Part shown: positions 1-64,000 of the stretch, piece by piece
Layout of the letters: the number at the start of each line of letters is the position of its first letter
How positions within the stretch are numbered: the first letter of the stretch is position 1
From: Stentor roeselii
Lineage: Eukaryota; Ciliophora; Heterotrichea; Heterotrichida; Stentoridae
DNA: 64,000 nt
Reading direction: 5' to 3'
NCBI GenBank assembly: GCA_006503475.1
Contig: RSEH01000078.1
Span: 105,042 to 169,041 of the forward strand
Program-made: the position numbers and the translations under genes
Notes under the pieces: generated by a model
Database searches by the model: none
The model's input: only the letters and a program-made list of their open reading frames with translations
What the model was told of the DNA's origin: nothing

Positions 1-510
1 CTCTCTAAAATGATTGATGATTTCAAGGTCGTTATAAAACGACTCAAAAATATTATCCTCGCCGATTCCTCCTTGAGCAGTGATGATGCAAGACTTACAG
101 AACTTATCAGGTTCAGACAAAAGAGAGACAGGATTTTCCCATTTCAAGCGAAATCTACAGAGAAAAGGTTCATTGATGATCATGCGGTAATCAGCAGTGA
201 CTTCAATGTCATCTGCGGATTCAAATGCAGGAGTAGACTCGCAAGCATAGATTCTGAAAAGACGCTTTTTTTTGGAATCTTTGATAAAGCCCAGATATTT
301 CAAAGGACTCGGGTAGATTGTTTGAGTCACTTCTTCTACTTCGAACATTGCTGATGGTGAATCGATTTGAAGAAGCTTGATCACTGATGTCAATGGAAGA
401 CTTGATAAGGATGTACTTGAAGGACTTTGAAGGTTTAGACTTGGCTCATTTTCAAACAAATAGCTGAGAGGCTGAACTGGGTGATCTTTTAAATTCACTG
501 GATATATCAT
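1..510 (-). CDS. Unknown protein, N-terminal part, cut by the left edge
   Basis: An ATG at 508-510 on the minus strand opens a frame that stays open for 170 codons to base 1, so the gene continues outside the window. The protein begins MIYPVNLKDHPVQPLSYLFE and is a mixed, soluble-looking sequence with a Ser/Leu-rich stretch near residues 30-45 and no clear signal peptide or membrane segment. I recognise no family. It is divergent from the MAM33-like gene, with about 330 bp between the two starts. The codon use looks coding, and the plus-strand ORF over the same bases is a shadow. Confidence 0.75.
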   Translation of the reverse strand, partial: MIYPVNLKDHPVQPLSYLFENEPSLNLQSPSSTSLSSLPLTSVIKLLQIDSPSAMFEVEEVTQTIYPSPLKYLGFIKDSKKKRLFRIYACESTPAFESADDIEVTADYRMIINEPFLCRFRLKWENPVSLLSEPDKFCKSCIITAQGGIGEDNIFESFYNDLEIINHFRE

Positions 511-840
511 TTGTTAGAGTTAAGATACGGGAACTTCCATTGTCAGAGTGATTTTTATACATTGCCTACACCGATCTTCATATGATCAAATATCTATTCG
601 CTCAAAAAATGCATAAAAATTGACAGAAAATCATTACCTTGTCACAGTATCCAAACCAATCTTCCAAAATTACATAATAAGCAATAAATCAAATCCATCA
701 AACATTTACATCCCAAAACCCTTCTATAAAAAACCCCATAAATCCCCTCCCCAAACTAAAAAGTTCCTTCAAATCCTTCAAACCCCATTCCAAGCCAACC
801 TTCAGAAGTTAAATGAAAACCACTCATTTTATTAATAAAA
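511..840. promoter_or_regulatory. Divergent intergenic leader region, A/C-rich
   Basis: The stretch lies between two divergent starts. Its right half (about 680-800) is strongly G-poor on the plus strand, with runs such as CATCCCAAAACCC and CCCCTCCCC. Similar G-depleted, A/C-rich leaders precede other genes here. A 71-codon ORF at 620-835 falls in it but looks like composition rather than a gene. Confidence 0.4.
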
Positions 841-1518
841 ATGTTCCGATCTCTAAAGTCCTTGATCCGTCCTTTGTCCCAACTATCGATGCCCAGATCA
901 CGAGGGTTTTCATCGTTGATCAACAAGCGACTTTTTAAGGCTTTAGAAAAGGAGTTCGAGTTCGAAGAGTCTCAATACAAAGTAGACGAGTCAGTGGCTC
1001 CCTTCTTACAAGAGTCCGGTTTCGAGATAACCGATTTAGAAGGTTCAACTCAAGTTTCCTTAAAGAAAATCGTGCACGGCAATGAAGTTTTCATTACTTT
1101 CAACGCTCGTTCGCCCTATGAAGATTCTGAACAACAAGAAGGAGAACAAGAAGGTGAAGAAGAACAAGCTCAAGATAATTCAACTGACTTTCAGGTCTCT
1201 ATAAAGAAAGTAGGGAAAAAAGAAGGTCTTCTTTATGAATGTGTCAGCAACCAAAGCGAAATTCATGTCAGTAACATCATGTTTTCTGAGAATGTTGAAA
1301 GTGCTGAACGAATCTCGAGTTATAACTCGAATGGTGAGTATAGAGGACCTGATTTTACTACTTTAGATGAGAAACTTCAAACGGCTTTTGTGGAATACTT
1401 GAAAACTCATGGAGTTAATGAAGATCTTGCGGTTTTTGTTGAGACTTATAGCGTTGACAAGGAACATAGACTTTACATGGAATGGCTGGGAAAGATGAAA
1501 AACTTCATTAGTAATTAG
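841..1518 (+). CDS. MAM33/p32 (C1QBP) family mitochondrial matrix protein
   Basis: The 225-residue protein starts with a basic, Ser-rich presequence (MFRSLKSLIRPLSQLSMPRS) typical of mitochondrial import. An amphipathic helix follows (KALEKEFEFEE), then the family's β-sheet core around residues 55-90, a highly acidic Glu/Gln loop near residues 95-118, and a C-terminal helical segment ending WLGKMKNFISN. This order matches the MAM33/p32 family (acidic doughnut-shaped trimers of the matrix, involved in mitochondrial translation and respiratory-complex maturation) and so does the length. The stop is TAG. The convergent neighbour on the minus strand ends only 16 bp away, so the 3' UTRs must be tiny or overlap. 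Family assignment is by eye. Confidence 0.85.
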   Translation: MFRSLKSLIRPLSQLSMPRSRGFSSLINKRLFKALEKEFEFEESQYKVDESVAPFLQESGFEITDLEGSTQVSLKKIVHGNEVFITFNARSPYEDSEQQEGEQEGEEEQAQDNSTDFQVSIKKVGKKEGLLYECVSNQSEIHVSNIMFSENVESAERISSYNSNGEYRGPDFTTLDEKLQTAFVEYLKTHGVNEDLAVFVETYSVDKEHRLYMEWLGKMKNFISN

Positions 1519-1534
1519 ATATGTTCATTAACAA

Positions 1535-3484
1535 CTAGTAAGGGTAAAAATAAGCTGTTGGGTAATCATTGTCAGTGACTTCTAAAATATCGTCGATGTA
1601 ATCATGAATGTTCTTTGGAAGTGGTAAAAGCTTTGGAGTTGAACCTCTTGTATCATTTGAGTACATATTCAAAGAAAGACTCGCATCAAAAAGATAAGAA
1701 CGGCTAAAACTTTTCTTTGATTTTTGAATCTCATTTTCCCATTTTCTATGTAAATTTTACAAAAAACAAAGAGCTGTCAATTTCGTGTATCTTCTTCTTA
1801 AAAGTGTTTTCAGTTTAATTATTCTCGTCCTAAGAGCGACTGACCTCCTAAACGAAAAATGTTTAATACCCTCAAAAGATTCAAGCTTCTGATAGAAATG
1901 AATCCGATTCAATAACTTTTTAAAAATCCCTAAAAAATCCCAGCAATTTTCTCGATAAACTTCAAACAAATAAAACGATTTAATTTCATCAAAAGATTGA
2001 TTCAACTGTGAACTTGTAAGTCTTTTAATGACCTTAACAATATTCGTAAGTCCAGTCTGCATCATTCGAGTAGAAACTCTTGGCTTCGCTTGACTTGAAT
2101 AATCAGAACACATCGAAAAGTTCAAGTTTTTTGAGAAATTCGAACTTTTCTGAGCTGAGTTCCTGGAATTAGAGATCCGCGTGAATCGAGAGGAGTATTC
2201 AGGGGTGCTTGCAAAACTTGACTCTGCATTTCGCGTCAACCATCGAAAAGAGTCAGGCGTGCTTCTTAAACTTGATTCAGTGCGACATTGCTTTGCGAAG
2301 CCTTTGATCAATAGAAATGCTAGAAAGCGTTTATTGAAAATTTTCGTGTTCATTATTCGTAAAAAGCTGTAAATCAGTTTTATTTCGTTGTAGTTTAATG
2401 TGCGAGGCTTTTGATATGCGAAAATACTTTCAAAAGCGTGGAAAAGTAAGTTGTTTTCGCATTTGTGCTTTACGAAACTGAGGACTTGTGATAGGAATTT
2501 GAAGTACTCGACGTCTCTTCGCGCGGAAACGAGACGATAGACCATCTCGATGTAGGTCTTTCTTATCATGCTCTCGCATATTGAACGAAAAGCTTCTGCC
2601 TTGTTTTTCAGTTCCAGTCTTTTGTGATAGGTTAGAACTTCGAATAGTTTGTAAAAGGCTTTTTTCTTTACGAGGAAGTAGTTTCGGTTTAAAACACATA
2701 AACGGATTAGACCTTTTTGGTGGAATCTTGAAAGATCTGGACGCTTTGGAAGGTTTTTTACTTTTTGATCGATTTTTAATGTTCGAGGGATCTCGACTTT
2801 TACTTCTTTCATGAGACTCTTCTGGGCAAATTTGATGTAAGGTAGGTTATGCTTAGGCTTGTTCAAAAAGCTAAAAACTCGAATAACAACCTCAGCTGGT
2901 TTCCTCAAAAATACATTCTTCATAACAACTTTCATCATTTTACTTAAAAATTTTTCACTTTTTCCAGGTGCTTTAATCATAAGAAAACAGTTTTTCACAT
3001 TCATCACAGAATTTTTATAAAAAATCATGAAAACTTTAGTAATAGTTTCAATTTTCCTAACTCGAACAAGTCTAACTTTCGGAAATTCTTTACAAAAGTT
3101 TAAAATTCTTCGTTTCAACATCTCTTCTTTTTGATTAATAAGAAAATTTTGTATTCTTGCAAGGACAGCTTTTTTTTCCCTTGAAATTTTTCGTTTGTTT
3201 GAATTTTTGACGGCTTTTGACAGAGATTCTTTATAAAGTGACCTCATTAGATAAAAAGCAAACTTCGAGTACCTCGAGCCTGAGTTTTTATAAGCTTTTC
3301 GTATTGCTAGGCAAAAAATCACACTTTTAAGTGACAGGTCTTCTGTTGACTTGAGACTTGAAATGATTTGAGTGCTTTCTTCTGAGGTGATGCTGAATGA
3401 TGCGTTTTGGATAAACTCGCTGAACGAGGTTTCTGAACTCACGCAAACTGCTGGACATTTGAAAGGATTTTTCGATTTTTTCAT
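1535..3484 (-). CDS. Basic helical protein of unknown function, two exons
   Basis: The first exon (3484-1761) encodes about 574 residues rich in Lys, Arg, Phe and Ser. It stops at a TAA that lies inside a 15-nt intron (1746-1760). Removing the intron joins CFL to KWENEIQKSKKSF and continues for 70 residues to a TAG at 1535-1537, giving 644 residues. The exon-2 text (ending NDYPTAYFYPY) is clearly coding. The protein resembles the long basic, largely helical structural proteins common in ciliates, with many short K/R-rich helices such as KVRLVRVRKIETITKVF. No catalytic motif or membrane segment is obvious. Function unknown. Confidence 0.8.
1746..1760 (-). other. 15-nt intron
   Basis: On the minus strand the intron reads GTAAAATTTACATAG. 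It contains the apparent stop of the upstream ORF, and removing it extends the protein by 70 codons (phase 2). Confidence 0.85.
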
Positions 3485-4849
3485 TAATTTATTTAGGAAT
3501 GATTTAAATCGTATGAAAGTGTCAATTCATTTGGAATGGGGTTTTATTGGGAACTGGATTAAGGTTTTGAGAGGTTTGAAGTAAAACTGGAATTGGGGAA
3601 TTTTGGATGAGTTTTGAGAAGGTTGGAGGTTTTAGGGCTTTTTCTGGTTTTTGATTTGGGGGTTGTTAGATTTTGAGATTGGTTTAAATTTAGAATTTTT
3701 ATTGCTTTTGATTGAGGATTGATGATTTGGATTAGACAGTGAGGATATGGGTTGAGTTAGGGTGATATCATTTGATCTTAATTATGAAATTCTTTAAGAA
3801 TAACTCACTTTTAAATTTTAAGGATTTCTAGAGTGGTTTAAATGTATAAAAATAATTTTTATAGTTAGATTTAAATCGATGCTTTGGAATGATTTTAAAT
3901 CTTAGAGAGAGAATGATTAATATTATCTATGTTTCAGTAATCTTATTACTAAAATTATTTTATCTTCTAAGCCTTAACTTTCTAATATGTCCAAAAAAAT
4001 GCCTTAATCTAGAGTAAGTATCTATTTAAAATTTTCCATCTTCCTTAAAGAATTTTATTAATCAACTCAGATTACAATCTTTATTAGAAGTTTAGATTTA
4101 ATAGAAATTTATTATATTAATACTTGAAATACTCTTAATTATATTTCCTCTTCTTAAATTCACTTAATCTATTGAAACTAACCTCTAACCAGTGATATCT
4201 TTAATAATCACCTCATTGAATAAAGTTCTTTTTTCTTGCACTTATCTTTTTTCCTTCTATTTCTTTACTTAAATTCTCTTTCTTTTGGGCTTATTTTTCT
4301 GAGACTGCGCTCTTGAATCTACTCTTCATATGCTTTATCACTTTGATCTCCCTTCTGAAAAATTTAATTGCGCAGCCGACCCTATAAAATACAAAATAGT
4401 GAATTCATAACTTTTGATTAATTGACTATATGTTGAGATACTAAAACTCATGAAATGCTTTAAAATATTATGATATGGATTTTAGTTTATTAATTATATA
4501 GGTGAAATAGATTAGGAAAATTAGGTATTATTACAAGATAATATATTAGGAAATTTGTAAAGATGAGGAATAAGAAATATATCATTTCTATGAAGTCAAA
4601 TTTACGAATATGGAACGAGAACAATTTGTGGCTATAGATCTATCAAGATGCTACTGTGGTATGATTTAAAAAATGGATAAATATTGATTCAGTTGGTATA
4701 ACAGAAGTAAGCACATCAAATAACTATGCTATATTATATGTTTATAGAAATACAAAAACATAAATTCCGACATTCGGCGGATATTATAGCTTCAAATATG
4801 AATATTTATATTAACTAAAGTTTTATTAATCATTTTGGTAGTTTAAGCT

Positions 4850-5160
4850 CATCGCTTAAGGCTCACTTCCAAACCATGTGACTGAAGGTTGAATCTGAAA
4901 CTCCACAGATACCATTAGTTAGAATCATAAGATTGACAATAAATGATTATTGTGTATTTCTTCTCTGCATATAGAAAACTTTGATCTCTGGATTAAACAG
5001 CCTCTGCCATATGTATTTTTTGAAACTACCTCTTTCGGATTCTCTTATTTAGCGAAGAAATAGTCATTTAATAATCTCTTTATCAGAGTATCTGTGCCGA
5101 TGCAACTACTGCATGAGCATGCTTCGACCTATCAGAAAGATAATTGGTAGATTTACGTTT
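4850..5160 (-). pseudogene. Possible decayed coding fragment
   Basis: The minus strand here is less AT-rich than its surroundings and gives coding-like pieces broken by stops and frame changes, for example ENPKEVVSKNTYGRGCLIQ and MVSVEFQIQPSVTWFGSEP, with a piece KHAHAVVASAQIL in another frame. No start codon links them. The family is unknown and the call rests on composition only. Confidence 0.25.
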
Positions 5161-5463
5161 TCTCCTTTTCATTCAATCAATTCGATCATTTTTTTCTATA
5201 AATTTGAATAATTCAAATATCTCACTTTCAGGCTATATTCGGTTAATTTCTTTCAATTAAGCTACCTTGTGTAATTCAATTGCTTATGAAATCAATGATT
5301 TAATGGTCTTTTCTTTGCCAATTGCTTCTCGTTCGAGTAAATGTGGTTAGAGATTTTTTAAGCTATTTCAAAGACTTTCTTTTTCTTTCTCTATTACCCA
5401 AGCTTTTTTTCCTTTGATTTGTTTTACCTAAACTCACTATCTCCTTTGATTTTAAATTGTCCC

Positions 5464-5748
5464 TCATAAGGTGCATTTAGAATGTGCATTTCGTTTGGGT
5501 CTTGTTGATTTAGGCTCTTTTAATAGATCCGGGTTCTTAACTTTAACATCAATAAAATCTCTTGGGTTTAGGGTTTGATTTTTCCAATTAAGTCCTTGTA
5601 GAATCGTGGTAGAAGTTACTGTGTTTTCTTTCGGCTTTCTTGTTTTCCTTACACTAACTTCAGATGTCACGTTTTTATATTTACCTTTGCCAACCTTTCG
5701 CTCCTTATTAGTTAAATTATCAATTATTAAATAAATTTGAGATGAATA
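5464..5748 (-). pseudogene. Orphan open frame without a start codon
   Basis: The frame is open for 94 codons on the minus strand but contains no ATG and is bounded upstream by TGA. It encodes a Lys/Arg/Thr-rich text including SVRKTRKPKENTVTSTTIL and PRDFIDVKVKNPDLLKEPK. It could be the remains of a gene or an exon whose upstream part I cannot see. Confidence 0.3.
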
Positions 5749-7635
5749 TCAAGGAGCTAAAAGTATGATTATATGTTAAAATAAAAATTATTAAACTTTA
5801 AGTGATGAAGATTATCAAAGTACTAAAGATTTAATCTTTCAAGACATTAATCAATGTTTATATAGCATAAAGAATTATGTTCTAAATTAAGAGTCAAATT
5901 TTAAATCAACTTCTGAGAGCTGATGAACAGTTTAGGTAGATTTGATATTTAGTAGAGCAAAATAGCATAATTAGAAAATTTTTGGATTTCTTAAAATAAA
6001 TTATTAAGTTACTAGGTAGTGAATTTTGAAAAATTGGATAAAGTAGGCAAACTTGTAAATGGAAAACTTTCTTCTGGTGATGCTCACTTCAGGCATCTCC
6101 TATTATAATATTGAAATTACATTCAACGCAATAATATTAGTTAGCTTATATTTAAAAATTTACCTAAAACAGTTTATGTTTGTCTAAAAATGTCTATTGC
6201 TATTAGAAGAGCAAAAAACTTCGGATTGTTGTCATTTTATTTATAATCGCATTTCCAACATAATTGAAAGGTAATTATATTTAAAGTTGAATAAATGATA
6301 CTCATTTCACTATTAGAGCTAATAAAATTTAGTTTAAAACAATTGAATTTTTATATATTTTAAAAAATTTGAAATTTCTATGATAAGCACTTTTGGGTGC
6401 GTCAAGTTGGGTTTATTCCAGTAATTGCACAATTATTAACTACTTAAAGTAATATTTGTGAGTTCTAATTTATGGTTTTTGATTACAATACAAGGGAATA
6501 TAGTTTGTTTTTTATTTCAGAATTGAAAATCGAATTCTGAGGGTGGGGGTGACAGGTATTGACTCCAGAAACAAATTAATGACATTTTATAACTAGTGAC
6601 TAAGTACTGCTTCACTATTCCATATCTACTCTAATTCTCCCAGTCAATACTAATTAATTCGAATAGCATTTGTGAAGGATGCTTAGTTTAGATAATAAGT
6701 AACCATGAAAAATTATAGATTAAAGAGTAAAACCGATCATTGATTTTATGGATATTTTTCTCATCAACAATTGCATTAAGTGGAAAATTTATTATTTTTA
6801 CTCAGGTAATCCATTTAGATTTCTTTCTTCAATAGTAATCTTAAAATTTTAAACAAGTTCTGAATGTTTATTCTCTATTAGTTTAAGTGTTTTTTTAATA
6901 TTTTTACAATAATTAATTAGGATTATTTTTAACTTCTTTTGAATCTTCTTTTCCTCATTTCTTTGTACTTTTTTCTCTACAGAAAAAATAATTTGAAATG
7001 AATTTTTATGAATTGATTTTCAAATATTTACATTTTCTTCAATGTCATAATTTGTATTTTAACCTAACCAAATTCACTGAACAGGAAAAAGAAGTTTGGA
7101 AAAGATTTTTAGAGAGATTATATAATTAAACAGAAATAATTTTTTTTATTTTATTGGCTGTATTATTCTTAAGCCTTTGTTAAAAAAAGTTTCAAAAGTG
7201 CTAGTATTTTGATTGTGTGATTTTAATCAACTAGTTCTATGAAGGTTAATGATTCGAAATTTATAGTAAATTGAAACTTGATTCAATTTACAAATTTACT
7301 TTAACAATCAATTTGCAAATCTCCTAATGATTAAAGTTGGATTATTGAAATTTTTAAGCAATTAGGTTTCAAATTAGTCGAGGATTGGATGAAAATTCCA
7401 CCTTGGTAACCTACAATAATAAAATACGCACACTACTCAAGAGTGTATTAAAATGACTAAAATTCAAAAAATCGGTTTATGTTTGTAAACCACTTGGAAA
7501 TAATATTTAGATGAATTTCATTCTAAATCCTCTATTATTTGAATCATCTTTTATAATTTTGTTAAATACATTAATATTAAATCCTATATTTTTCCTCTTT
7601 CAGAAGATTCTTCTCAATCCTGATCCAAATTATTA

Positions 7636-8375
7636 ATGAAAAACTCAACCCACACCAAAACAATCAAAACTCAAAAATTCAAACCCTTCTTAATATTAAC
7701 AAATGAAGTAACTAGATCCGAATTTAATACAATTCAAGCCGATATACCAAAGAGTCCACTGCCAATTTCCATTCCACAAAATCAACCACATCAAATTTCA
7801 GTGAATCAAAACCTAAAGACTCTTCAAGTATCTAAAAAATTTCCAAAGCTAAAAATCTCCAAACCTTCCAAGAAAACCCAGTATTTTCAATGTTCTTTCC
7901 CATAAAAGCAAATTATCCTCAACGAAACCCTGAGCCTTCTTCAAATAAAAATCAATCCAAAGCGCAAGTAAAATTTATCGCTGATAACATTATACCTTAG
8001 GAAGTCACCTTAATAATAACAGAGAAAGTAGTTCTAATCCAGTCTAAATCATAAATTTCCATAATTCGAATCCTTTGCCGTAATTAGCATGGCCGAAATC
8101 CAAACTCCTCTGGTTTGAATGACAAAATTATTGTAACTTTCGGTGAAAGTCAAGAAGCAAAGAAATGATAGTCGATTTGATCAAGGAGGGATCAACTTGG
8201 CTTGTGTCAGCCGCTGGCTGCTGAAGATGAGCAGGAATTTTGATATAGTTAAGAAAAGCCACGGATGAAAATCAGACAAGGTTTAAGTGTCGGCTTATGA
8301 GAAAAATACATTTGATTAGGAATTTTCGGTGATGGTAAGAAACAATTTCTGCGAAGTGTTAGGATTAACCTAAAC
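7636..8375 (+). pseudogene. Frameshifted gene relic of unknown function
   Basis: An ATG at 7636 opens an 89-codon frame (MKNSTHTKTIKTQKFKPFL...) in a typical A/T-rich start context. At its stop the coding-like text continues in another frame (KANYPQRNPEPSSNKNQSK, then after stops GLNDKIIVTFGESQEAKK). It shifts again to IKEGSTWLVSAAGC near 8170-8215 and then to LRKATDENQTRFKCRL. The region is more GC-rich than true spacer. No 15- or 16-nt GT...AG intron repairs the breaks. I read it as a decayed gene, although the first 89 codons could be a small live gene. Confidence 0.45.
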
Positions 8376-8399
8376 TATCGAAGGGACTACCAGCCATTA

Positions 8400-8846
8400 T
8401 CATATAGCCGGGCCCCAACCTTCAGGAAACTTCCGAGATTCTCCTACCTCTTTCAGAACCGTAGATTCATTCTGAGTCAAGATAATGTCTTCATCCTTCC
8501 TCTTTTCTGCTAATCTTTTTCCTAAAAGGTTCAAAATGCATTTCTTCTGTCCTTTCCCCTTCGAAACATTAGAAGCTTTTTCATGCATCTGGAGATGAAT
8601 GAAATACTGGCTCATCTGTCGGAAGCAAGCGCCACAATCAGGAAATTCACAAACATACGGTTTTTCCCCTGTATGAGTGAATTGATGATCTATATAATTT
8701 TGCTTGGAAGATAATGATTTTCCACAGACTTCACAATTGAACTTCCGGATACCGAGATGAGAAGCTTCTACATGTCTTTTCAAGTTGAATGCGCTACAGT
8801 AAGACTTTTTGCAGCCTTCGTAGGTACAAGCAAACATATTTTGCAT
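8400..8846 (-). CDS. C2H2 zinc-finger protein, three TFIIIA-type fingers
   Basis: The 148-residue protein has three consecutive C2H2 fingers in its first 90 residues. Finger 1 is C-x4-C with H-x4-H, finger 2 reads CEVCGKSLSSKQNYIDHQFTH, and finger 3 is C-x4-C with H-x3-H. Fingers 2 and 3 are joined by the classic linker TGEKPYVC. Such fingers bind nucleic acid, so a DNA- or RNA-binding role is likely. The C-terminal 55 residues are Lys/Glu-rich and without a domain. The ATG is at 8844-8846. The frame ends TGA TAA, one of the tandem-stop cases discussed in the findings. Confidence 0.85.
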   Translation of the reverse strand: MQNMFACTYEGCKKSYCSAFNLKRHVEASHLGIRKFNCEVCGKSLSSKQNYIDHQFTHTGEKPYVCEFPDCGACFRQMSQYFIHLQMHEKASNVSKGKGQKKCILNLLGKRLAEKRKDEDIILTQNESTVLKEVGESRKFPEGWGPAI

Positions 8847-9338
8847 TTATTGGACTGAAAAGTTGTGGTAATGAGGAGCAGTTGATATTCAATCAATTTC
8901 CCTTAGGTTTTAAGATTAAATTAACCGAGAAATTTAGATACTGTTCAAGAGATAGTGATCAGCATGAAATCAACACAAATCTCTTGAATAAATTTGTGGT
9001 TTCTGACATTTGAAAATCTTTTAAAAATTCAAGATTTTTTACATAAAAATTATCATCCTTCCTTAGAGCTGGAGGCCAATCTAGCACTCGAAATTAGAGA
9101 TAAAAGATAATCACTTTTTAAAGGTTGATCTACTTTTGAGTGATTGATGCTAGTAAACTTAATTAGAAAAGTCAGCTAATATTGCTTAATATTTGAAAAA
9201 TGCAAAGTTTTATTATATAATCATCCTTATTCATAATTTGGAAAACAGATAATCAGCAAACCAACCCGATAAACCTCCTCCAAACTCCAACAACCCGCTC
9301 CAAATCCCAATAAAAATCCCTTCGTTGAATCCTTAGAA
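8847..9338. promoter_or_regulatory. Divergent intergenic region with repeated CAACCCG motif
   Basis: This 490-bp spacer lies between the zinc-finger gene and the LRRC56 gene. Close to the LRRC56 start it becomes A/C-rich and carries CAACCCGAT at 9262-9270 and CAACCCGCT at 9291-9299. The same pair recurs upstream of the ornithine decarboxylase gene. Confidence 0.35.
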
Positions 9339-10301
9339 ATGGAAGAAAAGATAAAAGTCCGTCCATGTACCAGAGGAGGTGAGCGTCGAAAGTCTTCAGA
9401 TTTCAGTGAAATCCTATCTCCAGAAGAAGAACTTCTAAACTACTCAGGTCTTTCAAGTCCAGACTTTTCCACGCTGTCTAAACTCGAGTTAAAAATAAAC
9501 AGCGAAGAAATGAGTCTACACAAATTCGGTTCAATATGCCCCAACCTCAGCGAGCTGAAGTTAAGTGGTTCAAACATTCCCTCAATACGCGAGCTGGGCA
9601 CCGACTGGTCAAATCTTGAGGTGCTGTGGTTGGTCCGTTCAAATCTGAACGAAATCGACGGTATTTCAGCTTTTCCTAAATTAAAAGAGCTTTTCTGCGC
9701 TTTTAACAATATTTCCAGCCTTTCTGGACTGATGTTCCACGACAGTCTTCAGATCCTTGACCTAGAAGGTAATAAAATAGCAGATTTTTCTGAAGTAGAG
9801 ACTTTACAGTTCTGTTACGCGCTTGTTTCAGTTAATTTTGAAGGGAATCCTCTGAGTTTTGATGAGGATTATAGGGGAAGGGTTTTCAAGGCTTTGAGTG
9901 GTTTGAAGCTGTTGGATGATCTGCCTGTTGATGCCTCAGTTGATGGAAAAGTGGACCAGCAGGAAATTGATATTATTAACAACTCGGTAAGGGAGTCAAG
10001 TGTTGTGAGGAACAAGTCACAGATGAGCACTCGTCCTAGTAGTGCAAAAAATGTCTTTCAGGATGAAGCGAGCTTGCTTACTGAACAGGTTTTCACGGGA
10101 AATCCACTTAAAGCTATGAGGTTTCGCAGGAAAAAATTGTTTGAAGGAGGAGGAAATGATGATTTTATGGAACTTGTTAGGGAGTTCAAAGTTGAAGCTA
10201 TTAAAGTTCCTAGGAAAAAATCGGCTAGACCGAAAGTGATCAAGGAAAATAATATTATGATACGGTCTGTGGGAAAAGAGGGGTTTTATGAAACTAGGTA
10301 A
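9339..10301 (+). CDS. LRRC56: LRRC56/ODA8-like leucine-rich repeat protein
   Basis: The 320-residue protein has about four leucine-rich repeats between residues 45 and 185, including LEVLWLVRSNLNEIDGISAF and LQILDLEGNKIADFSEVETL. An LRR cap follows (YRGRVFKALSGLKLLDDLP). The C-terminal part contains EQVFTGNPLKAMRFRRKK, which resembles the conserved GNP-x-KG-x-RERR motif after the repeats in LRRC56. In algae and animals LRRC56/ODA8 helps assemble or transport outer dynein arms to cilia, in line with the dense ciliature of heterotrichs. A 15-nt GT...AG string at 9769-9783 lies inside the LRR consensus and is kept as coding. The stop is TAA. Confidence 0.85.
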   Translation: MEEKIKVRPCTRGGERRKSSDFSEILSPEEELLNYSGLSSPDFSTLSKLELKINSEEMSLHKFGSICPNLSELKLSGSNIPSIRELGTDWSNLEVLWLVRSNLNEIDGISAFPKLKELFCAFNNISSLSGLMFHDSLQILDLEGNKIADFSEVETLQFCYALVSVNFEGNPLSFDEDYRGRVFKALSGLKLLDDLPVDASVDGKVDQQEIDIINNSVRESSVVRNKSQMSTRPSSAKNVFQDEASLLTEQVFTGNPLKAMRFRRKKLFEGGGNDDFMELVREFKVEAIKVPRKKSARPKVIKENNIMIRSVGKEGFYETR

Positions 10302-10992
10302 TAGGTTATGTATGGATATTAAAGATTTGTGAGAGGTTTTTGGAATGATTTTTTATTTTGAAGGTTGATTTTTTGGATGTGGAAACTTTACAGGTTCAGA
10401 TAATTCATAATTGGGTTAATCAGGAATCATGTTCAAGTTTATTGTTTCTTCTGAAGGAACTTAATTCAAGTATACCTCGAAAAACTAATAATCAGGCCTT
10501 TAGTTTATTTTAATATTAAGTGATTGAGATATGTATTAGATAAGAAGCTTTATAAGAAATTTATTGATCACTCAACCAGTCAGATTCTTATCTCAAAATA
10601 ATTTCTCATGATGATTCAAATTCAATGTGAAAATCATCTAATTTAAATTCATTGCTAACAAAGTCAGAGAAAGTCTGCAAGTTTCTTAAGTAAATTTGAA
10701 GAGTTCCCTTATAATCATCTTTCATTTCATGAATCTATTCACTCATTCCTTAAAAGTTGAAAATCTTCAAGAATATCATTAGATATGAATCACTTCATTT
10801 GAATTCCAGAAAATGTTCTGCTGAAGAAATAGAAAGTCTTTGGCAGCTGATTAAATCGAAGAAAAGATTTAGAAACTAAAAGAACCAATACACTTATTCC
10901 ATTGCCCAAGGCAAAATAACTTATGCACCCAAATCAAGTATTAAACTATTCATAAGTAATCAAATAAATGATAATGCAAAATTTAATAAATC
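10302..10992 (+). pseudogene. Spacer with possible coding relics
   Basis: There is no intact gene in these 690 bp. Two open stretches look coding: about 10349-10513 (DVETLQVQIIHNWVNQESC, then LLKELNSSIPRKTNNQ), with no ATG, and about 10757-10878 (LKIFKNIIRYESLHLNSRKC, then AEEIESLWQLIKSKKRF), preceded in another frame by MNLFTHSLKVENLQEY. They may be remnants of a small gene. Family unknown. Confidence 0.25.
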
Positions 10993-11475
10993 ATGAGTGA
11001 AGAACTTGAACAATACCTTCTAAAATCCAAAGCAAAAAGAGACAAGTTAAAAAAAATAGCAGAAAAATTTGAAAGTCGTTCAAAAAAGCACAACCTTGAA
11101 ACCTTCCCCAATATAACCCCAAAGCGATTCAAGAAGTACGAAGAGAGCGTCTCACGAAATCTAATACAAATATTTATCGGAGACCCTAAAAAAAAGTACC
11201 GTTCAGCATCCCAACCGAAAAAAAGAGGACTTGCTTCAATCTACAACATTCCCAAGCAAACCGCATCAAAAACCCTGAAGCTTCCTCCAATGAAGCGAAA
11301 CTATTTCAAGGACAACCCATCTCAACCCACTGAAAACCCCTCTCTACCCTCCCACAATACAAGCAACGAAACATCCCCTTCACTAAACTTTTCGTTGCCT
11401 TCAAAGCCATTCAAACTTCATTATTTCAACCCTTCCCTGCTAACCCCAGTTCTAAAGCAAAAGTACCTAAACTAA
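10993..11475 (+). CDS. Small basic protein of unknown function
   Basis: The 160-residue protein begins MSEELEQYLLKSKAKRDKLK. It has a Lys/Arg-rich helical N-terminal half (to about residue 65) and a Pro/Ser/Asn-rich, probably disordered C-terminal half (NPSQPTENPSLPSHNTSNE). No domain is recognised. The ATG is preceded by AATAAATC. Its TAA stop (11473-11475) overlaps the TAG stop of the convergent gene (11474-11472), a four-base overlap that shows how tightly the genes are packed. Confidence 0.7.
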   Translation: MSEELEQYLLKSKAKRDKLKKIAEKFESRSKKHNLETFPNITPKRFKKYEESVSRNLIQIFIGDPKKKYRSASQPKKRGLASIYNIPKQTASKTLKLPPMKRNYFKDNPSQPTENPSLPSHNTSNETSPSLNFSLPSKPFKLHYFNPSLLTPVLKQKYLN

Positions 11476-14426
11476 TACAAACCCGTTTTATATATGATTT
11501 CAATTACCATCTCTATTTCAGACTCCAGTATCAAGTCAGCCACATCTAAAGTACTCTGAGTTTCTTCCTTTTCATAGCGAGTCCAAAGCTCTTCATTTTC
11601 ATCTACTTCTGAAGACATGATCTTGACAGCGTCGACGTCTCTTTGCCGAGCGACCTGATTTTCAGAGCCGACGAATCCAACAGGCCCAGCGCGGATTTCA
11701 TTGAACTTGACAAGGCGATCAACGATGAAATGAACAACTTGCTCAGGAGTCCTGACCCTGACCCTTTTATACTTGGTCAGTGCCCAAGGCAGGTCTTCTT
11801 TCACGATCAAGACCTCGAGACAGTCGTTGATGCAGTCGAATACCAAAGAATTGAAAATTTCTAAATACTTGTCATCCGTTTGTAAGTCATCTTTAAAAGC
11901 TTCTATATTCAACATCGCGTATTTTTCATCTGGAAAAAAACCTGCACCGATTTCAGTCTCTTGAATTTCAGATAAAACTATCAAAGGGTCTCTTTCTAAA
12001 GGCTTCAGCAATTCACCGATTATCAGACCCTGAGTCTTCGAGAAGACTTTTTGAATGACTTCAAAAAGCATATCTTCATTTAAAAGTAACTTCCGATTTA
12101 CTAGTTCTTCTTCGATTTCATTCTTTAACAGTACCTGAATAATTTCTTCAGATAAAACTTCTAAAAATCCTGCATCAACTTTAAAAGCCTCTTCAAAAAC
12201 CTCAGAAAAAATCATCTCTTGCAGTTCAGAAATAACAGAATCGATGATCAAACAACTGTAATCAATACTGTTCGGCATCGCGACTTCATCAACCCAGAAA
12301 ATATTTCCATAAACATTTAAAGATTCTTGATTTTCAGGAAAATCTGCAGGTACCGGCTCTGGGTCTTTCTGGAAGACTGAAAGATTTAAACTACTTGATT
12401 TCGGAAATTCACAAAAAGTTTTAATCAGCTCTGGAGACACTGGCCGTGCGGGTTGGGACTCAGGAGATTTTTGGTTGAGAAGAAAAAGTTTATTTGAGCA
12501 TTTTTCCAGGTTTTTGTAGAATTTTTCTTCGTGGTTGGGAAGTTTGAAATTTGATGGGTTTGAAGAAAGGTCTGGAAGTTTTGATTCAAGTTTTAAAGGT
12601 TCTAAGTCGATTTTGTGGACTTCTGGGAAAGTTGATAGGTTTTCTTCGGTTTTCACTGCGAAGGAGTCTTCTGAGATCACAGTGTTGGCTAGGGCTTCTT
12701 TTACTGCTTTGATGTTGTCGTCGAACATGGAGTAGATAGCTTCGTACTTGTTATTCAAGATTTTTTTAAACATTTCAACGATTTCACCTTCAGGGTAACT
12801 TTTTTCAGTTTCACTTTTCAGTTTTTTCTCGTCATTTAAAGATTTTTCATCATTTTCTAGTTTTTTCTGTTTTTTTCCTTCGAGATTTTCAAGATTTTCG
12901 ATTTCTTTGAAGCTTTTTTCAACTTCTTCTAAGTTTTTCTGCTCGATTTGAATCATGCGACTTAATTCATTGAGGCCTAGAGGAGGATTAAGTGAAGATG
13001 GTTTGTTTTTTGAGTGATTTTCGCAGGGTTTCGGGGCCTGAAGGTCGCTTTTATCAACAACTTCTTCTAAAAGTTCTGGAAATTCTTGTTCAAAGCTAAG
13101 AAAATCAGGTTTTTGCATTTCTTCAATAATCTGCTGAAATTCCTCATTTTCACTTTCACTGTCAAACTCGAAACTTCCATCATATTCAAAACTTGACTTT
13201 TCCAGTTGAATATGCTTTAAAATTTTCTGTCTTGTTAGGAAGCCTTTTACCCAAGATTGGATTTTAACAGCGGCTTTTTCTTTTTTTATGGTTTCTAGAC
13301 GTTGAAAGTCGCTTTTCTTCAAAATTTTTACCTTTCTTGGAGGAGACTTCACGTTTTCATTGAAAATGTTAGTTGTTGAGTAGTTTGAAGAGTTTTTACT
13401 TAGAGATTTTTCCACAGGTGGACTGAGAAAGTTGCAGTTGGTCGAAGGGACGAAGCTGCTCTGGTGCTCTGAGGTTTTTATCAAGTCACCTTCAAAAGAG
13501 TCGTTTTTATGGCAAAAGCTGTGCTCAAGCCACTTTTCCTGAACTTTTTTCGATTTTTTCTTCCCCTTCACAGGAGTTTTTTTCGCTTCATTTCCTTTAT
13601 CACGGATTTTTTTTACCTTTTTAGTTTTTTTTTCCACAGGGGATTTCAACCTTTCTACTTTAAACTTTTGAGCTGAATTCGAATTTCTTTCAGTATTTTC
13701 AACTTTTTTCACTTTTTTTCCAGGAGTATCATCAGTTATAAAAACAGGAGTTTTAGATTTTTTCCTTTTTTTCACGATAAACTGAACAGATTTATTTTCA
13801 CTTCTATGATGTTTTATTTGTTTTTCATATTTTAAGACTTTTGGCTGATCCGAAGTTCTCTGAATGATTTCTTTTTCAATTTTTTTAAGTTCTTTGCTTT
13901 TCACCTTCTTGAGTTCGACTAGTTTTCTAATGATCTTGCTGGGAGTATGCGCTTCAGTCTTCCTCCTGTCTTCAGTCATTGAAACCGGACAGGGTATATC
14001 AATTCTATGAATGACTTTCTTCTGTTTCCTCAAATGAGGAGCACTGGAATTGTTATCTCTCGACAAAGCTTTCGAAATCTCTGGCTTTACCAATTTTGAC
14101 GACTTTTTCGGCAAAGGCGGCTTCGAGTCATTGACTTTCACTAAAATTTTCGATTTACTTTCGCACTTTCGGTGAATTTTCTCTACTTTTGAATCGATTT
14201 GGTCAGGTACTGATTTTCTTCTCACTTTTTTAAAGGAAGGCTTCGATGAATGACGGATGAAATTATCTTCCGCGTTTGCCGAGTCGCTGCTGAGTCTTCT
14301 GCTGAGGATGGGTACTGAAGGTGGTCTTTTTAACCCGTGGTTCTTTAAAAGTTCAGCCGGGTCTGGAATATTGAGACTTGCCTGTTGTTTTGACCTGTTT
14401 TTTCCTTTCTCATTCTCTTCATTCAT
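11472..14426 (-). CDS. Large Lys-rich protein with an IQ calmodulin-binding motif
   Basis: The 984-residue protein has a very basic first third (repeated KK/KVKK runs such as KKTKKVKKIRDKGNEAKK). One IQ motif sits near residues 383-405 (AAVKIQSWVKGFLTRQKIL), followed by an acidic coiled-coil-prone middle. The helical C-terminal region contains FDCINDCLEVLI and WTRYEKEETQSTLDVADLI, ending IEMVIEIIYKTGLY. That arrangement recalls centrosomal/cytoskeletal proteins with a DUF4378-like helical end, but I cannot confirm the match. A calmodulin- or centrin-binding role at the cortex or basal bodies is an inference from the IQ motif. It is divergent from the tectonic gene, only 32 bp separating the two ATGs. 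Confidence 0.75.
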   Translation of the reverse strand: MNEENEKGKNRSKQQASLNIPDPAELLKNHGLKRPPSVPILSRRLSSDSANAEDNFIRHSSKPSFKKVRRKSVPDQIDSKVEKIHRKCESKSKILVKVNDSKPPLPKKSSKLVKPEISKALSRDNNSSAPHLRKQKKVIHRIDIPCPVSMTEDRRKTEAHTPSKIIRKLVELKKVKSKELKKIEKEIIQRTSDQPKVLKYEKQIKHHRSENKSVQFIVKKRKKSKTPVFITDDTPGKKVKKVENTERNSNSAQKFKVERLKSPVEKKTKKVKKIRDKGNEAKKTPVKGKKKSKKVQEKWLEHSFCHKNDSFEGDLIKTSEHQSSFVPSTNCNFLSPPVEKSLSKNSSNYSTTNIFNENVKSPPRKVKILKKSDFQRLETIKKEKAAVKIQSWVKGFLTRQKILKHIQLEKSSFEYDGSFEFDSESENEEFQQIIEEMQKPDFLSFEQEFPELLEEVVDKSDLQAPKPCENHSKNKPSSLNPPLGLNELSRMIQIEQKNLEEVEKSFKEIENLENLEGKKQKKLENDEKSLNDEKKLKSETEKSYPEGEIVEMFKKILNNKYEAIYSMFDDNIKAVKEALANTVISEDSFAVKTEENLSTFPEVHKIDLEPLKLESKLPDLSSNPSNFKLPNHEEKFYKNLEKCSNKLFLLNQKSPESQPARPVSPELIKTFCEFPKSSSLNLSVFQKDPEPVPADFPENQESLNVYGNIFWVDEVAMPNSIDYSCLIIDSVISELQEMIFSEVFEEAFKVDAGFLEVLSEEIIQVLLKNEIEEELVNRKLLLNEDMLFEVIQKVFSKTQGLIIGELLKPLERDPLIVLSEIQETEIGAGFFPDEKYAMLNIEAFKDDLQTDDKYLEIFNSLVFDCINDCLEVLIVKEDLPWALTKYKRVRVRTPEQVVHFIVDRLVKFNEIRAGPVGFVGSENQVARQRDVDAVKIMSSEVDENEELWTRYEKEETQSTLDVADLILESEIEMVIEIIYKTGLY

Positions 14427-14458
14427 TACTATAAAATATTGACTATTTATTCTTATAA
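14427..14458. promoter_or_regulatory. 32-bp shared divergent promoter/leader
   Basis: This is all the sequence between the ATG of the IQ-motif gene and that of the tectonic gene. It is almost pure A/T with TATAAAATATT and CTTATAAATG, so any core promoter must be minimal or reach into the flanking ORFs. Confidence 0.45.
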
Positions 14459-15988
14459 ATGAACTTTTTTTTCATTCTTGGCTTTTTGCAAGTTGACTCT
14501 GCAGAAACAAACAACTTTCAAAAATACGATGATCCAGGTACTTGCATATGTGACTTAACTAAAGACTCTTGTGATGAGTTCTGCTGCTGTGACTCAGATT
14601 GTAACAATGGAATCACTTGGGATGAATGCGCGGCTGAAAGATATTCAACTTATGGAGAAAAGTACTGCACTGACTCTAGACAAGTCTTTAAAGTCAACAA
14701 GCGACGAGGGTTGGAAGAGGTTTCTGGAGGTTCTGAGAAATGTGTGAAAGTTGATAATTCTGCGAAAATTGATGGATTTCATTCTATTGTTGGAAGTGTT
14801 TCTAGTGATAAGGTTAATACCAGGTTGGAAGACTCGAGTACTTATGATGATTTGTTTATGGAAAAAGTGGAGGTTAAGAGTAAAGATTATCAGCTGGGTG
14901 ACGGCGTCTTTCAGTTAAATGCTTCTTTTCCTGACCCTTCTGGAAGATGTGTCTTGGGAAAAGTTGCGTTTTTCTTGGATTACAACGGGACTTGTGTGTG
15001 GACTGGTAACTTATCAGAGATCTGTACTAGTGTATTAGCTGTGGACTCTGACTACGACTCTAAAACCTTCACGAAAAGGAACTACTTGACTGGCGTTGAA
15101 GAAACTGCTGATTCTTCACCGAAGACTAGTTACACTTCAAATAAATGCTTAAATGCAGTTGTTGAAACAAGATTCATTGTACAAGTCGGCTCAGGGCTGA
15201 AGTCTGTCGATGCTACAAAGCTGAAAGTTCATTATATTCTAACTGATATCACCAGTTCTTCCCTTGTATCAGTCCCACAAGCGACTCATGTGAAATTCGT
15301 GACTTCCACTAGCTTTAAATCACTTTCAGGAAACCCGGGGTACTTAAAAGACAAACCTCTTCTAGTCAAGACAGGGAGTAAAGAAGGTTATTTGCATATG
15401 ACAGGCAAGGACTCAACAGGAGAATGTTCTTCTTCTCCAGTGATGGACGATGAAAGTGTCAAGTTCGGAAATGACCTGGTCTGGACATGTTCTAAGACCT
15501 TGACTTACAATGAATTGAAAAGTTTCTGTGAAACTTCAGTGAAAGACTTGCTGATTTTCAAACCTGTTCTAGACCTGGATAAAATCGGCAAGTGGGGCAG
15601 CAGTGAGACAACTGATGACTGGATTTCAATTACTTCACCTTCATCAAAGTCAGGTTCTTTCTCAGGCAGTACATGCAGCCTAAGTTCTTCACTAGTCCTG
15701 AACATTTACTACACAAACATCGGGTCCTTCAGCAACCCTCAATTAAAAGTAGTCTACGCAACTCGTTCCTTCAAACAACACGACTGGAGATTTACCAGTT
15801 CAGACCCTTCAAAATCCCAAATCTTTCTATTTTCTTCTTTCATAAACTTCATTCCTTACAACTCCAAGTCAGATCCTTACCATTCATCTCCTCGACTCGA
15901 CACAATAATGCCTCAAAACGTGTTAGACCCTGTTCGTACCTCGTCTTTTTCAGTCTTTTTTGCTGTTCCTTTCTTATTATTTAACTAA
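14459..15988 (+). CDS. Tectonic-family ciliary transition-zone protein
   Basis: The 509-residue protein starts with a hydrophobic signal peptide (MNFFFILGFLQVDSA). It then has the diagnostic tectonic cysteine cluster around residues 28-48 (CICDLTKDSCDEFCCCDSDC), matching the C-x-CDL...C-x2-CCCD-x-DC pattern of TCTN1-3. Further extracellular cysteines and N-glycosylation sites follow (NGTC, NLSEIC). The extreme C-terminus (FSVFFAVPFLLFN) is hydrophobic, consistent with a membrane anchor. Tectonics are part of the MKS/B9 gate complex at the base of cilia. The TAA stop (15986-15988) directly abuts the TAG stop of the convergent mitochondrial uL24 gene. Confidence 0.85.
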   Translation: MNFFFILGFLQVDSAETNNFQKYDDPGTCICDLTKDSCDEFCCCDSDCNNGITWDECAAERYSTYGEKYCTDSRQVFKVNKRRGLEEVSGGSEKCVKVDNSAKIDGFHSIVGSVSSDKVNTRLEDSSTYDDLFMEKVEVKSKDYQLGDGVFQLNASFPDPSGRCVLGKVAFFLDYNGTCVWTGNLSEICTSVLAVDSDYDSKTFTKRNYLTGVEETADSSPKTSYTSNKCLNAVVETRFIVQVGSGLKSVDATKLKVHYILTDITSSSLVSVPQATHVKFVTSTSFKSLSGNPGYLKDKPLLVKTGSKEGYLHMTGKDSTGECSSSPVMDDESVKFGNDLVWTCSKTLTYNELKSFCETSVKDLLIFKPVLDLDKIGKWGSSETTDDWISITSPSSKSGSFSGSTCSLSSSLVLNIYYTNIGSFSNPQLKVVYATRSFKQHDWRFTSSDPSKSQIFLFSSFINFIPYNSKSDPYHSSPRLDTIMPQNVLDPVRTSSFSVFFAVPFLLFN

Positions 15989-16591
15989 CTACTCAGGGAA
16001 GACCAGCCACTTTGCCTCAGCTTCTCGTTCTTGCACCCATTTCTCAAATTCCGCCTTAATACTTTCCTTGTCAAGGCCGAAGTAAGTTTGTTTGAGCGCG
16101 ATTTCTGATGGAGTGTCTTTAGGACCGAGTTCTGAATGAAGGTTACTGTAGTCTTTGTGTCTTTCCGCGTAGGTTAACTTCGGGAAGGTGGGCTTTGGAA
16201 TAAGAGACCCGCTTTTTTTAGAGATTCGGACTTTTGAACCGTCTTCTAAGTACCCGTCGCGTGTTCGGGTGGGCTTGCTGAGTGAATTTTACTTGGACTC
16301 GGGGTCGACTAGACTCACTTTAGACACGTGGATTGGGAACTCTTTCTTTATTCTTCCTTTGTCAAGACCCTCTAGTAAACGCTGGTGCTTGATTTTCTAG
16401 ATTGAGGTTACCATATTCACACCTTCAACCACTACTGTGTTGGATTTTCGGTTTACTCGGAGAATTGTACCTTCTTTTCCTTTGCTTGTACCTGAAAGTA
16501 TCTGCACACGGTCACCGCGAACTACTCGCCAGTCTTTTATGGGAACTTGATTTGATAAAATTGAGAAATACCGAGAGAGGGTTGAAAGCAT
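15989..16591 (-). CDS. Mitochondrial large-subunit ribosomal protein uL24m, three exons
   Basis: Exon 1 (16591-16412) starts at an ATG and encodes MLSTLSRYFSI... with a KOW motif (WRVVRGDRVQILSGTSKGKE) and VNRKSNTVVVEGVNM. Two 15-nt introns (16397-16411 and 16278-16292) each carry a stop and must be removed. Exon 2 continues KIKHQRLLEGLDKGRIKKEF. Exon 3 continues NKPTRTRDGYLEDGSKVRIS and ends in a charged tail, EREAEAKWLVFPE. The spliced product is 190 residues. The order KOW, then PIHVSKVSLVDP, then PTR...GSKVRISKKSG is that of bacterial and mitochondrial L24. An N-terminal mitochondrial presequence is plausible. The gene abuts tectonic at their stops. Confidence 0.9.
16278..16292 (-). other. 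15-nt intron in uL24m
   Basis: The minus-strand sequence is GTAAAATTCACTCAG. It creates an in-frame TAA if retained, and removal restores the conserved PTR...KVRISKKSG region. Confidence 0.9.
16397..16411 (-). other. 15-nt intron in uL24m
   Basis: The minus-strand sequence is GTAACCTCAATCTAG. The TAG stop that ends the first ORF is the 3' splice site, and removal continues VEGVNM with KIKHQR. Confidence 0.92.
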
Positions 16592-17637
16592 TTTTAAGGA
16601 AATCAAGATAATTAAGGATTTTATATTTTAAGGTTTGGAGAGATAAGGGGTATGGATTATTGTTTGGAGATGAAGATTAAGTGATTTTTTTCCAGACAGG
16701 GTTAGAAATTAGTACTTGATTATTTAGGTGGCTTTCAATAGCTTGATGATTGCATGCTGATGAGAAGATTTGATTCTTTTGATTATGAAATTATTCGGGT
16801 TTTGGGCAATGGCCCATTAATGGAAATGGAATTTGAACTCTAAAGTCTCCTCAAAGCAAAACTAATTAATATAAGGTTTTAAGTATTTGGATATTTTATA
16901 TCAACCTCTAAATAATTTGATTATCTGACAGAAGTAAAAAGTATCAAAACATCAAAACCGAATAATTTTTTATCATAGCGAAAAATTACACAATTAAATC
17001 AATAAATCTTCTCACAGTCAAGTCAATATCAAATTTCCTTTTAGATGTTAAACTTATCAAACTCCTTCAACCCACCCTCTCAAGAAACCGCAAGTTATCC
17101 CAAATATCCATGACAGCTTAATATCACAAACACACACAAAAAAATTACATCAAAAATGTTCATATTTGATACAATTCTAATACACTATAAATTTAAATTT
17201 CTCAAAACATCACACCTTAAAATCTTCCCAAATCGATGCAAAAAAAAACTAAAAGTCTCAAATTTTCTTGTTTAAATTCTTTCCTGTCCCATCCATGTCA
17301 TCCTTAATTTTTCAAAAATCCAAAAAAATCTTAAGCGCTTTCTTAATTCGTCCTCATCTCATTTTTTCTGATTCCCAAGGCTTTTTTCAATCAATTTTTC
17401 CGAAATTTTCGATGAAAAGCGAGATTTGGGAAAAGGAAAAAAATTCTGAGATTTTTCTACTTTCCTCATAAGATAAAGATCTGTAAATGTTTATGGATCC
17501 TGAGAAGAAATTTCTGTTTCTTTAGAGGAAGGCTTTGAAACTAGTTCTTGTAAGTGTCTTTTTTGGTCTTGAGATAAACATATTCAATATGGAATTCTAT
17601 CAAAATAGTCTGTAACGGATAATTTATAATTAAATAA
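16592..17637. other. AT-rich spacer
   Basis: About 1 kb without a convincing gene. A 30-codon ORF near 16753-16843 reads FDYEIIRVLGNGP, which looks like a kinase glycine-loop start but stops at once. The ORF at 17268-17471 lacks an ATG at its start. The region 17040-17200 is A/C-rich on the plus strand. Confidence 0.5.
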
Positions 17638-18312
17638 ATGAAACTATTGAAGTCGGTTGATCCAGAGTGCTTTGAGAACCAGACTCTAAAAAATGTGAAT
17701 TGTCGGAAAGTTAAAGCAGAAACCAAAATAAGAAGCCAGTTTATATCCAAGGGATCACGGAAATTCCCCAAAAAAGAGTACATCAGATGCAAGCTTATTC
17801 GAGGCCACAAACGAGTTCTTCGTCAAATAATGGGAAAAGAAGGCAATCTTCATGAGCTTCTAGAAAACAGCAACTTCCCTAAAAGCAAAGAATACTACTT
17901 GGACATGCTAATCGAGTCTTTTGCGAGAAATAGAGAAACATTCACTGAAATAATCCCAGTTGAAATGGGTCCAGTCAACGAAATCATGAAGAGAAAAAAG
18001 ATGAAGACTGACCATCTAAAGAGAAGCTTCAATGCAGAGTTCTGCAAAGATTATTTGATGAAGCCTGAGACTAGAGAAAGCTACTTTTATTACATTGAGT
18101 TTCTTTTCAGTGATTTTGACTGCGAAAAGTTCATTAAACGGTTTGGTTTCAAATGCTGTACATCTGCTAGTCATAGTATGGAGTGCTATATGAAGTGGCT
18201 CCTCTTGAAGAAGTACTGCAGTACAATTGTACTGGAAGATATCAGCGTCTCCCCTTTTCAATCTGATGAGCAGGTCTTACCGTTACCAAGTCTATTAGAG
18301 TTACAAGGTTAA
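17638..18312 (+). CDS. Unknown 224-residue protein
   Basis: The protein begins MKLLKSVDPECFENQTLKN and is Lys/Glu-rich and probably helical. It contains several aromatic clusters (RESYFYYIEFLFSDFDCEKF) and a Cys-rich patch (FGFKCCTSASHSMECYMKW) near residues 165-185. There is no signal peptide or membrane segment. It reads as a well-formed coding region with a TAA stop but matches no family I know. The SMECYMKWLLLKKY pattern suggests a small helical bundle. The convergent kinase gene ends 110 bp away. Confidence 0.7.
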   Translation: MKLLKSVDPECFENQTLKNVNCRKVKAETKIRSQFISKGSRKFPKKEYIRCKLIRGHKRVLRQIMGKEGNLHELLENSNFPKSKEYYLDMLIESFARNRETFTEIIPVEMGPVNEIMKRKKMKTDHLKRSFNAEFCKDYLMKPETRESYFYYIEFLFSDFDCEKFIKRFGFKCCTSASHSMECYMKWLLLKKYCSTIVLEDISVSPFQSDEQVLPLPSLLELQG

Positions 18313-18422
18313 TCAATTATTAATCCATTAGGAAAATAAAGATGTAGATAGAATATTAAAGGGCCTTCAAAAAGTAGAAGGATTTAAAGAGGAAATTTTA
18401 TGGAAAATATTTAAGATGCGAA

Positions 18423-19868
18423 CTATTTAAGATTAATTAGATTGTACAGAGCGTAGGAATGGTTAAGACTTTTGATTTCTAAAGAGTTAACCATATGTTG
18501 TCTTGGATACCCAAACGACTCCATCATTAAAACAGTATCATTATTGATCCTGAAAGTTTCCTCTTCAGCAGTCTCACCAAAAACCTGAGAACAATCATCA
18601 AACCACCTATGTCTTAAAATCCTATCAATAGGAATACGTCGATTAGGAACAATGACGAGCATACTCCTAATCAAATGCTTTAAATTGACACTAAGAAAAT
18701 CAGGCAAATCATATTTCCCAACTAAAATCGCCTTATGCAAATCCTGCAAATTATTCGCCTTAAACGGTACAGTTCCACAAGCCATGCAATACAAAAGTAC
18801 TCCGAGACTCCAGATATCCGACCAAAACCCTTCATACCCTTTATCCAAAACGATTTCTGGAGCAAGATAAGCAGGAGTTCCACATTGATCCGTAATGATT
18901 TCGCCCTTATGAACAAGTTTACTTACTCCAAAATCACATATTTTTACGTGATTTAAACTTTTATCCAGTAAAACATTGTCAAGTTTGATATCCCGATGTA
19001 AAATCCCATGTTTATGAATGAAACTCACCCCAAGGACGATTTGATAAAATATTTTTTTACATTTTTCTTCATACATCCTTCCATTTTGCTTAAGAAAAGT
19101 CAACAAATCACCTCCTTGAACATATTCCATAACAATCAAAAAATTTTCAGAAGTTTCAAAAACTTCTAAAATTTTTACTATGTACTTTGAATTCAACTTT
19201 TTCAAAATGTAGACTTCTCGAAAGATCTTTCTTCTTGAGTACTCGTTTTCAAGATGAGAACGGTCAATCGCTTTAATCGCGACTTTTTTACCTGTTAAGA
19301 CTGAAAAACCTAGAAGGACCTTTCCGAAGGCGCCTTGGCCGAGAAGCCGGTCGATTGAGTAGAACCTGTCATCTGTTATCGGCTCGTTTAGCGATGTCTT
19401 AAATGATTCTTTTATCAAACTGACTAGATTTTCTTTTTCTTTTGAAAATTTAGTTAACAGGCTGGTCTCGCTTGACTTTCGCATTAGGCTACGCTCTGAG
19501 GATGTCGCTTTTAATGAAGAAGTTTTAGGAGAAAATAAACGTTTTGGGACTTGACGGATTAGTAGAGATGAATTTTCTAGGGGAGAGTCTTTTAGATTGC
19601 TTTGGAATTGGAATTTTGGACTTAGGCCTTTTGATGATTCGAGGTTTGATCTGGGAGAAGAGAACTTGAAGATTGAAGGCCTTGTTCTTGGAGAAGAGTC
19701 CAAATTTCTTGACGTTTTCCCAGCCGCTGGGCTGTTTTTTTCACTTTTTGATATGGGACTGATTAGGTTTTTTGGTATTTTTATAGAACCTGCAATGATT
19801 TCACGTTTGTTCTTCCATGGATGAAACTTTGAATTTGAAGGGTCTTCGCTTGCTCGTTTTTGATGCAT
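18423..19868 (-). CDS. Ser/Thr protein kinase, CAMK/SNF1-like
   Basis: The 481-residue protein has a disordered Ser-rich N-terminal region (to about residue 165), then a complete kinase domain. It shows glycine loop LGQGAFGKV, VAIK lysine, catalytic HRDIKLDN, DFG in ICDFGVS, activation-segment CGTPAYLAPE, and SDIWSLGVLLYCMACGTVPF. It closes with the RILRHRWF end typical of CAMK-group kinases. All catalytic residues are present, so it should be active. No C-terminal calmodulin-binding or UBA region is obvious. It is divergent from the RTF2 gene, with 29 bp between the ATGs. The stop is TAG. Confidence 0.9.
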   Translation of the reverse strand: MHQKRASEDPSNSKFHPWKNKREIIAGSIKIPKNLISPISKSEKNSPAAGKTSRNLDSSPRTRPSIFKFSSPRSNLESSKGLSPKFQFQSNLKDSPLENSSLLIRQVPKRLFSPKTSSLKATSSERSLMRKSSETSLLTKFSKEKENLVSLIKESFKTSLNEPITDDRFYSIDRLLGQGAFGKVLLGFSVLTGKKVAIKAIDRSHLENEYSRRKIFREVYILKKLNSKYIVKILEVFETSENFLIVMEYVQGGDLLTFLKQNGRMYEEKCKKIFYQIVLGVSFIHKHGILHRDIKLDNVLLDKSLNHVKICDFGVSKLVHKGEIITDQCGTPAYLAPEIVLDKGYEGFWSDIWSLGVLLYCMACGTVPFKANNLQDLHKAILVGKYDLPDFLSVNLKHLIRSMLVIVPNRRIPIDRILRHRWFDDCSQVFGETAEEETFRINNDTVLMMESFGYPRQHMVNSLEIKSLNHSYALYNLINLK

Positions 19869-19897
19869 TACTTCAATATGGACAGAATTATATTAGA
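19869..19897. promoter_or_regulatory. 29-bp interval between divergent starts
   Basis: The kinase ATG (19868, minus) and the RTF2 ATG (19898, plus) are separated by 29 bp. The RTF2 start is placed here because family members begin MGNDGGS. An upstream in-frame ATG at 19817 would overlap the kinase gene. Confidence 0.5.
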
Positions 19898-20614
19898 ATG
19901 GGTAACGATGGAGGTTCAATTGCAAGACGAAGAGATTTAGCTCGTCCTAAAAAGATTAAAACTCGTGTCAGTTGTGCCGCTGTGGCCCGTGCAAAGTCCA
20001 AATTATGCGCATTGACTCAAGAACCCCTTGACCCTCCAGTGGTATCTTGTAAGCTCGGATACCTCTACAACAAAGAAGCTCTTTTAAACTGCATCTTAAA
20101 AAACAAGCTACCCTCAGAATTCTGTCACATCAAATCAATCAGAAATGTCCAGGACGTGAAACTAGAAAAAAGCGGAAATTCAATCATATGTCCAGTCACC
20201 AGAATTGAAATGAACGGAGTCAACCCTTTCAAACTAATGTGGGACTGCGGGTGTCTTTTATCAGGCAAGGCTCTTGAAGAAATCCCTTCTCAATCTTGTC
20301 TCGCTTGTGGAAAAGAGATTGGCCAAGTTGTTACCATCGGGCAAACAAAAGAAGAGCAGAAAAGACTGAGAAAAAGCTGGGGAATTAAAGTTTCTAAGAA
20401 AGAAGGAAAATCGGAAAAGAGGCAAAATTTAGAAAAAATTGAAGGACAAGAAAGTGGAAAAGAAATTAGGAAAAAGATAAAGATACTAGATGATGATGAA
20501 ATTGAAAGAAATATTGAAAATTCAAAAAAAAGTGAAGTTTTTCAAAGTTTGTTTAAAAAAGAAGAATATAGCGAAACTTTTTGTTGTAGGAATTTGAGGG
20601 CTGGTCTTAGATAA
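19898..20614 (+). CDS. RTF2: Replication termination factor 2 (RTF2) family protein
   Basis: The 238-residue protein starts at MGNDGGSIARRRDL, the hallmark N-terminus of RTF2. It continues with the RING-like RTF2 core: CALTQEPLDPPVVSCKLGYL, YNKEALLNCIL, ICPVTRIEMNG, and a last C-x2-C pair in SCLACGKEI. RTF2 proteins act at stalled replication forks and also associate with splicing factors. The C-terminal 60 residues are Lys/Glu-rich and disordered. The ORF could be read 27 codons upstream, but the conserved start and the overlap with the divergent kinase argue against that. The stop is TAA TAA. Confidence 0.92.
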   Translation: MGNDGGSIARRRDLARPKKIKTRVSCAAVARAKSKLCALTQEPLDPPVVSCKLGYLYNKEALLNCILKNKLPSEFCHIKSIRNVQDVKLEKSGNSIICPVTRIEMNGVNPFKLMWDCGCLLSGKALEEIPSQSCLACGKEIGQVVTIGQTKEEQKRLRKSWGIKVSKKEGKSEKRQNLEKIEGQESGKEIRKKIKILDDDEIERNIENSKKSEVFQSLFKKEEYSETFCCRNLRAGLR

Positions 20615-20727
20615 TAAATTTTGATGTGAATTGATTAAATGAGAGTTTAATATAATTATGAAAGAAACAGGTTGTTTTTTTTTTTTAAGATTATTTTATT
20701 TGAAGAAGATTTATTCATAAGTATAAA

Positions 20728-21480
20728 ATGGACTTATCTTGCATATATTGGGAAAAAGTAGATAGTTTATTACCTAACGAGTCCTTAACAACAGCAGCAA
20801 TTTTCAACAATCTATTCGGTTTTCACTTCATGCATGAAGACCACATCACAAAGATAGAGCGATCAAGAAACAATCTAAGACATTCCCTTCCGCTATCCCT
20901 TATACATCCAGATCTTCTCCTATTCACAACCCCATTAGAAGAAGTATGTTCATCAATAAGCCTTCAGTTACGTCCAATCGAGTCAATATCCCAATCACAG
21001 TGCATTTTAATAAAGTCAAAGTCAGGTCTTTTCCCCTACAAAAGACTGGATCAATACTGGGTCTCCCTATCACCTTTCTTACCCTCCCCAACCCTTCTCC
21101 TCTCATCCGACATGCAAAGCGAGTTAATCTCAATACCCGAAAAAGAATTCATATTCGAAGTTTCATTCAAACCCCCAGACTCATTGCCAAGCAACCCAAG
21201 AAAACATCCCCTTCAAGCATCTCCATCTTTACTAAAACTTCAAATTTGCAAGCCAAACGGACATTTCATATCAATTTTCTCAAAGCCAAGCCACTCCCTT
21301 CAGCATCTTCACAACCAACTAGTTTCACTCACAGGGTACCCAGCCCTTCTGCTGATCCAAAAACAAAGCCGGGAAAAAAAACGAGTTCTAAACAACTTAT
21401 CCCTTCCACTGTCCTCAATAATCACTTCACCTAATCAAAACATCCTCTTTACCGAGGTACCAAGTCCTAATCTAACTTAA
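20728..21480 (+). CDS. Unknown 250-residue protein, Ser/Pro/Leu-rich
   Basis: The protein starts MDLSCIYWEKVDSLLPNES and has a patchwork of short hydrophobic β-like segments and Ser/Pro-rich linkers. The C-terminal part (about residues 170-240: LKLQICKPNGHFISIFSKPS, then LTGYPALLLIQKQ) could be a ubiquitin-like fold, but this is speculative. The competing ORF in another frame (20946-21434) lacks a better start and is taken as a shadow. The next gene, the polo-like kinase, starts 17 nt after its stop on the same strand. Confidence 0.6.
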   Translation: MDLSCIYWEKVDSLLPNESLTTAAIFNNLFGFHFMHEDHITKIERSRNNLRHSLPLSLIHPDLLLFTTPLEEVCSSISLQLRPIESISQSQCILIKSKSGLFPYKRLDQYWVSLSPFLPSPTLLLSSDMQSELISIPEKEFIFEVSFKPPDSLPSNPRKHPLQASPSLLKLQICKPNGHFISIFSKPSHSLQHLHNQLVSLTGYPALLLIQKQSREKKRVLNNLSLPLSSIITSPNQNILFTEVPSPNLT

Positions 21481-21497
21481 TCAACAATATTTTCAAT

Positions 21498-23282
21498 ATG
21501 ATTTCAAAACCCTCCAAAGTCCTCGAGCAAGAAACTCAGATAATCGAAGAAAAAATCATAAAGCCTTCAGGAGAGATCATCGTGAAAAAGTACTCAAAAG
21601 GACGTTTTCTAGGAAAAGGGGGATTTGCCCGTGTTTACGAATTCCTCTCACTTGAAAACAAACAAATCTTCGCAGGGAAGATCATTTCAAAGTCCTCTCT
21701 TACTAAAGCTCGCGCTAGGCAGAAGCTGATGAGTGAGATAAAAATTCACAGGTCGCTAATTCATGCGAATATCGTGAAATTCGAGCACTTTTTCGAGGAT
21801 TCAGAAAATGTTTACATTTTGCTTGAACTTTGCACGAATCAGACTTTGAATGAATTGATTCGAAGAAGGAAAAGGTTGACTGAACTGGAGCTTCAATGTT
21901 ATATCATGCAGATCATCTCTGCTTTGAAGTACCTTCATGCGCATAAAGTCATTCATCGTGATATCAAACTTGGAAATCTCTTCATGAGTGATAAAATGGA
22001 AATTAAGTTTGGAGACTTTGGACTTGCAACGAAACTTGAATTTGATGGGGAACGGAAGAGGACTATTTGTGGAACACCGAATTATATTGCTCCGGAAATT
22101 TTAGATGGAAGGGCTGGTCATAGCTTTGAAGTTGATATTTGGAGCTTGGGTGTACTTATATATACTATGGCTATTGGAAAACCACCTTTTGAAACTAATG
22201 ATGTTAAACTTACTTATAGGAGGATCAAAATGAATGCGTATAGTTTTCCTGAAAATATTTTGATTTCGGAAGAGTTGAAGGATTTGATCACTGGGATTTT
22301 GGTGAATGACCCCACACAACGTCCAGGTTTAGACGATATCCAATCCTCTCGTTTTTTATCTCGAAACCCAATACCGAAGCTTCTTCCAGCGAGTAGTCTA
22401 GCGGTTCCTCCAAGCAGTTCCTATCTGAAGCAATTCGAGCCAGGATGTACTCCAAAAGAAGAAATCCGTCTTGCACGTCCTCCAAGGTCCTCATCCCAAA
22501 CACGAATATCCGAAGACCTGCGAAACACTTTAAAAGAAGAAGGAAAATTAACAGAGCGTGAAATCCGTTCGACCTCCAGAGCAAGTTCCAGAGCCGGCGG
22601 AGCCGGCGAGTCCGGATCAACAGGCTCTTCAAGCACGAACCGAAAGATGGCTTCAGTCTCGGCCTACTCCTTCACCCCCAGTGGCCCAGGACTGTGGGTA
22701 AAAAAGTGGGTCGACTATTCCAACAAATACGGACTTGCTTATATGTTGTCTAATGGATGTGGAGGAGTTTACTTCAATGATTCTACTAAAATCGTCGCAT
22801 CTTGTGACGGGGAAAGTTTTCAGTATACCTGTAAAAGTCCTGGAAATCGAGAAGAAGAAACTGAAAACTACTCGTTTTCAAGTTTTCCTCAAGACTTACA
22901 GAAAAAAGTAACACTTTTACAACATTTTAGAAAACATTTAGCGATTAGTTCAGTTTTTGGGACTAGTGAGGTTGAATTGGTGTTTGTTAAGAAGTGGATG
23001 GTTACTGAACATGCGATTATTTTTAGACTCAGTAATAAAATTGTGCAGGTTTGTTTTTTAGATAAAAGTGAACTTTTACTTTGTAGTGATTCGAAAATCG
23101 TGAGTTTTGTTGATAAAAAAGGAGAAATTTCTGTTCATCCACTAGGAAGTGCGATGGAAACGAGTAACAAGGAAATGGCGAAGCGTCTTCGATATACGAA
23201 AGAGATCTTGATGACCATGCTGCACCCGAATGCAGGAACAGGTGAAGTGCGACCGAGTAGTCGAAATGGTGACAAGAAGTGA
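21498..23282 (+). CDS. Polo-like kinase with two polo boxes
   Basis: The 594-residue protein has a kinase domain at about residues 30-290 with GKGGFARVYEF, the lysine in FAGKIISKS, catalytic HRDIKLGN, KFGDFGLA, TICGTPNYIAPEIL and DIWSLGVLIYTMAIGKPPFE. A Ser/Gly-rich linker follows. A first polo box is near residues 400-480 (VKKWVDYSNKYGLAYMLSNG), and a second starts at FVKKWMVTEHAIIFRLSNK. This is the PLK1/cdc5 arrangement, which controls mitosis, basal-body biogenesis and cytokinesis. The frame ends TGA TAA. The linker (about 22590-22615) is unusually GC-rich, encoding AGGAGESGSTG. Confidence 0.93.
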   Translation: MISKPSKVLEQETQIIEEKIIKPSGEIIVKKYSKGRFLGKGGFARVYEFLSLENKQIFAGKIISKSSLTKARARQKLMSEIKIHRSLIHANIVKFEHFFEDSENVYILLELCTNQTLNELIRRRKRLTELELQCYIMQIISALKYLHAHKVIHRDIKLGNLFMSDKMEIKFGDFGLATKLEFDGERKRTICGTPNYIAPEILDGRAGHSFEVDIWSLGVLIYTMAIGKPPFETNDVKLTYRRIKMNAYSFPENILISEELKDLITGILVNDPTQRPGLDDIQSSRFLSRNPIPKLLPASSLAVPPSSSYLKQFEPGCTPKEEIRLARPPRSSSQTRISEDLRNTLKEEGKLTEREIRSTSRASSRAGGAGESGSTGSSSTNRKMASVSAYSFTPSGPGLWVKKWVDYSNKYGLAYMLSNGCGGVYFNDSTKIVASCDGESFQYTCKSPGNREEETENYSFSSFPQDLQKKVTLLQHFRKHLAISSVFGTSEVELVFVKKWMVTEHAIIFRLSNKIVQVCFLDKSELLLCSDSKIVSFVDKKGEISVHPLGSAMETSNKEMAKRLRYTKEILMTMLHPNAGTGEVRPSSRNGDKK

Positions 23283-23309
23283 TAAGTTGTTATTAAGTTG
23301 TTATTAGTA

Positions 23310-24410
23310 TCATCTTCTTCTTTTCAGCACTTTTCCGCCTTCCACAAGGAACAAGTTGCTGAACTTATTAGAAAGTGCCTGAATTGAATCAAATAAACTA
23401 TCATAGTTTTTTTCCAGCAGATTTAATTTAATGAAAATCGTCCGGAAGTCTTCAGGAGGAACTTCATACAAGTCAATAATAAAAGTTCCGTAGTTGTTAG
23501 GACTCGTGTATTGACGACTCATCATTTCTCTGAATTCTTCTTTTTCTTTTGAATAATCCTCCCCTGCCATCCAACTTTCAATGAACTTCGCAGCTTTTTC
23601 CATCTTGTTGATATCTTTATACACCAAGAACTGAATCCGATTCATGGTGAACAAATCAGCCGCTGCCAAGGAAAAGTACCAGGCAAAAGCACTACAGAAG
23701 AAAATCCAGAAAACAGTTAAACTTCTTCCAAGGACTGTAAAAGGTGTTAAATCGCCAAGTCCAATAGAAAATCCTGAAATAAAAGCACACCAGTTGGCAT
23801 TGGTCAAGTTTGTCAGGTCTAAGTTTCCTCCTCGCGACTCTAACACGGAAAGAGTAAAAGCGCAGAAATGATTTCCGAAGAGTATTATAAAAAAAGTCAT
23901 TGCCAACTTGTTTTGACTGTAAAAACACTTACTTGCGAAATATGTTGGACCTATTGAATAAAGTTTAGTGAAGCAATAAATGTCGAAGTACATCGTGAAT
24001 TGAAGCAGCGACATATATAATAAGAAAATTCGTAAATACATCAGAAGAATCAAAATATCGTTTATGCTGTAGCAAGACTCTTGGTAGGAGTAGGATACAC
24101 AGATGTGTGTTGAACTTGGAAATATTGGAGAAATAAGGTGAATTAATAGGTGAAGGCAAAGACTTGGTATTGATTTTTTGTATAAATAAGATGAATAATA
24201 TTGATGTAACAGCAGCAAAATTACTGCTAAAATATTAGAAAAAGCTGATAAAAGCTTTAGATCTTGTCTGGAATCAAAGCCGATTATTAACTTTTCAATT
24301 GTTTCTGAATTGTTGGAATATGAGTAGCTCATCACTAGCAAACTTCCAGAACTTACAAGACATGAACATAGGTTCAATATTTTTAATTCTTTTCTTTGTA
24401 ATAGTCGCAT
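23310..24410 (-). CDS. Six-transmembrane K+ channel, SK-like, unusual filter
   Basis: The 366-residue protein has six hydrophobic helices and a re-entrant pore loop between the fifth and sixth. The pore reads NWCAFISGFSIGLGDLTPF, so the selectivity filter is SIGLGD rather than the common TVGYGD. The sixth helix (TVFWIFFCSAFAWYFSLAAA) is followed by a helical stretch (MEKAAKFIESWMAG) where SK channels bind calmodulin. The fourth helix has little positive charge, as in calcium-activated SK channels, so voltage sensing is unlikely. The frame ends TGA TAC TAA. It lies 14 nt downstream of the GPN1 stop on the same strand. Confidence 0.8.
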   Translation of the reverse strand: MRLLQRKELKILNLCSCLVSSGSLLVMSYSYSNNSETIEKLIIGFDSRQDLKLLSAFSNILAVILLLLHQYYSSYLYKKSIPSLCLHLLIHLISPIFPSSTHICVSYSYQESCYSINDILILLMYLRIFLLYMSLLQFTMYFDIYCFTKLYSIGPTYFASKCFYSQNKLAMTFFIILFGNHFCAFTLSVLESRGGNLDLTNLTNANWCAFISGFSIGLGDLTPFTVLGRSLTVFWIFFCSAFAWYFSLAAADLFTMNRIQFLVYKDINKMEKAAKFIESWMAGEDYSKEKEEFREMMSRQYTSPNNYGTFIIDLYEVPPEDFRTIFIKLNLLEKNYDSLFDSIQALSNKFSNLFLVEGGKVLKRRR

Positions 24411-24424
24411 ATTTATATTATTTA

Positions 24425-25324
24425 CTAACCACTTCTAAGTTTATTCATCATTTCACGAATTTCAGTTAAATCTTCGGAGTCTTCTTTCATTCTTTCTACT
24501 CCAGATTTTACTTTACTTTCTTCAACAGCTTTTCGCTTTTTCTCTAATTCAGGCAAATAGGTTGAAAAGTACTCTTCTCGACTTTTTCTCAAATTGGGAA
24601 GTAAATTATCGAAGCCGAAACCAGTCAAAGAACTTACTCCTAAACAAGGTAGACCTTGGTAAAACTCGTCGAGCACCAAGGCAAGCGACCTATTAAGACT
24701 AGCCAAGTAGCTTGAACTACTAATCTGATCCAGACTTTCCATATAAGAATCAAAATCAACCATCCAGTTCATGATCGCATCAGCAGGTTGAAGGTCGATT
24801 TTATTGAATGCCAAGATGATGGGAATTTTGTTTTTATAATAAAGACTGGTAGCATAAAGCATATTCGACATAAAAGAATTCGGGTGTGTCGCTCGGGTCG
24901 AGTCAACGACATAGACCAGACTAGTTGGAAACTCGCAGGCAAGGGAATCAGTGATGATTGTCCCTGACGCTGACCATGAAAAGGTCTCGATTTGTCCTGG
25001 GGTGTCGAAAACGATGTAGTCAAGACCTGCCTTTGATTTAAGTAAATCAATCACTTCGTGAAATTTCGTTGAATAAAGGTTAAGAGCTGTCACTATTGCA
25101 CCGTTTGGACCTAGGGAATAGTCTTGCATCAACTTTTTGTAGTTTATTGTGTCGCAGATGTCAAGGTTCGCTGGGAATAATAACTTGCGGATCGCTGGGT
25201 CGAGGTTTACGCTGTAGACTTCTTTTCGCTGTTGTTTTAAACAGGAGATTAGGTAACGCACAAACATCGTCTTACCGGAACCTGCCATACCCATCACGAT
25301 TATGCAGTGAGGCTTGGATTCCAT
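24425..25324 (-). CDS. GPN1: GPN-loop GTPase 1 (RNA polymerase II assembly/import)
   Basis: The 299-residue protein carries P-loop GMAGSGKT, the family-defining GPN motif in GPNGAIVT, switch DTPGQIE, WSASGTIITDSLACEFPTS, the NKID guanine-specificity motif, and LVLDEFYQGLPCLGVSSLTG. The combination of the W-SASGTIIT segment with FPT and MSNMLYA is specific to GPN1 (XAB1/Npa3) rather than GPN2 or GPN3. GPN1 is a cytosolic GTPase that helps assemble RNA polymerase II and bring it into the nucleus. The C-terminal charged tail is shorter than in animals. It is divergent from the 126-residue secreted-protein gene, 70 bp between starts. Confidence 0.93.
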   Translation of the reverse strand: MESKPHCIIVMGMAGSGKTMFVRYLISCLKQQRKEVYSVNLDPAIRKLLFPANLDICDTINYKKLMQDYSLGPNGAIVTALNLYSTKFHEVIDLLKSKAGLDYIVFDTPGQIETFSWSASGTIITDSLACEFPTSLVYVVDSTRATHPNSFMSNMLYATSLYYKNKIPIILAFNKIDLQPADAIMNWMVDFDSYMESLDQISSSSYLASLNRSLALVLDEFYQGLPCLGVSSLTGFGFDNLLPNLRKSREEYFSTYLPELEKKRKAVEESKVKSGVERMKEDSEDLTEIREMMNKLRSG

Positions 25325-25394
25325 TAGATTTATCTGATGAAGATGTGATCTTATTAATGGAAGTTTTAGATGTTGGCTGGATTTCTTTATAAAT

Positions 25395-25775
25395 ATGATA
25401 CTTGTTTACTTTCTTGCAGTCCTCTCATCAAATGCAGAGACCACCCTCGAACAAAGAAAAGAAGCCTGCATGAAAGTAGTTCAACACTTCAGTAAAACCC
25501 CAGAATTCGACATTCGAAACTTCCTACAAGATCGAGATCCTAAAACCGATAAAATGAAACTAATGAACTACATCCTCTATGACATTTTCGAGCTTTGCCT
25601 AGAAAACATTTCAGAAAAGCATGTTTTTCAAGCTTTAAAACAAGACTTTTCCCACATATCTCCAAACAAGCTTGGAATATCATCATCAAAATACAAGTCA
25701 TCAGAAGTGATTGACATCGGTTTTAACTTCATAACAGAGCTTTTAAAATTCCAAACAAGAACCATGGACCTCTAG
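25395..25775 (+). CDS. Small secreted protein of unknown function
   Basis: The 126-residue protein starts with a signal peptide (MILVYFLAVLSSNA, cleavage plausible after NAE). A helical mature region follows (EQRKEACMKVVQHF...) with two cysteines, Cys25 and a second in FELCLENIS. The spacing of hydrophobics suggests a helical bundle. There is no C-terminal membrane anchor. I recognise no family. It sits between GPN1 and the transmembrane calpain in a packed region. The stop is TAG. Confidence 0.7.
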   Translation: MILVYFLAVLSSNAETTLEQRKEACMKVVQHFSKTPEFDIRNFLQDRDPKTDKMKLMNYILYDIFELCLENISEKHVFQALKQDFSHISPNKLGISSSKYKSSEVIDIGFNFITELLKFQTRTMDL

Positions 25776-25834
25776 CCAATCAATTAAACCCTTTTAGTTT
25801 CACTTCAAATCATCTTCCATAATAAAGCGGTTAT

Positions 25835-28800
25835 ATGGTAAGCGTCAACTTTATCGACGTAAAAGAAATCGCTCCAGAGCTCGGAGTGTATTTTATAGTA
25901 TCAGTCATCATCTACTTCGCCTATATGGGTAAAATCCGAGGAAAGCTTCAGTTTATAGAAGTCTTCATCGCTTCGAGAGATTGGGACTTTCTGAATTCAA
26001 GTGAAGATCTGGAGAAATACTTGGGAATCTTGAAGTTTATCATGGTCTCCATTCTGATGAGTCCTGTTTTCAGTCTTTTAATATGGGTCGGGACTCTTCT
26101 TTATGTGGAAGGAACTGAAGGTGAAGAATACGAGACTCGTGTCGGGATCTCAACTTTCTTTGTTTGTGCTGGGTTTATCTTGACCATGTCAGGTGTTGAG
26201 AACATGAGATGGGAACATTACCGAATGAGTCGAAACACGATTTTATTGATTTCATTTGGAACTTTAAGTTACACTGTGTTCTTGTTCGTTGTCGTTTTCA
26301 TGCAAAATGAAATCGATTTTATCGGAATTTCTGCAATGTTCATTTCAGGCAATGGAATCTTCGTGTTTATCATCCTTTTCTTCACTCAGAATAAAGCCAC
26401 TGTTACAGTCGACAAGGTGCTGGAAAAGCTGAAGTCAAATGAAGAAATATCAAAAGAAATCGAAGAACTTTACACTATTCCTAAAGTCACTTATGAAAGA
26501 AGAACTTCAGCTGTGAGTGGAGGGATACAAGCCATGTTCACTAACGCCAGTTATGCGAAAAGAAGGGAAATTGTTTGCTTTGCTTTTTATATCTGTGCAT
26601 TAGGAATGCTTATAGCGTATTCAGTAATCGCTCATGAGAACTCTTCTTATCCTTCCATGGGAATCTTGAACTCTTTTTTGATTCTTTCAGTTGACTTGTT
26701 GGTATTTTTCTTTATTTACGCTCAGATACTGTCTTCAGCTGGAAATTCTGTACTTTTATCGCTTTTAGCACGTTTTTTTATATTTATTTTGACAGGCGAT
26801 AACTGGTTTATCGGGTATTCTTGTGTTTATTGGGTGTTTTCGATTTATGCTGTCAATCATCTGATAGATCGGAACTTTCCTTTGCTGAATACGGTTAAGG
26901 ATTTGATCACAGAGACGAAAGATATTGGAAAAACTGTGGAATTTACGTATTTTTCAGTTTTGCTTGTTTATGTTTGCTTGATCTTGGCAATTACTTTAGG
27001 TGAACCTGATGGTATTCCTTATACCTCGTTTTCAGTACAAGGATATGAAATTCCTTTGTGGTTAATTGGGATATGCTCTGTTTTGATTTCTTTGGTATTC
27101 GCTTGTCTGGCTATTTGTTTTCGCTTGATGAAAAGAAGGATTCATGGGATCAGAGATACGGTTGAGTACTACTTGTTTTTTAGAGGATTTGGATTGTTTT
27201 GGATGTTTGGGTCTTTCGGGTTGATTATCTGCTGGGCAAGTGCAATCGCGATTTACTTGTCAGCATCCAGTACTGTATTGATAGTCATGCTCAGCATTTT
27301 ACCCTTAGTGATACTTCTAAACATGAGCCTCTATGCAAACTGGGCTAAAAACGACTACTCAATAGTAAAAGATCCTAGACAATTCAACGTATACATAAAA
27401 AAAACCAAGCAAATCGAAGAAGAAATAATAGAAAAAGTGAAAAAGTTCCAAGAAGATTTTCTAGAAAGATCCGAGCATCTTGCAGACAGTTCTTTTATGA
27501 ACAAAACCGTGAACGAAAGTTTCTCCAAAAATCTTTCAAAGCGAAGCATCAACCCAAGAGAAGCTCTTCGCAACAGATACGGGTTGATCGACCCAGAGAA
27601 GCTTCGAGAAAAGATCCCAGAGCCGATGTACGACTGGACAGCAGAGATGTCAGTTTTTAAAGCATTTATTCTAGGAAAGTTGCTAAGAAGTGACTATATA
27701 AACATCTTCCAAAGATTTTTTAGCATGCTTCTCAATTGCGTGATGGCAGGGATAATCTTCGGAGTAGACCGTCAGATGAAATACGGTGTGACATCTGCTG
27801 TGATGATCTTAAGTCTGAATTGTGTACTTTACCCTTTGCAGCACAACTTATACACTTCCATTCCCTTGAGCTGGACCAGTCATCTTTCTATTGCGTTTGG
27901 AGGTCTTTTGAACTTCGGGTATGGATATATTTATTATCACTTTGAATTAGGGCAGAATTCAAATTCGAAAAAAAATGGAATAAATGTTTTTTTCAATACT
28001 TTTGTACTTCCTGTTGTTATTTCTTATGGATATGCGATTTATAAACTCAGGGCAGATGACTGGAAATTCAACAGGTATAGCTTGGTCATGCTTGTTCTTG
28101 CACAGGTATTCGGGGTTGGAGGAGCTGTTGTTATTATTTTAATTGATACTGGAGCTGGAATCGCTCTTTTTGGATTTTTCTTTATTATTGGATTGTATGT
28201 TGCTATCTTTGTCAAGTATTCACATGATGGGTATAAGATGTCGGCTTGCTTGAAGTGGGTTTTTGCGGTTTTTACTTGTCTTATTGCACTTTCGGGTGTT
28301 GCTATTGGAATTGCTGTTAGTAACTTAGGAGTTTATGCTGGGTTTTCGATTACTTATCTGTTTTGTGCTGTGGTTTTTATTTGTTACTCGCTTGTGAATA
28401 TTTATAAGAATTTAACAAAAAATGCAACTACTCCTGTTTTCTTTTCAACTTGGGTTTTTCCTATTTATAGGTATAATCCTGCAAGGCAGTGTGTTATTAA
28501 TGCTGATGAAATGGGCATCCATGTCTTAATCGGACTAAACCTAGTTCTCATCTGGTCGATAACCTGCGTGATCTGGATGAAGCCCACCTCAATCGGTGTA
28601 AGTGTAGCCTGCCTTTCCGAAGTACTAATAATCCTGGTCTACATATTTCTCTCACTAATCACATCAACCCAACTAGAAGACGCTCTAAAGCTTTTAAACC
28701 CAGATGAAAACCTAAAAACTCTAAAAAAAGCATGGATCGAAAGCCGATCAAAAATGCTTGAACGTCTCGGCGCTTCAAACTACGAAGACTTCCCAAGTTA

Positions 28801-30724
28801 CTTCGAGCGTTCACAGAAGTTAATAGAACTCTTCGAAATGATAAAACAAAAAAGCTTCGCTCTTCCCCAGTCCCCGAACCCAGCCTGGAAGCGTCTTCAC
28901 ACAGAAATGAAAGACTTGCGAGACTTTCTCACAGAGTACTACATCGAAGACACCCGAAACAACGACCAGTACATCTTAGAGCTGGAACTCGCGATTCACT
29001 TTCAGCTCCTTGTGACCCTTTCAGCATTTTCCTCTAAAACCACAGAAGTCCTGCTGCATAACAACCTGGTCTCCAGCAAGTCAGTTGAACTGAAAGCCTT
29101 TGGAATTATTTTCACTTTGAACAAAGGTGGAAAGACCTTATTAGAAAAATACACTCATATCACTCAAGAGATATCAAAACTTAATCACATTCAAAGAAAA
29201 AACTTCGAAGATATCAAAGAAAGGTTTGAAATCGAACTGGAAGAACAAAGGATTAAAAGAAAACAACAAGAAGCTGAAGAAAAAAAAGCGATTGAAGCAA
29301 GGATGCAGGAATTAAAAGCTCTTCATGAAAAACGACAGGAAAAATTAAAAAACCAAACATCTGACCTTCCCATTGAAGAAATGGTCGACTCACCAGAGAA
29401 ATTCAAGAAAATCATTGAAACCTGCAAACAAAAAGGTTTAAAGTTCGAAGACTCTCAATTCCCTCGAAATGAATCCGTTCTAGGATTCACTGCAAAGAAC
29501 ACTGCTGGTTGGAAAAGAGCTGAAAATTGCACTGTTTTCGAAGGAGGGGTCTCACCTTCTGACGTAAAACAAGGAGCCATCGGCGACTGTTACTATCTCA
29601 GCGCGATTTCAGTCCTCGGCGAGAAAAGAATAAAAGACATCTTCGAGGACTATTCCCAAGAACACGGTGCATACCTGTTAAAGTTCTACAAATACGGCGA
29701 CCCAGTCCATGTCATAGTTGACGACTACTTCCCCATCAACTCTGAACAACACTGGGCCTTCGCTCAGACAGTTTCAGGAACCGAGCTTTGGCCGATGCTT
29801 CTAGAAAAGGCTTACGCTAAGTTAAACGGCGGCTTCCAAAACATCGTGGCAGGGAAAGTCCACTTCGCCCTCAGCGACCTCACAGGTGGACAACCTGAAG
29901 AAGTAAAACTTGAACCAATGCAAAATAACCCAGAGGCACTTTGGGCGAAGCTTCAAAGTTACAAGTCAAGCAACTACCCGATGGGCGCAGGGTCTCCTGA
30001 GAACCCACAAGGCGACACTGCGGTCTCTCAAAATGGAATCGTTCAAGGACATGCTTATTCAGTCCTTGACGCTCAAGAAGTCGCAGGTGAAAAAGTTGTT
30101 AAACTGAAGAACCCTCATGGACAACATGGACAAGAATGGAGAGGGGACTGGTCTGATGGAAGTTCAAAGTGGACAAAACAAGCAACTCTTAAACTTGCAT
30201 ATGAAGATAAACCTGATGGAATCTTTTGGATGAGTCTTGAGGACTTTGTCTGGGAATATAAAAATCTTTATGTTTGTCGCATTTTTGATGACCTTAATAA
30301 GTGGAAGAAACTTGAAGTGAGTGGAGAATGGGCTGGAAAAAAAGCTGCAGGATTTCCTTGTAAAGAAAACCCGCAGGCGAGAATTGAGGATAATCCACAG
30401 TTTTGGTTGAAGGTTAGTAAAGATAGTCTTGCATTTGTCACTTTAACGCAGAAGAACTCTTTGGATATGTTTAAAGGAAAGTGTCCTATTTTGTTCTTGG
30501 TTTTTGTTGGAGGAAAACGTGTCAGTGATATTACGAAGGGAATGGTAGGGTCTTCTGGAAAACCTATTGATTTGAGGATTGTAGGGAATGAAGTTGTTTT
30601 GAATAAGGGAAATACTTATACTATACTCGTCACTTCTATGTATCAGGGAGAAAGAGGGGCTGGAGGGTTTGAGTTGAATGTGACTGTTGATGACTTAAAA
30701 GCCACTATTGGCGAAATTTCTTAA
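25835..30724 (+). CDS. Transmembrane calpain-family cysteine protease
   Basis: The 1629-residue protein has an N-terminal region of about 950 residues with some twenty membrane-spanning helices. A cytosolic helical and coiled-coil linker (about 960-1165, including EEQRIKRKQQEAEEKKAIEA) leads to a calpain catalytic domain. The active-site residues are present: Cys1252 in GAIGDCYYL, His1406 in GHAYSVL and Asn1426 in KNPHGQ. A C2-like calpain domain (GEWAGKKAAGFPCKENPQAR) ends the protein. The layout resembles plant DEK1 phytocalpain and the transmembrane calpains known from ciliates and other protists. I infer a calcium-regulated processing protease with mechanosensory or cortical roles, as in DEK1, but that role is not shown here. 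No intron is needed. Confidence 0.9.
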   Translation: MVSVNFIDVKEIAPELGVYFIVSVIIYFAYMGKIRGKLQFIEVFIASRDWDFLNSSEDLEKYLGILKFIMVSILMSPVFSLLIWVGTLLYVEGTEGEEYETRVGISTFFVCAGFILTMSGVENMRWEHYRMSRNTILLISFGTLSYTVFLFVVVFMQNEIDFIGISAMFISGNGIFVFIILFFTQNKATVTVDKVLEKLKSNEEISKEIEELYTIPKVTYERRTSAVSGGIQAMFTNASYAKRREIVCFAFYICALGMLIAYSVIAHENSSYPSMGILNSFLILSVDLLVFFFIYAQILSSAGNSVLLSLLARFFIFILTGDNWFIGYSCVYWVFSIYAVNHLIDRNFPLLNTVKDLITETKDIGKTVEFTYFSVLLVYVCLILAITLGEPDGIPYTSFSVQGYEIPLWLIGICSVLISLVFACLAICFRLMKRRIHGIRDTVEYYLFFRGFGLFWMFGSFGLIICWASAIAIYLSASSTVLIVMLSILPLVILLNMSLYANWAKNDYSIVKDPRQFNVYIKKTKQIEEEIIEKVKKFQEDFLERSEHLADSSFMNKTVNESFSKNLSKRSINPREALRNRYGLIDPEKLREKIPEPMYDWTAEMSVFKAFILGKLLRSDYINIFQRFFSMLLNCVMAGIIFGVDRQMKYGVTSAVMILSLNCVLYPLQHNLYTSIPLSWTSHLSIAFGGLLNFGYGYIYYHFELGQNSNSKKNGINVFFNTFVLPVVISYGYAIYKLRADDWKFNRYSLVMLVLAQVFGVGGAVVIILIDTGAGIALFGFFFIIGLYVAIFVKYSHDGYKMSACLKWVFAVFTCLIALSGVAIGIAVSNLGVYAGFSITYLFCAVVFICYSLVNIYKNLTKNATTPVFFSTWVFPIYRYNPARQCVINADEMGIHVLIGLNLVLIWSITCVIWMKPTSIGVSVACLSEVLIILVYIFLSLITSTQLEDALKLLNPDENLKTLKKAWIESRSKMLERLGASNYEDFPSYFERSQKLIELFEMIKQKSFALPQSPNPAWKRLHTEMKDLRDFLTEYYIEDTRNNDQYILELELAIHFQLLVTLSAFSSKTTEVLLHNNLVSSKSVELKAFGIIFTLNKGGKTLLEKYTHITQEISKLNHIQRKNFEDIKERFEIELEEQRIKRKQQEAEEKKAIEARMQELKALHEKRQEKLKNQTSDLPIEEMVDSPEKFKKIIETCKQKGLKFEDSQFPRNESVLGFTAKNTAGWKRAENCTVFEGGVSPSDVKQGAIGDCYYLSAISVLGEKRIKDIFEDYSQEHGAYLLKFYKYGDPVHVIVDDYFPINSEQHWAFAQTVSGTELWPMLLEKAYAKLNGGFQNIVAGKVHFALSDLTGGQPEEVKLEPMQNNPEALWAKLQSYKSSNYPMGAGSPENPQGDTAVSQNGIVQGHAYSVLDAQEVAGEKVVKLKNPHGQHGQEWRGDWSDGSSKWTKQATLKLAYEDKPDGIFWMSLEDFVWEYKNLYVCRIFDDLNKWKKLEVSGEWAGKKAAGFPCKENPQARIEDNPQFWLKVSKDSLAFVTLTQKNSLDMFKGKCPILFLVFVGGKRVSDITKGMVGSSGKPIDLRIVGNEVVLNKGNTYTILVTSMYQGERGAGGFELNVTVDDLKATIGEIS

Positions 30725-30727
30725 TAG

Positions 30728-30850
30728 TTAAGTCTTTCTTGCTTTTAAACGCTCTTGAAGTACTCGTGATAAGTATTTCTTGTCAATTTTTAAATTTTCT
30801 ATTAGATTTTCAAGTCGCTTTCGCAGGTCTACTAGTCGCTGTCTTTTCAT
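30728..30850 (-). CDS. Predicted 40-residue basic coiled-coil microprotein
   Basis: An ATG at 30848-30850 opens a 40-codon frame ending TAA at 30728-30730. The protein reads MKRQRLVDLRKRLENLIENL and continues with KIDKKYLSRVLQERLKARKT. It has heptad-like leucines and is very basic, so it is likely an α-helix or coiled coil. It fits exactly between the convergent calpain stop (3 bp away) and the divergent MGNC gene (43 bp away), which is the usual spacing of real genes in this window. No family is recognised. Confidence 0.6.
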   Translation of the reverse strand: MKRQRLVDLRKRLENLIENLKIDKKYLSRVLQERLKARKT

Positions 30851-30893
30851 CTTGATTTGTGAATGTTTCGATATTTAATAAAACTTATAAACT

Positions 30894-31100
30894 ATGGGAA
30901 ATTGTGTCAGACGACGAGGTAATAAAATTTCTTCTATTGTTACTGACTCCAGGAATAGCACCCAGAAAATGCAATTGATTGATGAAGAACGGAAAAAACT
31001 CTTGATGCTTACTTCCAAACAACCTCCGGTACTTTCTTTGGACTCTGAACTGTATAAAAGAAGAGTTTCGAGTTTACATGAGGTCGTGACTTGTAAGTAA
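30894..31100 (+). CDS. Small MGNC-type lipidated protein
   Basis: The 68-residue protein begins MGNCVRRRGNKISS. Gly2 followed by Asn and Cys3 is a classic site for N-myristoylation plus palmitoylation, and the adjacent Arg cluster favours membrane binding. The rest is polar and charged (DEERKKLLMLTSKQPPVLSL) and ends TCK before TAA TAA. I infer a small membrane-attached adaptor at the plasma or ciliary membrane. No homologous family is recognised, and the start is fixed by the motif. Confidence 0.65.
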   Translation: MGNCVRRRGNKISSIVTDSRNSTQKMQLIDEERKKLLMLTSKQPPVLSLDSELYKRRVSSLHEVVTCK

Positions 31101-31449
31101 TAATTTTTTAATTGATGTTAAGAGTTGATTATAGGTATTGATGGATGGAAAATTGAAAATTTTTAGGTTTTTATTAAGAAAGGCTGAGGGTTTTAGGTGA
31201 AGTCTGGAAGTGACTTTAGGGAATTTTTCAATGTCTGGCTTTGATGCTGGTTATTGGATGATTGATATTTCTTGATGTATAATGAACAAATATATTTTCA
31301 TACTCATAGATAAAATATTTAGTAGTTTATTTTATTCAGATACTTATATGTATCAATAAATAAACTTAGTGAATATTAGAAAAATATAGCTTCTAATTAG
31401 AATTAAAAAAATTAACAACCTGTTGAAAAAATTCAAAATTATTCTCAAG
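31101..31449. other. AT-rich spacer
   Basis: I see nothing coding in this 350-bp stretch between the 3' ends of two genes. Confidence 0.5.
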
Positions 31450-32016
31450 TTATTCTAATTTTATGATTCTTTTAACCTGCTGAAAATCCTGTTCAATCAC
31501 TTTTTTCCTAATTTTCATATCATTCATCATCTTCCTATTATCTTTCGTTTCAAAAATGCATTCATCTATAATTTCCTCTAAAGACTTAACCGTAGGTATT
31601 TTTTCACTAGGTTTAATTTTGAAATTCCTAGCATTTCCCTTAAAAATCTCTAAATTTTTATCAGTATTCGACCTTTTAAACCTACTTTCAAGAGCAGGTA
31701 GATCAAATTTCTTATATTTCTTGAAATCTTTAACACTTTTCCCAGAAAGTAAATAATTTTCATTGAATTTTCTAAGTTTCGCCCTCATAGCATTAGACCA
31801 TAAATCCGAGGTGAGTATTTTAGGGTTTACTTTAATTCCAGTGCGAGAAATAGGAGATCCAACAAGCCATTCATCATGTCTGTTATGCTCAAGATGCACA
31901 GGCACCACAGTAGCTCTGGAGTCCGCAGGTCGATAAGCTCCAGCTTCATTCCAAGTAAAAGCTCTTCGGAACTCTTTAGGAGTCTTCGACGAGACTAAAG
32001 ACGAGCTTCTTTTCAT
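31450..32016 (-). CDS. Unknown 188-residue basic protein
   Basis: The protein starts MKRSSSLVSSKTPKEFRRAF and contains a conserved-looking stretch (WNEAGAYRPADSRATVVPVH, near residues 23-42), then LTSDLWSNAMRAKLRKFNEN. A C-terminal charged helix follows (KKVIEQDFQQVKRIIKLE). No domain is recognised. Its ATG lies only 1 nt after the TAA stop of the upstream WD40 gene on the same strand, so the two could be co-transcribed or its promoter may lie within the WD40 ORF. Confidence 0.7.
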   Translation of the reverse strand: MKRSSSLVSSKTPKEFRRAFTWNEAGAYRPADSRATVVPVHLEHNRHDEWLVGSPISRTGIKVNPKILTSDLWSNAMRAKLRKFNENYLLSGKSVKDFKKYKKFDLPALESRFKRSNTDKNLEIFKGNARNFKIKPSEKIPTVKSLEEIIDECIFETKDNRKMMNDMKIRKKVIEQDFQQVKRIIKLE

Positions 32017-32017
32017 T

Positions 32018-33319
32018 TTAATTAATTAACTTTTTCACTAAAGACATACAAGAAACTCTTCCGTCGTAACCCCCTGCGAAGCTGAGATCATTCGCAAGAT
32101 GGAGGATTTTAACAGAAGATTCATGAAACTGCACTTTTTCACTTGAGTTTTCCATCCAAAGGGTTAAAGACTTTCCTGCAGTGAGGATAAAATCGTTTTT
32201 TATGTGAATGTCTTTGAGACTTGAGTCACTTTTCCTGAAACTTACTTCGGATAATGTTCGCAAGTCCCACTCTCTTAAGGAACAGTCTTCAGAACAGGTC
32301 AAAAAAGTGAAACCGCTTGACATCGTCACACCTGTCACTGGACCTTTATGCCCTTCAAAGCAACTTATCGACCTGGGGGTCCTAATGTCCCATAAACTCA
32401 CACAACTGTCTTCATTCCCTGTTAAAAAAGTGAAAACTGAATGACTTGCACTTGAAAGAACTGGCGAGGTCTTGACCGAGCCCCGAAAAGGTTGAAAAGT
32501 ATTCAAATCAAGAAATTCCAGAAAACTTCCACCAGCGAAGATTTTTTCATTTGAAATTTTTTTCACCAGGTTTAGACCTGCCTGGGTTTTTCTAGTTTTT
32601 TGTAGTTTGTGAGTGCGAAAAAGTTTGATTATTCCGTCTTTAAAGGCAGAAAGAAAGACTTTAGAATTTGATAATTTTTCAAGTGATACTACAGGTTTCT
32701 TATGTTTATGCAGTAGTATATTTGAAGTAAAAACAGACCCTTTTATATAAGTCTTTGCGAAGTACTCGTTGTAGTTTTGTTGAGGAAGAGTCCATCTTCT
32801 AACCTCGCCATTAGCGTCGCCTGTGATTAAAAAAACGTCATCAGCTGCAAGAGCATTGACTGAATTACGACAACCTTCAAGCCAATACTCTAAACAACAG
32901 TGCTCGGTACGCATTTGAGCCCGTCGAGGAAAATTGAAGCCAGCGAAGTAGTCATGAATCACTTGATCTGAACTTTTCGCTGGAGTTTTGCGATGAAAGC
33001 TTTTAGATGACTTTAAAATGTACTTTTTACTTGAGGGTTCAACGGTTTCTAAGGTTTCTACAGGTTTTGGCTTTAGATCACTTATGGCTCTTTGACGGTT
33101 GTTTGAAGACATTGTCGAGTCTGAAGCGATTTCAGGGATTGATGAAGTTTTGTAGAGGAAAATTGACTTGAATGGCTGGTTTGGGTTTTTTAAAGTTGCT
33201 TGGGTGTAAAGGTTTTGACTTCTGCCTTGTTTTAAAGGAGAGGATTCTTGGGTTATAGGCTTTTGGCTTGATTTCCTTCGGCAGGAGTGGATTGAGGAAT
33301 AGCTCCTGGTTTGCAACAT
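32018..33319 (-). CDS. WD40-repeat protein
   Basis: The 433-residue protein has a disordered Ser/Lys-rich N-terminal region (about 140 residues) and then about six WD40 repeats forming a likely β-propeller. Clear repeat ends are VFLITGDANGEVRRWTLPQQ, VSLWDIRTP, SLREWDLRTLSE and ILHLANDLSFAGGYDGRVS. WD40 propellers are scaffolds, so the partner is unknown. The first repeat follows CRNSVNALAADDV. The gene is followed after 1 nt by the start of the 188-residue gene on the same strand. Confidence 0.85.
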   Translation of the reverse strand: MLQTRSYSSIHSCRRKSSQKPITQESSPLKQGRSQNLYTQATLKNPNQPFKSIFLYKTSSIPEIASDSTMSSNNRQRAISDLKPKPVETLETVEPSSKKYILKSSKSFHRKTPAKSSDQVIHDYFAGFNFPRRAQMRTEHCCLEYWLEGCRNSVNALAADDVFLITGDANGEVRRWTLPQQNYNEYFAKTYIKGSVFTSNILLHKHKKPVVSLEKLSNSKVFLSAFKDGIIKLFRTHKLQKTRKTQAGLNLVKKISNEKIFAGGSFLEFLDLNTFQPFRGSVKTSPVLSSASHSVFTFLTGNEDSCVSLWDIRTPRSISCFEGHKGPVTGVTMSSGFTFLTCSEDCSLREWDLRTLSEVSFRKSDSSLKDIHIKNDFILTAGKSLTLWMENSSEKVQFHESSVKILHLANDLSFAGGYDGRVSCMSLVKKLIN

Positions 33320-33547
33320 CTCGATAGATTATTGATTATCTTGAAGATTTTTCATGTTTTTAGAAGGATTCTAAGGATGTGGATGCAAATATGGATATGG
33401 TTTTTGATTGAGTTATTTGAAGAGGATTTTGGAGGTTTGGTTTAGTTAGAGAGAGCAAGATTTGGGGAATAATCTCCAATCATCATTCTTAACCAAACCA
33501 TAAATCCCAAACCTTCCAAAAAAATGCTAAAATCCCCACCCAAATAA

Positions 33548-34672
33548 ATGAAAAGAATCCAAGGGAAACGTCCAAACCAGATCCCTGATTCAATTCTAAA
33601 CCACCCCCTGCTATCCTCAAAAAAGCAACTTCTTCCAAGCAACTACAATTTCGAAATCGAGAAGACCTTATGGAGAATCGAAGAGACCCAAGCCCGTCGA
33701 ATAGGTTTACAATTTCCAGAAGGTCTTCAAATGTTCGCATGTATTTTAAGCGACATCCTAAAGAGTCTTTCAAAAGTAGAAGACTGCATCATTTTAGCCG
33801 ACATCGTATTCGGTGCATGTTGCGTAGAAGACCTGACGTCATCCGAGCTAAATTTAGACCTTTTGATCCACTACGGCCATTCATGCCTGATTCCAATAAA
33901 CGAGACCTGCATGAAGACCTTATACGTTTTCGTCGACATCCAAATAAACGTAACAAGTCTCGTCGAGACTCTTATTCACAACTTTTCCGACGCTTCCCAA
34001 GCAGTGGCTCTGGTTTCAACAGTTCAGTTCGTTGAAGGAATTTACAAAGCAAAACAACTGCTGGTTGAAAAAGGACTCAGTCACTTTTTCATTCCACAAG
34101 CGAAGCCAAGGACGACAGGAGAGCTTTTGGGTTGTACTTCTCCAAGTATCAAGGAAAAAATCGTAGTTTCAGTGAGTGATGGAAGATTTCACTTAGAAGC
34201 TGCAATGATTCAAAACCCGAATCATGAGTTTTACAGGTTTGACCCTTATTTAAATAGAATTTTCAGAGAAGAGTTCGACTTGCAGGCCATGAAGAGAAGA
34301 AGAATGGAAAGTATTCAACAAGCTAAACATTCTCAGTACTTCGGGTTAATCATGGGAACTCTTGGAAGGCAGGGCAGTGTCCATATTTTGAAGAAGTTGA
34401 AAGAAGTTTGTAGGGAAAATGGAAAAAAAGTAAGTGTTTTTCTTATGTCTGATGTTTGTCAAGAGGCGGTTGATAAGTTCCCTGATGTTGAAGCTTGGGT
34501 TGAAGTCGCTTGTCCGAGACTTGCTATGGACTGGGGATGTGAGTTTAAGAAACCCATGCTTAGTCCTTATGAGTGCTTTGTTGCTTTAAAGGACCTGCCT
34601 TTGGACTACCCGATGGATAATTATTTGTATGGAGGGGGACCTTGGAGTGTTTATACTGCTAAGGGCAAGTAG
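33548..34672 (+). CDS. DPH1: Diphthamide biosynthesis protein 1 (DPH1)
   Basis: The 374-residue protein matches DPH1 from the start: NQIPDSILNHPLL, LPSNYNFEIEKTLWRI, QFPEGLQMFACILSDIL, and HYGHSCLIP. Three cysteine sites expected to bind the radical-SAM-type 4Fe-4S cluster are seen: FGACCVED, ELLGCTSP and ACPRLAMDWG. With DPH2 it transfers the 3-amino-3-carboxypropyl group of SAM to a histidine of elongation factor 2, the first step of diphthamide synthesis in the cytosol. The tail is short. It is divergent from the WD40 gene (about 230 bp) and convergent with a 57-residue gene 21 bp away. Confidence 0.95.
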   Translation: MKRIQGKRPNQIPDSILNHPLLSSKKQLLPSNYNFEIEKTLWRIEETQARRIGLQFPEGLQMFACILSDILKSLSKVEDCIILADIVFGACCVEDLTSSELNLDLLIHYGHSCLIPINETCMKTLYVFVDIQINVTSLVETLIHNFSDASQAVALVSTVQFVEGIYKAKQLLVEKGLSHFFIPQAKPRTTGELLGCTSPSIKEKIVVSVSDGRFHLEAAMIQNPNHEFYRFDPYLNRIFREEFDLQAMKRRRMESIQQAKHSQYFGLIMGTLGRQGSVHILKKLKEVCRENGKKVSVFLMSDVCQEAVDKFPDVEAWVEVACPRLAMDWGCEFKKPMLSPYECFVALKDLPLDYPMDNYLYGGGPWSVYTAKGK

Positions 34673-34693
34673 AGAATTTATTCTATATTTTAT

Positions 34694-34867
34694 TTAGTTA
34701 TACTCGGATATTGATAACTTTTCCTCGAGTGATAAGGGGTTGGAAGATAGGAATTTTAATTTGAATAGCATCAGGTTGTCTATTCCGTTCAATGCGTTTA
34801 AAAAACATTCGGATTTTGAGTGATCGGTTTGAAGGTATTCTTCGTTTAGGTCTAAAATGCAGTCCAT
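34694..34867 (-). CDS. Predicted 57-residue microprotein
   Basis: The minus strand has an ATG at 34865-34867 and a 57-codon frame ending TAA at 34694-34696. The protein begins MDCILDLNEEYLQTDHSKSE and continues with hydrophobic helices (NALNGIDNLMLFKLKFL). It sits 21 bp from the convergent DPH1 stop, the usual spacing in this window. It is acidic, with no signal peptide. No family is recognised, and it could be a helical subunit of a larger complex. Confidence 0.5.
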   Translation of the reverse strand: MDCILDLNEEYLQTDHSKSECFLNALNGIDNLMLFKLKFLSSNPLSLEEKLSISEYN

Positions 34868-35109
34868 TTATAAGCTTTCATTACTTTTAAATAGATATGA
34901 ATATATAGAGTTTTATATTATTATTGAAATTAAAGGGTATTACTTTAGATTAGTCTTGATTTCCAGTATTCGTTTTCAATTTAAACCTTGATATGTTTAA
35001 ATTATGAATTTTTATCATTTTATTATATTCAGAAAGTTTCCATATCAAACGATAAATAAATCCTCGATAAATTACTTAATCTACCTAATTCAAACTCTGC
35101 CATTAATAA
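34868..35109. promoter_or_regulatory. Divergent AT-rich promoter region
   Basis: This 240-bp interval lies between the divergent 57-residue gene and the 95-residue gene. It is AT-rich with no recognisable coding. Confidence 0.35.
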
Positions 35110-35397
35110 ATGACTGAATCGAAGTACTTCAAGTGCGTCCAAATCAAATTCTGCAGCCCTTTCCCAAATAAAACACGAGTTTTCGAAGCTTCTCAAATCT
35201 TCCGACATTCCCGAGGAAAACTAGCTGTTTTTAACTTATCCCCAAGCCGACGGGTCACTTTAGGCGATATAAAAAAACAAAAATCACATTTAAAAGGAAG
35301 TCTTTCTCAATCCTCTCTCAATCAATCAGTTTTTCCTAAACTGAAGCCAGTTGTCAGGTCATCTCCAATATTTTTTCCATTGAAGAGAAAGATTTAA
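35110..35397 (+). CDS. Unknown 95-residue basic protein
   Basis: The protein begins MTESKYFKCVQIKFCSPFPN and is Lys/Arg/Ser-rich throughout, with LGDIKKQKSHLKGSLSQ and a C-terminal FFPLKRKI. The ATG follows CATTAATAA, a typical A/T-rich start context. No domain is visible. A second small basic gene starts 20 nt after its TAA stop on the same strand, and the two may be related in function. Confidence 0.6.
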   Translation: MTESKYFKCVQIKFCSPFPNKTRVFEASQIFRHSRGKLAVFNLSPSRRVTLGDIKKQKSHLKGSLSQSSLNQSVFPKLKPVVRSSPIFFPLKRKI

Positions 35398-35417
35398 ACT
35401 AATTCTTTATATTAAAA

Positions 35418-35924
35418 ATGAATGCAATGCTGAGAAAGTACTACGCAAAACTTCAGAATAATCGACATAGTCTCGTCCTTTCATATGAAAACCAGAGGAA
35501 AAGGAAAAAAAGAACAAAAAGCCAAAGCACTTTCAATAACTTAACGAAAACCTCGGAAAAAAGCGTGAAAGTCAAGAAAACAGTTCAGAAAAGTGTCAGA
35601 TATTCAAGTAAATCAGCTTCTTCGATGAAAAAACATAAACCTCAAAGTTCTTATATTCCTAAAAACTTTAAAGTTAAACCTAAAACTTCTCCTGTTAAAG
35701 TAAAGAAGCAGATTAAACATAAAAGTATTTCTGAAATTGAACTTAGTCTTTCAGAAAGCTATGACTCGCTTTTAAATCATTTTGATTGTGGAGCTGAACT
35801 TAGGAAATCGCTTAAACAGTTGGTGACTCTGGAAAAAAATGCTCTTAAGCGCAAGTTTAAGAGTAAGAGTAGCATATCGAGTAATAGTTTATTTGTTAAC
35901 AGTTATCATAATTCAAAGGTATGA
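35418..35924 (+). CDS. Unknown 168-residue Lys/Ser-rich protein
   Basis: The protein begins MNAMLRKYYAKLQNNRHSLV and is dominated by basic, Ser-rich sequence (KSASSMKKHKPQSSYIPK). A short helical segment lies near residues 118-148 (ESYDSLLNHFDCGAELRKS). No domain is recognised. A role in binding microtubules, nucleic acid or acidic surfaces would fit the composition but is not shown. The frame ends in TGA. If TGA were read as Trp it would continue 22 codons beyond that TGA to a TAA. Confidence 0.65.
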   Translation: MNAMLRKYYAKLQNNRHSLVLSYENQRKRKKRTKSQSTFNNLTKTSEKSVKVKKTVQKSVRYSSKSASSMKKHKPQSSYIPKNFKVKPKTSPVKVKKQIKHKSISEIELSLSESYDSLLNHFDCGAELRKSLKQLVTLEKNALKRKFKSKSSISSNSLFVNSYHNSKV

Positions 35925-37749
35925 ATTTTGTTTAATGGAAGAGTAAAAGGATTTGGTTATAGTAATTTCGCAGATTTTATATTTTGAAGGTATTAATTTG
36001 ATTAGTGATTTGGAATTAAAATATTTTTGGTATTTTTTGAGACTGAAGAAAGGATTAACTTAGAAGTAGATATTTAATATTGGAAATAGTTGAAGGTTAG
36101 AAATACTGGTTGTGAGATTTCGTAATTTAATTTAGTAAAAAGTGTAAAATAAATATTGGCTCTACGTAAACCTGAAGAATTGCAAAGAGAATCCATTTAT
36201 CATTACTCTGGGCATTTTAAGAACCTTAACTTCTTAGTCTTAGTCTTAACCTTGATCTCCATTCATAAAAAGTTATTCCCAAATTAATTTTTTCAAGTTT
36301 TCTGCCATAACTGCTAAAATTTCCTTATCATTTCTCTCAAAATTCTTAGCATGCTAAATTTTCTTTAGATTATAGTCCATATCATAAAATCTCCTGTTTA
36401 AACTTTCTAAATCCCTTTAAATTTGATTTGAAACTCAATCACATTTTTTTTTAGGATTTCTGACTTTTTTTTAACAACCACTTGCCAGGATCTTCGATTT
36501 TTTTAAATGATTATTTTAAAGATTCTTCAATTTTCTGCTTATAAGTTTCTATGTCGATATGCATCTAATGCTGCACCAAGATATGATATCGAATCTCGAC
36601 CCAAGTATCTGAATCATTTTCTCGAAGACCAAGAGTCGTTAAACTCTCCTAAAAACTCATAAGTTAAAAAACATTGAAGTGGATTCGAAGCATGGGTCAT
36701 TCTCAAGTCTTGAAATAATTGCGAAAACTTGCATGACATATAAAACTCTTAAAAAAAATAGTATGACAGATATATCGTATATTTTGAAGACATACAAAAT
36801 CTGTTCTTCTCAGGATGTGCTTGATGATAAGTCACTGGCATTTCAAGAATATTTAATTTGATAGAGCATTATAGAGTCGCCTGCAATTTTTTATATAACA
36901 GTTAGTAAAGAGGGTTCAGCTGGTTGTCCTAAGCTTTCAGTTCGAAGCAGTTCCACATCAGCTGAGTGTCAATTATCGAGGCGATTGAAGAAGACCGACT
37001 GTCATTCACTTCCTCCAGCAAAAAATATCAGGGGTACCCATCCGAGTTTGCTAGCAATAATCAAAATAGGTGTAAACCTCTATAATCAACAGAAAATTTA
37101 TAAGCTTGCTAATTAACTCTTATTTTCTTACTAATCTTCTTTCAAAATCATCTTTTTTAAGTACCTTAGATACTTATGACAAATTAATGCCTTTTTCCTC
37201 AGTGTTTAAATTAATTCGCCATTTATACATAATCTGCAGAATCCATTTGTAGTTGAAACTACCTTCCCAATCTTAAGTAGTTTATGTAATTGGAGAACCA
37301 TTTTTTTTTGGAATAAGTGTTTAAATGTATTATAAGGATTCTTATTTTGTTAAATTAACTCATTTGAATGTTTTAATAAAATTAAAAGGGATCATGCATA
37401 TTTTGAGAAATAATCTATGATATTAAGCAAGTAAATAGTATTTTGGCTTGTAGAATCGTTCATAATTTTCTGGATTATCGAGATCAATTTTAAATGTTTT
37501 AAATGGATAGTAGATTATTATATATCCTGTACTCTTTCCAGCCCTATTTATAATTAATTCTTTAGATTTTGGCAATCATTACATTTTTGTCTCATGTTTC
37601 GTTAGGAATATGGCCAGCATATGAGTGTTTGTTTAGTTGTATCTAACATTCGAGTTAATACATAATATTAAAACAAATCCTTAAATTGTTCCAAATGCAA
37701 TCCAAACCATTTAACTAATCCACCATCTCACCTAATCTATTGATTAAAA
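35925..37749. other. AT-rich spacer enclosing one gene relic
   Basis: About 1.8 kb between a TGA stop and the first receptor gene. Apart from the relic at about 36550-37114 it shows only AT-rich sequence with stops in all frames. Confidence 0.5.
36550..37114 (+). pseudogene. Frameshifted gene relic of unknown function
   Basis: The coding-like text starts in one frame (NAAPRYDIESRPKYLNHFLE), shifts near 36640 to LKNIEVDSKHGSFSSLEIIA, and continues to SLAFQEYLI. It is then broken by TGA TAG, and the same frame stays open for 83 more codons (SKEGSAGCPKLSVRSSS, then NIRGTHPSLLAIIKIGVNL). The region is clearly less AT-rich than its flanks. No start codon or short intron repairs it. I read it as a decayed gene. 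Confidence 0.55.
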
Positions 37750-38643
37750 TTACTCTCTATTCTTATCAATATTCCCTTCAGACTCCAGCAGTGATTGTTC
37801 AGCATCCTTACCACCACAAAAGAAATGTCTAATAGCAATTCGATTTTTTTCATTCAAAGCATAAAAAATCGCATTGAAAAACCCATTCAACGATGCCAAG
37901 ACTCCAGCGACATCAATGAAACCATGAGGCACAAAGACTCCAAAGTGCATAATTTGTCTAATGCAAATAATAGGCCCAAAAGAAAAAATAAGTAAAATTG
38001 GATACCATCTAATCCGCTTATAGACTTTCTGATACTCTTCCTGATGACTAATCAAAAATTTTTTCTGAAGCTGAAAAATGATCCTGATGTAAAAATAACT
38101 CATTAAAATCGTGCTTATAAGGTAAACCCCGTGAACTAGAAGAGTGGCTTCAATATAGTTCTTGTCAATATCAAGGTAACACCAAAGTTTTGACTGGGAA
38201 ATCGAGTCTTTCCAGATGAAAACACCTGAACTCACCAGTGGAAGAGCAAAGCAAATAGAAAGAAACTTGTAGATATTCGAATCCACCACGAATGACTCGT
38301 TTATGAAAATCTGGTAAAGCGAAAAGGAAATCAAAAGGACTATCAGAGAACTGGCTGTAAATGAATAGACCATCAGCAGGCCTTGGATTTTGCAGATCAA
38401 ATCGGAGGAAGAGTCTGATTTAAACCATGTGAGAAAATAGGCTAGGTGACTATTACAACTTGAATATAAGAAGTTTGCTACTCCTAAGGCAAATATTAAT
38501 CTGTTGTAAGCGGATTGCAAGCGGGTGATGATTAAAAAACAACTCATGATGAACAGAGATCCTATCAAACTGATTAGAGATGAAAGCTCTATCATCAGTT
38601 TCTCAGTTTCTATGTTTTCTTGGTAGTTTATAATGTTTCCCAT
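37750..38643 (-). CDS. Seven-transmembrane receptor-like protein 1 of 4
   Basis: After removing a 15-nt intron (38442-38456) the product is 292 residues with seven hydrophobic helices. TM1 is SLISLIGSLFIMSCFLIITR. TM3 opens with the conserved Cys of ICKIQGLLMVYS. The second extracellular loop carries its partner Cys in LWCYLD. TM7 is VLASLNGFFNAIFYALNEKN. The TM7 pattern and the LWC loop resemble class E (cAMP receptor-like) GPCRs of protists. The cytosolic tail is short with a Cys (FFCGGKD) that could be palmitoylated. It is the most divergent of the four tandem copies. Ligand unknown. Confidence 0.82.
   Translation of the reverse strand: MGNIINYQENIETEKLMIELSSLISLIGSLFIMSCFLIITRLQSAYNRLIFALGVANFLYSSCNSHLAYFLTWFKSDSSSDLICKIQGLLMVYSFTASSLIVLLISFSLYQIFINESFVVDSNIYKFLSICFALPLVSSGVFIWKDSISQSKLWCYLDIDKNYIEATLLVHGVYLISTILMSYFYIRIIFQLQKKFLISHQEEYQKVYKRIRWYPILLIFSFGPIICIRQIMHFGVFVPHGFIDVAGVLASLNGFFNAIFYALNEKNRIAIRHFFCGGKDAEQSLLESEGNIDKNRE
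38442..38456 (-). other. 15-nt intron in receptor 1
   Basis: The minus-strand sequence is GTAATAGTCACCTAG, phase 1. It has no in-frame stop, so it hides in the ORF as five extra residues. Removal gives the TM2 text LYSSSYFLTW. Confidence 0.85.
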
Positions 38644-38863
38644 TTTATTAGTTTGATTTATTTGGGCTAAGCGTGGTTTGAACGGGTATGTAATTGGTTT
38701 ATATTAGTTTTATTTATTCAATATCGTTAGTTAAGGAGGGATTCGCATGAGAAATTATGTTTATAAGAATCAGCTCATGAAGCATTTAGATTTAATATAA
38801 TTTAAGCATGGTTGATATGAACTAAAACATACAGTTTATTTTTAAACAAATATTCATCCTATT

Positions 38864-39712
38864 CTAAGACTTAGATATCAACGACATTTCAATCTCGTGA
38901 CTTTCAGTTCCACAAATTCTACTCATAAAAATCTTCCTACTTCCTTCATTAAATCCATAAAAGATGCCATTGAGCATTCCATTCAAAGTCGATAAAATTG
39001 CTCCGATGATAATTCCCTCTTTAACAATATCTTCATTCTCATAATACTTGAAAGCCATACTAAAAATGATGATAGGAAAGAACATGATCTGAAGAAAAGG
39101 AAGATATCTAAACTTTATCAGTTTGCTTTTAGAGTTACTTTCCCTTGAAATGAATTTGACTATAAGACAGTTCAAGTAGAAAGTGATGATTAAACAAAGA
39201 AAATAAACCCCATTCACCAAAAAAAGAGTCTCGATAAAGGCATTTTTATGACTCATGAAGCACCAGGGACCTTCTTTTACGATTTGGTTGATTTTCACGA
39301 AGTATATTGAAATTGAAGCTGAAATTACTAATGATAAACACAGTCCAATCCAAATATTCATTACTATTGTTAGATCTTTATTCATAAGTTGGCAGTAAAA
39401 AAAGGATGTAAAGTGTAAAATCAGAAAGGTACTCATGTTGAATGAAAATTGCTTTATCACTCCTTGAATATTGCACCAGAATGATGATTCACTTTCATCT
39501 GATGCTAGAGTTATAAGAAATGCTGATTATTTCTTACATAGAGAAAACAGGAAATCACTTATGCCTAAAGCGATGATTAGGGTGCAGTATTTATAGTTTT
39601 CCTTGTTGAATTGGATTACATATATTGTCACCATTACGAAACAGAATAAGCAACTGAGAAAAGAAACTAATATCAAAATGATTTCTAGAATATTAAGGTT
39701 TTGTAGTTCCAT
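38864..39712 (-). CDS. Seven-transmembrane receptor-like protein 2 of 4
   Basis: Two separate ORFs (39712-39527 and 39460-38864) are one gene. Removing a 15-nt intron (39523-39537) joins ISDFLFSL to SFLITLASDESESSFWCNIQ and gives 277 residues. It has seven helices, the TM3 cysteine (WCNIQGVIKQFSFNMSTF) and the loop cysteine (KEGPWCFMSHKNAF). TM7 is LSTLNGMLNGIFYGFNEG. It closely resembles copies 3 and 4. It has a short acidic tail (TESHEIEMSLISKS). A class E-like GPCR of unknown ligand is the best reading. Confidence 0.85.
39523..39537 (-). other. 15-nt intron in receptor 2
   Basis: The minus-strand sequence is GTAAGAAATAATCAG, phase 1, with an in-frame TAA if retained. It is at the same site as the introns in the other three copies. 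Confidence 0.93.
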
Positions 39713-39883
39713 TTATATAAATTAGCAAGAAAATTGGGTTTATTAGAATAAATGTTTCAAAGTTAACAATACTGACTGCCTTTTTTATTATTTAATTTTT
39801 GATATAATATATCAAGAATTTAGGAAATTCAATACAAAACAAGCAGATAAATAATCACTTTGAAAAAAATAATCTAACTAACT

Positions 39884-40696
39884 CTAAGCTATTAAAAGTG
39901 GCTCTTTATTTTTGTGTTTTTTAACTGTAATAATATTCAGTCCATAGAAAATCCCATTCAGCACCCCATTCAAATTCGAGATTATCGCTCCTATAGTGAT
40001 ACCTTGAATCAAATCAGACTGATTCATAAACTTCAATGCCGTGCTATAGAAAATCAAAGGGAAATAAAGTATCTGAAGGAATGGAAGGTATCTGAAATTC
40101 ATCAATTTCTTATTTCTCTGATTTTTGGCTAAGAAATAGTTGACAATCTTGAAATTAAGTACGATTGTTATCACCAAACAAATAAAATAAAGTCCATTCA
40201 CCAAAATCAAAGTCTCATAGAAAGCATCTGTTTGACTCATAAAGCACCAGAAACCTTCTTTCCCTATCTTTTCGGCTGTAATAAAATATAATGAAACAGA
40301 GCCTGACACCAAAAAAGACCCCAGAAGTCCGAGCACAATTTTTTCTATAGATAGATGTGAGACTTGCTGTATCAGAGAGTAGAAAAATAAAGAAAACAAA
40401 AGTATCACAAAAGAACCCATGCTGAATGAAAACTGCTGCATTACACCTTGGATTGTGCAAAAGGTTGAATTTTGAACTGTCTCTGAAAATAAACTTAACA
40501 GAAATGCTGATTATATCTTACAGAATGAGAAAAAAAAATCTGAGATTCCAAGGGTGATGATTAAGATATAAACTTCTCTGTATGTTTGTTCATAGTTCAA
40601 AATGTAAGTCAAAATCATAATGAAACTGAAGATGCAACTTAAGGATGCAGTAGCAATCAGTCCTATTTCGAGAAAATTCAATTCTGCCCAGACCAT
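39884..40696 (-). CDS. Seven-transmembrane receptor-like protein 3 of 4
   Basis: Two ORFs (40696-40511 and 40441-39884) are joined by removing a 15-nt intron (40507-40521), giving 265 residues: ISDFFFSF then SFLLSLFSETVQNSTFCTIQ. It has seven helices, the TM3 cysteine (FCTIQGVMQQFSF) and the loop cysteine (KEGFWCFMSQTDAFYE). TM7 is ISNLNGVLNGIFYGLN. The tail is very short and basic (KKHKNKEPLLIA). It is most like copies 2 and 4, which points to recent tandem duplication. Ligand and coupling are unknown. Confidence 0.85.
40507..40521 (-). other. 15-nt intron in receptor 3
   Basis: The minus-strand sequence is GTAAGATATAATCAG, phase 1, containing an in-frame TAA if retained. Confidence 0.93.
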
Positions 40697-40767
40697 TTAT
40701 AAGTCTATTACTGAGAAAATTCAAATCGAAGAACTTAATAATTAGGACTAGATTATTATTTATTGAT

Positions 40768-41598
40768 TCATTTCCTAAAAGGTATGCCTAGATCATTAGA
40801 ACAAAAAATTTTTGAATTATTTTTCGGAGTAATTCCATAGAAAAAACCATTTAAAACTCCGTTCAAAGATGCTAAAATAGCTCCGAAATTCAACCCATAT
40901 TGAACAAACTCATTGTTTTCTAGAATATGGTCTATAATACTAAATATTATAATAGGCAAGAACATAAGTTGAAATAAAGGAAAATACTTAGACCTCATTT
41001 CAGTGCAATATTTTCTTTCTCTACAATTAACGATAGCCAAGTAGTTTAAAACTACAGTAATGATCATACACACTAAAAAAACTCCATTAATCAATAAGAG
41101 AACTTCATAAAAAGCAGTTTTGCAATCCATGAAGCACCAAAATCCTTCTTTTGCAATTTTCCCGCTATAAAGAAAATAAACTGAAACAGATGACGAAAAA
41201 ATCAAAGAAGAAAATAATTGCGCCAAATAAGTTAAAACACTTTTTGTCTCAGTTTGAAAACATTCTTTATTTTTCTTAGAAATCGAATAAAGAATAGTAA
41301 TCAGATGCAAAACGATAAAAGTGCTCATCATAAAAGAGAACTGACGAATTACTGCTTGTACATTGCAGAGAGTTGAGCCAGTCTTGTTATCTGACAAGAG
41401 ACTAATGATTAAAGCTAAATTTTTCTTACAAAAAGAGTAAAAAAAATCAGAAATTCCAAGAAGAATAACAAGAACCTCGTATTTGTAATTGTTTAAATCA
41501 AAATAAAGGAAATATCTGATAATCATTCCGAAGCAAAATAAGCAACTCAAGCATGATGCAACAAACAAAAAATATTCAAAGAACCTCAATTCCTCCAT
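40768..41598 (-). CDS. Seven-transmembrane receptor-like protein 4 of 4
   Basis: The ORF is uninterrupted, but it contains the same phase-1 15-nt intron (41415-41429) without an in-frame stop. The true product is therefore 271 residues and lacks five residues (CKKNLA becomes S-L at the junction). It has seven helices, the TM3 cysteine in LCNVQAVIRQFSF, the loop cysteine in KEGFWCFMDCKTAFYE, and TM7 ILASLNGVLNGFFYGI. The family is class E-like GPCR by pattern. The frame ends TGA ATC AAT AAA TAA, so a Trp reading would add only WINK. The SYO1/HEATR3 gene ends 42 bp upstream of its start. Confidence 0.85.
   Translation of the reverse strand: MEELRFFEYFLFVASCLSCLFCFGMIIRYFLYFDLNNYKYEVLVILLGISDFFYSFCKKNLALIISLLSDNKTGSTLCNVQAVIRQFSFMMSTFIVLHLITILYSISKKNKECFQTETKSVLTYLAQLFSSLIFSSSVSVYFLYSGKIAKEGFWCFMDCKTAFYEVLLLINGVFLVCMIITVVLNYLAIVNCRERKYCTEMRSKYFPLFQLMFLPIIIFSIIDHILENNEFVQYGLNFGAILASLNGVLNGFFYGITPKNNSKIFCSNDLGIPFRK
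41415..41429 (-). other. 15-nt intron in receptor 4, hidden in frame
   Basis: The minus-strand sequence is GTAAGAAAAATTTAG. It is recognised only by comparison with copies 2 and 3, where the intron carries a stop. Confidence 0.85.
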
Positions 41599-41640
41599 TA
41601 TTTTCTATATCAACTAGCCCTAATAATCATGTTCGTTAAT

Positions 41641-43311
41641 CTACCATAAAATATGCTGAGCTTTATACTTGATAAACTCAACCAAGTTCTCCAAGGCCTC
41701 CTGAGCATGCTCTCGCACATCAGCATCTTTACAATTCCTTATCTTAACTTTGAACTCTTCAACCCCAGCGGCCATCATCGGCATTACAGCAGTTTTTTGC
41801 AATACAAAGTCAAACCTTTCATCATTAAAAGCATCAAAAAAGACATTCAAAGCTTCAGTATTCACCTCAAGTCTAACATCCTGACAACATTTAACAAGAG
41901 CAGCTAAAACCATTTCAACCACTTCTAAATTTGTTTCATCTTTCACAAAACAACTTAAAATTCCTAACAAATTTTCAGTCATTTCTTCTAAATCACGAGA
42001 AATTCCTGTTAAAACCTGAGAAATTAACTTCGTGGTTTGAATTCCTTGAAAATTTCTAACATTTTCAGGGTATTTCTTGCAGATTGCACAGAGGTTTTTG
42101 CTGAGAATCGTTAAAAGTTCAAAGAAATCTTGTTGAAATTCGGTTTCTTCATCAGAAAACTCGAGACTTCTATCAAAGTGCTCGAGAAGCATAGTCCAGA
42201 CCTCAGCCAAGAACCCTTCAAGTGCAGAGGTGTTAAGAATTAAATTTTGAATACAAGCGAAAGCAGCATTTTGCAAGTTAAGCATGACAATCATGAGGTC
42301 AGGGTAGTTAAAAATCTTTAAAACAATATCTTTTCCGACACCATTCGCAGCTTTTGCAATAAATTTCACATGTTCGACATTTAACCTCTGAATAACTTGA
42401 GGCTCTTCCCCTTCTTCAGACGTGAGTAAATTAGTCAACATTTCTAAAGCATTCTGCTGAGCTCGGGCTTCAGTTGTCCAAAAGTGTTCCTGAGCTTTAA
42501 AGTCATTTTCATCGAGCTTATTACTGACATTCTCCAAGAACTCAGAATGAATATCAAGGTTAAGCAATTCTAAGATAACCGGAAGGCAGTATTTAAAAAT
42601 CTCATTAAAATTGCTAGTTTCTTCCAAAGCAGAAAAAACCAAACCGACAAGTCCAGTTTTACATTCAGAGTCAAGAGCAGGAAGTCTATTTAAAAAATCT
42701 TGACTGTGAAGTGCAAGCAACCGACTACTGAAGTTTTTATCATCTTCAACAAAAAGTTGCAGCAAGTCAACAGCTGCCAAAGCGACACTTTTCGACCCAG
42801 TAAGAATAGCTTGAATGCTCTGATCCACAACATTCGACGATTTCAAATTTTTCAAAATGCCATCATCTTGAGCAGCTAAAGCACTAAGAAAATAAAAAGA
42901 AGTCGAAACCAAGCTCTGATAAAAAAGCTGTTCTTGTTTTCCACTGTAAAGATTTTCATTCCCGACATGACTTGCCAAAATGGGGAGGACAAGTGTGACA
43001 GCTCCAAGTCCAAGAAGGACCTGTGAATGTTCCGAGGCCAAAGTGATGGCAGCGTGAAGAGCAGCTGTTTGGACTGCAGGCTCTGCGTCAGTGATTCGTT
43101 CAATGACCAGCTTGACGACACTTTCAGGGTCTTCGAAGTGGTTGAAGTTCGCCACTGCAATGCAGGCCAGTTCTCTGATATGCGGGTCGGAGTTTCGAAG
43201 CTGAGTGAAAATTACGCTGGAAGGCAGGTCGTCCTTTAACTGCTCTGACTGCTCAGCCTTGATCGGGTCAAAACGATGCGACCTGTCTCGGGAAGGACGC
43301 GATTTAACCAT
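41641..43311 (-). CDS. HEATR3/SYO1-like HEAT-repeat protein
   Basis: The 556-residue protein starts MVKSRPSRDRSHRFDP, a short basic N-terminus like the MGKS-R start of HEATR3. It continues with armadillo/HEAT repeats: IFTQLRNSDPHIRELACIAV, LVIERITDAEPAVQTAALHA, and further helical pairs to the C-terminal DADVREHAQEALENLVEFIK. SYO1/HEATR3 escorts ribosomal proteins uL18 and uL5 into the nucleus for 5S RNP assembly. The acidic loop of the family is present as the DDLP and EEGEEPQ segments. Other armadillo proteins are possible. Its ATG is 7 nt after the OGDH stop on the same strand. Confidence 0.75.
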   Translation of the reverse strand: MVKSRPSRDRSHRFDPIKAEQSEQLKDDLPSSVIFTQLRNSDPHIRELACIAVANFNHFEDPESVVKLVIERITDAEPAVQTAALHAAITLASEHSQVLLGLGAVTLVLPILASHVGNENLYSGKQEQLFYQSLVSTSFYFLSALAAQDDGILKNLKSSNVVDQSIQAILTGSKSVALAAVDLLQLFVEDDKNFSSRLLALHSQDFLNRLPALDSECKTGLVGLVFSALEETSNFNEIFKYCLPVILELLNLDIHSEFLENVSNKLDENDFKAQEHFWTTEARAQQNALEMLTNLLTSEEGEEPQVIQRLNVEHVKFIAKAANGVGKDIVLKIFNYPDLMIVMLNLQNAAFACIQNLILNTSALEGFLAEVWTMLLEHFDRSLEFSDEETEFQQDFFELLTILSKNLCAICKKYPENVRNFQGIQTTKLISQVLTGISRDLEEMTENLLGILSCFVKDETNLEVVEMVLAALVKCCQDVRLEVNTEALNVFFDAFNDERFDFVLQKTAVMPMMAAGVEEFKVKIRNCKDADVREHAQEALENLVEFIKYKAQHILW

Positions 43312-43318
43312 TTATCTA

Positions 43319-46171
43319 CTAAGAAAGCGCCTTGTCTAATAAAGATGCTAGTTGCTTCGTGTGATGTGAGGCAAAACCTGTCGCTGCTGCTGCGTGAGGA
43401 CCGCGTGATGCAACTGTGACCTTTTCGAAACCCGAGTCTTTTAAAGCCGTGTCGATTCGAGGCTTTACGTAGGTCCAGCAGCCCATGTTTAAAGGCTCTT
43501 CTTGCACCCATTGGAATTGAGCGTTTTGGTACTTCTTGCCTAAGGCTTTTACCTTGTCGAAAGGGAAGGGGACTATCTGCTCTACACGACAAATGGCCAC
43601 ATCATTCACCCCTCGTTTCCTCCTTTCATCAACTAAATCATAATAAACCTGTCCAGAGCACAGCAAAACTTTTCTAATATTCGAAGGATCGAGCAAGTCC
43701 TTCGAGACCTCATCATAAACTCTCGCAACACGTTCAGCTGAAAACTCTTCAATATTCGAAACAGCTTCTCGATGTCTAAGTAGTCTTTTCGGTGAAAAGA
43801 CAAACATAGGTTTTCTGAATTCTCTTCTAATTTGTCTTCTCAACATATGAAAGTAATTTGCAGGGTTAGTCGGCATAACGACCTGAATATTATTTCTAAA
43901 GATCTGTTGACGATTAATGACAGCATTCAGGTCCTGTTCATACGGATCATCCGCTGACAACTGCAAGATTCTTTCAATCCGGCCTGATGAGTGTTCCGCG
44001 CCTTGTCCATCATATCCATGAGGCAAGAGAAGGACGATGCCTGACTGTTGGCCCCACTTGGCCTCTCCCGAAGTGATGAACTGGTCGATGGTGATCTGCG
44101 CGCCGTTCACAAAGTCGCCGAACTGGGCTTCCCAGAGGATGAGGGCGTTGGGGTTGGTGAGTGAATAACCGTATTCGAAGCCGAGGACTCCGTATTCACT
44201 TAAATGAGAATTCACTGCTGTGAACTTCGCCTGACTTCCACTCAAGTGACTTAAAGGCGTGTAGGACTTGGAGTCGACTTTCTGGTCCTTTATCACTGCG
44301 TGTCTCTGGGAAAAGGTACCTCGTTGAACGTCTTCTCCACTGATCCTCACGTGAATGTCTTCTAAGAGAAGAGAACCCCAAGCGAGTGACTCGGCGCAGG
44401 CCCAGTCGATGCCTACTCCAGATTCAATCATGTTATACCGGTTTTTGTAGATTTTCGCTACTCCTGGATGTGCGTTGATGTCAGATGGAATCGAGTTTAA
44501 CTTCAGTCCCATTTCCTTTAACTTCGTTTGGTCTACTCCTGTGAAATAAGGGTCACTTTGTGGAAGTTTCATCAAAGTCCATTCACTTCTGCCCAGACTC
44601 ACATTTTTCAACTGTCCTGAACTGACATTTTTCGCTGCATTAAAAGAACTTTCAAATTCATTTACAATTTCTTTAACCATGTCATTCGCGGAGTCTTCAG
44701 TAATGACTCCTTCGGCAATCAGCTTTTTCTGATACTTGATAAAAGCAGGGACTTGTTTTTCGATTAACTGATACATTTTGGGGTTGGTGAAAAGAGGCTC
44801 GTCTAGTTCATTGTGGCCGTATCTTCTATACCCGATGATATCGACGAAGACACTTTTATTGAATTCTTTTCGCCAGTCCGCAGCGAGTCTTGAAACAAAA
44901 TCGACTTCTTCAGGGCAGTCTGCATTGACGTGGAAAATGGGACTTTGAATGCTGGTCGCTATCGACGTTGGGAACAAACTGGACCTGGCTTCGCGCGGAG
45001 TCGTGGTGAAGCCGATGTTATTATTAGCGACAAGGTGAATCACTCCGCCTGTTGAGTACTCGTAAAGGTCTTCCATTTGAATTGTCTCGTAAACGACTCC
45101 TTGCCCGGCCAAGGCAGCGTCTCCATGAATTAAAATCGCCATGACTCGATTTGGGTCATTTCTGTAAAATTGCGTCGCGTGAACTTTGCCGACTGTCACA
45201 GGGTCAACTGCTTCTAAGTGAGAAGGGTTGGCGAGTAGGTCTATTGTTACGGTTTTTCCGTTTATTACTCTTTGGATCTTATGGCCTAAGTGGTATTTCA
45301 CGTCACCTTCTTCCAGTAGTCGAGCGTTGGTCCCCATGAACATTCCACACATCTCTGTTAAAGAACTCTGACAAACATTTGCTAAAACATTAAGTCGTCC
45401 TCTATGAGGCATTCCAATGATAAAAGTGTCAACTCCATGTTTCGACGCCTGCTCAATAACAGCTTCAATAGCAATAATCAAACTTTCCAGTCCTTCAAGT
45501 CCAAAACGTTTATGAGTTGTAAACTTCTTCAAGAAAAAATTCTCTAAAAGATGAGACCTTGCGATTTTCTTTAAAAGTTCAAGTTTTTCCTCATTCGAAT
45601 GTTGCAAGCCGGACTCCTGCTCGATTCTATCTTTCAAGAAATTAGTTTCATCCCTAAAAGGAATATGCATGAATTCATATCCGATCTTTCCACAGTAAGT
45701 CGACTTAAGTCTCTGTACAAGTTCCTTCAATTTCCATTTTCCAGCCTTAGGCCTGTCAACATCGACGAAGCCTTTCAGCATACCGACGCTGATGTCGTAT
45801 TCTTTGTTCATGTCTTCTTCATTGAACTTATAGTTGTCGATTTTTAAACTTCCAGGAATTCGGATGGGAACAGCGTGTTCGTCAAGAGCCGAGTGCAGGC
45901 GAAGAGGGTCGACATCTGCTAAGACGTACCCGTTGATTTGGAAGGCTCGATGCAAGACAGCGACTTTTAAAGTATCTCTGCCTTCCTTGGCCATGTCGAT
46001 TTCGCCGATGAAAGCTTCTCCTCCGAGAGTGGAGAAGACTGAGTTCCAAGAAGAATGGACTGAAACTGGGTCAGTTTTCCAGTTTTCGTACATTTTTTGC
46101 ATGTAGTAAGATGTTCGTCGTATCGGCACTTGGCACATTGAACTTGATAAACGCTTCAAGGCTCTTAACAT
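43319..46171 (-). CDS. OGDH: 2-oxoglutarate dehydrogenase E1, mitochondrial
   Basis: The 950-residue protein has a mitochondrial presequence (MLRALKRLSSSMCQVPIRRT) and the family's early motif NWKTDPVSVHSSWNSVF. Thiamine diphosphate-domain motifs are IIGMPHRGRLNVLANV, GDAALAGQG and NNNIGFTT. Further motifs are YRRYGHNELDEP and, in the pyrimidine domain, FSQRHAVI, FGDFVNGAQITIDQF and LLLPHGYDGQGAEHSS. The length is that of typical E1o. The enzyme decarboxylates 2-oxoglutarate in the TCA cycle, showing the organism respires. Two TAG codons end the gene, and HEATR3 starts 7 nt later. It is divergent from the 182-residue gene by 25 bp. Confidence 0.97.
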   Translation of the reverse strand: MLRALKRLSSSMCQVPIRRTSYYMQKMYENWKTDPVSVHSSWNSVFSTLGGEAFIGEIDMAKEGRDTLKVAVLHRAFQINGYVLADVDPLRLHSALDEHAVPIRIPGSLKIDNYKFNEEDMNKEYDISVGMLKGFVDVDRPKAGKWKLKELVQRLKSTYCGKIGYEFMHIPFRDETNFLKDRIEQESGLQHSNEEKLELLKKIARSHLLENFFLKKFTTHKRFGLEGLESLIIAIEAVIEQASKHGVDTFIIGMPHRGRLNVLANVCQSSLTEMCGMFMGTNARLLEEGDVKYHLGHKIQRVINGKTVTIDLLANPSHLEAVDPVTVGKVHATQFYRNDPNRVMAILIHGDAALAGQGVVYETIQMEDLYEYSTGGVIHLVANNNIGFTTTPREARSSLFPTSIATSIQSPIFHVNADCPEEVDFVSRLAADWRKEFNKSVFVDIIGYRRYGHNELDEPLFTNPKMYQLIEKQVPAFIKYQKKLIAEGVITEDSANDMVKEIVNEFESSFNAAKNVSSGQLKNVSLGRSEWTLMKLPQSDPYFTGVDQTKLKEMGLKLNSIPSDINAHPGVAKIYKNRYNMIESGVGIDWACAESLAWGSLLLEDIHVRISGEDVQRGTFSQRHAVIKDQKVDSKSYTPLSHLSGSQAKFTAVNSHLSEYGVLGFEYGYSLTNPNALILWEAQFGDFVNGAQITIDQFITSGEAKWGQQSGIVLLLPHGYDGQGAEHSSGRIERILQLSADDPYEQDLNAVINRQQIFRNNIQVVMPTNPANYFHMLRRQIRREFRKPMFVFSPKRLLRHREAVSNIEEFSAERVARVYDEVSKDLLDPSNIRKVLLCSGQVYYDLVDERRKRGVNDVAICRVEQIVPFPFDKVKALGKKYQNAQFQWVQEEPLNMGCWTYVKPRIDTALKDSGFEKVTVASRGPHAAAATGFASHHTKQLASLLDKALS

Positions 46172-46196
46172 TTTTATTGGTTTTTAGGTTGTAATA
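46172..46196. promoter_or_regulatory. 25-bp interval between divergent starts
   Basis: The OGDH ATG (46171) and the ATG of the 182-residue gene (46197) are separated by only 25 bp containing TTTTTATTGGTTTTTAGG. A shared, minimal promoter is implied. Confidence 0.45.
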
Positions 46197-46745
46197 ATGG
46201 AACTTAGCTCATCTGCTGAAGAACTGGACAAGAAAGATTTGAGGAAACAGAGAAAAGACTTGGAATTCGTTTTGAGGAAGAAGAAAGATGAGAAGGGGAA
46301 AGAGGAAGATCTTTATGAGAAGGAACAGAAGGAACTTGTTTTGAGGTATCAAAAAAAAAGTGAGAAAGGGAAGGTTGATCAGGAAAGACCGCAGGATAAA
46401 CTTGAACCGAAGAAATTAGGAGGATTGGTTGTAAAGGAGGTGATTAGCAACTATGAAAAGAGGAAACTTGACCAGAATATTAACAGTAATCATATCGCGA
46501 TTTATCAGAGATATCTCAAATCACTTGAACCTGAAGAACCTTACAATGAAGAACTCACTAAAACTAAAGAGCCTTCAGTAAAGCAAAACAAGTCATTTAA
46601 GGGTCATTGGAAAGGTTACCTTCAACACCCTCCTTCCAGTCTAAATCCTTCTAAATCAACTCACTGTTCAAAACCATTAAAACCATTCCCACCTTCTCAT
46701 TCCACAAAAAACCTGAGTCTTTCCTTGAGACTCTTCTTGAAATAG
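46197..46745 (+). CDS. Unknown 182-residue charged protein
   Basis: The protein begins MELSSSAEELDKKDLRKQRK. Its first 65 residues form a highly charged Lys/Glu coiled coil (RKKKDEKGKEEDLYEKEQKE), followed by a helical patch (LVVKEVISNYEKRKLDQNIN) and a Ser/Pro/Lys-rich disordered tail. No domain is recognised. An RCC1-repeat gene starts 14 nt after its TAG stop on the same strand, so the pair may be co-regulated. Confidence 0.65.
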   Translation: MELSSSAEELDKKDLRKQRKDLEFVLRKKKDEKGKEEDLYEKEQKELVLRYQKKSEKGKVDQERPQDKLEPKKLGGLVVKEVISNYEKRKLDQNINSNHIAIYQRYLKSLEPEEPYNEELTKTKEPSVKQNKSFKGHWKGYLQHPPSSLNPSKSTHCSKPLKPFPPSHSTKNLSLSLRLFLK

Positions 46746-46759
46746 TTAATCAAATAAAA

Positions 46760-48868
46760 ATGCTGTCTAAAAGTTCCGACCCTACAAAAGAATCAACTCA
46801 ACTAAAAAAAATCTTCATCGAGCCAAGCGAAAGTTATTCAGGCTTATCAGGAAATCCAGAAAGTCTGAAGTTCAGCTTGTTTCCCAAGGACAACATCTTC
46901 AAACTACCTTCAGTTTGCAGTCCTTTTCACTTATTCATCGAAGAAAACGAATGTTTCTGGCCGGACCATGTAAATGTTGCAGGTTTTTACGAACTACTCC
47001 ACGTGAACAGTCCTTTCAAAGCCGGTTCTCATTGCGAGGCCAAGTCAAGCGTTTTTTGCGAGAAGCTTCAACATTTGGCTCCGAATAATTCAGTCTGTCT
47101 CAGCAGTTTGGAAGACTTAAGCTTCGGAAGTATTGAAAAACCTTTCAATTTAGCTGAAGAACTCGCAAAAGAAAAGCTTTTTTTAAATGTTTCGACTGGA
47201 CAAGGCCCGAGTCATTCAAAACCAGGGAAATTTCATGAGTCGATTCAGTTCAACTCAGTCAGTTCAATCAATGCTTCAGAGTTTAAAGACTCGCTGATGG
47301 ACCCTGTTGTCAACTTTTCCAATCTAGAACTTTCTTTATCAGGAGAAAGTCATCGACTTTACCAGAAGTTCGAAGAGTTCACAGAAGTCTTAAGTAATGA
47401 TGAAGTCATTTACACTGTTACTAATGAAAGTTGGAAAAAAGGCCAGGGTGTTGCTGAATTACTTCCTGAAAATGATGATGATCGCAGTTGGATGTTTTTT
47501 AAATCACTTGAAGCATTGCAGAAGGCGAAGGTTGGAAAGAATTACAATGAAGAGGACTGCTTTTCATCACCGGATGATGAAGGGCCTATCATGGTTGGAC
47601 CTGGCAGGTCTTTTTTAAATGGCGACACTGCTTCAAAGGCAAAGTTATCAGGAGCGCTTAACATTAACCGAGTCATCAAACCTCTTCTGCCGAAGACTCT
47701 GACAGATTCAGACGATTTGATCTTAAGCACTATTCCTGACTCGCCAATTGATTTTCCTGACCGTTCTTCTCCTATTTCAAAAAAAATCTCCATCATTCAT
47801 TACAGGTCTTCCAATAAACACTCCCAAGTCCATTCTACTTTTACTGGCGCTGGCTTTGCCAGCGCCTTAACCATTGAGTTCTCATCTGAAGAAGGAAAAA
47901 GTCGCGTTTTTAACTCTAAGGAAAATTATGAGAAAAGTATCTGGTTTGGACTGCTTAACTCACCTGCTTTGCTTGTATTGGAAAAGGTTCAAGTTGCTTG
48001 GACTTCTGCTGGATTTGAACATATGACTGCTTGCTCGGTCAGTGGAAGGACTTACGCTTGGGGATGTGGAGCTTCTGGATGCCTTGGGCATGGGGATAAG
48101 GGTGATGTGCTTGGGCCTAAACCGGTTTCTGCACTTTTAAATACTCGGATCGCGTATTTGGAGTGTGGAGGGTATCATACACTGGCTCTTAGTGAAGATG
48201 GAGATGTTTTCGCTTGGGGAAGGGGAGATGTTAATCAACTTGGTGTTGAAATAACTGCGTTGTGTAAAGATGAAGTTGGATTTGTGGCTCTTGAACCGGT
48301 TTTAATGAGTGGTATCAAATGTGCTGGGGTGAAAGTGAAAGGACTGGCTTGCGGAGAAGCTCATTCTCTGATCCTAGATTCAGATGGAAAAGTTTACTCA
48401 TTTGGTTGGGGCGATGATGGGCAGCTAGGTGTGAAAGAATCAAATCCTTCACTGAACTTCATTAAAAACGTTAACATTGTTGAAGACTTGCAAGTTAAAA
48501 TTGCAAAAGTCTCAGCTGGAGCTATTTTTTCTGCTTGTCTGTCTGAATGTGGAAAGGTTTTCGTTTGGGGAAATGGAGAACAAGGCCAACTCGCCCAAGG
48601 GCCGACTGTGAAATCAAGCAAAGTCCCAGTTGAAGTCATTTGGAACGGCCAGGACACTATTATTGACATGATTTGTGGAGAAAGCTCTGTATTGTGTTTA
48701 AGTGACTCTGGCAAAGTCACTGCATGGGGACAAGGAGTGGCCGGGTTTTTTAATGATCAGAGTTTGTATCCTTTTGGAAGTGAAATCGTTTGTTTCGCAC
48801 CTAGGAATATAACAAACGTCAAAAGTGTGCAGGAATATATGATGAGCTATAAACATTACGAAGATTAA
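46760..48868 (+). CDS. RCC1-repeat (β-propeller) protein
   Basis: The 702-residue protein has an unassigned N-terminal region of about 400 residues with several Ser/Asp-rich segments, then RCC1 repeats. These include VSGRTYAWGCGASGCLGHGD, CGGYHTLALSEDGDVFAWGR, CGEAHSLILDSDGKVYSFGW, SAGAIFSACLSECGKVFVWG and CGESSVLCLSDSGKVTAWGQ. About six repeats are visible, enough for a propeller. RCC1-like proteins act as GEFs or scaffolds, here of unknown target. The ORF contains a perfect 9-bp inverted repeat at 47846-47866. The gene is convergent with the cyclic-nucleotide-binding-like gene, 19 bp apart. Confidence 0.85.
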   Translation: MLSKSSDPTKESTQLKKIFIEPSESYSGLSGNPESLKFSLFPKDNIFKLPSVCSPFHLFIEENECFWPDHVNVAGFYELLHVNSPFKAGSHCEAKSSVFCEKLQHLAPNNSVCLSSLEDLSFGSIEKPFNLAEELAKEKLFLNVSTGQGPSHSKPGKFHESIQFNSVSSINASEFKDSLMDPVVNFSNLELSLSGESHRLYQKFEEFTEVLSNDEVIYTVTNESWKKGQGVAELLPENDDDRSWMFFKSLEALQKAKVGKNYNEEDCFSSPDDEGPIMVGPGRSFLNGDTASKAKLSGALNINRVIKPLLPKTLTDSDDLILSTIPDSPIDFPDRSSPISKKISIIHYRSSNKHSQVHSTFTGAGFASALTIEFSSEEGKSRVFNSKENYEKSIWFGLLNSPALLVLEKVQVAWTSAGFEHMTACSVSGRTYAWGCGASGCLGHGDKGDVLGPKPVSALLNTRIAYLECGGYHTLALSEDGDVFAWGRGDVNQLGVEITALCKDEVGFVALEPVLMSGIKCAGVKVKGLACGEAHSLILDSDGKVYSFGWGDDGQLGVKESNPSLNFIKNVNIVEDLQVKIAKVSAGAIFSACLSECGKVFVWGNGEQGQLAQGPTVKSSKVPVEVIWNGQDTIIDMICGESSVLCLSDSGKVTAWGQGVAGFFNDQSLYPFGSEIVCFAPRNITNVKSVQEYMMSYKHYED
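47846..47866 (+). repeat. GC-rich perfect hairpin inside the RCC1 gene
   Basis: The arms GGCGCTGGC and GCCAGCGCC are perfectly complementary and separated by TTT. They encode part of GAGFASA. In this AT-rich genome a 9-bp all-GC stem stands out. Confidence 0.9.
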
Positions 48869-48887
48869 TGATATAATGAATGATAAT

Positions 48888-50504
48888 TTAATTTGAAATT
48901 AGTTTAAGAGATCTTTGCTGCTGCCTTTTTCTGACAAATTCTTTCCACTTTTCACTATATTTCCAAGCAAGATAAAACGCCTTACTTAACTTAACCTGGT
49001 CATTCATTATATGCTGAAAACTTTTGGCCAAGTTCAAGTTGAAATCTTTTCCATGTGAAATTTTTTCAATATCCTTCAAAACCCTATTTTTTTTAAGTCT
49101 GACCTCTTTAGACTCAACTTCAAGTTCTTCCAAGTTGATTATTTCTTCAAGTTCTTTATTTTCTTCTTTCATTTTCCTTATTTCTTCTAAAAGTTTCTGA
49201 TTCATTTCTTCAGTTTGTTTGATATCAACGACGATTTCCATAATAATTTCATTGATTTCAACAGAAATCTCTTTTTTCTTCACTTCTCTTCTCACCCGAG
49301 GCGAAGGCGATCTTTTTCCCTTCCTTTTGGCTTGTTGATCAATGACTTGCTTATGAAGTCTTTCCTTAGGAAAAATGAGTTCTGGACTTTCAGGTTTTTC
49401 AAAACTTTTTTCTAAATCTTCATTTTCTGCTTCAAACATGGGAAAAGTGTACAAAGGAAAAGCTTTTTCCACTTCTTCATCACTTTCTTCTGTGATCTTC
49501 GGCAACTTCTGCTTTTCAGTTAACTGACTCGGGTCAAGTTCAATGAAAGGTTGTTCAGTTTTAACAGACAAAGGAAAAGTCTGAGTTTTTCTATCGAAAA
49601 TCTTGCAAGAGACGAGATTTGTCAAGACTTTCACAAACCTTCCACAAGAAACAGGATTTTTTTGAACGATATCAGAAAAGTCTTCAAGTTTCATCCACAG
49701 CAAAGTCCCTGGACCAGTCCCGACAACAGAGTTTTCCCAGACAATATTCGGAAGTAAAAAATGTTCAGCTCCGAAGACATTTTCCTCATATTCTTTAAGT
49801 TCATAATTCCCACATCGTCCTTCTACAACAAAAAAGACTGAGTTTTCAATTGTGTCTTTCCGAGTAATCCATGAGTCTTGGTTGAAATGAACGACTTTAA
49901 AGACTGAGGCCAGGACTTTCAAGTCAATTCTGTCCAGTTCACTATTGACGAGTGCTGAATGTTGCATGATGAACTCTTGTTTACGTCTTACTGAATACTC
50001 CTGAAAACTCAGAAAGTTTTTAGAGAACAAGAAACCTTGATGCAAGTTGTAGGATGAAGAGTTTAAAGATTGTTTTCCTATCAATTCGATGAATTTCATT
50101 GCAATTTTCGGCATCTTTCGGTGGATGTTTGACAGGTCTTCGAGTAAATAACAAGAAATCACCCCTTCTGAGTTACCGGTTATGTCAAAGATGTGAGTTG
50201 AGCCTAGTTTGTAGTCCAGGACTTGCAGGCACCCGATGAAACTCCCTGTTTGGAGCGTGCCGAATGAGTCGCTTCCCATTGAAAGCAGAAGATCTCCTTG
50301 AAGAAGTATCCCGAACCAAACTACCAGCTCGTTTCTTTTTGATATGGGAGTACCTTGACTGAACTTTAGAGATATTCCGGTGTCTGAAAGCTTGTTTAAC
50401 TCGTCACAGCTCAAGTCTTTGAAAATAGTCAGGGATAAGGATTTGAATAGAAGGCGGGACTCGAGCTGGGTTAACTCGGATTTTGGCTTTTTGAACTTTG
50501 ACAT
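48888..50504 (-). CDS. Cyclic-nucleotide-binding-like protein with coiled coil
   Basis: The 538-residue protein has two β-roll regions reminiscent of cNMP-binding domains. The first (about 25-120) includes LSCDELNKLSDTGISLKF and LLQGDLLLSMGS. The second (about 200-300) includes VLASVFKVVHFNQDSWITRK and VFFVVEGRCGNYELKEYE. Neither has a clear FGE...RAA phosphate-binding cassette, so nucleotide binding is doubtful. The C-terminal third has an acidic linker and a long coiled coil (INEIIMEIVVDIKQTEEMNQ) ending in a basic helix. A regulatory or cytoskeletal scaffold is an inference. Confidence 0.65.
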   Translation of the reverse strand: MSKFKKPKSELTQLESRLLFKSLSLTIFKDLSCDELNKLSDTGISLKFSQGTPISKRNELVVWFGILLQGDLLLSMGSDSFGTLQTGSFIGCLQVLDYKLGSTHIFDITGNSEGVISCYLLEDLSNIHRKMPKIAMKFIELIGKQSLNSSSYNLHQGFLFSKNFLSFQEYSVRRKQEFIMQHSALVNSELDRIDLKVLASVFKVVHFNQDSWITRKDTIENSVFFVVEGRCGNYELKEYEENVFGAEHFLLPNIVWENSVVGTGPGTLLWMKLEDFSDIVQKNPVSCGRFVKVLTNLVSCKIFDRKTQTFPLSVKTEQPFIELDPSQLTEKQKLPKITEESDEEVEKAFPLYTFPMFEAENEDLEKSFEKPESPELIFPKERLHKQVIDQQAKRKGKRSPSPRVRREVKKKEISVEINEIIMEIVVDIKQTEEMNQKLLEEIRKMKEENKELEEIINLEELEVESKEVRLKKNRVLKDIEKISHGKDFNLNLAKSFQHIMNDQVKLSKAFYLAWKYSEKWKEFVRKRQQQRSLKLISN

Positions 50505-50834
50505 TTAGATGATTAAATATTTAGTTATGTGTTTGGAGTACTGGATTGATATTATCCAGCATATGCTATTTTATACAATATATAATTCAAAACTCTTCTC
50601 AAGTAAATATGCAAATTTGAAAACACAGTGAAAATATTCATATCTTTTCTTGAAAATATTCTATTCAATTCGGTAACCTTATTCTTAAAGTTTGAGTATC
50701 TGAAAACCAATTTAAATAAACAAATTTTCCTAAACCGCTAGAAACCCTGGTATTTATTCCCCAAACTCTAAAAAAACCTTCTTACTCAAATGTATTCTAG
50801 CTACTTTGAAACAATCCTAAAATAAAACTTAAAA
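50505..50834. promoter_or_regulatory. Divergent AT-rich intergenic region
   Basis: A 330-bp stretch between the divergent starts at 50504 and 50835. It is AT-rich with a G-poor plus strand near the right-hand start (CCGCTAGAAACCCTGG, CCCCAAACTC). No gene is visible. Confidence 0.35.
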
Positions 50835-51389
50835 ATGTGGAATCAAGTAACCTGCAACCCGGCCTACGAAGATTTCCTAAAAGCGAAAGAAGCGAAAAGG
50901 TTCCACAAGTCCCTAAACGAGATAAGACCTTTAGTCGATTCTTCAAGACCAAAGCAGGTAAAGCATTTAAAAAAAAGGTCTAAGAAAAACCAAATCATAG
51001 ACTTCCGTCAGAAAGACATCGACCATTCCAACAAAGTTCTAATGGAAAAGATGATAAACATCGAAAAAAGACTGAAAAGCATCGGCTCTAAGCATTCAAA
51101 AAGATCTCTCAACAAAGAATCCCGCTGCAGGTTCAACTTCCAAGTAAACCAAGAAAACATGAAACTTTTAGAAAGACTTCAAAGTGCCCAACCGGCGATA
51201 TGTTTAAAAAGATGGGAAATCGACGAAAGACACTGGATGAGTTTAAGAGACAACATCAGGAAAGTCCCTCGAAGGAACTCGCGGCCTAACTCGTCAAGAG
51301 ATGCCAAAAGTTTCGAGCTGATTGAAAAAATCTTAAAAAGAAGAAACACGAGGCCAACAACGGCACTTAGTTGTGACTTCGGAAATTAA
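50835..51389 (+). CDS. CFAP97D/Hemingway-like cilia-associated protein
   Basis: The 184-residue protein begins MWNQVTCNPAYEDFLKAKEA. It contains the pattern H-x-L-x-x-IRPLVDSSRPKQVKHLKK near residues 24-48, followed by the helical run NKVLMEKMINIEKRLKSIGS. Next comes SLNKESRCRFNFQVNQENMK, then LLERLQSAQPAI. This order (a PxVDxxxP motif, an LLEKM helix, then LNxExR...NxxLLxRL) is that of the KIAA1430/CFAP97D family found with motile cilia. The length fits. The tail is basic and Ser/Arg-rich. It is convergent with the 176-residue gene, 21 bp apart. Confidence 0.75.
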   Translation: MWNQVTCNPAYEDFLKAKEAKRFHKSLNEIRPLVDSSRPKQVKHLKKRSKKNQIIDFRQKDIDHSNKVLMEKMINIEKRLKSIGSKHSKRSLNKESRCRFNFQVNQENMKLLERLQSAQPAICLKRWEIDERHWMSLRDNIRKVPRRNSRPNSSRDAKSFELIEKILKRRNTRPTTALSCDFGN

Positions 51390-51410
51390 GAATAGTTGTA
51401 TTGTTAATAT

Positions 51411-51941
51411 TTAACAGTCTTTCGGTACTTTTTCATACTCTCTGAATGAAATTCGAATTGAACTGCATGAATTAGTGGGTCTATGCAAAGGACCTGCCTG
51501 AACAGGAGAAACGCTTTTTCGAAGATCTCCTTGTTTTTTTCGTCTTCTCATGAAATTCGACCTGATTTCTTTTATTCTTTGGTCTTGAGATGATTTTGAT
51601 GAAGATATTTGCTTGTGTTTTAAGGAGAGTTGACTTGTTGGCTTGTAGCAACTGGGAACGATGTGAATTTCTTCGAGGTTCATTGGTTTACAGATGTGCT
51701 CGATGTATCTTTGAGTTTCTTGTAAAAAGGCCATCGTGTTTCGAGTGGATTTTTGGACTTTTATTGTTGGCAACTTTTTCAATTTCATGATTCGGTTCCA
51801 AGAGTAAGGAATTGATGAAGGCCAGATGCATTCAATTGAACCCATGCTGTTTGTACGAAGGTTGTAGTCGGATTTTGACTTTTTCATGCTTATGTTTTGA
51901 GATCTGCTGCTGTTGTCGGGGATGTAAAGCTTCCCTTTCAT
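51411..51941 (-). CDS. Unknown 176-residue basic protein
   Basis: The protein begins MKGKLYIPDNSSRSQNISMK and is basic and Ser-rich with short helical bits (RNTMAFLQETQRYIEHICK) and QRIKEIRSNFMRRRKKQGDL. No domain is recognised. Its composition is like that of many ciliate cortical proteins. The ATG is at 51939-51941, and an upstream leader rich in T/G on the plus strand mirrors the usual A/C-rich leader. Confidence 0.65.
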   Translation of the reverse strand: MKGKLYIPDNSSRSQNISMKKSKSDYNLRTNSMGSIECIWPSSIPYSWNRIMKLKKLPTIKVQKSTRNTMAFLQETQRYIEHICKPMNLEEIHIVPSCYKPTSQLSLKHKQISSSKSSQDQRIKEIRSNFMRRRKKQGDLRKSVSPVQAGPLHRPTNSCSSIRISFREYEKVPKDC

Positions 51942-52545
51942 TATTATATTTTGAAAATGAAGGGAATTGGAGAACTGGGAAGGATTTTGGAAAAATTTGG
52001 AAAAATTTAATGATTTATTGGAAGATGAGAGGCGGATGTTGGAATGAATATTAGCTATTTGAAATTTGGGCTTTGAACTTAAATGATCACAGAAATCTCA
52101 GAATATTGCTTTTCTGACCAACTTATTCTCTAAAAAATCAATAAGAATACTATTAATGCCAAATTTAAGCTTCAACAAGATTATTACTCCAATAAATGAA
52201 CTGCAATCAAACAGATCTGAAAAATCAAAAACTCTCTAAAAATTTTATAGAAACCTGATCCACCTTCCAAAACAATCCTCATCAACCCGATAGAATTTTT
52301 CTCATAATATCTTCAACCCGCTCTAAAACCTCTGAACAATTTGATGAATTCTTTCAAAATCCTAAATCCAGAAGACAATTCACCAACACCTCACAAAAAA
52401 CCATTCCCGATTCCAAATCTCTTCAAAACCCTCTACCCCAAATTTCCATCAACCCTCTAACCCAACCCGCTGAACTAACCCAAGTTCCGAACTTTGGTAA
52501 AATAATACAAATCCCAAGCATACTGGCAGAAACTGAAAATTTTCT
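51942..52545. promoter_or_regulatory. Divergent leader region with CAACCCG motif copies
   Basis: About 600 bp of spacer before the ornithine decarboxylase gene. The right half is A/C-rich and carries CAACCCGAT (52283-52291) and CAACCCGCT (52314-52322 and 52463-52471), as in the LRRC56 leader. A 38-codon ORF at about 52342 (MNSFKILNPEDNSPTPHKKP) is probably composition. Confidence 0.4.
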
Positions 52546-53817
52546 GTGGCCCAGATTATTCATTCATCATGTCTTATAATTTTTACGCTGTCAACACTTT
52601 CAAGGTCTAAACTCATCGAAAATTACATTCATCAAGAATACGACGGAGAATCTTTCTACATCGGGGACTTGTCGCAACTTCAGATCCAATACAACCAATG
52701 GGTCCAGATGCTTCCAAGAGTCGAGCCATTTTACGCAATAAAATGCAACCCGAACCCTCAACTCGTTGAATACCTTTCCAAGCTGCCCAACATCGGGTTC
52801 GACTGTGCAAGTCAGGCAGAGCTTTCACTAGCTTTGAACCTCGACACTCCTGAAGACAAGATCATTTACGCCAACCCTTGCAAAGGCATAAAGCATCTGA
52901 AGTTCGCCAAGGAAAATGGAATAAAAATGATGACTTTCGACAATGAGTCAGAACTAGTAAAAATCAAAGGAATCTTCCCAGAAGCCGAGCTGGTCATTCG
53001 AATCCGAGTCGAAGAATACGGCTCGGTCTGTTCATTTAAGGAAAAATTCGGAGCCAGCATGAAAGACGCTGAAAAGCTCTTGACGATCGCGAAAAGCATG
53101 AGCATGAACGTCATTGGAGTCAGCTTTCATGTCGGTTCAGGCTGCAGGAACCCGAACGCTTTTTACTACGCGATAAAGAATTGCAGAGAGTTGTTCGATT
53201 TTGCGAAGGAAGAACTGAGTTTCGACTTTCGCCTTCTTGACCTTGGAGGTGGATTTTCAGACCTTGAAAAAAAAGTTTTGGACCAGGCGACTTTATTTGA
53301 AAAAATCACGACCTCCATCAAAGAAGGACTTGACGAGTTCTTCCCCGAGAACTTGTTCCAAGATGGACTCAGGATCATTGCAGAACCTGGCAGGTACTTC
53401 GCAGCGAAAGTCTTTACTTTAGCTGTGAACGTCGCGAGCAAGAAGCTCTTATCAAACGAGAACCAGGTCTTATCAATAGATGATGAGGATCATCAAGTGG
53501 AAAAAATCATGTATTATATAAATGAAGGACTTTATTCAGCCTTCAACTGCGTCATTTTTGATCATGCTGAAGTGAAGCCCTCAGCTGTGTTCGTGGATAA
53601 CAAGCTTCAAGTCTTCGACGACACTTTCGAGCACGTCTTCAAAAGTGTAATCTGGGGCCCGACCTGTGACGGGTTCGACTGTGTTTCAAGAGAACTTGAA
53701 CTGCCGCAGCTGGATGTTGGAGACTGGATCATCTTCGAGAACTTTGGAGCTTACACGATGGCGGCTTCATCCAACTTCAACGGACTTCCGCTTTCGAAGA
53801 TCCACTGGGTGAATTAG
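52546..53817 (+). CDS. ODC: Ornithine decarboxylase, start not resolved
   Basis: From about residue 25 the sequence is a full eukaryotic ornithine decarboxylase. It shows PFYAIKCNPNP with the PLP lysine, GFDCASQAE, IYANPCKGIKHL, GVSFHVGSGC, LDLGGGFSD, IAEPGRYF and catalytic GPTCDGFDCV. The fold is a PLP-dependent alanine-racemase-like barrel that makes putrescine, the first step of polyamine synthesis. The 5' end is odd: no ATG lies in this frame before the conserved part. The natural-looking start (ATG at 52569, MSYNFYAVNTFK) is in another frame, and no short intron reconciles them. The listed start is only the edge of the open frame. Convergent with the LITAF-like gene, 9 bp. Confidence 0.93.
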   Translation: MAQIIHSSCLIIFTLSTLSRSKLIENYIHQEYDGESFYIGDLSQLQIQYNQWVQMLPRVEPFYAIKCNPNPQLVEYLSKLPNIGFDCASQAELSLALNLDTPEDKIIYANPCKGIKHLKFAKENGIKMMTFDNESELVKIKGIFPEAELVIRIRVEEYGSVCSFKEKFGASMKDAEKLLTIAKSMSMNVIGVSFHVGSGCRNPNAFYYAIKNCRELFDFAKEELSFDFRLLDLGGGFSDLEKKVLDQATLFEKITTSIKEGLDEFFPENLFQDGLRIIAEPGRYFAAKVFTLAVNVASKKLLSNENQVLSIDDEDHQVEKIMYYINEGLYSAFNCVIFDHAEVKPSAVFVDNKLQVFDDTFEHVFKSVIWGPTCDGFDCVSRELELPQLDVGDWIIFENFGAYTMAASSNFNGLPLSKIHWVN

Positions 53818-53826
53818 TTAAAATGA

Positions 53827-54435
53827 TTAGTTTATAATACCTACTCGGCCTAGGACCAGAGAACAATGAGGACACTTGTGAACTTTCATGTTTGACAACC
53901 AAGGAGCTTCGCAGCATGAGAGAATCGACGCGAATAGACTGATGACTTTCTTCGAGAATGACTGGGAATACAGCTCTATTGATGTGTGCACTTGAATCTT
54001 GCAGTATGGGCAAAATGCTGTGCAAGGCGTTGACTCGAGAATTGGAAGGGAACCTCGAAGTGAAGTATGAAGTTTTTTTACACTTTCTTCTGTTTTGTGA
54101 ATCACGGAATCCGCGTCGGAGATGTTTCGGGAATGGTTCGAAGTTGGGACTGTCCACTTTTTTTCACATTGGATTTCACCGGCTGAACTTTTTCGACGAT
54201 GACGAGTTTTTGGAGCTTTGTAGGTCAGAAGTTTACCTGGCTTCTGGTCTTCCTGGTTTTCGATGTCAATCACGTCAAAGTTTTGAGTTAACTTCGAGTA
54301 TCGCTTTTCTGAAGTACGGCTCTTGTTTGACTTTTGGGCTGAACCTGAAAAAATTATCTCGCTTATTGTTCGGTATTGGTTTGGAGACAGGATTGAAGAA
54401 AGTTCTTTTGTCGTTTGGGAATCTTCTTCTAGCAT
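53827..54435 (-). CDS. LITAF-like zinc-ribbon membrane-associated protein
   Basis: The 202-residue protein has a Ser/Lys-rich disordered N-terminal part and a C-terminal zinc ribbon. CPYCKIQVHTSIEL provides the first CxxC, then a hydrophobic/helical insert follows (KVISLFASILSCCEAPWL). CPHCSLVLGRVG provides the second CxxC. This CxxC, membrane-dipping insert, CxxC arrangement is that of LITAF/SIMPLE domains, which attach proteins to endosomal membranes. The insert is shorter than in animals. Two extra cysteines (SCCEAP) lie beside it. The stop is TAA. Confidence 0.75.
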   Translation of the reverse strand: MLEEDSQTTKELSSILSPNQYRTISEIIFSGSAQKSNKSRTSEKRYSKLTQNFDVIDIENQEDQKPGKLLTYKAPKTRHRRKSSAGEIQCEKKWTVPTSNHSRNISDADSVIHKTEESVKKLHTSLRGSLPILESTPCTAFCPYCKIQVHTSIELYSQSFSKKVISLFASILSCCEAPWLSNMKVHKCPHCSLVLGRVGIIN

Positions 54436-54747
54436 AAACGTTAAATTTATTTAAATGGATTTCATATTGTTTTAGTAGGTTTTGGTGAAATTTGAAGAAA
54501 GGGTAGGGGTGATTAGGGAGCGATTTTAGATGTTTTTGTTTTTATTGTTTTTATTATAATTAAACGAGATTATAGATTATTTGGATTGATTAATTTTAGG
54601 ATGATTAAGAAATCAGGTGAACTTTAGTTTATTTTTGATTTTTCTAAAATTCTGATTCAAATAGGAATTTAAAGGCTTTGATCTAAAATTTTAAATGTTT
54701 TAGTTCTGAATTCTGGAAACTTGATCAAATAGTCTAAGTTTATTATT
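54436..54747. other. AT-rich spacer
   Basis: I see no gene in this 310-bp stretch between the LITAF-like start and the end of the next minus-strand gene. Confidence 0.5.
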
Positions 54748-55311
54748 CTAAGACTTGTAAATTGAATCAAGAATTCGACTTCTTTCTTCAAGATGTTTGA
54801 CTCGACTCTGCTCAAGCTGTCTTTTATGATCCACTCTACTTTGATTCCCTTTCAGTTCATCATTAATAACTTTAAGTTCCTGTTCAAGCCTCAAGACTTC
54901 TGCAGTTTTAATTTTAAGAATTTTCTCTTCTTCAGACGCTTCAACTCGATGTTGACTTTCAATATGATTCAGCTTAGACCTCAAAAAATCCGATTCCTTA
55001 GCCCAGGCAACTTTTTCATTTTTCGCCTGTTCAGCTAAAGAAGTGATTTTTTCGCCATATCCCTGCAAAGAATAAGCAAGTTTTGTCTTTTCTTCATCAA
55101 GGGCATTAGAACTTTCAGTAAGAAGTGCGATCTGATCTTCTAAATACTTGATATAATTAATCATTTCATTTTTTGACTTCCTCAGGTCAGCAAGTCGAGT
55201 GGTCAAGTTGTTTCTTTTGCTTATTTGACTGTTTTTTTCAGTCTGCAGTTCATAAAGCTTTTCTTGCATGGTGCTTACAAGTTGACTGATGGCTTCTTCG
55301 TATTCAGACAT
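54748..55311 (-). CDS. Coiled-coil protein, 187 residues
   Basis: The start is set at the ATG of MSEYEEAISQLVSTMQEKLY (55309-55311) because an upstream in-frame extension would overlap the divergent gene. The whole protein is a long α-helical coiled coil with heptad leucines (LTTRLADLRKSKNEMINYIK, LEQELKVINDELKGNQ). It ends ILDSIYKS TAG. No catalytic or membrane segment is visible. A structural or ciliary role is a guess. The start is 49 bp from that of the divergent CH-like gene. Confidence 0.75.
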   Translation of the reverse strand: MSEYEEAISQLVSTMQEKLYELQTEKNSQISKRNNLTTRLADLRKSKNEMINYIKYLEDQIALLTESSNALDEEKTKLAYSLQGYGEKITSLAEQAKNEKVAWAKESDFLRSKLNHIESQHRVEASEEEKILKIKTAEVLRLEQELKVINDELKGNQSRVDHKRQLEQSRVKHLEERSRILDSIYKS

Positions 55312-55360
55312 TGAAGTTCTATTTCTCTTAATATTCCACTTGCTTAAGAAAGGTTTAAAT
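55312..55360. promoter_or_regulatory. 49-bp interval between divergent starts
   Basis: Only 49 bp separate the coiled-coil ATG from the CH-like ATG. It contains TTTCTCTTAATATTCC and GGTTTAAAT. Confidence 0.4.
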
Positions 55361-56641
55361 ATGCTGAAGAAGAACAAATCCTCGAACAGTCGAAGCTTTC
55401 TCAACTTTTTCGCTCCTAGACAAAAGTTTTTATTGAACTGGGTGAATGCGATGTGTGGGTCGAAACCTCTGAGTCTTGGAGAACTTGCTGAAAAGTTCAG
55501 AACAGGAGTTTTTCCTCTGAGTTTATTGGAAAAGTTGAATATTTCTTACGACTTTTCCAGGTCGAAGACTCCTGTGAAGAGTCGCGAAGACTGTCTTAAT
55601 AACTTGGAATTGTTTCTTCAGGCCTTGGAAGCCAGAGGGTTCTGTAACGATAAAACGTTTCTGACTTGTTTGTATCAAGGAAAGTCTCAGACTTGCTGGG
55701 AGATTATTGAGTATATTTTTTCGAGTATTTACTTGCCAGAGGTTTTTGAGTTCTATGAAGAGCTGTTTGCTTGGTTTTCGGTTTCTAATCAATGTGAAAT
55801 CACCTACCCTGATATTCTTGTCTTGTTCAAAGACGGGTCTCTTATCTTGAGATCGATTTCAGAGTTTTCTCAGCAGTTGAAATTTGTGGAATTTCCTGAA
55901 ACTAAAGAAGAAATTTTGGAGAATCTTGAGGCTCTTGAAAAGACTTTAAAAAGACATAAAATCAACTTTTTGTTTACTACTGAAGAGTTTTTCTTGAATG
56001 AATATCCTGACTGTCTTTATGTTCAGCTCTGGCTGATTTTCAGTCACTTTGAAGGAAGAGGAAATAAAACTTTGACTAAGTCGTCGACTGAATCGAGCAG
56101 TAAAAATTCTTTTTTTGTTTTGGACTCGTCGGTTTCTGGAGATTCCAAAGTCGGGCTTGACCTGGTGGAAAAAAAAATCATTCAGGAAGAGAGAAAACTC
56201 ATGTATTTGAGTGATTTAAGGACTAAAGCAGAGATGAAAAAACTTACTCCAGTGCTAAGTGTTAAGGAAATTCCACATTCTGCTTCTCAGCCGGTTTTAA
56301 GTAATACTGAATTGTTGATTTGCTATTTATTAACCCCGAAGATTATTCATGCTTCTATTGAGTCTAAGATTTTGAAAGTGCTTATTAACTTCATTCCTAA
56401 TAAAAACAAATTTTCATTGAAAAGTGAAAGTTTTTTGTTAGAACTCAAAGAATTGAATTTTATGAACACCCTGTTTTTGTGTGAAATTGAAGAAATTGAA
56501 AAATTTAACTGCAAGAATAAGGAAATTGTTATCTTTGTTAGGAAGAAAAATATTCGGCTTATTTTTAAAGATTTAGATGAAACTTTGAAACATGTGAATG
56601 GGTTCGAATATTTATTGACCAAACTTGGGCAAAAGAATTAA
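55361..56641 (+). CDS. Calponin-homology-like domain protein
   Basis: The 426-residue protein starts MLKKNKSSNSRSFLNFFAPR. A first CH-like domain runs from LLNWVNAMCGSKPLSLGELA through GVFPLSLLEKLN and CLNNLELFLQALEARGF. A second helical block follows (ITYPDILVLFKDGSLILRSI). Such domains bind actin or tubulin. The C-terminal half is a charged helical region followed by a more hydrophobic end. Domain boundaries are approximate and the CH call is by pattern (LLxWVN and the long LF-Q-L helix). Confidence 0.65.
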   Translation: MLKKNKSSNSRSFLNFFAPRQKFLLNWVNAMCGSKPLSLGELAEKFRTGVFPLSLLEKLNISYDFSRSKTPVKSREDCLNNLELFLQALEARGFCNDKTFLTCLYQGKSQTCWEIIEYIFSSIYLPEVFEFYEELFAWFSVSNQCEITYPDILVLFKDGSLILRSISEFSQQLKFVEFPETKEEILENLEALEKTLKRHKINFLFTTEEFFLNEYPDCLYVQLWLIFSHFEGRGNKTLTKSSTESSSKNSFFVLDSSVSGDSKVGLDLVEKKIIQEERKLMYLSDLRTKAEMKKLTPVLSVKEIPHSASQPVLSNTELLICYLLTPKIIHASIESKILKVLINFIPNKNKFSLKSESFLLELKELNFMNTLFLCEIEEIEKFNCKNKEIVIFVRKKNIRLIFKDLDETLKHVNGFEYLLTKLGQKN

Positions 56642-57566
56642 TTATTGTAATTTATATCAATTAAATCGTAATGAAGATTTTGTATAAATTTATATTGATT
56701 TTCATATTAGTTATCATCAAGAATATAATCTATATAAAGAGCTATTATTGAAGAGTGAAGTTTGAATTATTGGGTATTCACTGATTGATGGTTTAGCCTA
56801 ATATTTTTTTTTTTTAGATATTTATTGTTTTTCATTAAAAGATATATGATGTTAGGAAAGAATTTTTTAATTAAAACTACAAATTATATGAGCTTTTCAA
56901 AGCTTTATAATTAAAAATTCATCCTTTTGATTAAAAATTAATACTTTTCATGATGGAAATTGATTCTAAAATAGCATGTTGGAATATAATAGATTATTGT
57001 TGGAATATTATAGATGATTGTAATAAAATTTTAGGTTTTATAAATGTAATATTATAAAGATTCTGATTACACCTAGTTATTTACATGTGAAAATGTTGAA
57101 AAGTTGAGATATCAGTGAAATGTTCAATGCTAAGTGATTTGAATGAATGTGCAACTTCCCAAAAATGCTCCATGTCTTAAATGTAAAAGACAATATGACT
57201 TTAGAAACTGATAAAAGATATAGGTGTAATCCAGGCTACAATCATTTTAATGATAAAACTTGTATATCTTGCCCAGAACTTCCTTAGACTTTAAACTGAT
57301 TGAAGATAAAAAGCTAGTAAAATTGTTAATTTTGATCTGAGGTTCTTGTTAGTTTTAAAATTGTTTAAAAATTTGTAATCTGAATGAGAATACAATTAAA
57401 AATAATGAAATATCTTTTCAATCAGGTCCATTCCGAAATGTATGAGAATTGAAGCGATTAAACGAGAAATTTACTCACATTGCAAAGTGTACCCGTTTCA
57501 GTTTATTCAAAATCCAATTAAAGGAAAAGTATTTTGAGACTTGAAGTCGCTCAGAGCCTTAGCGTC
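56642..57566. other. AT-rich spacer with a Cys-rich fragment
   Basis: Mostly AT-rich. At about 57150-57295 on the plus strand two frames give APCLKCKRQYDFRN and then RYRCNPGYNHFNDKTCISCP, like pieces of the Cys-rich repeats of ciliate surface proteins. They are broken by stops and a frame change, so this is probably a decayed fragment. Confidence 0.35.
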
Positions 57567-58803
57567 AAGTTACTTGTTAAAAGATGCATGGCCTTTGATG
57601 GCAAAGCGGTTTTGGTCTTGCCTTGAGTTGACTGCACACCTTTTGAGAACTTGTATCAGAAGTACCAGGTTGTCACTGCTGGTTATCTGCCAACGACTTT
57701 CATGAACTTCTAAAATTTCACGAATATTTAACTCGAAATTTTCCTCTAAAGTCGTGATGACCCCTTCAAAGTTTTCGAAAAGTTGCAATAGTTTCGACAT
57801 AATAATCCAAAGATAGATTTCTTTATTAAAGTCGTTTCAGTCACGAACTTTCCCTTAATAGCAGCAAATTTACTATCAAGTTACTGATTAACAGTACAAA
57901 AATCCTATATCAAAGTGTAATTTTTATCCTGGTCAAATAAAACAACTCCAAGTTTAATCATTCTCTTACCAATAACAATACAATCATCAGAAGTCTCAGC
58001 AGCGCGGTCCTTTGGCAGTTCTCCAACAATGAGGCCGACATGAAGCCATTGACCTTTTCAAGTCCAGAGCCCAGATCCACTCTCGATGATAAGGCAAGAG
58101 GCTCTTCCCAGTCCATCATTTCAAGTTCTTGACTAATAAAATTCTCGTTTTACAGATTTTCACGTACCGTCGACCAGGTAGTTGCATTGCTTGAGAGAAA
58201 AAAAAATTGAGAATGGTCTAAGTTGAAAGGACCTAAATAAACCATTCCTTGATTGTCAGAGTCTTTTGGGTAAGTTATCTCGATGTCGTTGTAATGAGCG
58301 ATTATTTTTAGAAGTTCTCCTGGTTGTTTGTGAAAAGTAAGAAAAATGAGGAAGATTTGTGAAATTTTGTCCATGTTAAAGATGTTTCTGAGATTTTACT
58401 TTCTTGCCAACTTGGAATCACTTTTTCGTATGTCACTGGAGATTCAACTTTTTGGTAAATTGATAAAAGCGTTTTTTTGTGCCAGAGGTCTGCGAAATTT
58501 GCACATAACGTCAGGTTCTGAAGGTAAAACGAGTAAAAATCCCATTTCTTATACCGCCAGACCTTGAAAGTATTACTTTTGATGCTACTTGGGTCCCAGG
58601 CAAGTGTGGGAAACGAGAAATACCCTGAAAATTGCAATTTTCAAAAGTCAGAACTTTTCCTACTTTCAAATCGAGGTTTTTCTGGTAACTGCTTGAAAAT
58701 TACAGAGAAGTTTCAAGTCTTGAACTTTAGGAGCCGTGATGAAAAGTCTGTCGATGACGGCGATGCAAATGGCAAAGATGAGGACTTTAGCCCAGAGTTT
58801 CAT
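57567..58803 (-). pseudogene. Decayed secreted-protein gene (relic copy with signal peptide)
   Basis: An ATG at 58803 opens a signal peptide (MKLWAKVLIFAICIAVIDRL). The coding text then changes frame several times: VGKVLTFENCNFQGI, the 109-codon frame with WDPSSIKSNTFKVWRYKKWD, KQPGELLKIIAHYNDIEITY, LEMMDWEEPLALSSRVDLGS, GLIVGELPKDRAAETSDD, and CIVIGKRMIKLGVVLFDQDK. It ends in a 76-codon ATG-started frame (57570-57800, MSKLLQLFENFEGVITTLEE...). No 15- or 16-nt introns repair the breaks. Its later part shares motifs with the relic at 59390-59900. Function unknown: a secreted or surface protein. Confidence 0.65.
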
Positions 58804-58914
58804 ATTTATAAAAATCATTCACCTGCCATTAAATTGATAAGGTTTTTCTTTAGTCTCCTCAAGTAGTCCGGTAACTGACTTCAGGACCCAGATAGTCCTA
58901 GACCATTATTATTC

Positions 58915-59333
58915 TGATCATGTCATCACTTCTCGTGCCTTTGAAATGAAAATAAATTGATCAATGCGAGTAAGGGTTAACGAAGTAACCTGGTCAACAA
59001 CTTATGTGAAATTCTTAAATTCTTCCATTTCGAAACCTATTCTTTCTTCTTCATTTCTCTGAAAAATTCTGAGATACTCATTCTCCCACAAATGCCAGAA
59101 CCACATCACCGTTGTTTACCAGATAAATGAGTTTTCCTTTAAAGTGTGAAGTGAACAAGGCATAAGTAGCTTCGGGTTCACTGAAAAGTTCTCGAAATTC
59201 ACTTGATAAACCTTTGGGTAAAGTAAGAGTCTTGACTGAAGAACAGTCATCGAAAGAACACGGACAACGAAAAAACTCGGGATCGAAAATAGCTGCCGAC
59301 AGTAAAAACAAAAAGTTTCAGTATAGAGTTCAT
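58915..59333 (-). pseudogene. Decayed secreted-protein gene (signal peptide and Cys-rich start)
   Basis: An ATG at 59333 begins MNSILKLFVFT, a signal-peptide start. It shifts frame into SAAIFDPEFFRCPCSFDDCS, then VKTLTLPKGLSSEFRELFSE. Another shift gives ENEYLRIFQRNEEERIGFEM, and after a TAA the frame stays open (VVDQVTSLTLTRIDQFIFIS). The pattern of signal peptide, cysteines and frameshifts is that of a dead secreted-protein gene next to the relic starting at 58803. Confidence 0.6.
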
Positions 59334-59389
59334 ATACAAAGGAAGTAGTTTCAAACTATCAGCAGTAAAACTCTTGAATAGTTGTTATC

Positions 59390-59900
59390 AGTTCCTACTT
59401 CCCGCACACACTTCATGAGTTTAATCAAGTCACTCTGAACATCACAATAATCTGATTGAGCAAAAGATGAAAAATCCAAGAAGCCGTGATTTTCATTTTC
59501 GAATCAATAAAAGTACAATATCTGCATTTTTGAAGATATTATAAAAATTCTGAGTAATGTAAAGTTTTAGTTGAACATCTGACGATCCTCTCATTTGAAT
59601 AGTCCGTGAAAATCATCGCGATTTGAATGAAATAATCTTTTTTCTCAGTCAACGTCGAGTCATCCCTGAAATTGACACAAACCTTTTATCTGAGTCAAGA
59701 TTTGCAAGTTGAACCTCAAGTCCTTTGCGATGAAGTTTTACAATAAAAGACTCAACAGAAATTCCAAAAGAACATCGAACCCGCAACTTGACTTGAGAGA
59801 CTTGTTGACGAGTCAGGACTTTAAACAAGTAAAATTCAGTCGTTGTCCATCTTTAAGCTGGAGTATCCTAAAAAGTGCCAAAAATTTCCTTTGAATTCTT
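59390..59900 (-). pseudogene. Decayed C-terminal part of a related gene
   Basis: Coding-like pieces in different frames include SFIVKLHRKGLEVQLANLDS, VQLKLYITQNFYNIFKNAD and DYCDVQSDLIKLMKCVREVG. The first and last resemble IVIGKRMIKLGVVLFDQD and SSDNLVLLIQVLKRC of the relic at 57567-58803, with similar spacing between them (about 300 and 315 bp). I read this as the end of a tandem paralogue. Confidence 0.5.
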
Positions 59901-59995
59901 CGAACTCAGTAAAAAAATCTTCCCTTTCACTGAATCGCTAAGGCCAGATTGAGAATTAAAGCTAAAACATATTATTATTAAAAACTATGAATTAA

Positions 59996-60403
59996 TTAAT
60001 TAGTATTCTCTTTTTCTCTCTTCAATTGAAGCCACTTGATCTCCTCCTTAAGCAGGATGATTTCTCTTTGCGACTTCAAGAGCTTCTCCTTGTAGAACTG
60101 CTTCCTTTTCCTGAGGTCCTCGATTTCGGTCTCACAGCACATCCTGCTGAAAGCCCTCAAGGCTTCCGCTTTCTTAGCCCGTTTACATGACTGCTGGATG
60201 TGCTCAACAGACCTGGAAATCTCATCCAGGAATAGAGGAATGTGCTCATCAATCACCACCTTGCAAAAGGGGCAAGTCAGGCGCATCTTGATGCACCTGA
60301 TGATGAGACAAGTATGGAAAATATGCCCACATCTCAGAGCAGAGACAGGAAACTCGAAAATATTGCAGCGGCATATCGAGCAAACTGAAGAAAATTGATC
60401 CAT
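59996..60403 (-). CDS. RING-finger protein with coiled coil, TRAIP-like
   Basis: The 135-residue protein starts with a RING domain: C-x2-C in VCSICRCNIF, CGHIFHTCLI, and CPFCKVVI, giving the full C3H2C3-type set of zinc ligands. A coiled coil follows from about residue 75 to the end (EIEDLRKRKQFYKEKLLKSQ). This is the arrangement of TRAIP/NOPO and other small E3 ubiquitin ligases. The end is highly charged (KREKENTN). The stop is TAA. It stands alone between relic-rich AT regions but is itself intact. Confidence 0.85.
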   Translation of the reverse strand: MDQFSSVCSICRCNIFEFPVSALRCGHIFHTCLIIRCIKMRLTCPFCKVVIDEHIPLFLDEISRSVEHIQQSCKRAKKAEALRAFSRMCCETEIEDLRKRKQFYKEKLLKSQREIILLKEEIKWLQLKREKENTN

Positions 60404-60835
60404 TACTAATTATTAATCAATAGATGAATTGGGGATATTTAAAATAGAATTTGAGTATAAGATATGGATAATTTAATAGATAGATTCACTTTCATTCTTA
60501 TAATTATATCAAAGTCTATTTTTCTTATTCGAGGAAATCAATTACTCTATGACTTAAAAAATTATCATTGTAAGTCTATGCAACCTTGCCAAAGTTTATA
60601 AGTTTAAGATATTAAGTACCTTTTAATAGATTTCTATTGTTTATCATAAAATACCTGACTTATTACATTCATTATCTAAATAACCAAAACCTCTTATTTC
60701 AAACTTATTATAATTAATAAAAGTATAATTTAAACACCCTGCTGATTCTTAAAATTGAAAAATCAAGCCTCAGGAGCAGCCGTATCAAGCCAGATGATGA
60801 CAGTTTGACTTCTTAAAATTTTAAAATCTTCTTCG

Positions 60836-60973
60836 CTATGTAGTAAGAATTCATTTTGAAATCTAAGAAAGTCCCCTTAACTTTCTAAAATTTTACCAAG
60901 GCGATAATAGTTAATCTCTACGTAGTAAGAATTCATTTTGAAGTCTAAGAAAGTCCCCTTAACTTTCTAAAAT
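60836..60973 (+). repeat. Direct repeat, two copies 82 bp apart, each with a hairpin
   Basis: The unit at 60841-60891 recurs at 60923-60973 with one mismatch over 51 bp, and similarity extends a few bases upstream. Each copy contains the inverted repeat AGAAAGT and ACTTTCT separated by CCCCTTA, so each can fold into a 7-bp hairpin. Confidence 0.9.
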
Positions 60974-61076
60974 ACTATGCATTTATTGGTGTGTTGAACA
61001 GGCAGTTGATGTTTTAGAGTATCGGAGATAAGAGAACAACCCCATGTCTGGAATCATTTTACCGGTTTAATATTAA

Positions 61077-61255
61077 TTAATCAGTGTACACTATTTTCCT
61101 TGACTCATTCTTCTTGATCTTCAACTCCCCTTCCACATCTTCACATACCGGGATATGGTCGATATCAATAAAATCTAAATCTGGTTTCTTTTACACACCT
61201 ATTCGATTGCACTCTTCAACCGATTTCCATATGAGGTCCTTGACAATATTGAGTT
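61077..61255 (-). pseudogene. Coding-like fragment with one internal stop
   Basis: The minus strand reads VKDLIWKSVEECNRIGV, then TAA, then in the same frame KKPDLDFIDIDHIPVCEDVE to a TAA at 61077-61079. No ATG lies upstream before a stop. An 18-nt GT...AG string (GTGTGTAAAAGAAACCAG) spans the internal stop and would keep the frame, but it is longer than the other introns here. Probable gene scrap. Confidence 0.35.
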
Positions 61256-63565
61256 TTTAAGTCATAGTAAGTTCAGTATCAACATTATAGACTTGTGTTC
61301 AGGTTTTTCAATATCTTCGAAATCCTTAAAACAACAAAATCAAAAATTTTCATATTCAAATAAGTCATTCGAAACAAAAGCATCCCATAAAACCCTCAAA
61401 AATCTATCCCCAAAAACTCTAAACATTCACCATCGAAATCAAAAGTTTGTGTCTTGTGAATCGATTACTATAGTAAACCTCGAAAGGTGATATTTTGTTG
61501 TTAATAGTGGTCATCTATCAATAAAAAGCAGAAATTTATTTTATAATTCTGAGATTCTTTTTTGTTTATCAAGAGATTTAAAATTATGTGTTTTTCCACA
61601 AAAATACTATATTTAAGGTCTTTAAAGATTCTATAGACTTACAAAGATAAACATTCAGGTAAGTTTTCATCAAATCATTGTGTGTATTGGTTAAATTTCG
61701 ATGTTTTTTGTATTTTAAGTTCTAGAAAAAACGAAACTAGGAAATTTGATGGTTTTAATTTTGTATATATTAAACATCTTTATTCAAATTTGTTATATAT
61801 GAAGAATCAAATTTCAATAGTTTTGAAACTCTAAAATATTTAAATACATAAGAAAAATAAGAATTTTATAACTTGTTGATTTTATGATAAGTGATAATTT
61901 TATAATTTATCATCCTTTAATTTTACAATAACTTGAAGTACCCTTATATTCTAGAATTGATATTCCCATTTATTAATAAAACTCTATAGTAAATTCATAC
62001 ATTTATATGTTTATCACCGTTCATTTCTTTCAGAAATTCTATGATAAAGTGATTGCGAGTTAAATGTTGTATAAAGTTTATCTACACTTTGATTACTCAT
62101 TCAAAGTAGTTTTTCTAAGTATATACTATTAGAAATTAGAGTGCATAATCTATCAAACCATTCAACTTCACTAAATTCTAATGAGCTAAAAAATTTAATC
62201 ATCAATAATATCATCTGATTATAAAATAGCCTGTAACATGTCAATGAAAGTATCAAAGGATGATTAATCACCTTCCTTTTTGAGTTATTTCAAAACTTTT
62301 CTGTAATTAAAGTTCATCTAAATCAATTCTATTTTCTTCAGATTTGAAAATTTCGATTACATTAATTTTAGACAAGGATGTTTATAAATTCTTTAAGATA
62401 TCATTTGGAATGCATTTGAACAAGATATACTCTTTATGATGATTTCATGCTCTTGTCAAGCAAATCAATAAAATTCCATCAAAATTTACATCCAGGAACA
62501 ATCTCGGCATAAAAATCAAAGGAATTATCATCTTGAAGACTCAAAATAAATCACTGAGCTTTGCAAGTTTTATTAGAGTCAGAAACTTTAGTGTACTTGT
62601 CATATATCGGAGAGGATCTCAATAAGGTTCTAGATTAAGAGGATTTTCAATGAAAAGATAATTGTTTTTACCTAAACAATTCCTTAAAATTGATGGTTAA
62701 TTCAATATTTTAATTTTTTGTTAGAGCGAAAAGTTCATCGAGTTTTGATGGTCAAGTCAGAAGTGGCTAGTAAAGAGTAATCATTATTCAAACTTGACTT
62801 CAGTTTATAACTTAAGATCATGAAATATTTGTCAGCTCTTGATTGAAGGATATTTGAAACAATGTAAAAATGTATAAATAATTCATAGAAATTTTAATCA
62901 AAATAAAGCAAAGTTTGCTTCATAACTTTAATAATCATTTAATAAAAATCTTGAGATCTTTGATAAAAATTTAGAAAGGATTACTTCAGATTATATTTTA
63001 AGCTTCTAATATATATCTTAAAATTACTCTGTAAGCTTATCATTAAATGATTATGCAGTTGAGTTCTATAAGTTATCATGAGTATTGCGCCAATATGATT
63101 GGTAAAAATATTAAACCCTTAATTTTTTCTATTAGTATAATTCATCAATATTGTCAAAGGATTTATTATATAAATCTTTAATAACAATAAAATTTTACGC
63201 CGCACCTCTTTGTAACTTACTTATTTGAAATCCTAACTTCACCTGAGTTTAAATGTGGAAACAGGTATTTCAAATTAAGGCATGGATTAAACTAATTATT
63301 AGATAAATGATGTTTTATTAGTATGTATTCAATTCAAATGATTTCATGAACCTAAATAAAAATTTTTAGAAAGTCGTATTAGTTAGATATTTTTTAACAC
63401 TTCAAAACCATTTAAACATAATCTTTAAAAAAGTAGCATATATTTATTATTTAATATTAAAGTATTTCTGAGTTGATTTGCACAACCATAAAATTTACAA
63501 TCAGTCTCAATAAGTATAAACTTTTGAAGATATAAGCGTTAATTATTTACTCTTTTCTATTAATC

Positions 63566-64000
63566 TTAGTTTAAAGGATAACTAAAGCTAAATGATAATA
63601 AAATCAGTGACTCCTTGCAGATTTTCACATCTTTTTTCTTTTTACTCACTACTTTCAAACTTTCAAAACCCTCACTCATTCTCAAATTCCTCAAATCTAT
63701 CAAATAGTATCTTGAATACCAATCTTTAATCAATAAAAAATTCAAACACTTACAAAAATAAAATTGAAAAGCATAACATTTTCCTATTTTCGATAGCTTA
63801 TAAAACTTATCACAAACAAAAACATCAAAATTAGAATCTACAAACACAAAACAATTCGATGAAAACTTCCCTGATTGTATTCTTTCCTGTAAGTTTAATA
63901 CAACTTTAGATGATCTCAAATTAATCATTTTTGATTTATTTTCAGTCGAAAAACACAGATTTTTCAAATCTCTTGATAAACAAACAAAATAAATACAAGA
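63566..64000 (-). CDS. Unknown protein, C-terminal part, cut by the right edge
   Basis: The frame is open from base 64000 leftward for 144 codons to a TAA at 63566-63568. It is Lys/Phe/Cys-rich (NCFVFVDSNFDVFVCDKFYK, CYAFQFYFCKCLNFLLIKDW) with a β-rich look like a propeller repeat, but no family is recognised. An internal ATG at 63926-63928 could be the start, yet the frame stays open to the window edge, so the gene may begin outside. Confidence 0.5.
   Translation of the reverse strand, partial: SCIYFVCLSRDLKNLCFSTENKSKMINLRSSKVVLNLQERIQSGKFSSNCFVFVDSNFDVFVCDKFYKLSKIGKCYAFQFYFCKCLNFLLIKDWYSRYYLIDLRNLRMSEGFESLKVVSKKKKDVKICKESLILLSFSFSYPLN

Follow-up and report, generated by a model that had tools for sequence, protein, structure and literature searches.

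Two features of heterotrich genomes are already in print, the many GPCRs and the introns of 15 nt. Luo et al. reported 123 GPCRs for Stentor coeruleus, the maximum within Heterotrichea and with family E included, and described the heterotrich GPCR expansion as proceeding through duplication (Luo et al., 2023; PMC9960496). Of the 8806 introns annotated in S. coeruleus, 92.81% have a length of 15 nt, and the introns overall have an A+T content of 75.63%; the branch-point A of Stentor 15-nt introns lies mostly at position 10 (PMC9505925). Multi-exon genes make up 20% in S. coeruleus and 18% in Blepharisma stoltei (PMC10946202). Among the literature matches listed, none by its title or abstract opening concerned a conserved intron site in ciliate or Stentor GPCRs.

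The window analysed here is a stretch of 64,000 nucleotides (G000:C503:105042-169041) of an assembly of 44.39 Mb in 522 contigs. Four homologous 7TM receptor genes occupy positions 37750-41598 on its minus strand, arranged head to tail in the order c4, c3, c2, c1 and separated by about 70, 170 and 220 bases. The original prediction had placed an array of four 7TM receptors here, and its coordinates and homology check out. Deletion of one GTA-N10-AG 15-mer per gene gives a single open frame in each of c1-c4:

37750..38643, minus strand: receptor copy 1 (c1), 292 aa after splicing, 7TM; Dicty_CAR 26.2 bits against a cut-off of 21
38442..38456, minus strand: predicted intron of c1, 15 nt, phase 1, A at position 10, without in-frame stop
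38864..39712, minus strand: receptor copy 2 (c2), 277 aa after splicing
39523..39537, minus strand: predicted intron of c2, 15 nt, phase 1, in-frame TAA at intron positions 9-11
39884..40696, minus strand: receptor copy 3 (c3), 265 aa after splicing
40507..40521, minus strand: predicted intron of c3, 15 nt, phase 1, in-frame TAA at intron positions 9-11
40768..41598, minus strand: receptor copy 4 (c4), 271 aa after splicing
41415..41429, minus strand: predicted intron of c4, 15 nt, phase 1, A at position 10, without in-frame stop

The standard code fits, since TGG occurs inside the long frames and TAA, TAG or TGA end them. Two further frames, with starts at 46171 and 43311, precede c4 on the minus strand. 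No Rfam match (at gathering scores) and no ARAGORN match was obtained within the window. A tally of intron lengths across the window gave no clear signal: 15 nt was counted three times and 16 nt not at all, while other lengths (e.g. 52) also reached three.

All four copies have the cysteines of TM3 and loop 2 (C75 and C146 in c2) and the TM7 motif LNGxxNxxFY without variation, in agreement with the cysteines and the similar TM7 that had been predicted. Seven helices had also been claimed for every copy. By plain Kyte-Doolittle hydropathy (19 residues, cut-off 1.2), seven peaks were found in c1, c3 and c4, but only six in c2, where TM3 is recognisable by alignment yet stays under the cut-off. 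Pairwise identity among the four copies is 27-48%. Copies 2-4 had been described as closer to one another than to copy 1, and they indeed form a clade (100/100) joined to c1 with 100/96; c2 is 47% identical to c3 and 44% to c4, versus 29% to c1. A profile made from the 45 other family members read gave 150.2 bits for c1, 81.0 for c2, 64.9 for c4 and 62.7 for c3, against a best score of -0.3 bits for shuffled copies (50 per copy, 200 in total). A lack of homology among the spliced proteins, which would have spoken against the array, was therefore not observed.

With respect to receptor class, the Dicty_CAR match of c1 (PF05462, 26.2 bits) covers residues 8-177, and its 7tm_1 score, likewise 26.2 bits, is under the cut-off of 30.5. 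Searched singly, c2, c3 and c4 had no Dicty_CAR match up to E 10 and no notable Pfam match. The comparison with class E profiles suggested alongside the original prediction thus succeeded for c1, whereas c2-c4 are linked to class E through c1 and the wider family. Across the whole genome, Dicty_CAR gave 43 matches (38 above cut-off, best 59.3 bits), 7tm_2 14 matches (13 above, best 47.7 bits) and 7tm_1 12 matches (six above, best 36.1 bits). The passes of the latter two fall largely in Dicty_CAR-positive genes, and at C396:18744 the profiles 7tm_2 (47.7 bits) and Dicty_CAR (47.1 bits) score alike. Class E is therefore the best label for the family, though a non-exclusive one, since members pass the 7tm_1 and 7tm_2 cut-offs too. 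The predicted structure of c1 was poor (pLDDT 55.9, pTM 0.45); the frames submitted for c1 and c4 contained the five intron-coded residues. The top PDB structure matches of this low-confidence c1 model were GPCRs, led by an adhesion receptor (E 4.2e-5; TM normalised to query length 0.51). The PDB sequence search returned weak GPCR matches only, at best E 0.29 for c1 alone and E 0.0038 for the profile A1. We infer a sensory role at the cell surface for these proteins; the chemoreceptor function suggested in the original prediction would be one candidate.

The array belongs to a much larger family, which in the union of genome searches comprised about 85 places on 53 contigs of the 44.4-Mb genome. 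Queries with single proteins returned 33 matches for c1, eight for c2 and 81 for the relative L086, all of these counts being lower bounds. Tandem clusters are common in the family, as 37 of the 85 places sit in 13 clusters (gaps of at most 5 kb). The window array is one of three four-gene clusters, alongside a single cluster of five. The local expansion that had been proposed is supported as tandem duplication. Left out of the union were three places of another family (C273:169590, C273:166450 and C511:131566), two weak matches within long cyclase frames (C247:23350 and C72:43712) and C273:153464 (E 0.003); a few weak places with E up to 0.0135 were retained. Gene models were built at 52 places. 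L050, L052 and L056 were dropped for the low family-profile scores of their best models (10.3, -5.8 and 0.8 bits, respectively), and the 49 kept (of 85 places) are the scope of the intron counts.

The models admitted up to two introns per gene, of the form GTA...AG and 15 or 16 nt in length; an A at position 10 was no search condition. A supported intron was found in 9 of the 49 members read: c1-c4, L062 and L063 (adjacent on C522), L081 (C324), L086 (C7) and L079 (C504). This frequency of 18% is ordinary, being near the proportions of multi-exon genes reported for the two heterotrichs (PMC10946202). All nine introns are 15 nt long, in phase 1 and at alignment column 78, so that the very short phase-1 intron claimed for one TM2 site holds in 4/4 window copies. 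An A stands at position 10 in 9/9, compared with 3/12 of the other GTA-N10-AG 15-mers within coding sequence of the 49 members; every intron thus has the length, the GT...AG ends and the A10 of heterotrich 15-nt introns. Together with the standard code, these introns mark the genome as that of a heterotrich-like ciliate. Splicing in silico raised the family-profile score in all nine genes, by 6.6-9.9 bits (8.4-9.8 in the window copies). The A+T content of the nine introns is 53-80%. The remaining 40 members lack both the intron and any additional residues at this position; in L089, which is among them, a loop a few residues downstream is longer. Near or at the C-terminus, two more candidates were set aside for simpler models, one of 16 nt in L062 (+1.5 bits, without A at position 11) and one of 15 nt in L023 (+0.5 bits, with A10), so a second intron site may exist in the family.

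The original prediction had proposed that the intron could be older than the duplications, and this is supported. Judged from the alignment, the intron apparently predates the four-gene array as well, because five further genes, spread over four contigs other than that of the array, share its codon position. For its deeper history, a careful tree of 46 rows was used, unrooted and with the long branches L011, L051 and L053 left out. On this tree the intron distribution needs five changes, four of them forced by starred branches; the quick tree of all 49 members also needs five, with three forced. A single clade of bearers was rejected (lnL 134.9 worse). L081, which has the intron, and L012, which does not, are sisters (100/100), and the junction in L012 is without remnant. 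As the bearers are scattered and not one clade, the intron is most likely older than the radiation of the family and was lost several times afterwards. A single ancestral intron followed by several exact losses is the most economical history for the tree, and we infer loss over repeated gain on that ground.

The best surviving alternative is that introns were gained independently and repeatedly at a favoured TM2 site. The scattered bearers, the four to five changes and the rejection of a single clade are all compatible with it, and since the tree is unrooted, gains alone could fit. However, the nine introns are identical in column, phase and length, whereas their flanking exon bases vary and contain no common proto-splice motif. 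Repeated gain is also less simple than one old intron followed by clean losses, and we consider it improbable.

A second alternative concerns c1 and c4, whose frames are open across the 15 nt. When the phase-1 intron is retained, its positions 9-11 are read as one codon containing A10. This triplet is TAA or TAG in 7/9 introns, and CAC in c1 and AAT in c4. Consequently c2 and c3 look broken and c1 and c4 intact, because the presumed branch-point triplet is a stop in the former pair only; the in-frame TAA of c2 and c3 had been noted originally. The open frames of c1 and c4 could be taken to mean that their 15-mers code for five residues of TM2, or that an alternative isoform keeps them. Yet the 15-mers of these two copies start with GTAA, end with AG, have A10 and occupy the exact intron site of the seven stop-bearing homologues; their retention costs 8.4 bits in c1 and 9.8 bits in c4 against the profile, and 40 intronless relatives are without an insert at this site. 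This alternative is therefore somewhat less probable again than repeated gain. The stop/no-stop difference among the copies arises as a side effect of the presumed branch-point sequence. It is also a pitfall for gene prediction, of the kind originally described: where the presumed phase-1 branch-point triplet is TAA or TAG it is read as a stop, which splits c2 and c3 (both TAA), and c1 and c4 would gain five false residues. That the four genes are decaying pseudogenes is hardly credible: although TAA interrupts c2 and c3 if unspliced, each copy is full-length open after removal of the 15-mer, and long-decayed copies would not retain the cysteines and the TM7 motif at 27-48% identity.

The array is thus very probably a tandem-duplicated branch of class-E-like 7TM receptors that kept an old 15-nt spliceosomal intron, cleanly lost in other lineages. 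Under this explanation, tandem duplication within a large cAMP-receptor-like 7TM family would have produced the window array. Each gene would have one 15-nt spliceosomal intron after the first base of a common TM2 codon, with the branch-point adenosine presumably at intron position 10, and the intron would be excised before translation. It would have been present before the radiation and lost cleanly in several lineages, and the window branch would have retained it. Such a history would provide a clean, testable example of how a 15-nt intron fares as its gene family evolves, with site, phase, length and branch-point position fixed and the losses apparently exact.

The possible signalling partners of the receptors were also considered. 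None of the 29 G-alpha matches in the assembly was above cut-off. Six of them were read, those on C74, C392 and C507 and three of the highest-scoring (C87, C126 and C18), and their motifs suggest four Arf-like proteins, one that is Rab-like and one further GTPase. Ciliates are reported to have lost G-alpha. RGS was marginal, with four genome matches, one of them above cut-off only with its neighbours in frame, and the genome search for G-gamma, run without a positive control, gave no match. The cyclase domain had 77 matches, 68 of which form pairs in 34 open frames of 1,879-2,290 codons. These 34 paired nucleotide-cyclase frames are a candidate effector set of the receptors. A broader proposal would be that the roughly 85 class-E-like receptors signal without canonical G-alpha or heterotrimeric G proteins, and that the 15-nt intron persisted at one codon despite the divergence of the family, which around the shared site is down to roughly 22-34% protein identity. 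We hold this combined proposal as tentative and rather unlikely. A firm claim of G-protein absence is disfavoured by the partial G-protein clones from Stentor (Marino, 2001, as cited in PMC3226668). A large receptor set with no G-alpha detected in the assembly poses a concrete question about the route by which ciliate 7TM receptors signal.

Compared with the cAMP receptors of class E (Dicty_CAR, PF05462), the family is alike in the above-cut-off match of c1, the short termini, the TM3 and loop-2 cysteines and a WC pair. It is different in that c2-c4 are unmatched singly and some members pass 7tm_1 and 7tm_2; the likeness is one of protein features, and a cAMP ligand would be conjecture. The family resembles the repertoire of Luo et al. 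in being a large heterotrich GPCR set with family E and duplication. However, the main text of that study has the word 'intron' once, in a reference title, and intron positions appear to lie outside its coverage (Luo et al., 2023). The family of about 85 places, the family-wide history of its intron and the explanation of the stops by the branch point are new. The nine introns agree in length and A10 with the 15-nt introns of S. coeruleus, and their A+T content spans values below and above the overall 75.63%. The figures given for S. coeruleus are genome-wide (PMC9505925), whereas here one site was traced through one gene family.

A further place, possibly a tenth gene with the 15-nt intron at the TM2 site, was seen elsewhere in the genome assembly (G000) as a weak match to the receptor family (E 0.0135), with one TAG in frame:

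G000:C518:17060-17860, candidate intron-bearing receptor gene

Candidate introns close to the stop codon were found in L062 (an intron bearer on C522; 16 nt) and L023 (on C34; 15 nt), with gains in family-profile score of only 1.5 and 0.5 bits, respectively. These C-terminal introns may be genuine and were left out of the accepted set.

Three gene places dropped from the family (L050, L052 and L056) encode 7TM-like proteins:

G000:C273:166450-170090 and C511:131566-132045, 7TM-like proteins

They form a set apart from the receptor family, touching the Dicty_CAR profile but hardly matching the family's own. It is possible that they carry 15-nt introns at sites other than the family's.

Two frames adjoin the receptor array upstream, and by eye we take them to resemble the following:

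window 43319-46171, strand -, 950 codons, presumably like 2-oxoglutarate dehydrogenase E1
window 41641-43311, strand -, 556 codons, presumably like a repeat protein

Domain matches across G000 also revealed a large set of double-cyclase frames, with two nucleotide-cyclase domains apiece in 34 open frames (1,879-2,290 codons), for example:

C55:59567-61582, example locus of the double-cyclase set
C72:33224-48187, example locus of the double-cyclase set

These frames are, we assume, reminiscent of the ciliate ATPase-cyclase fusions.
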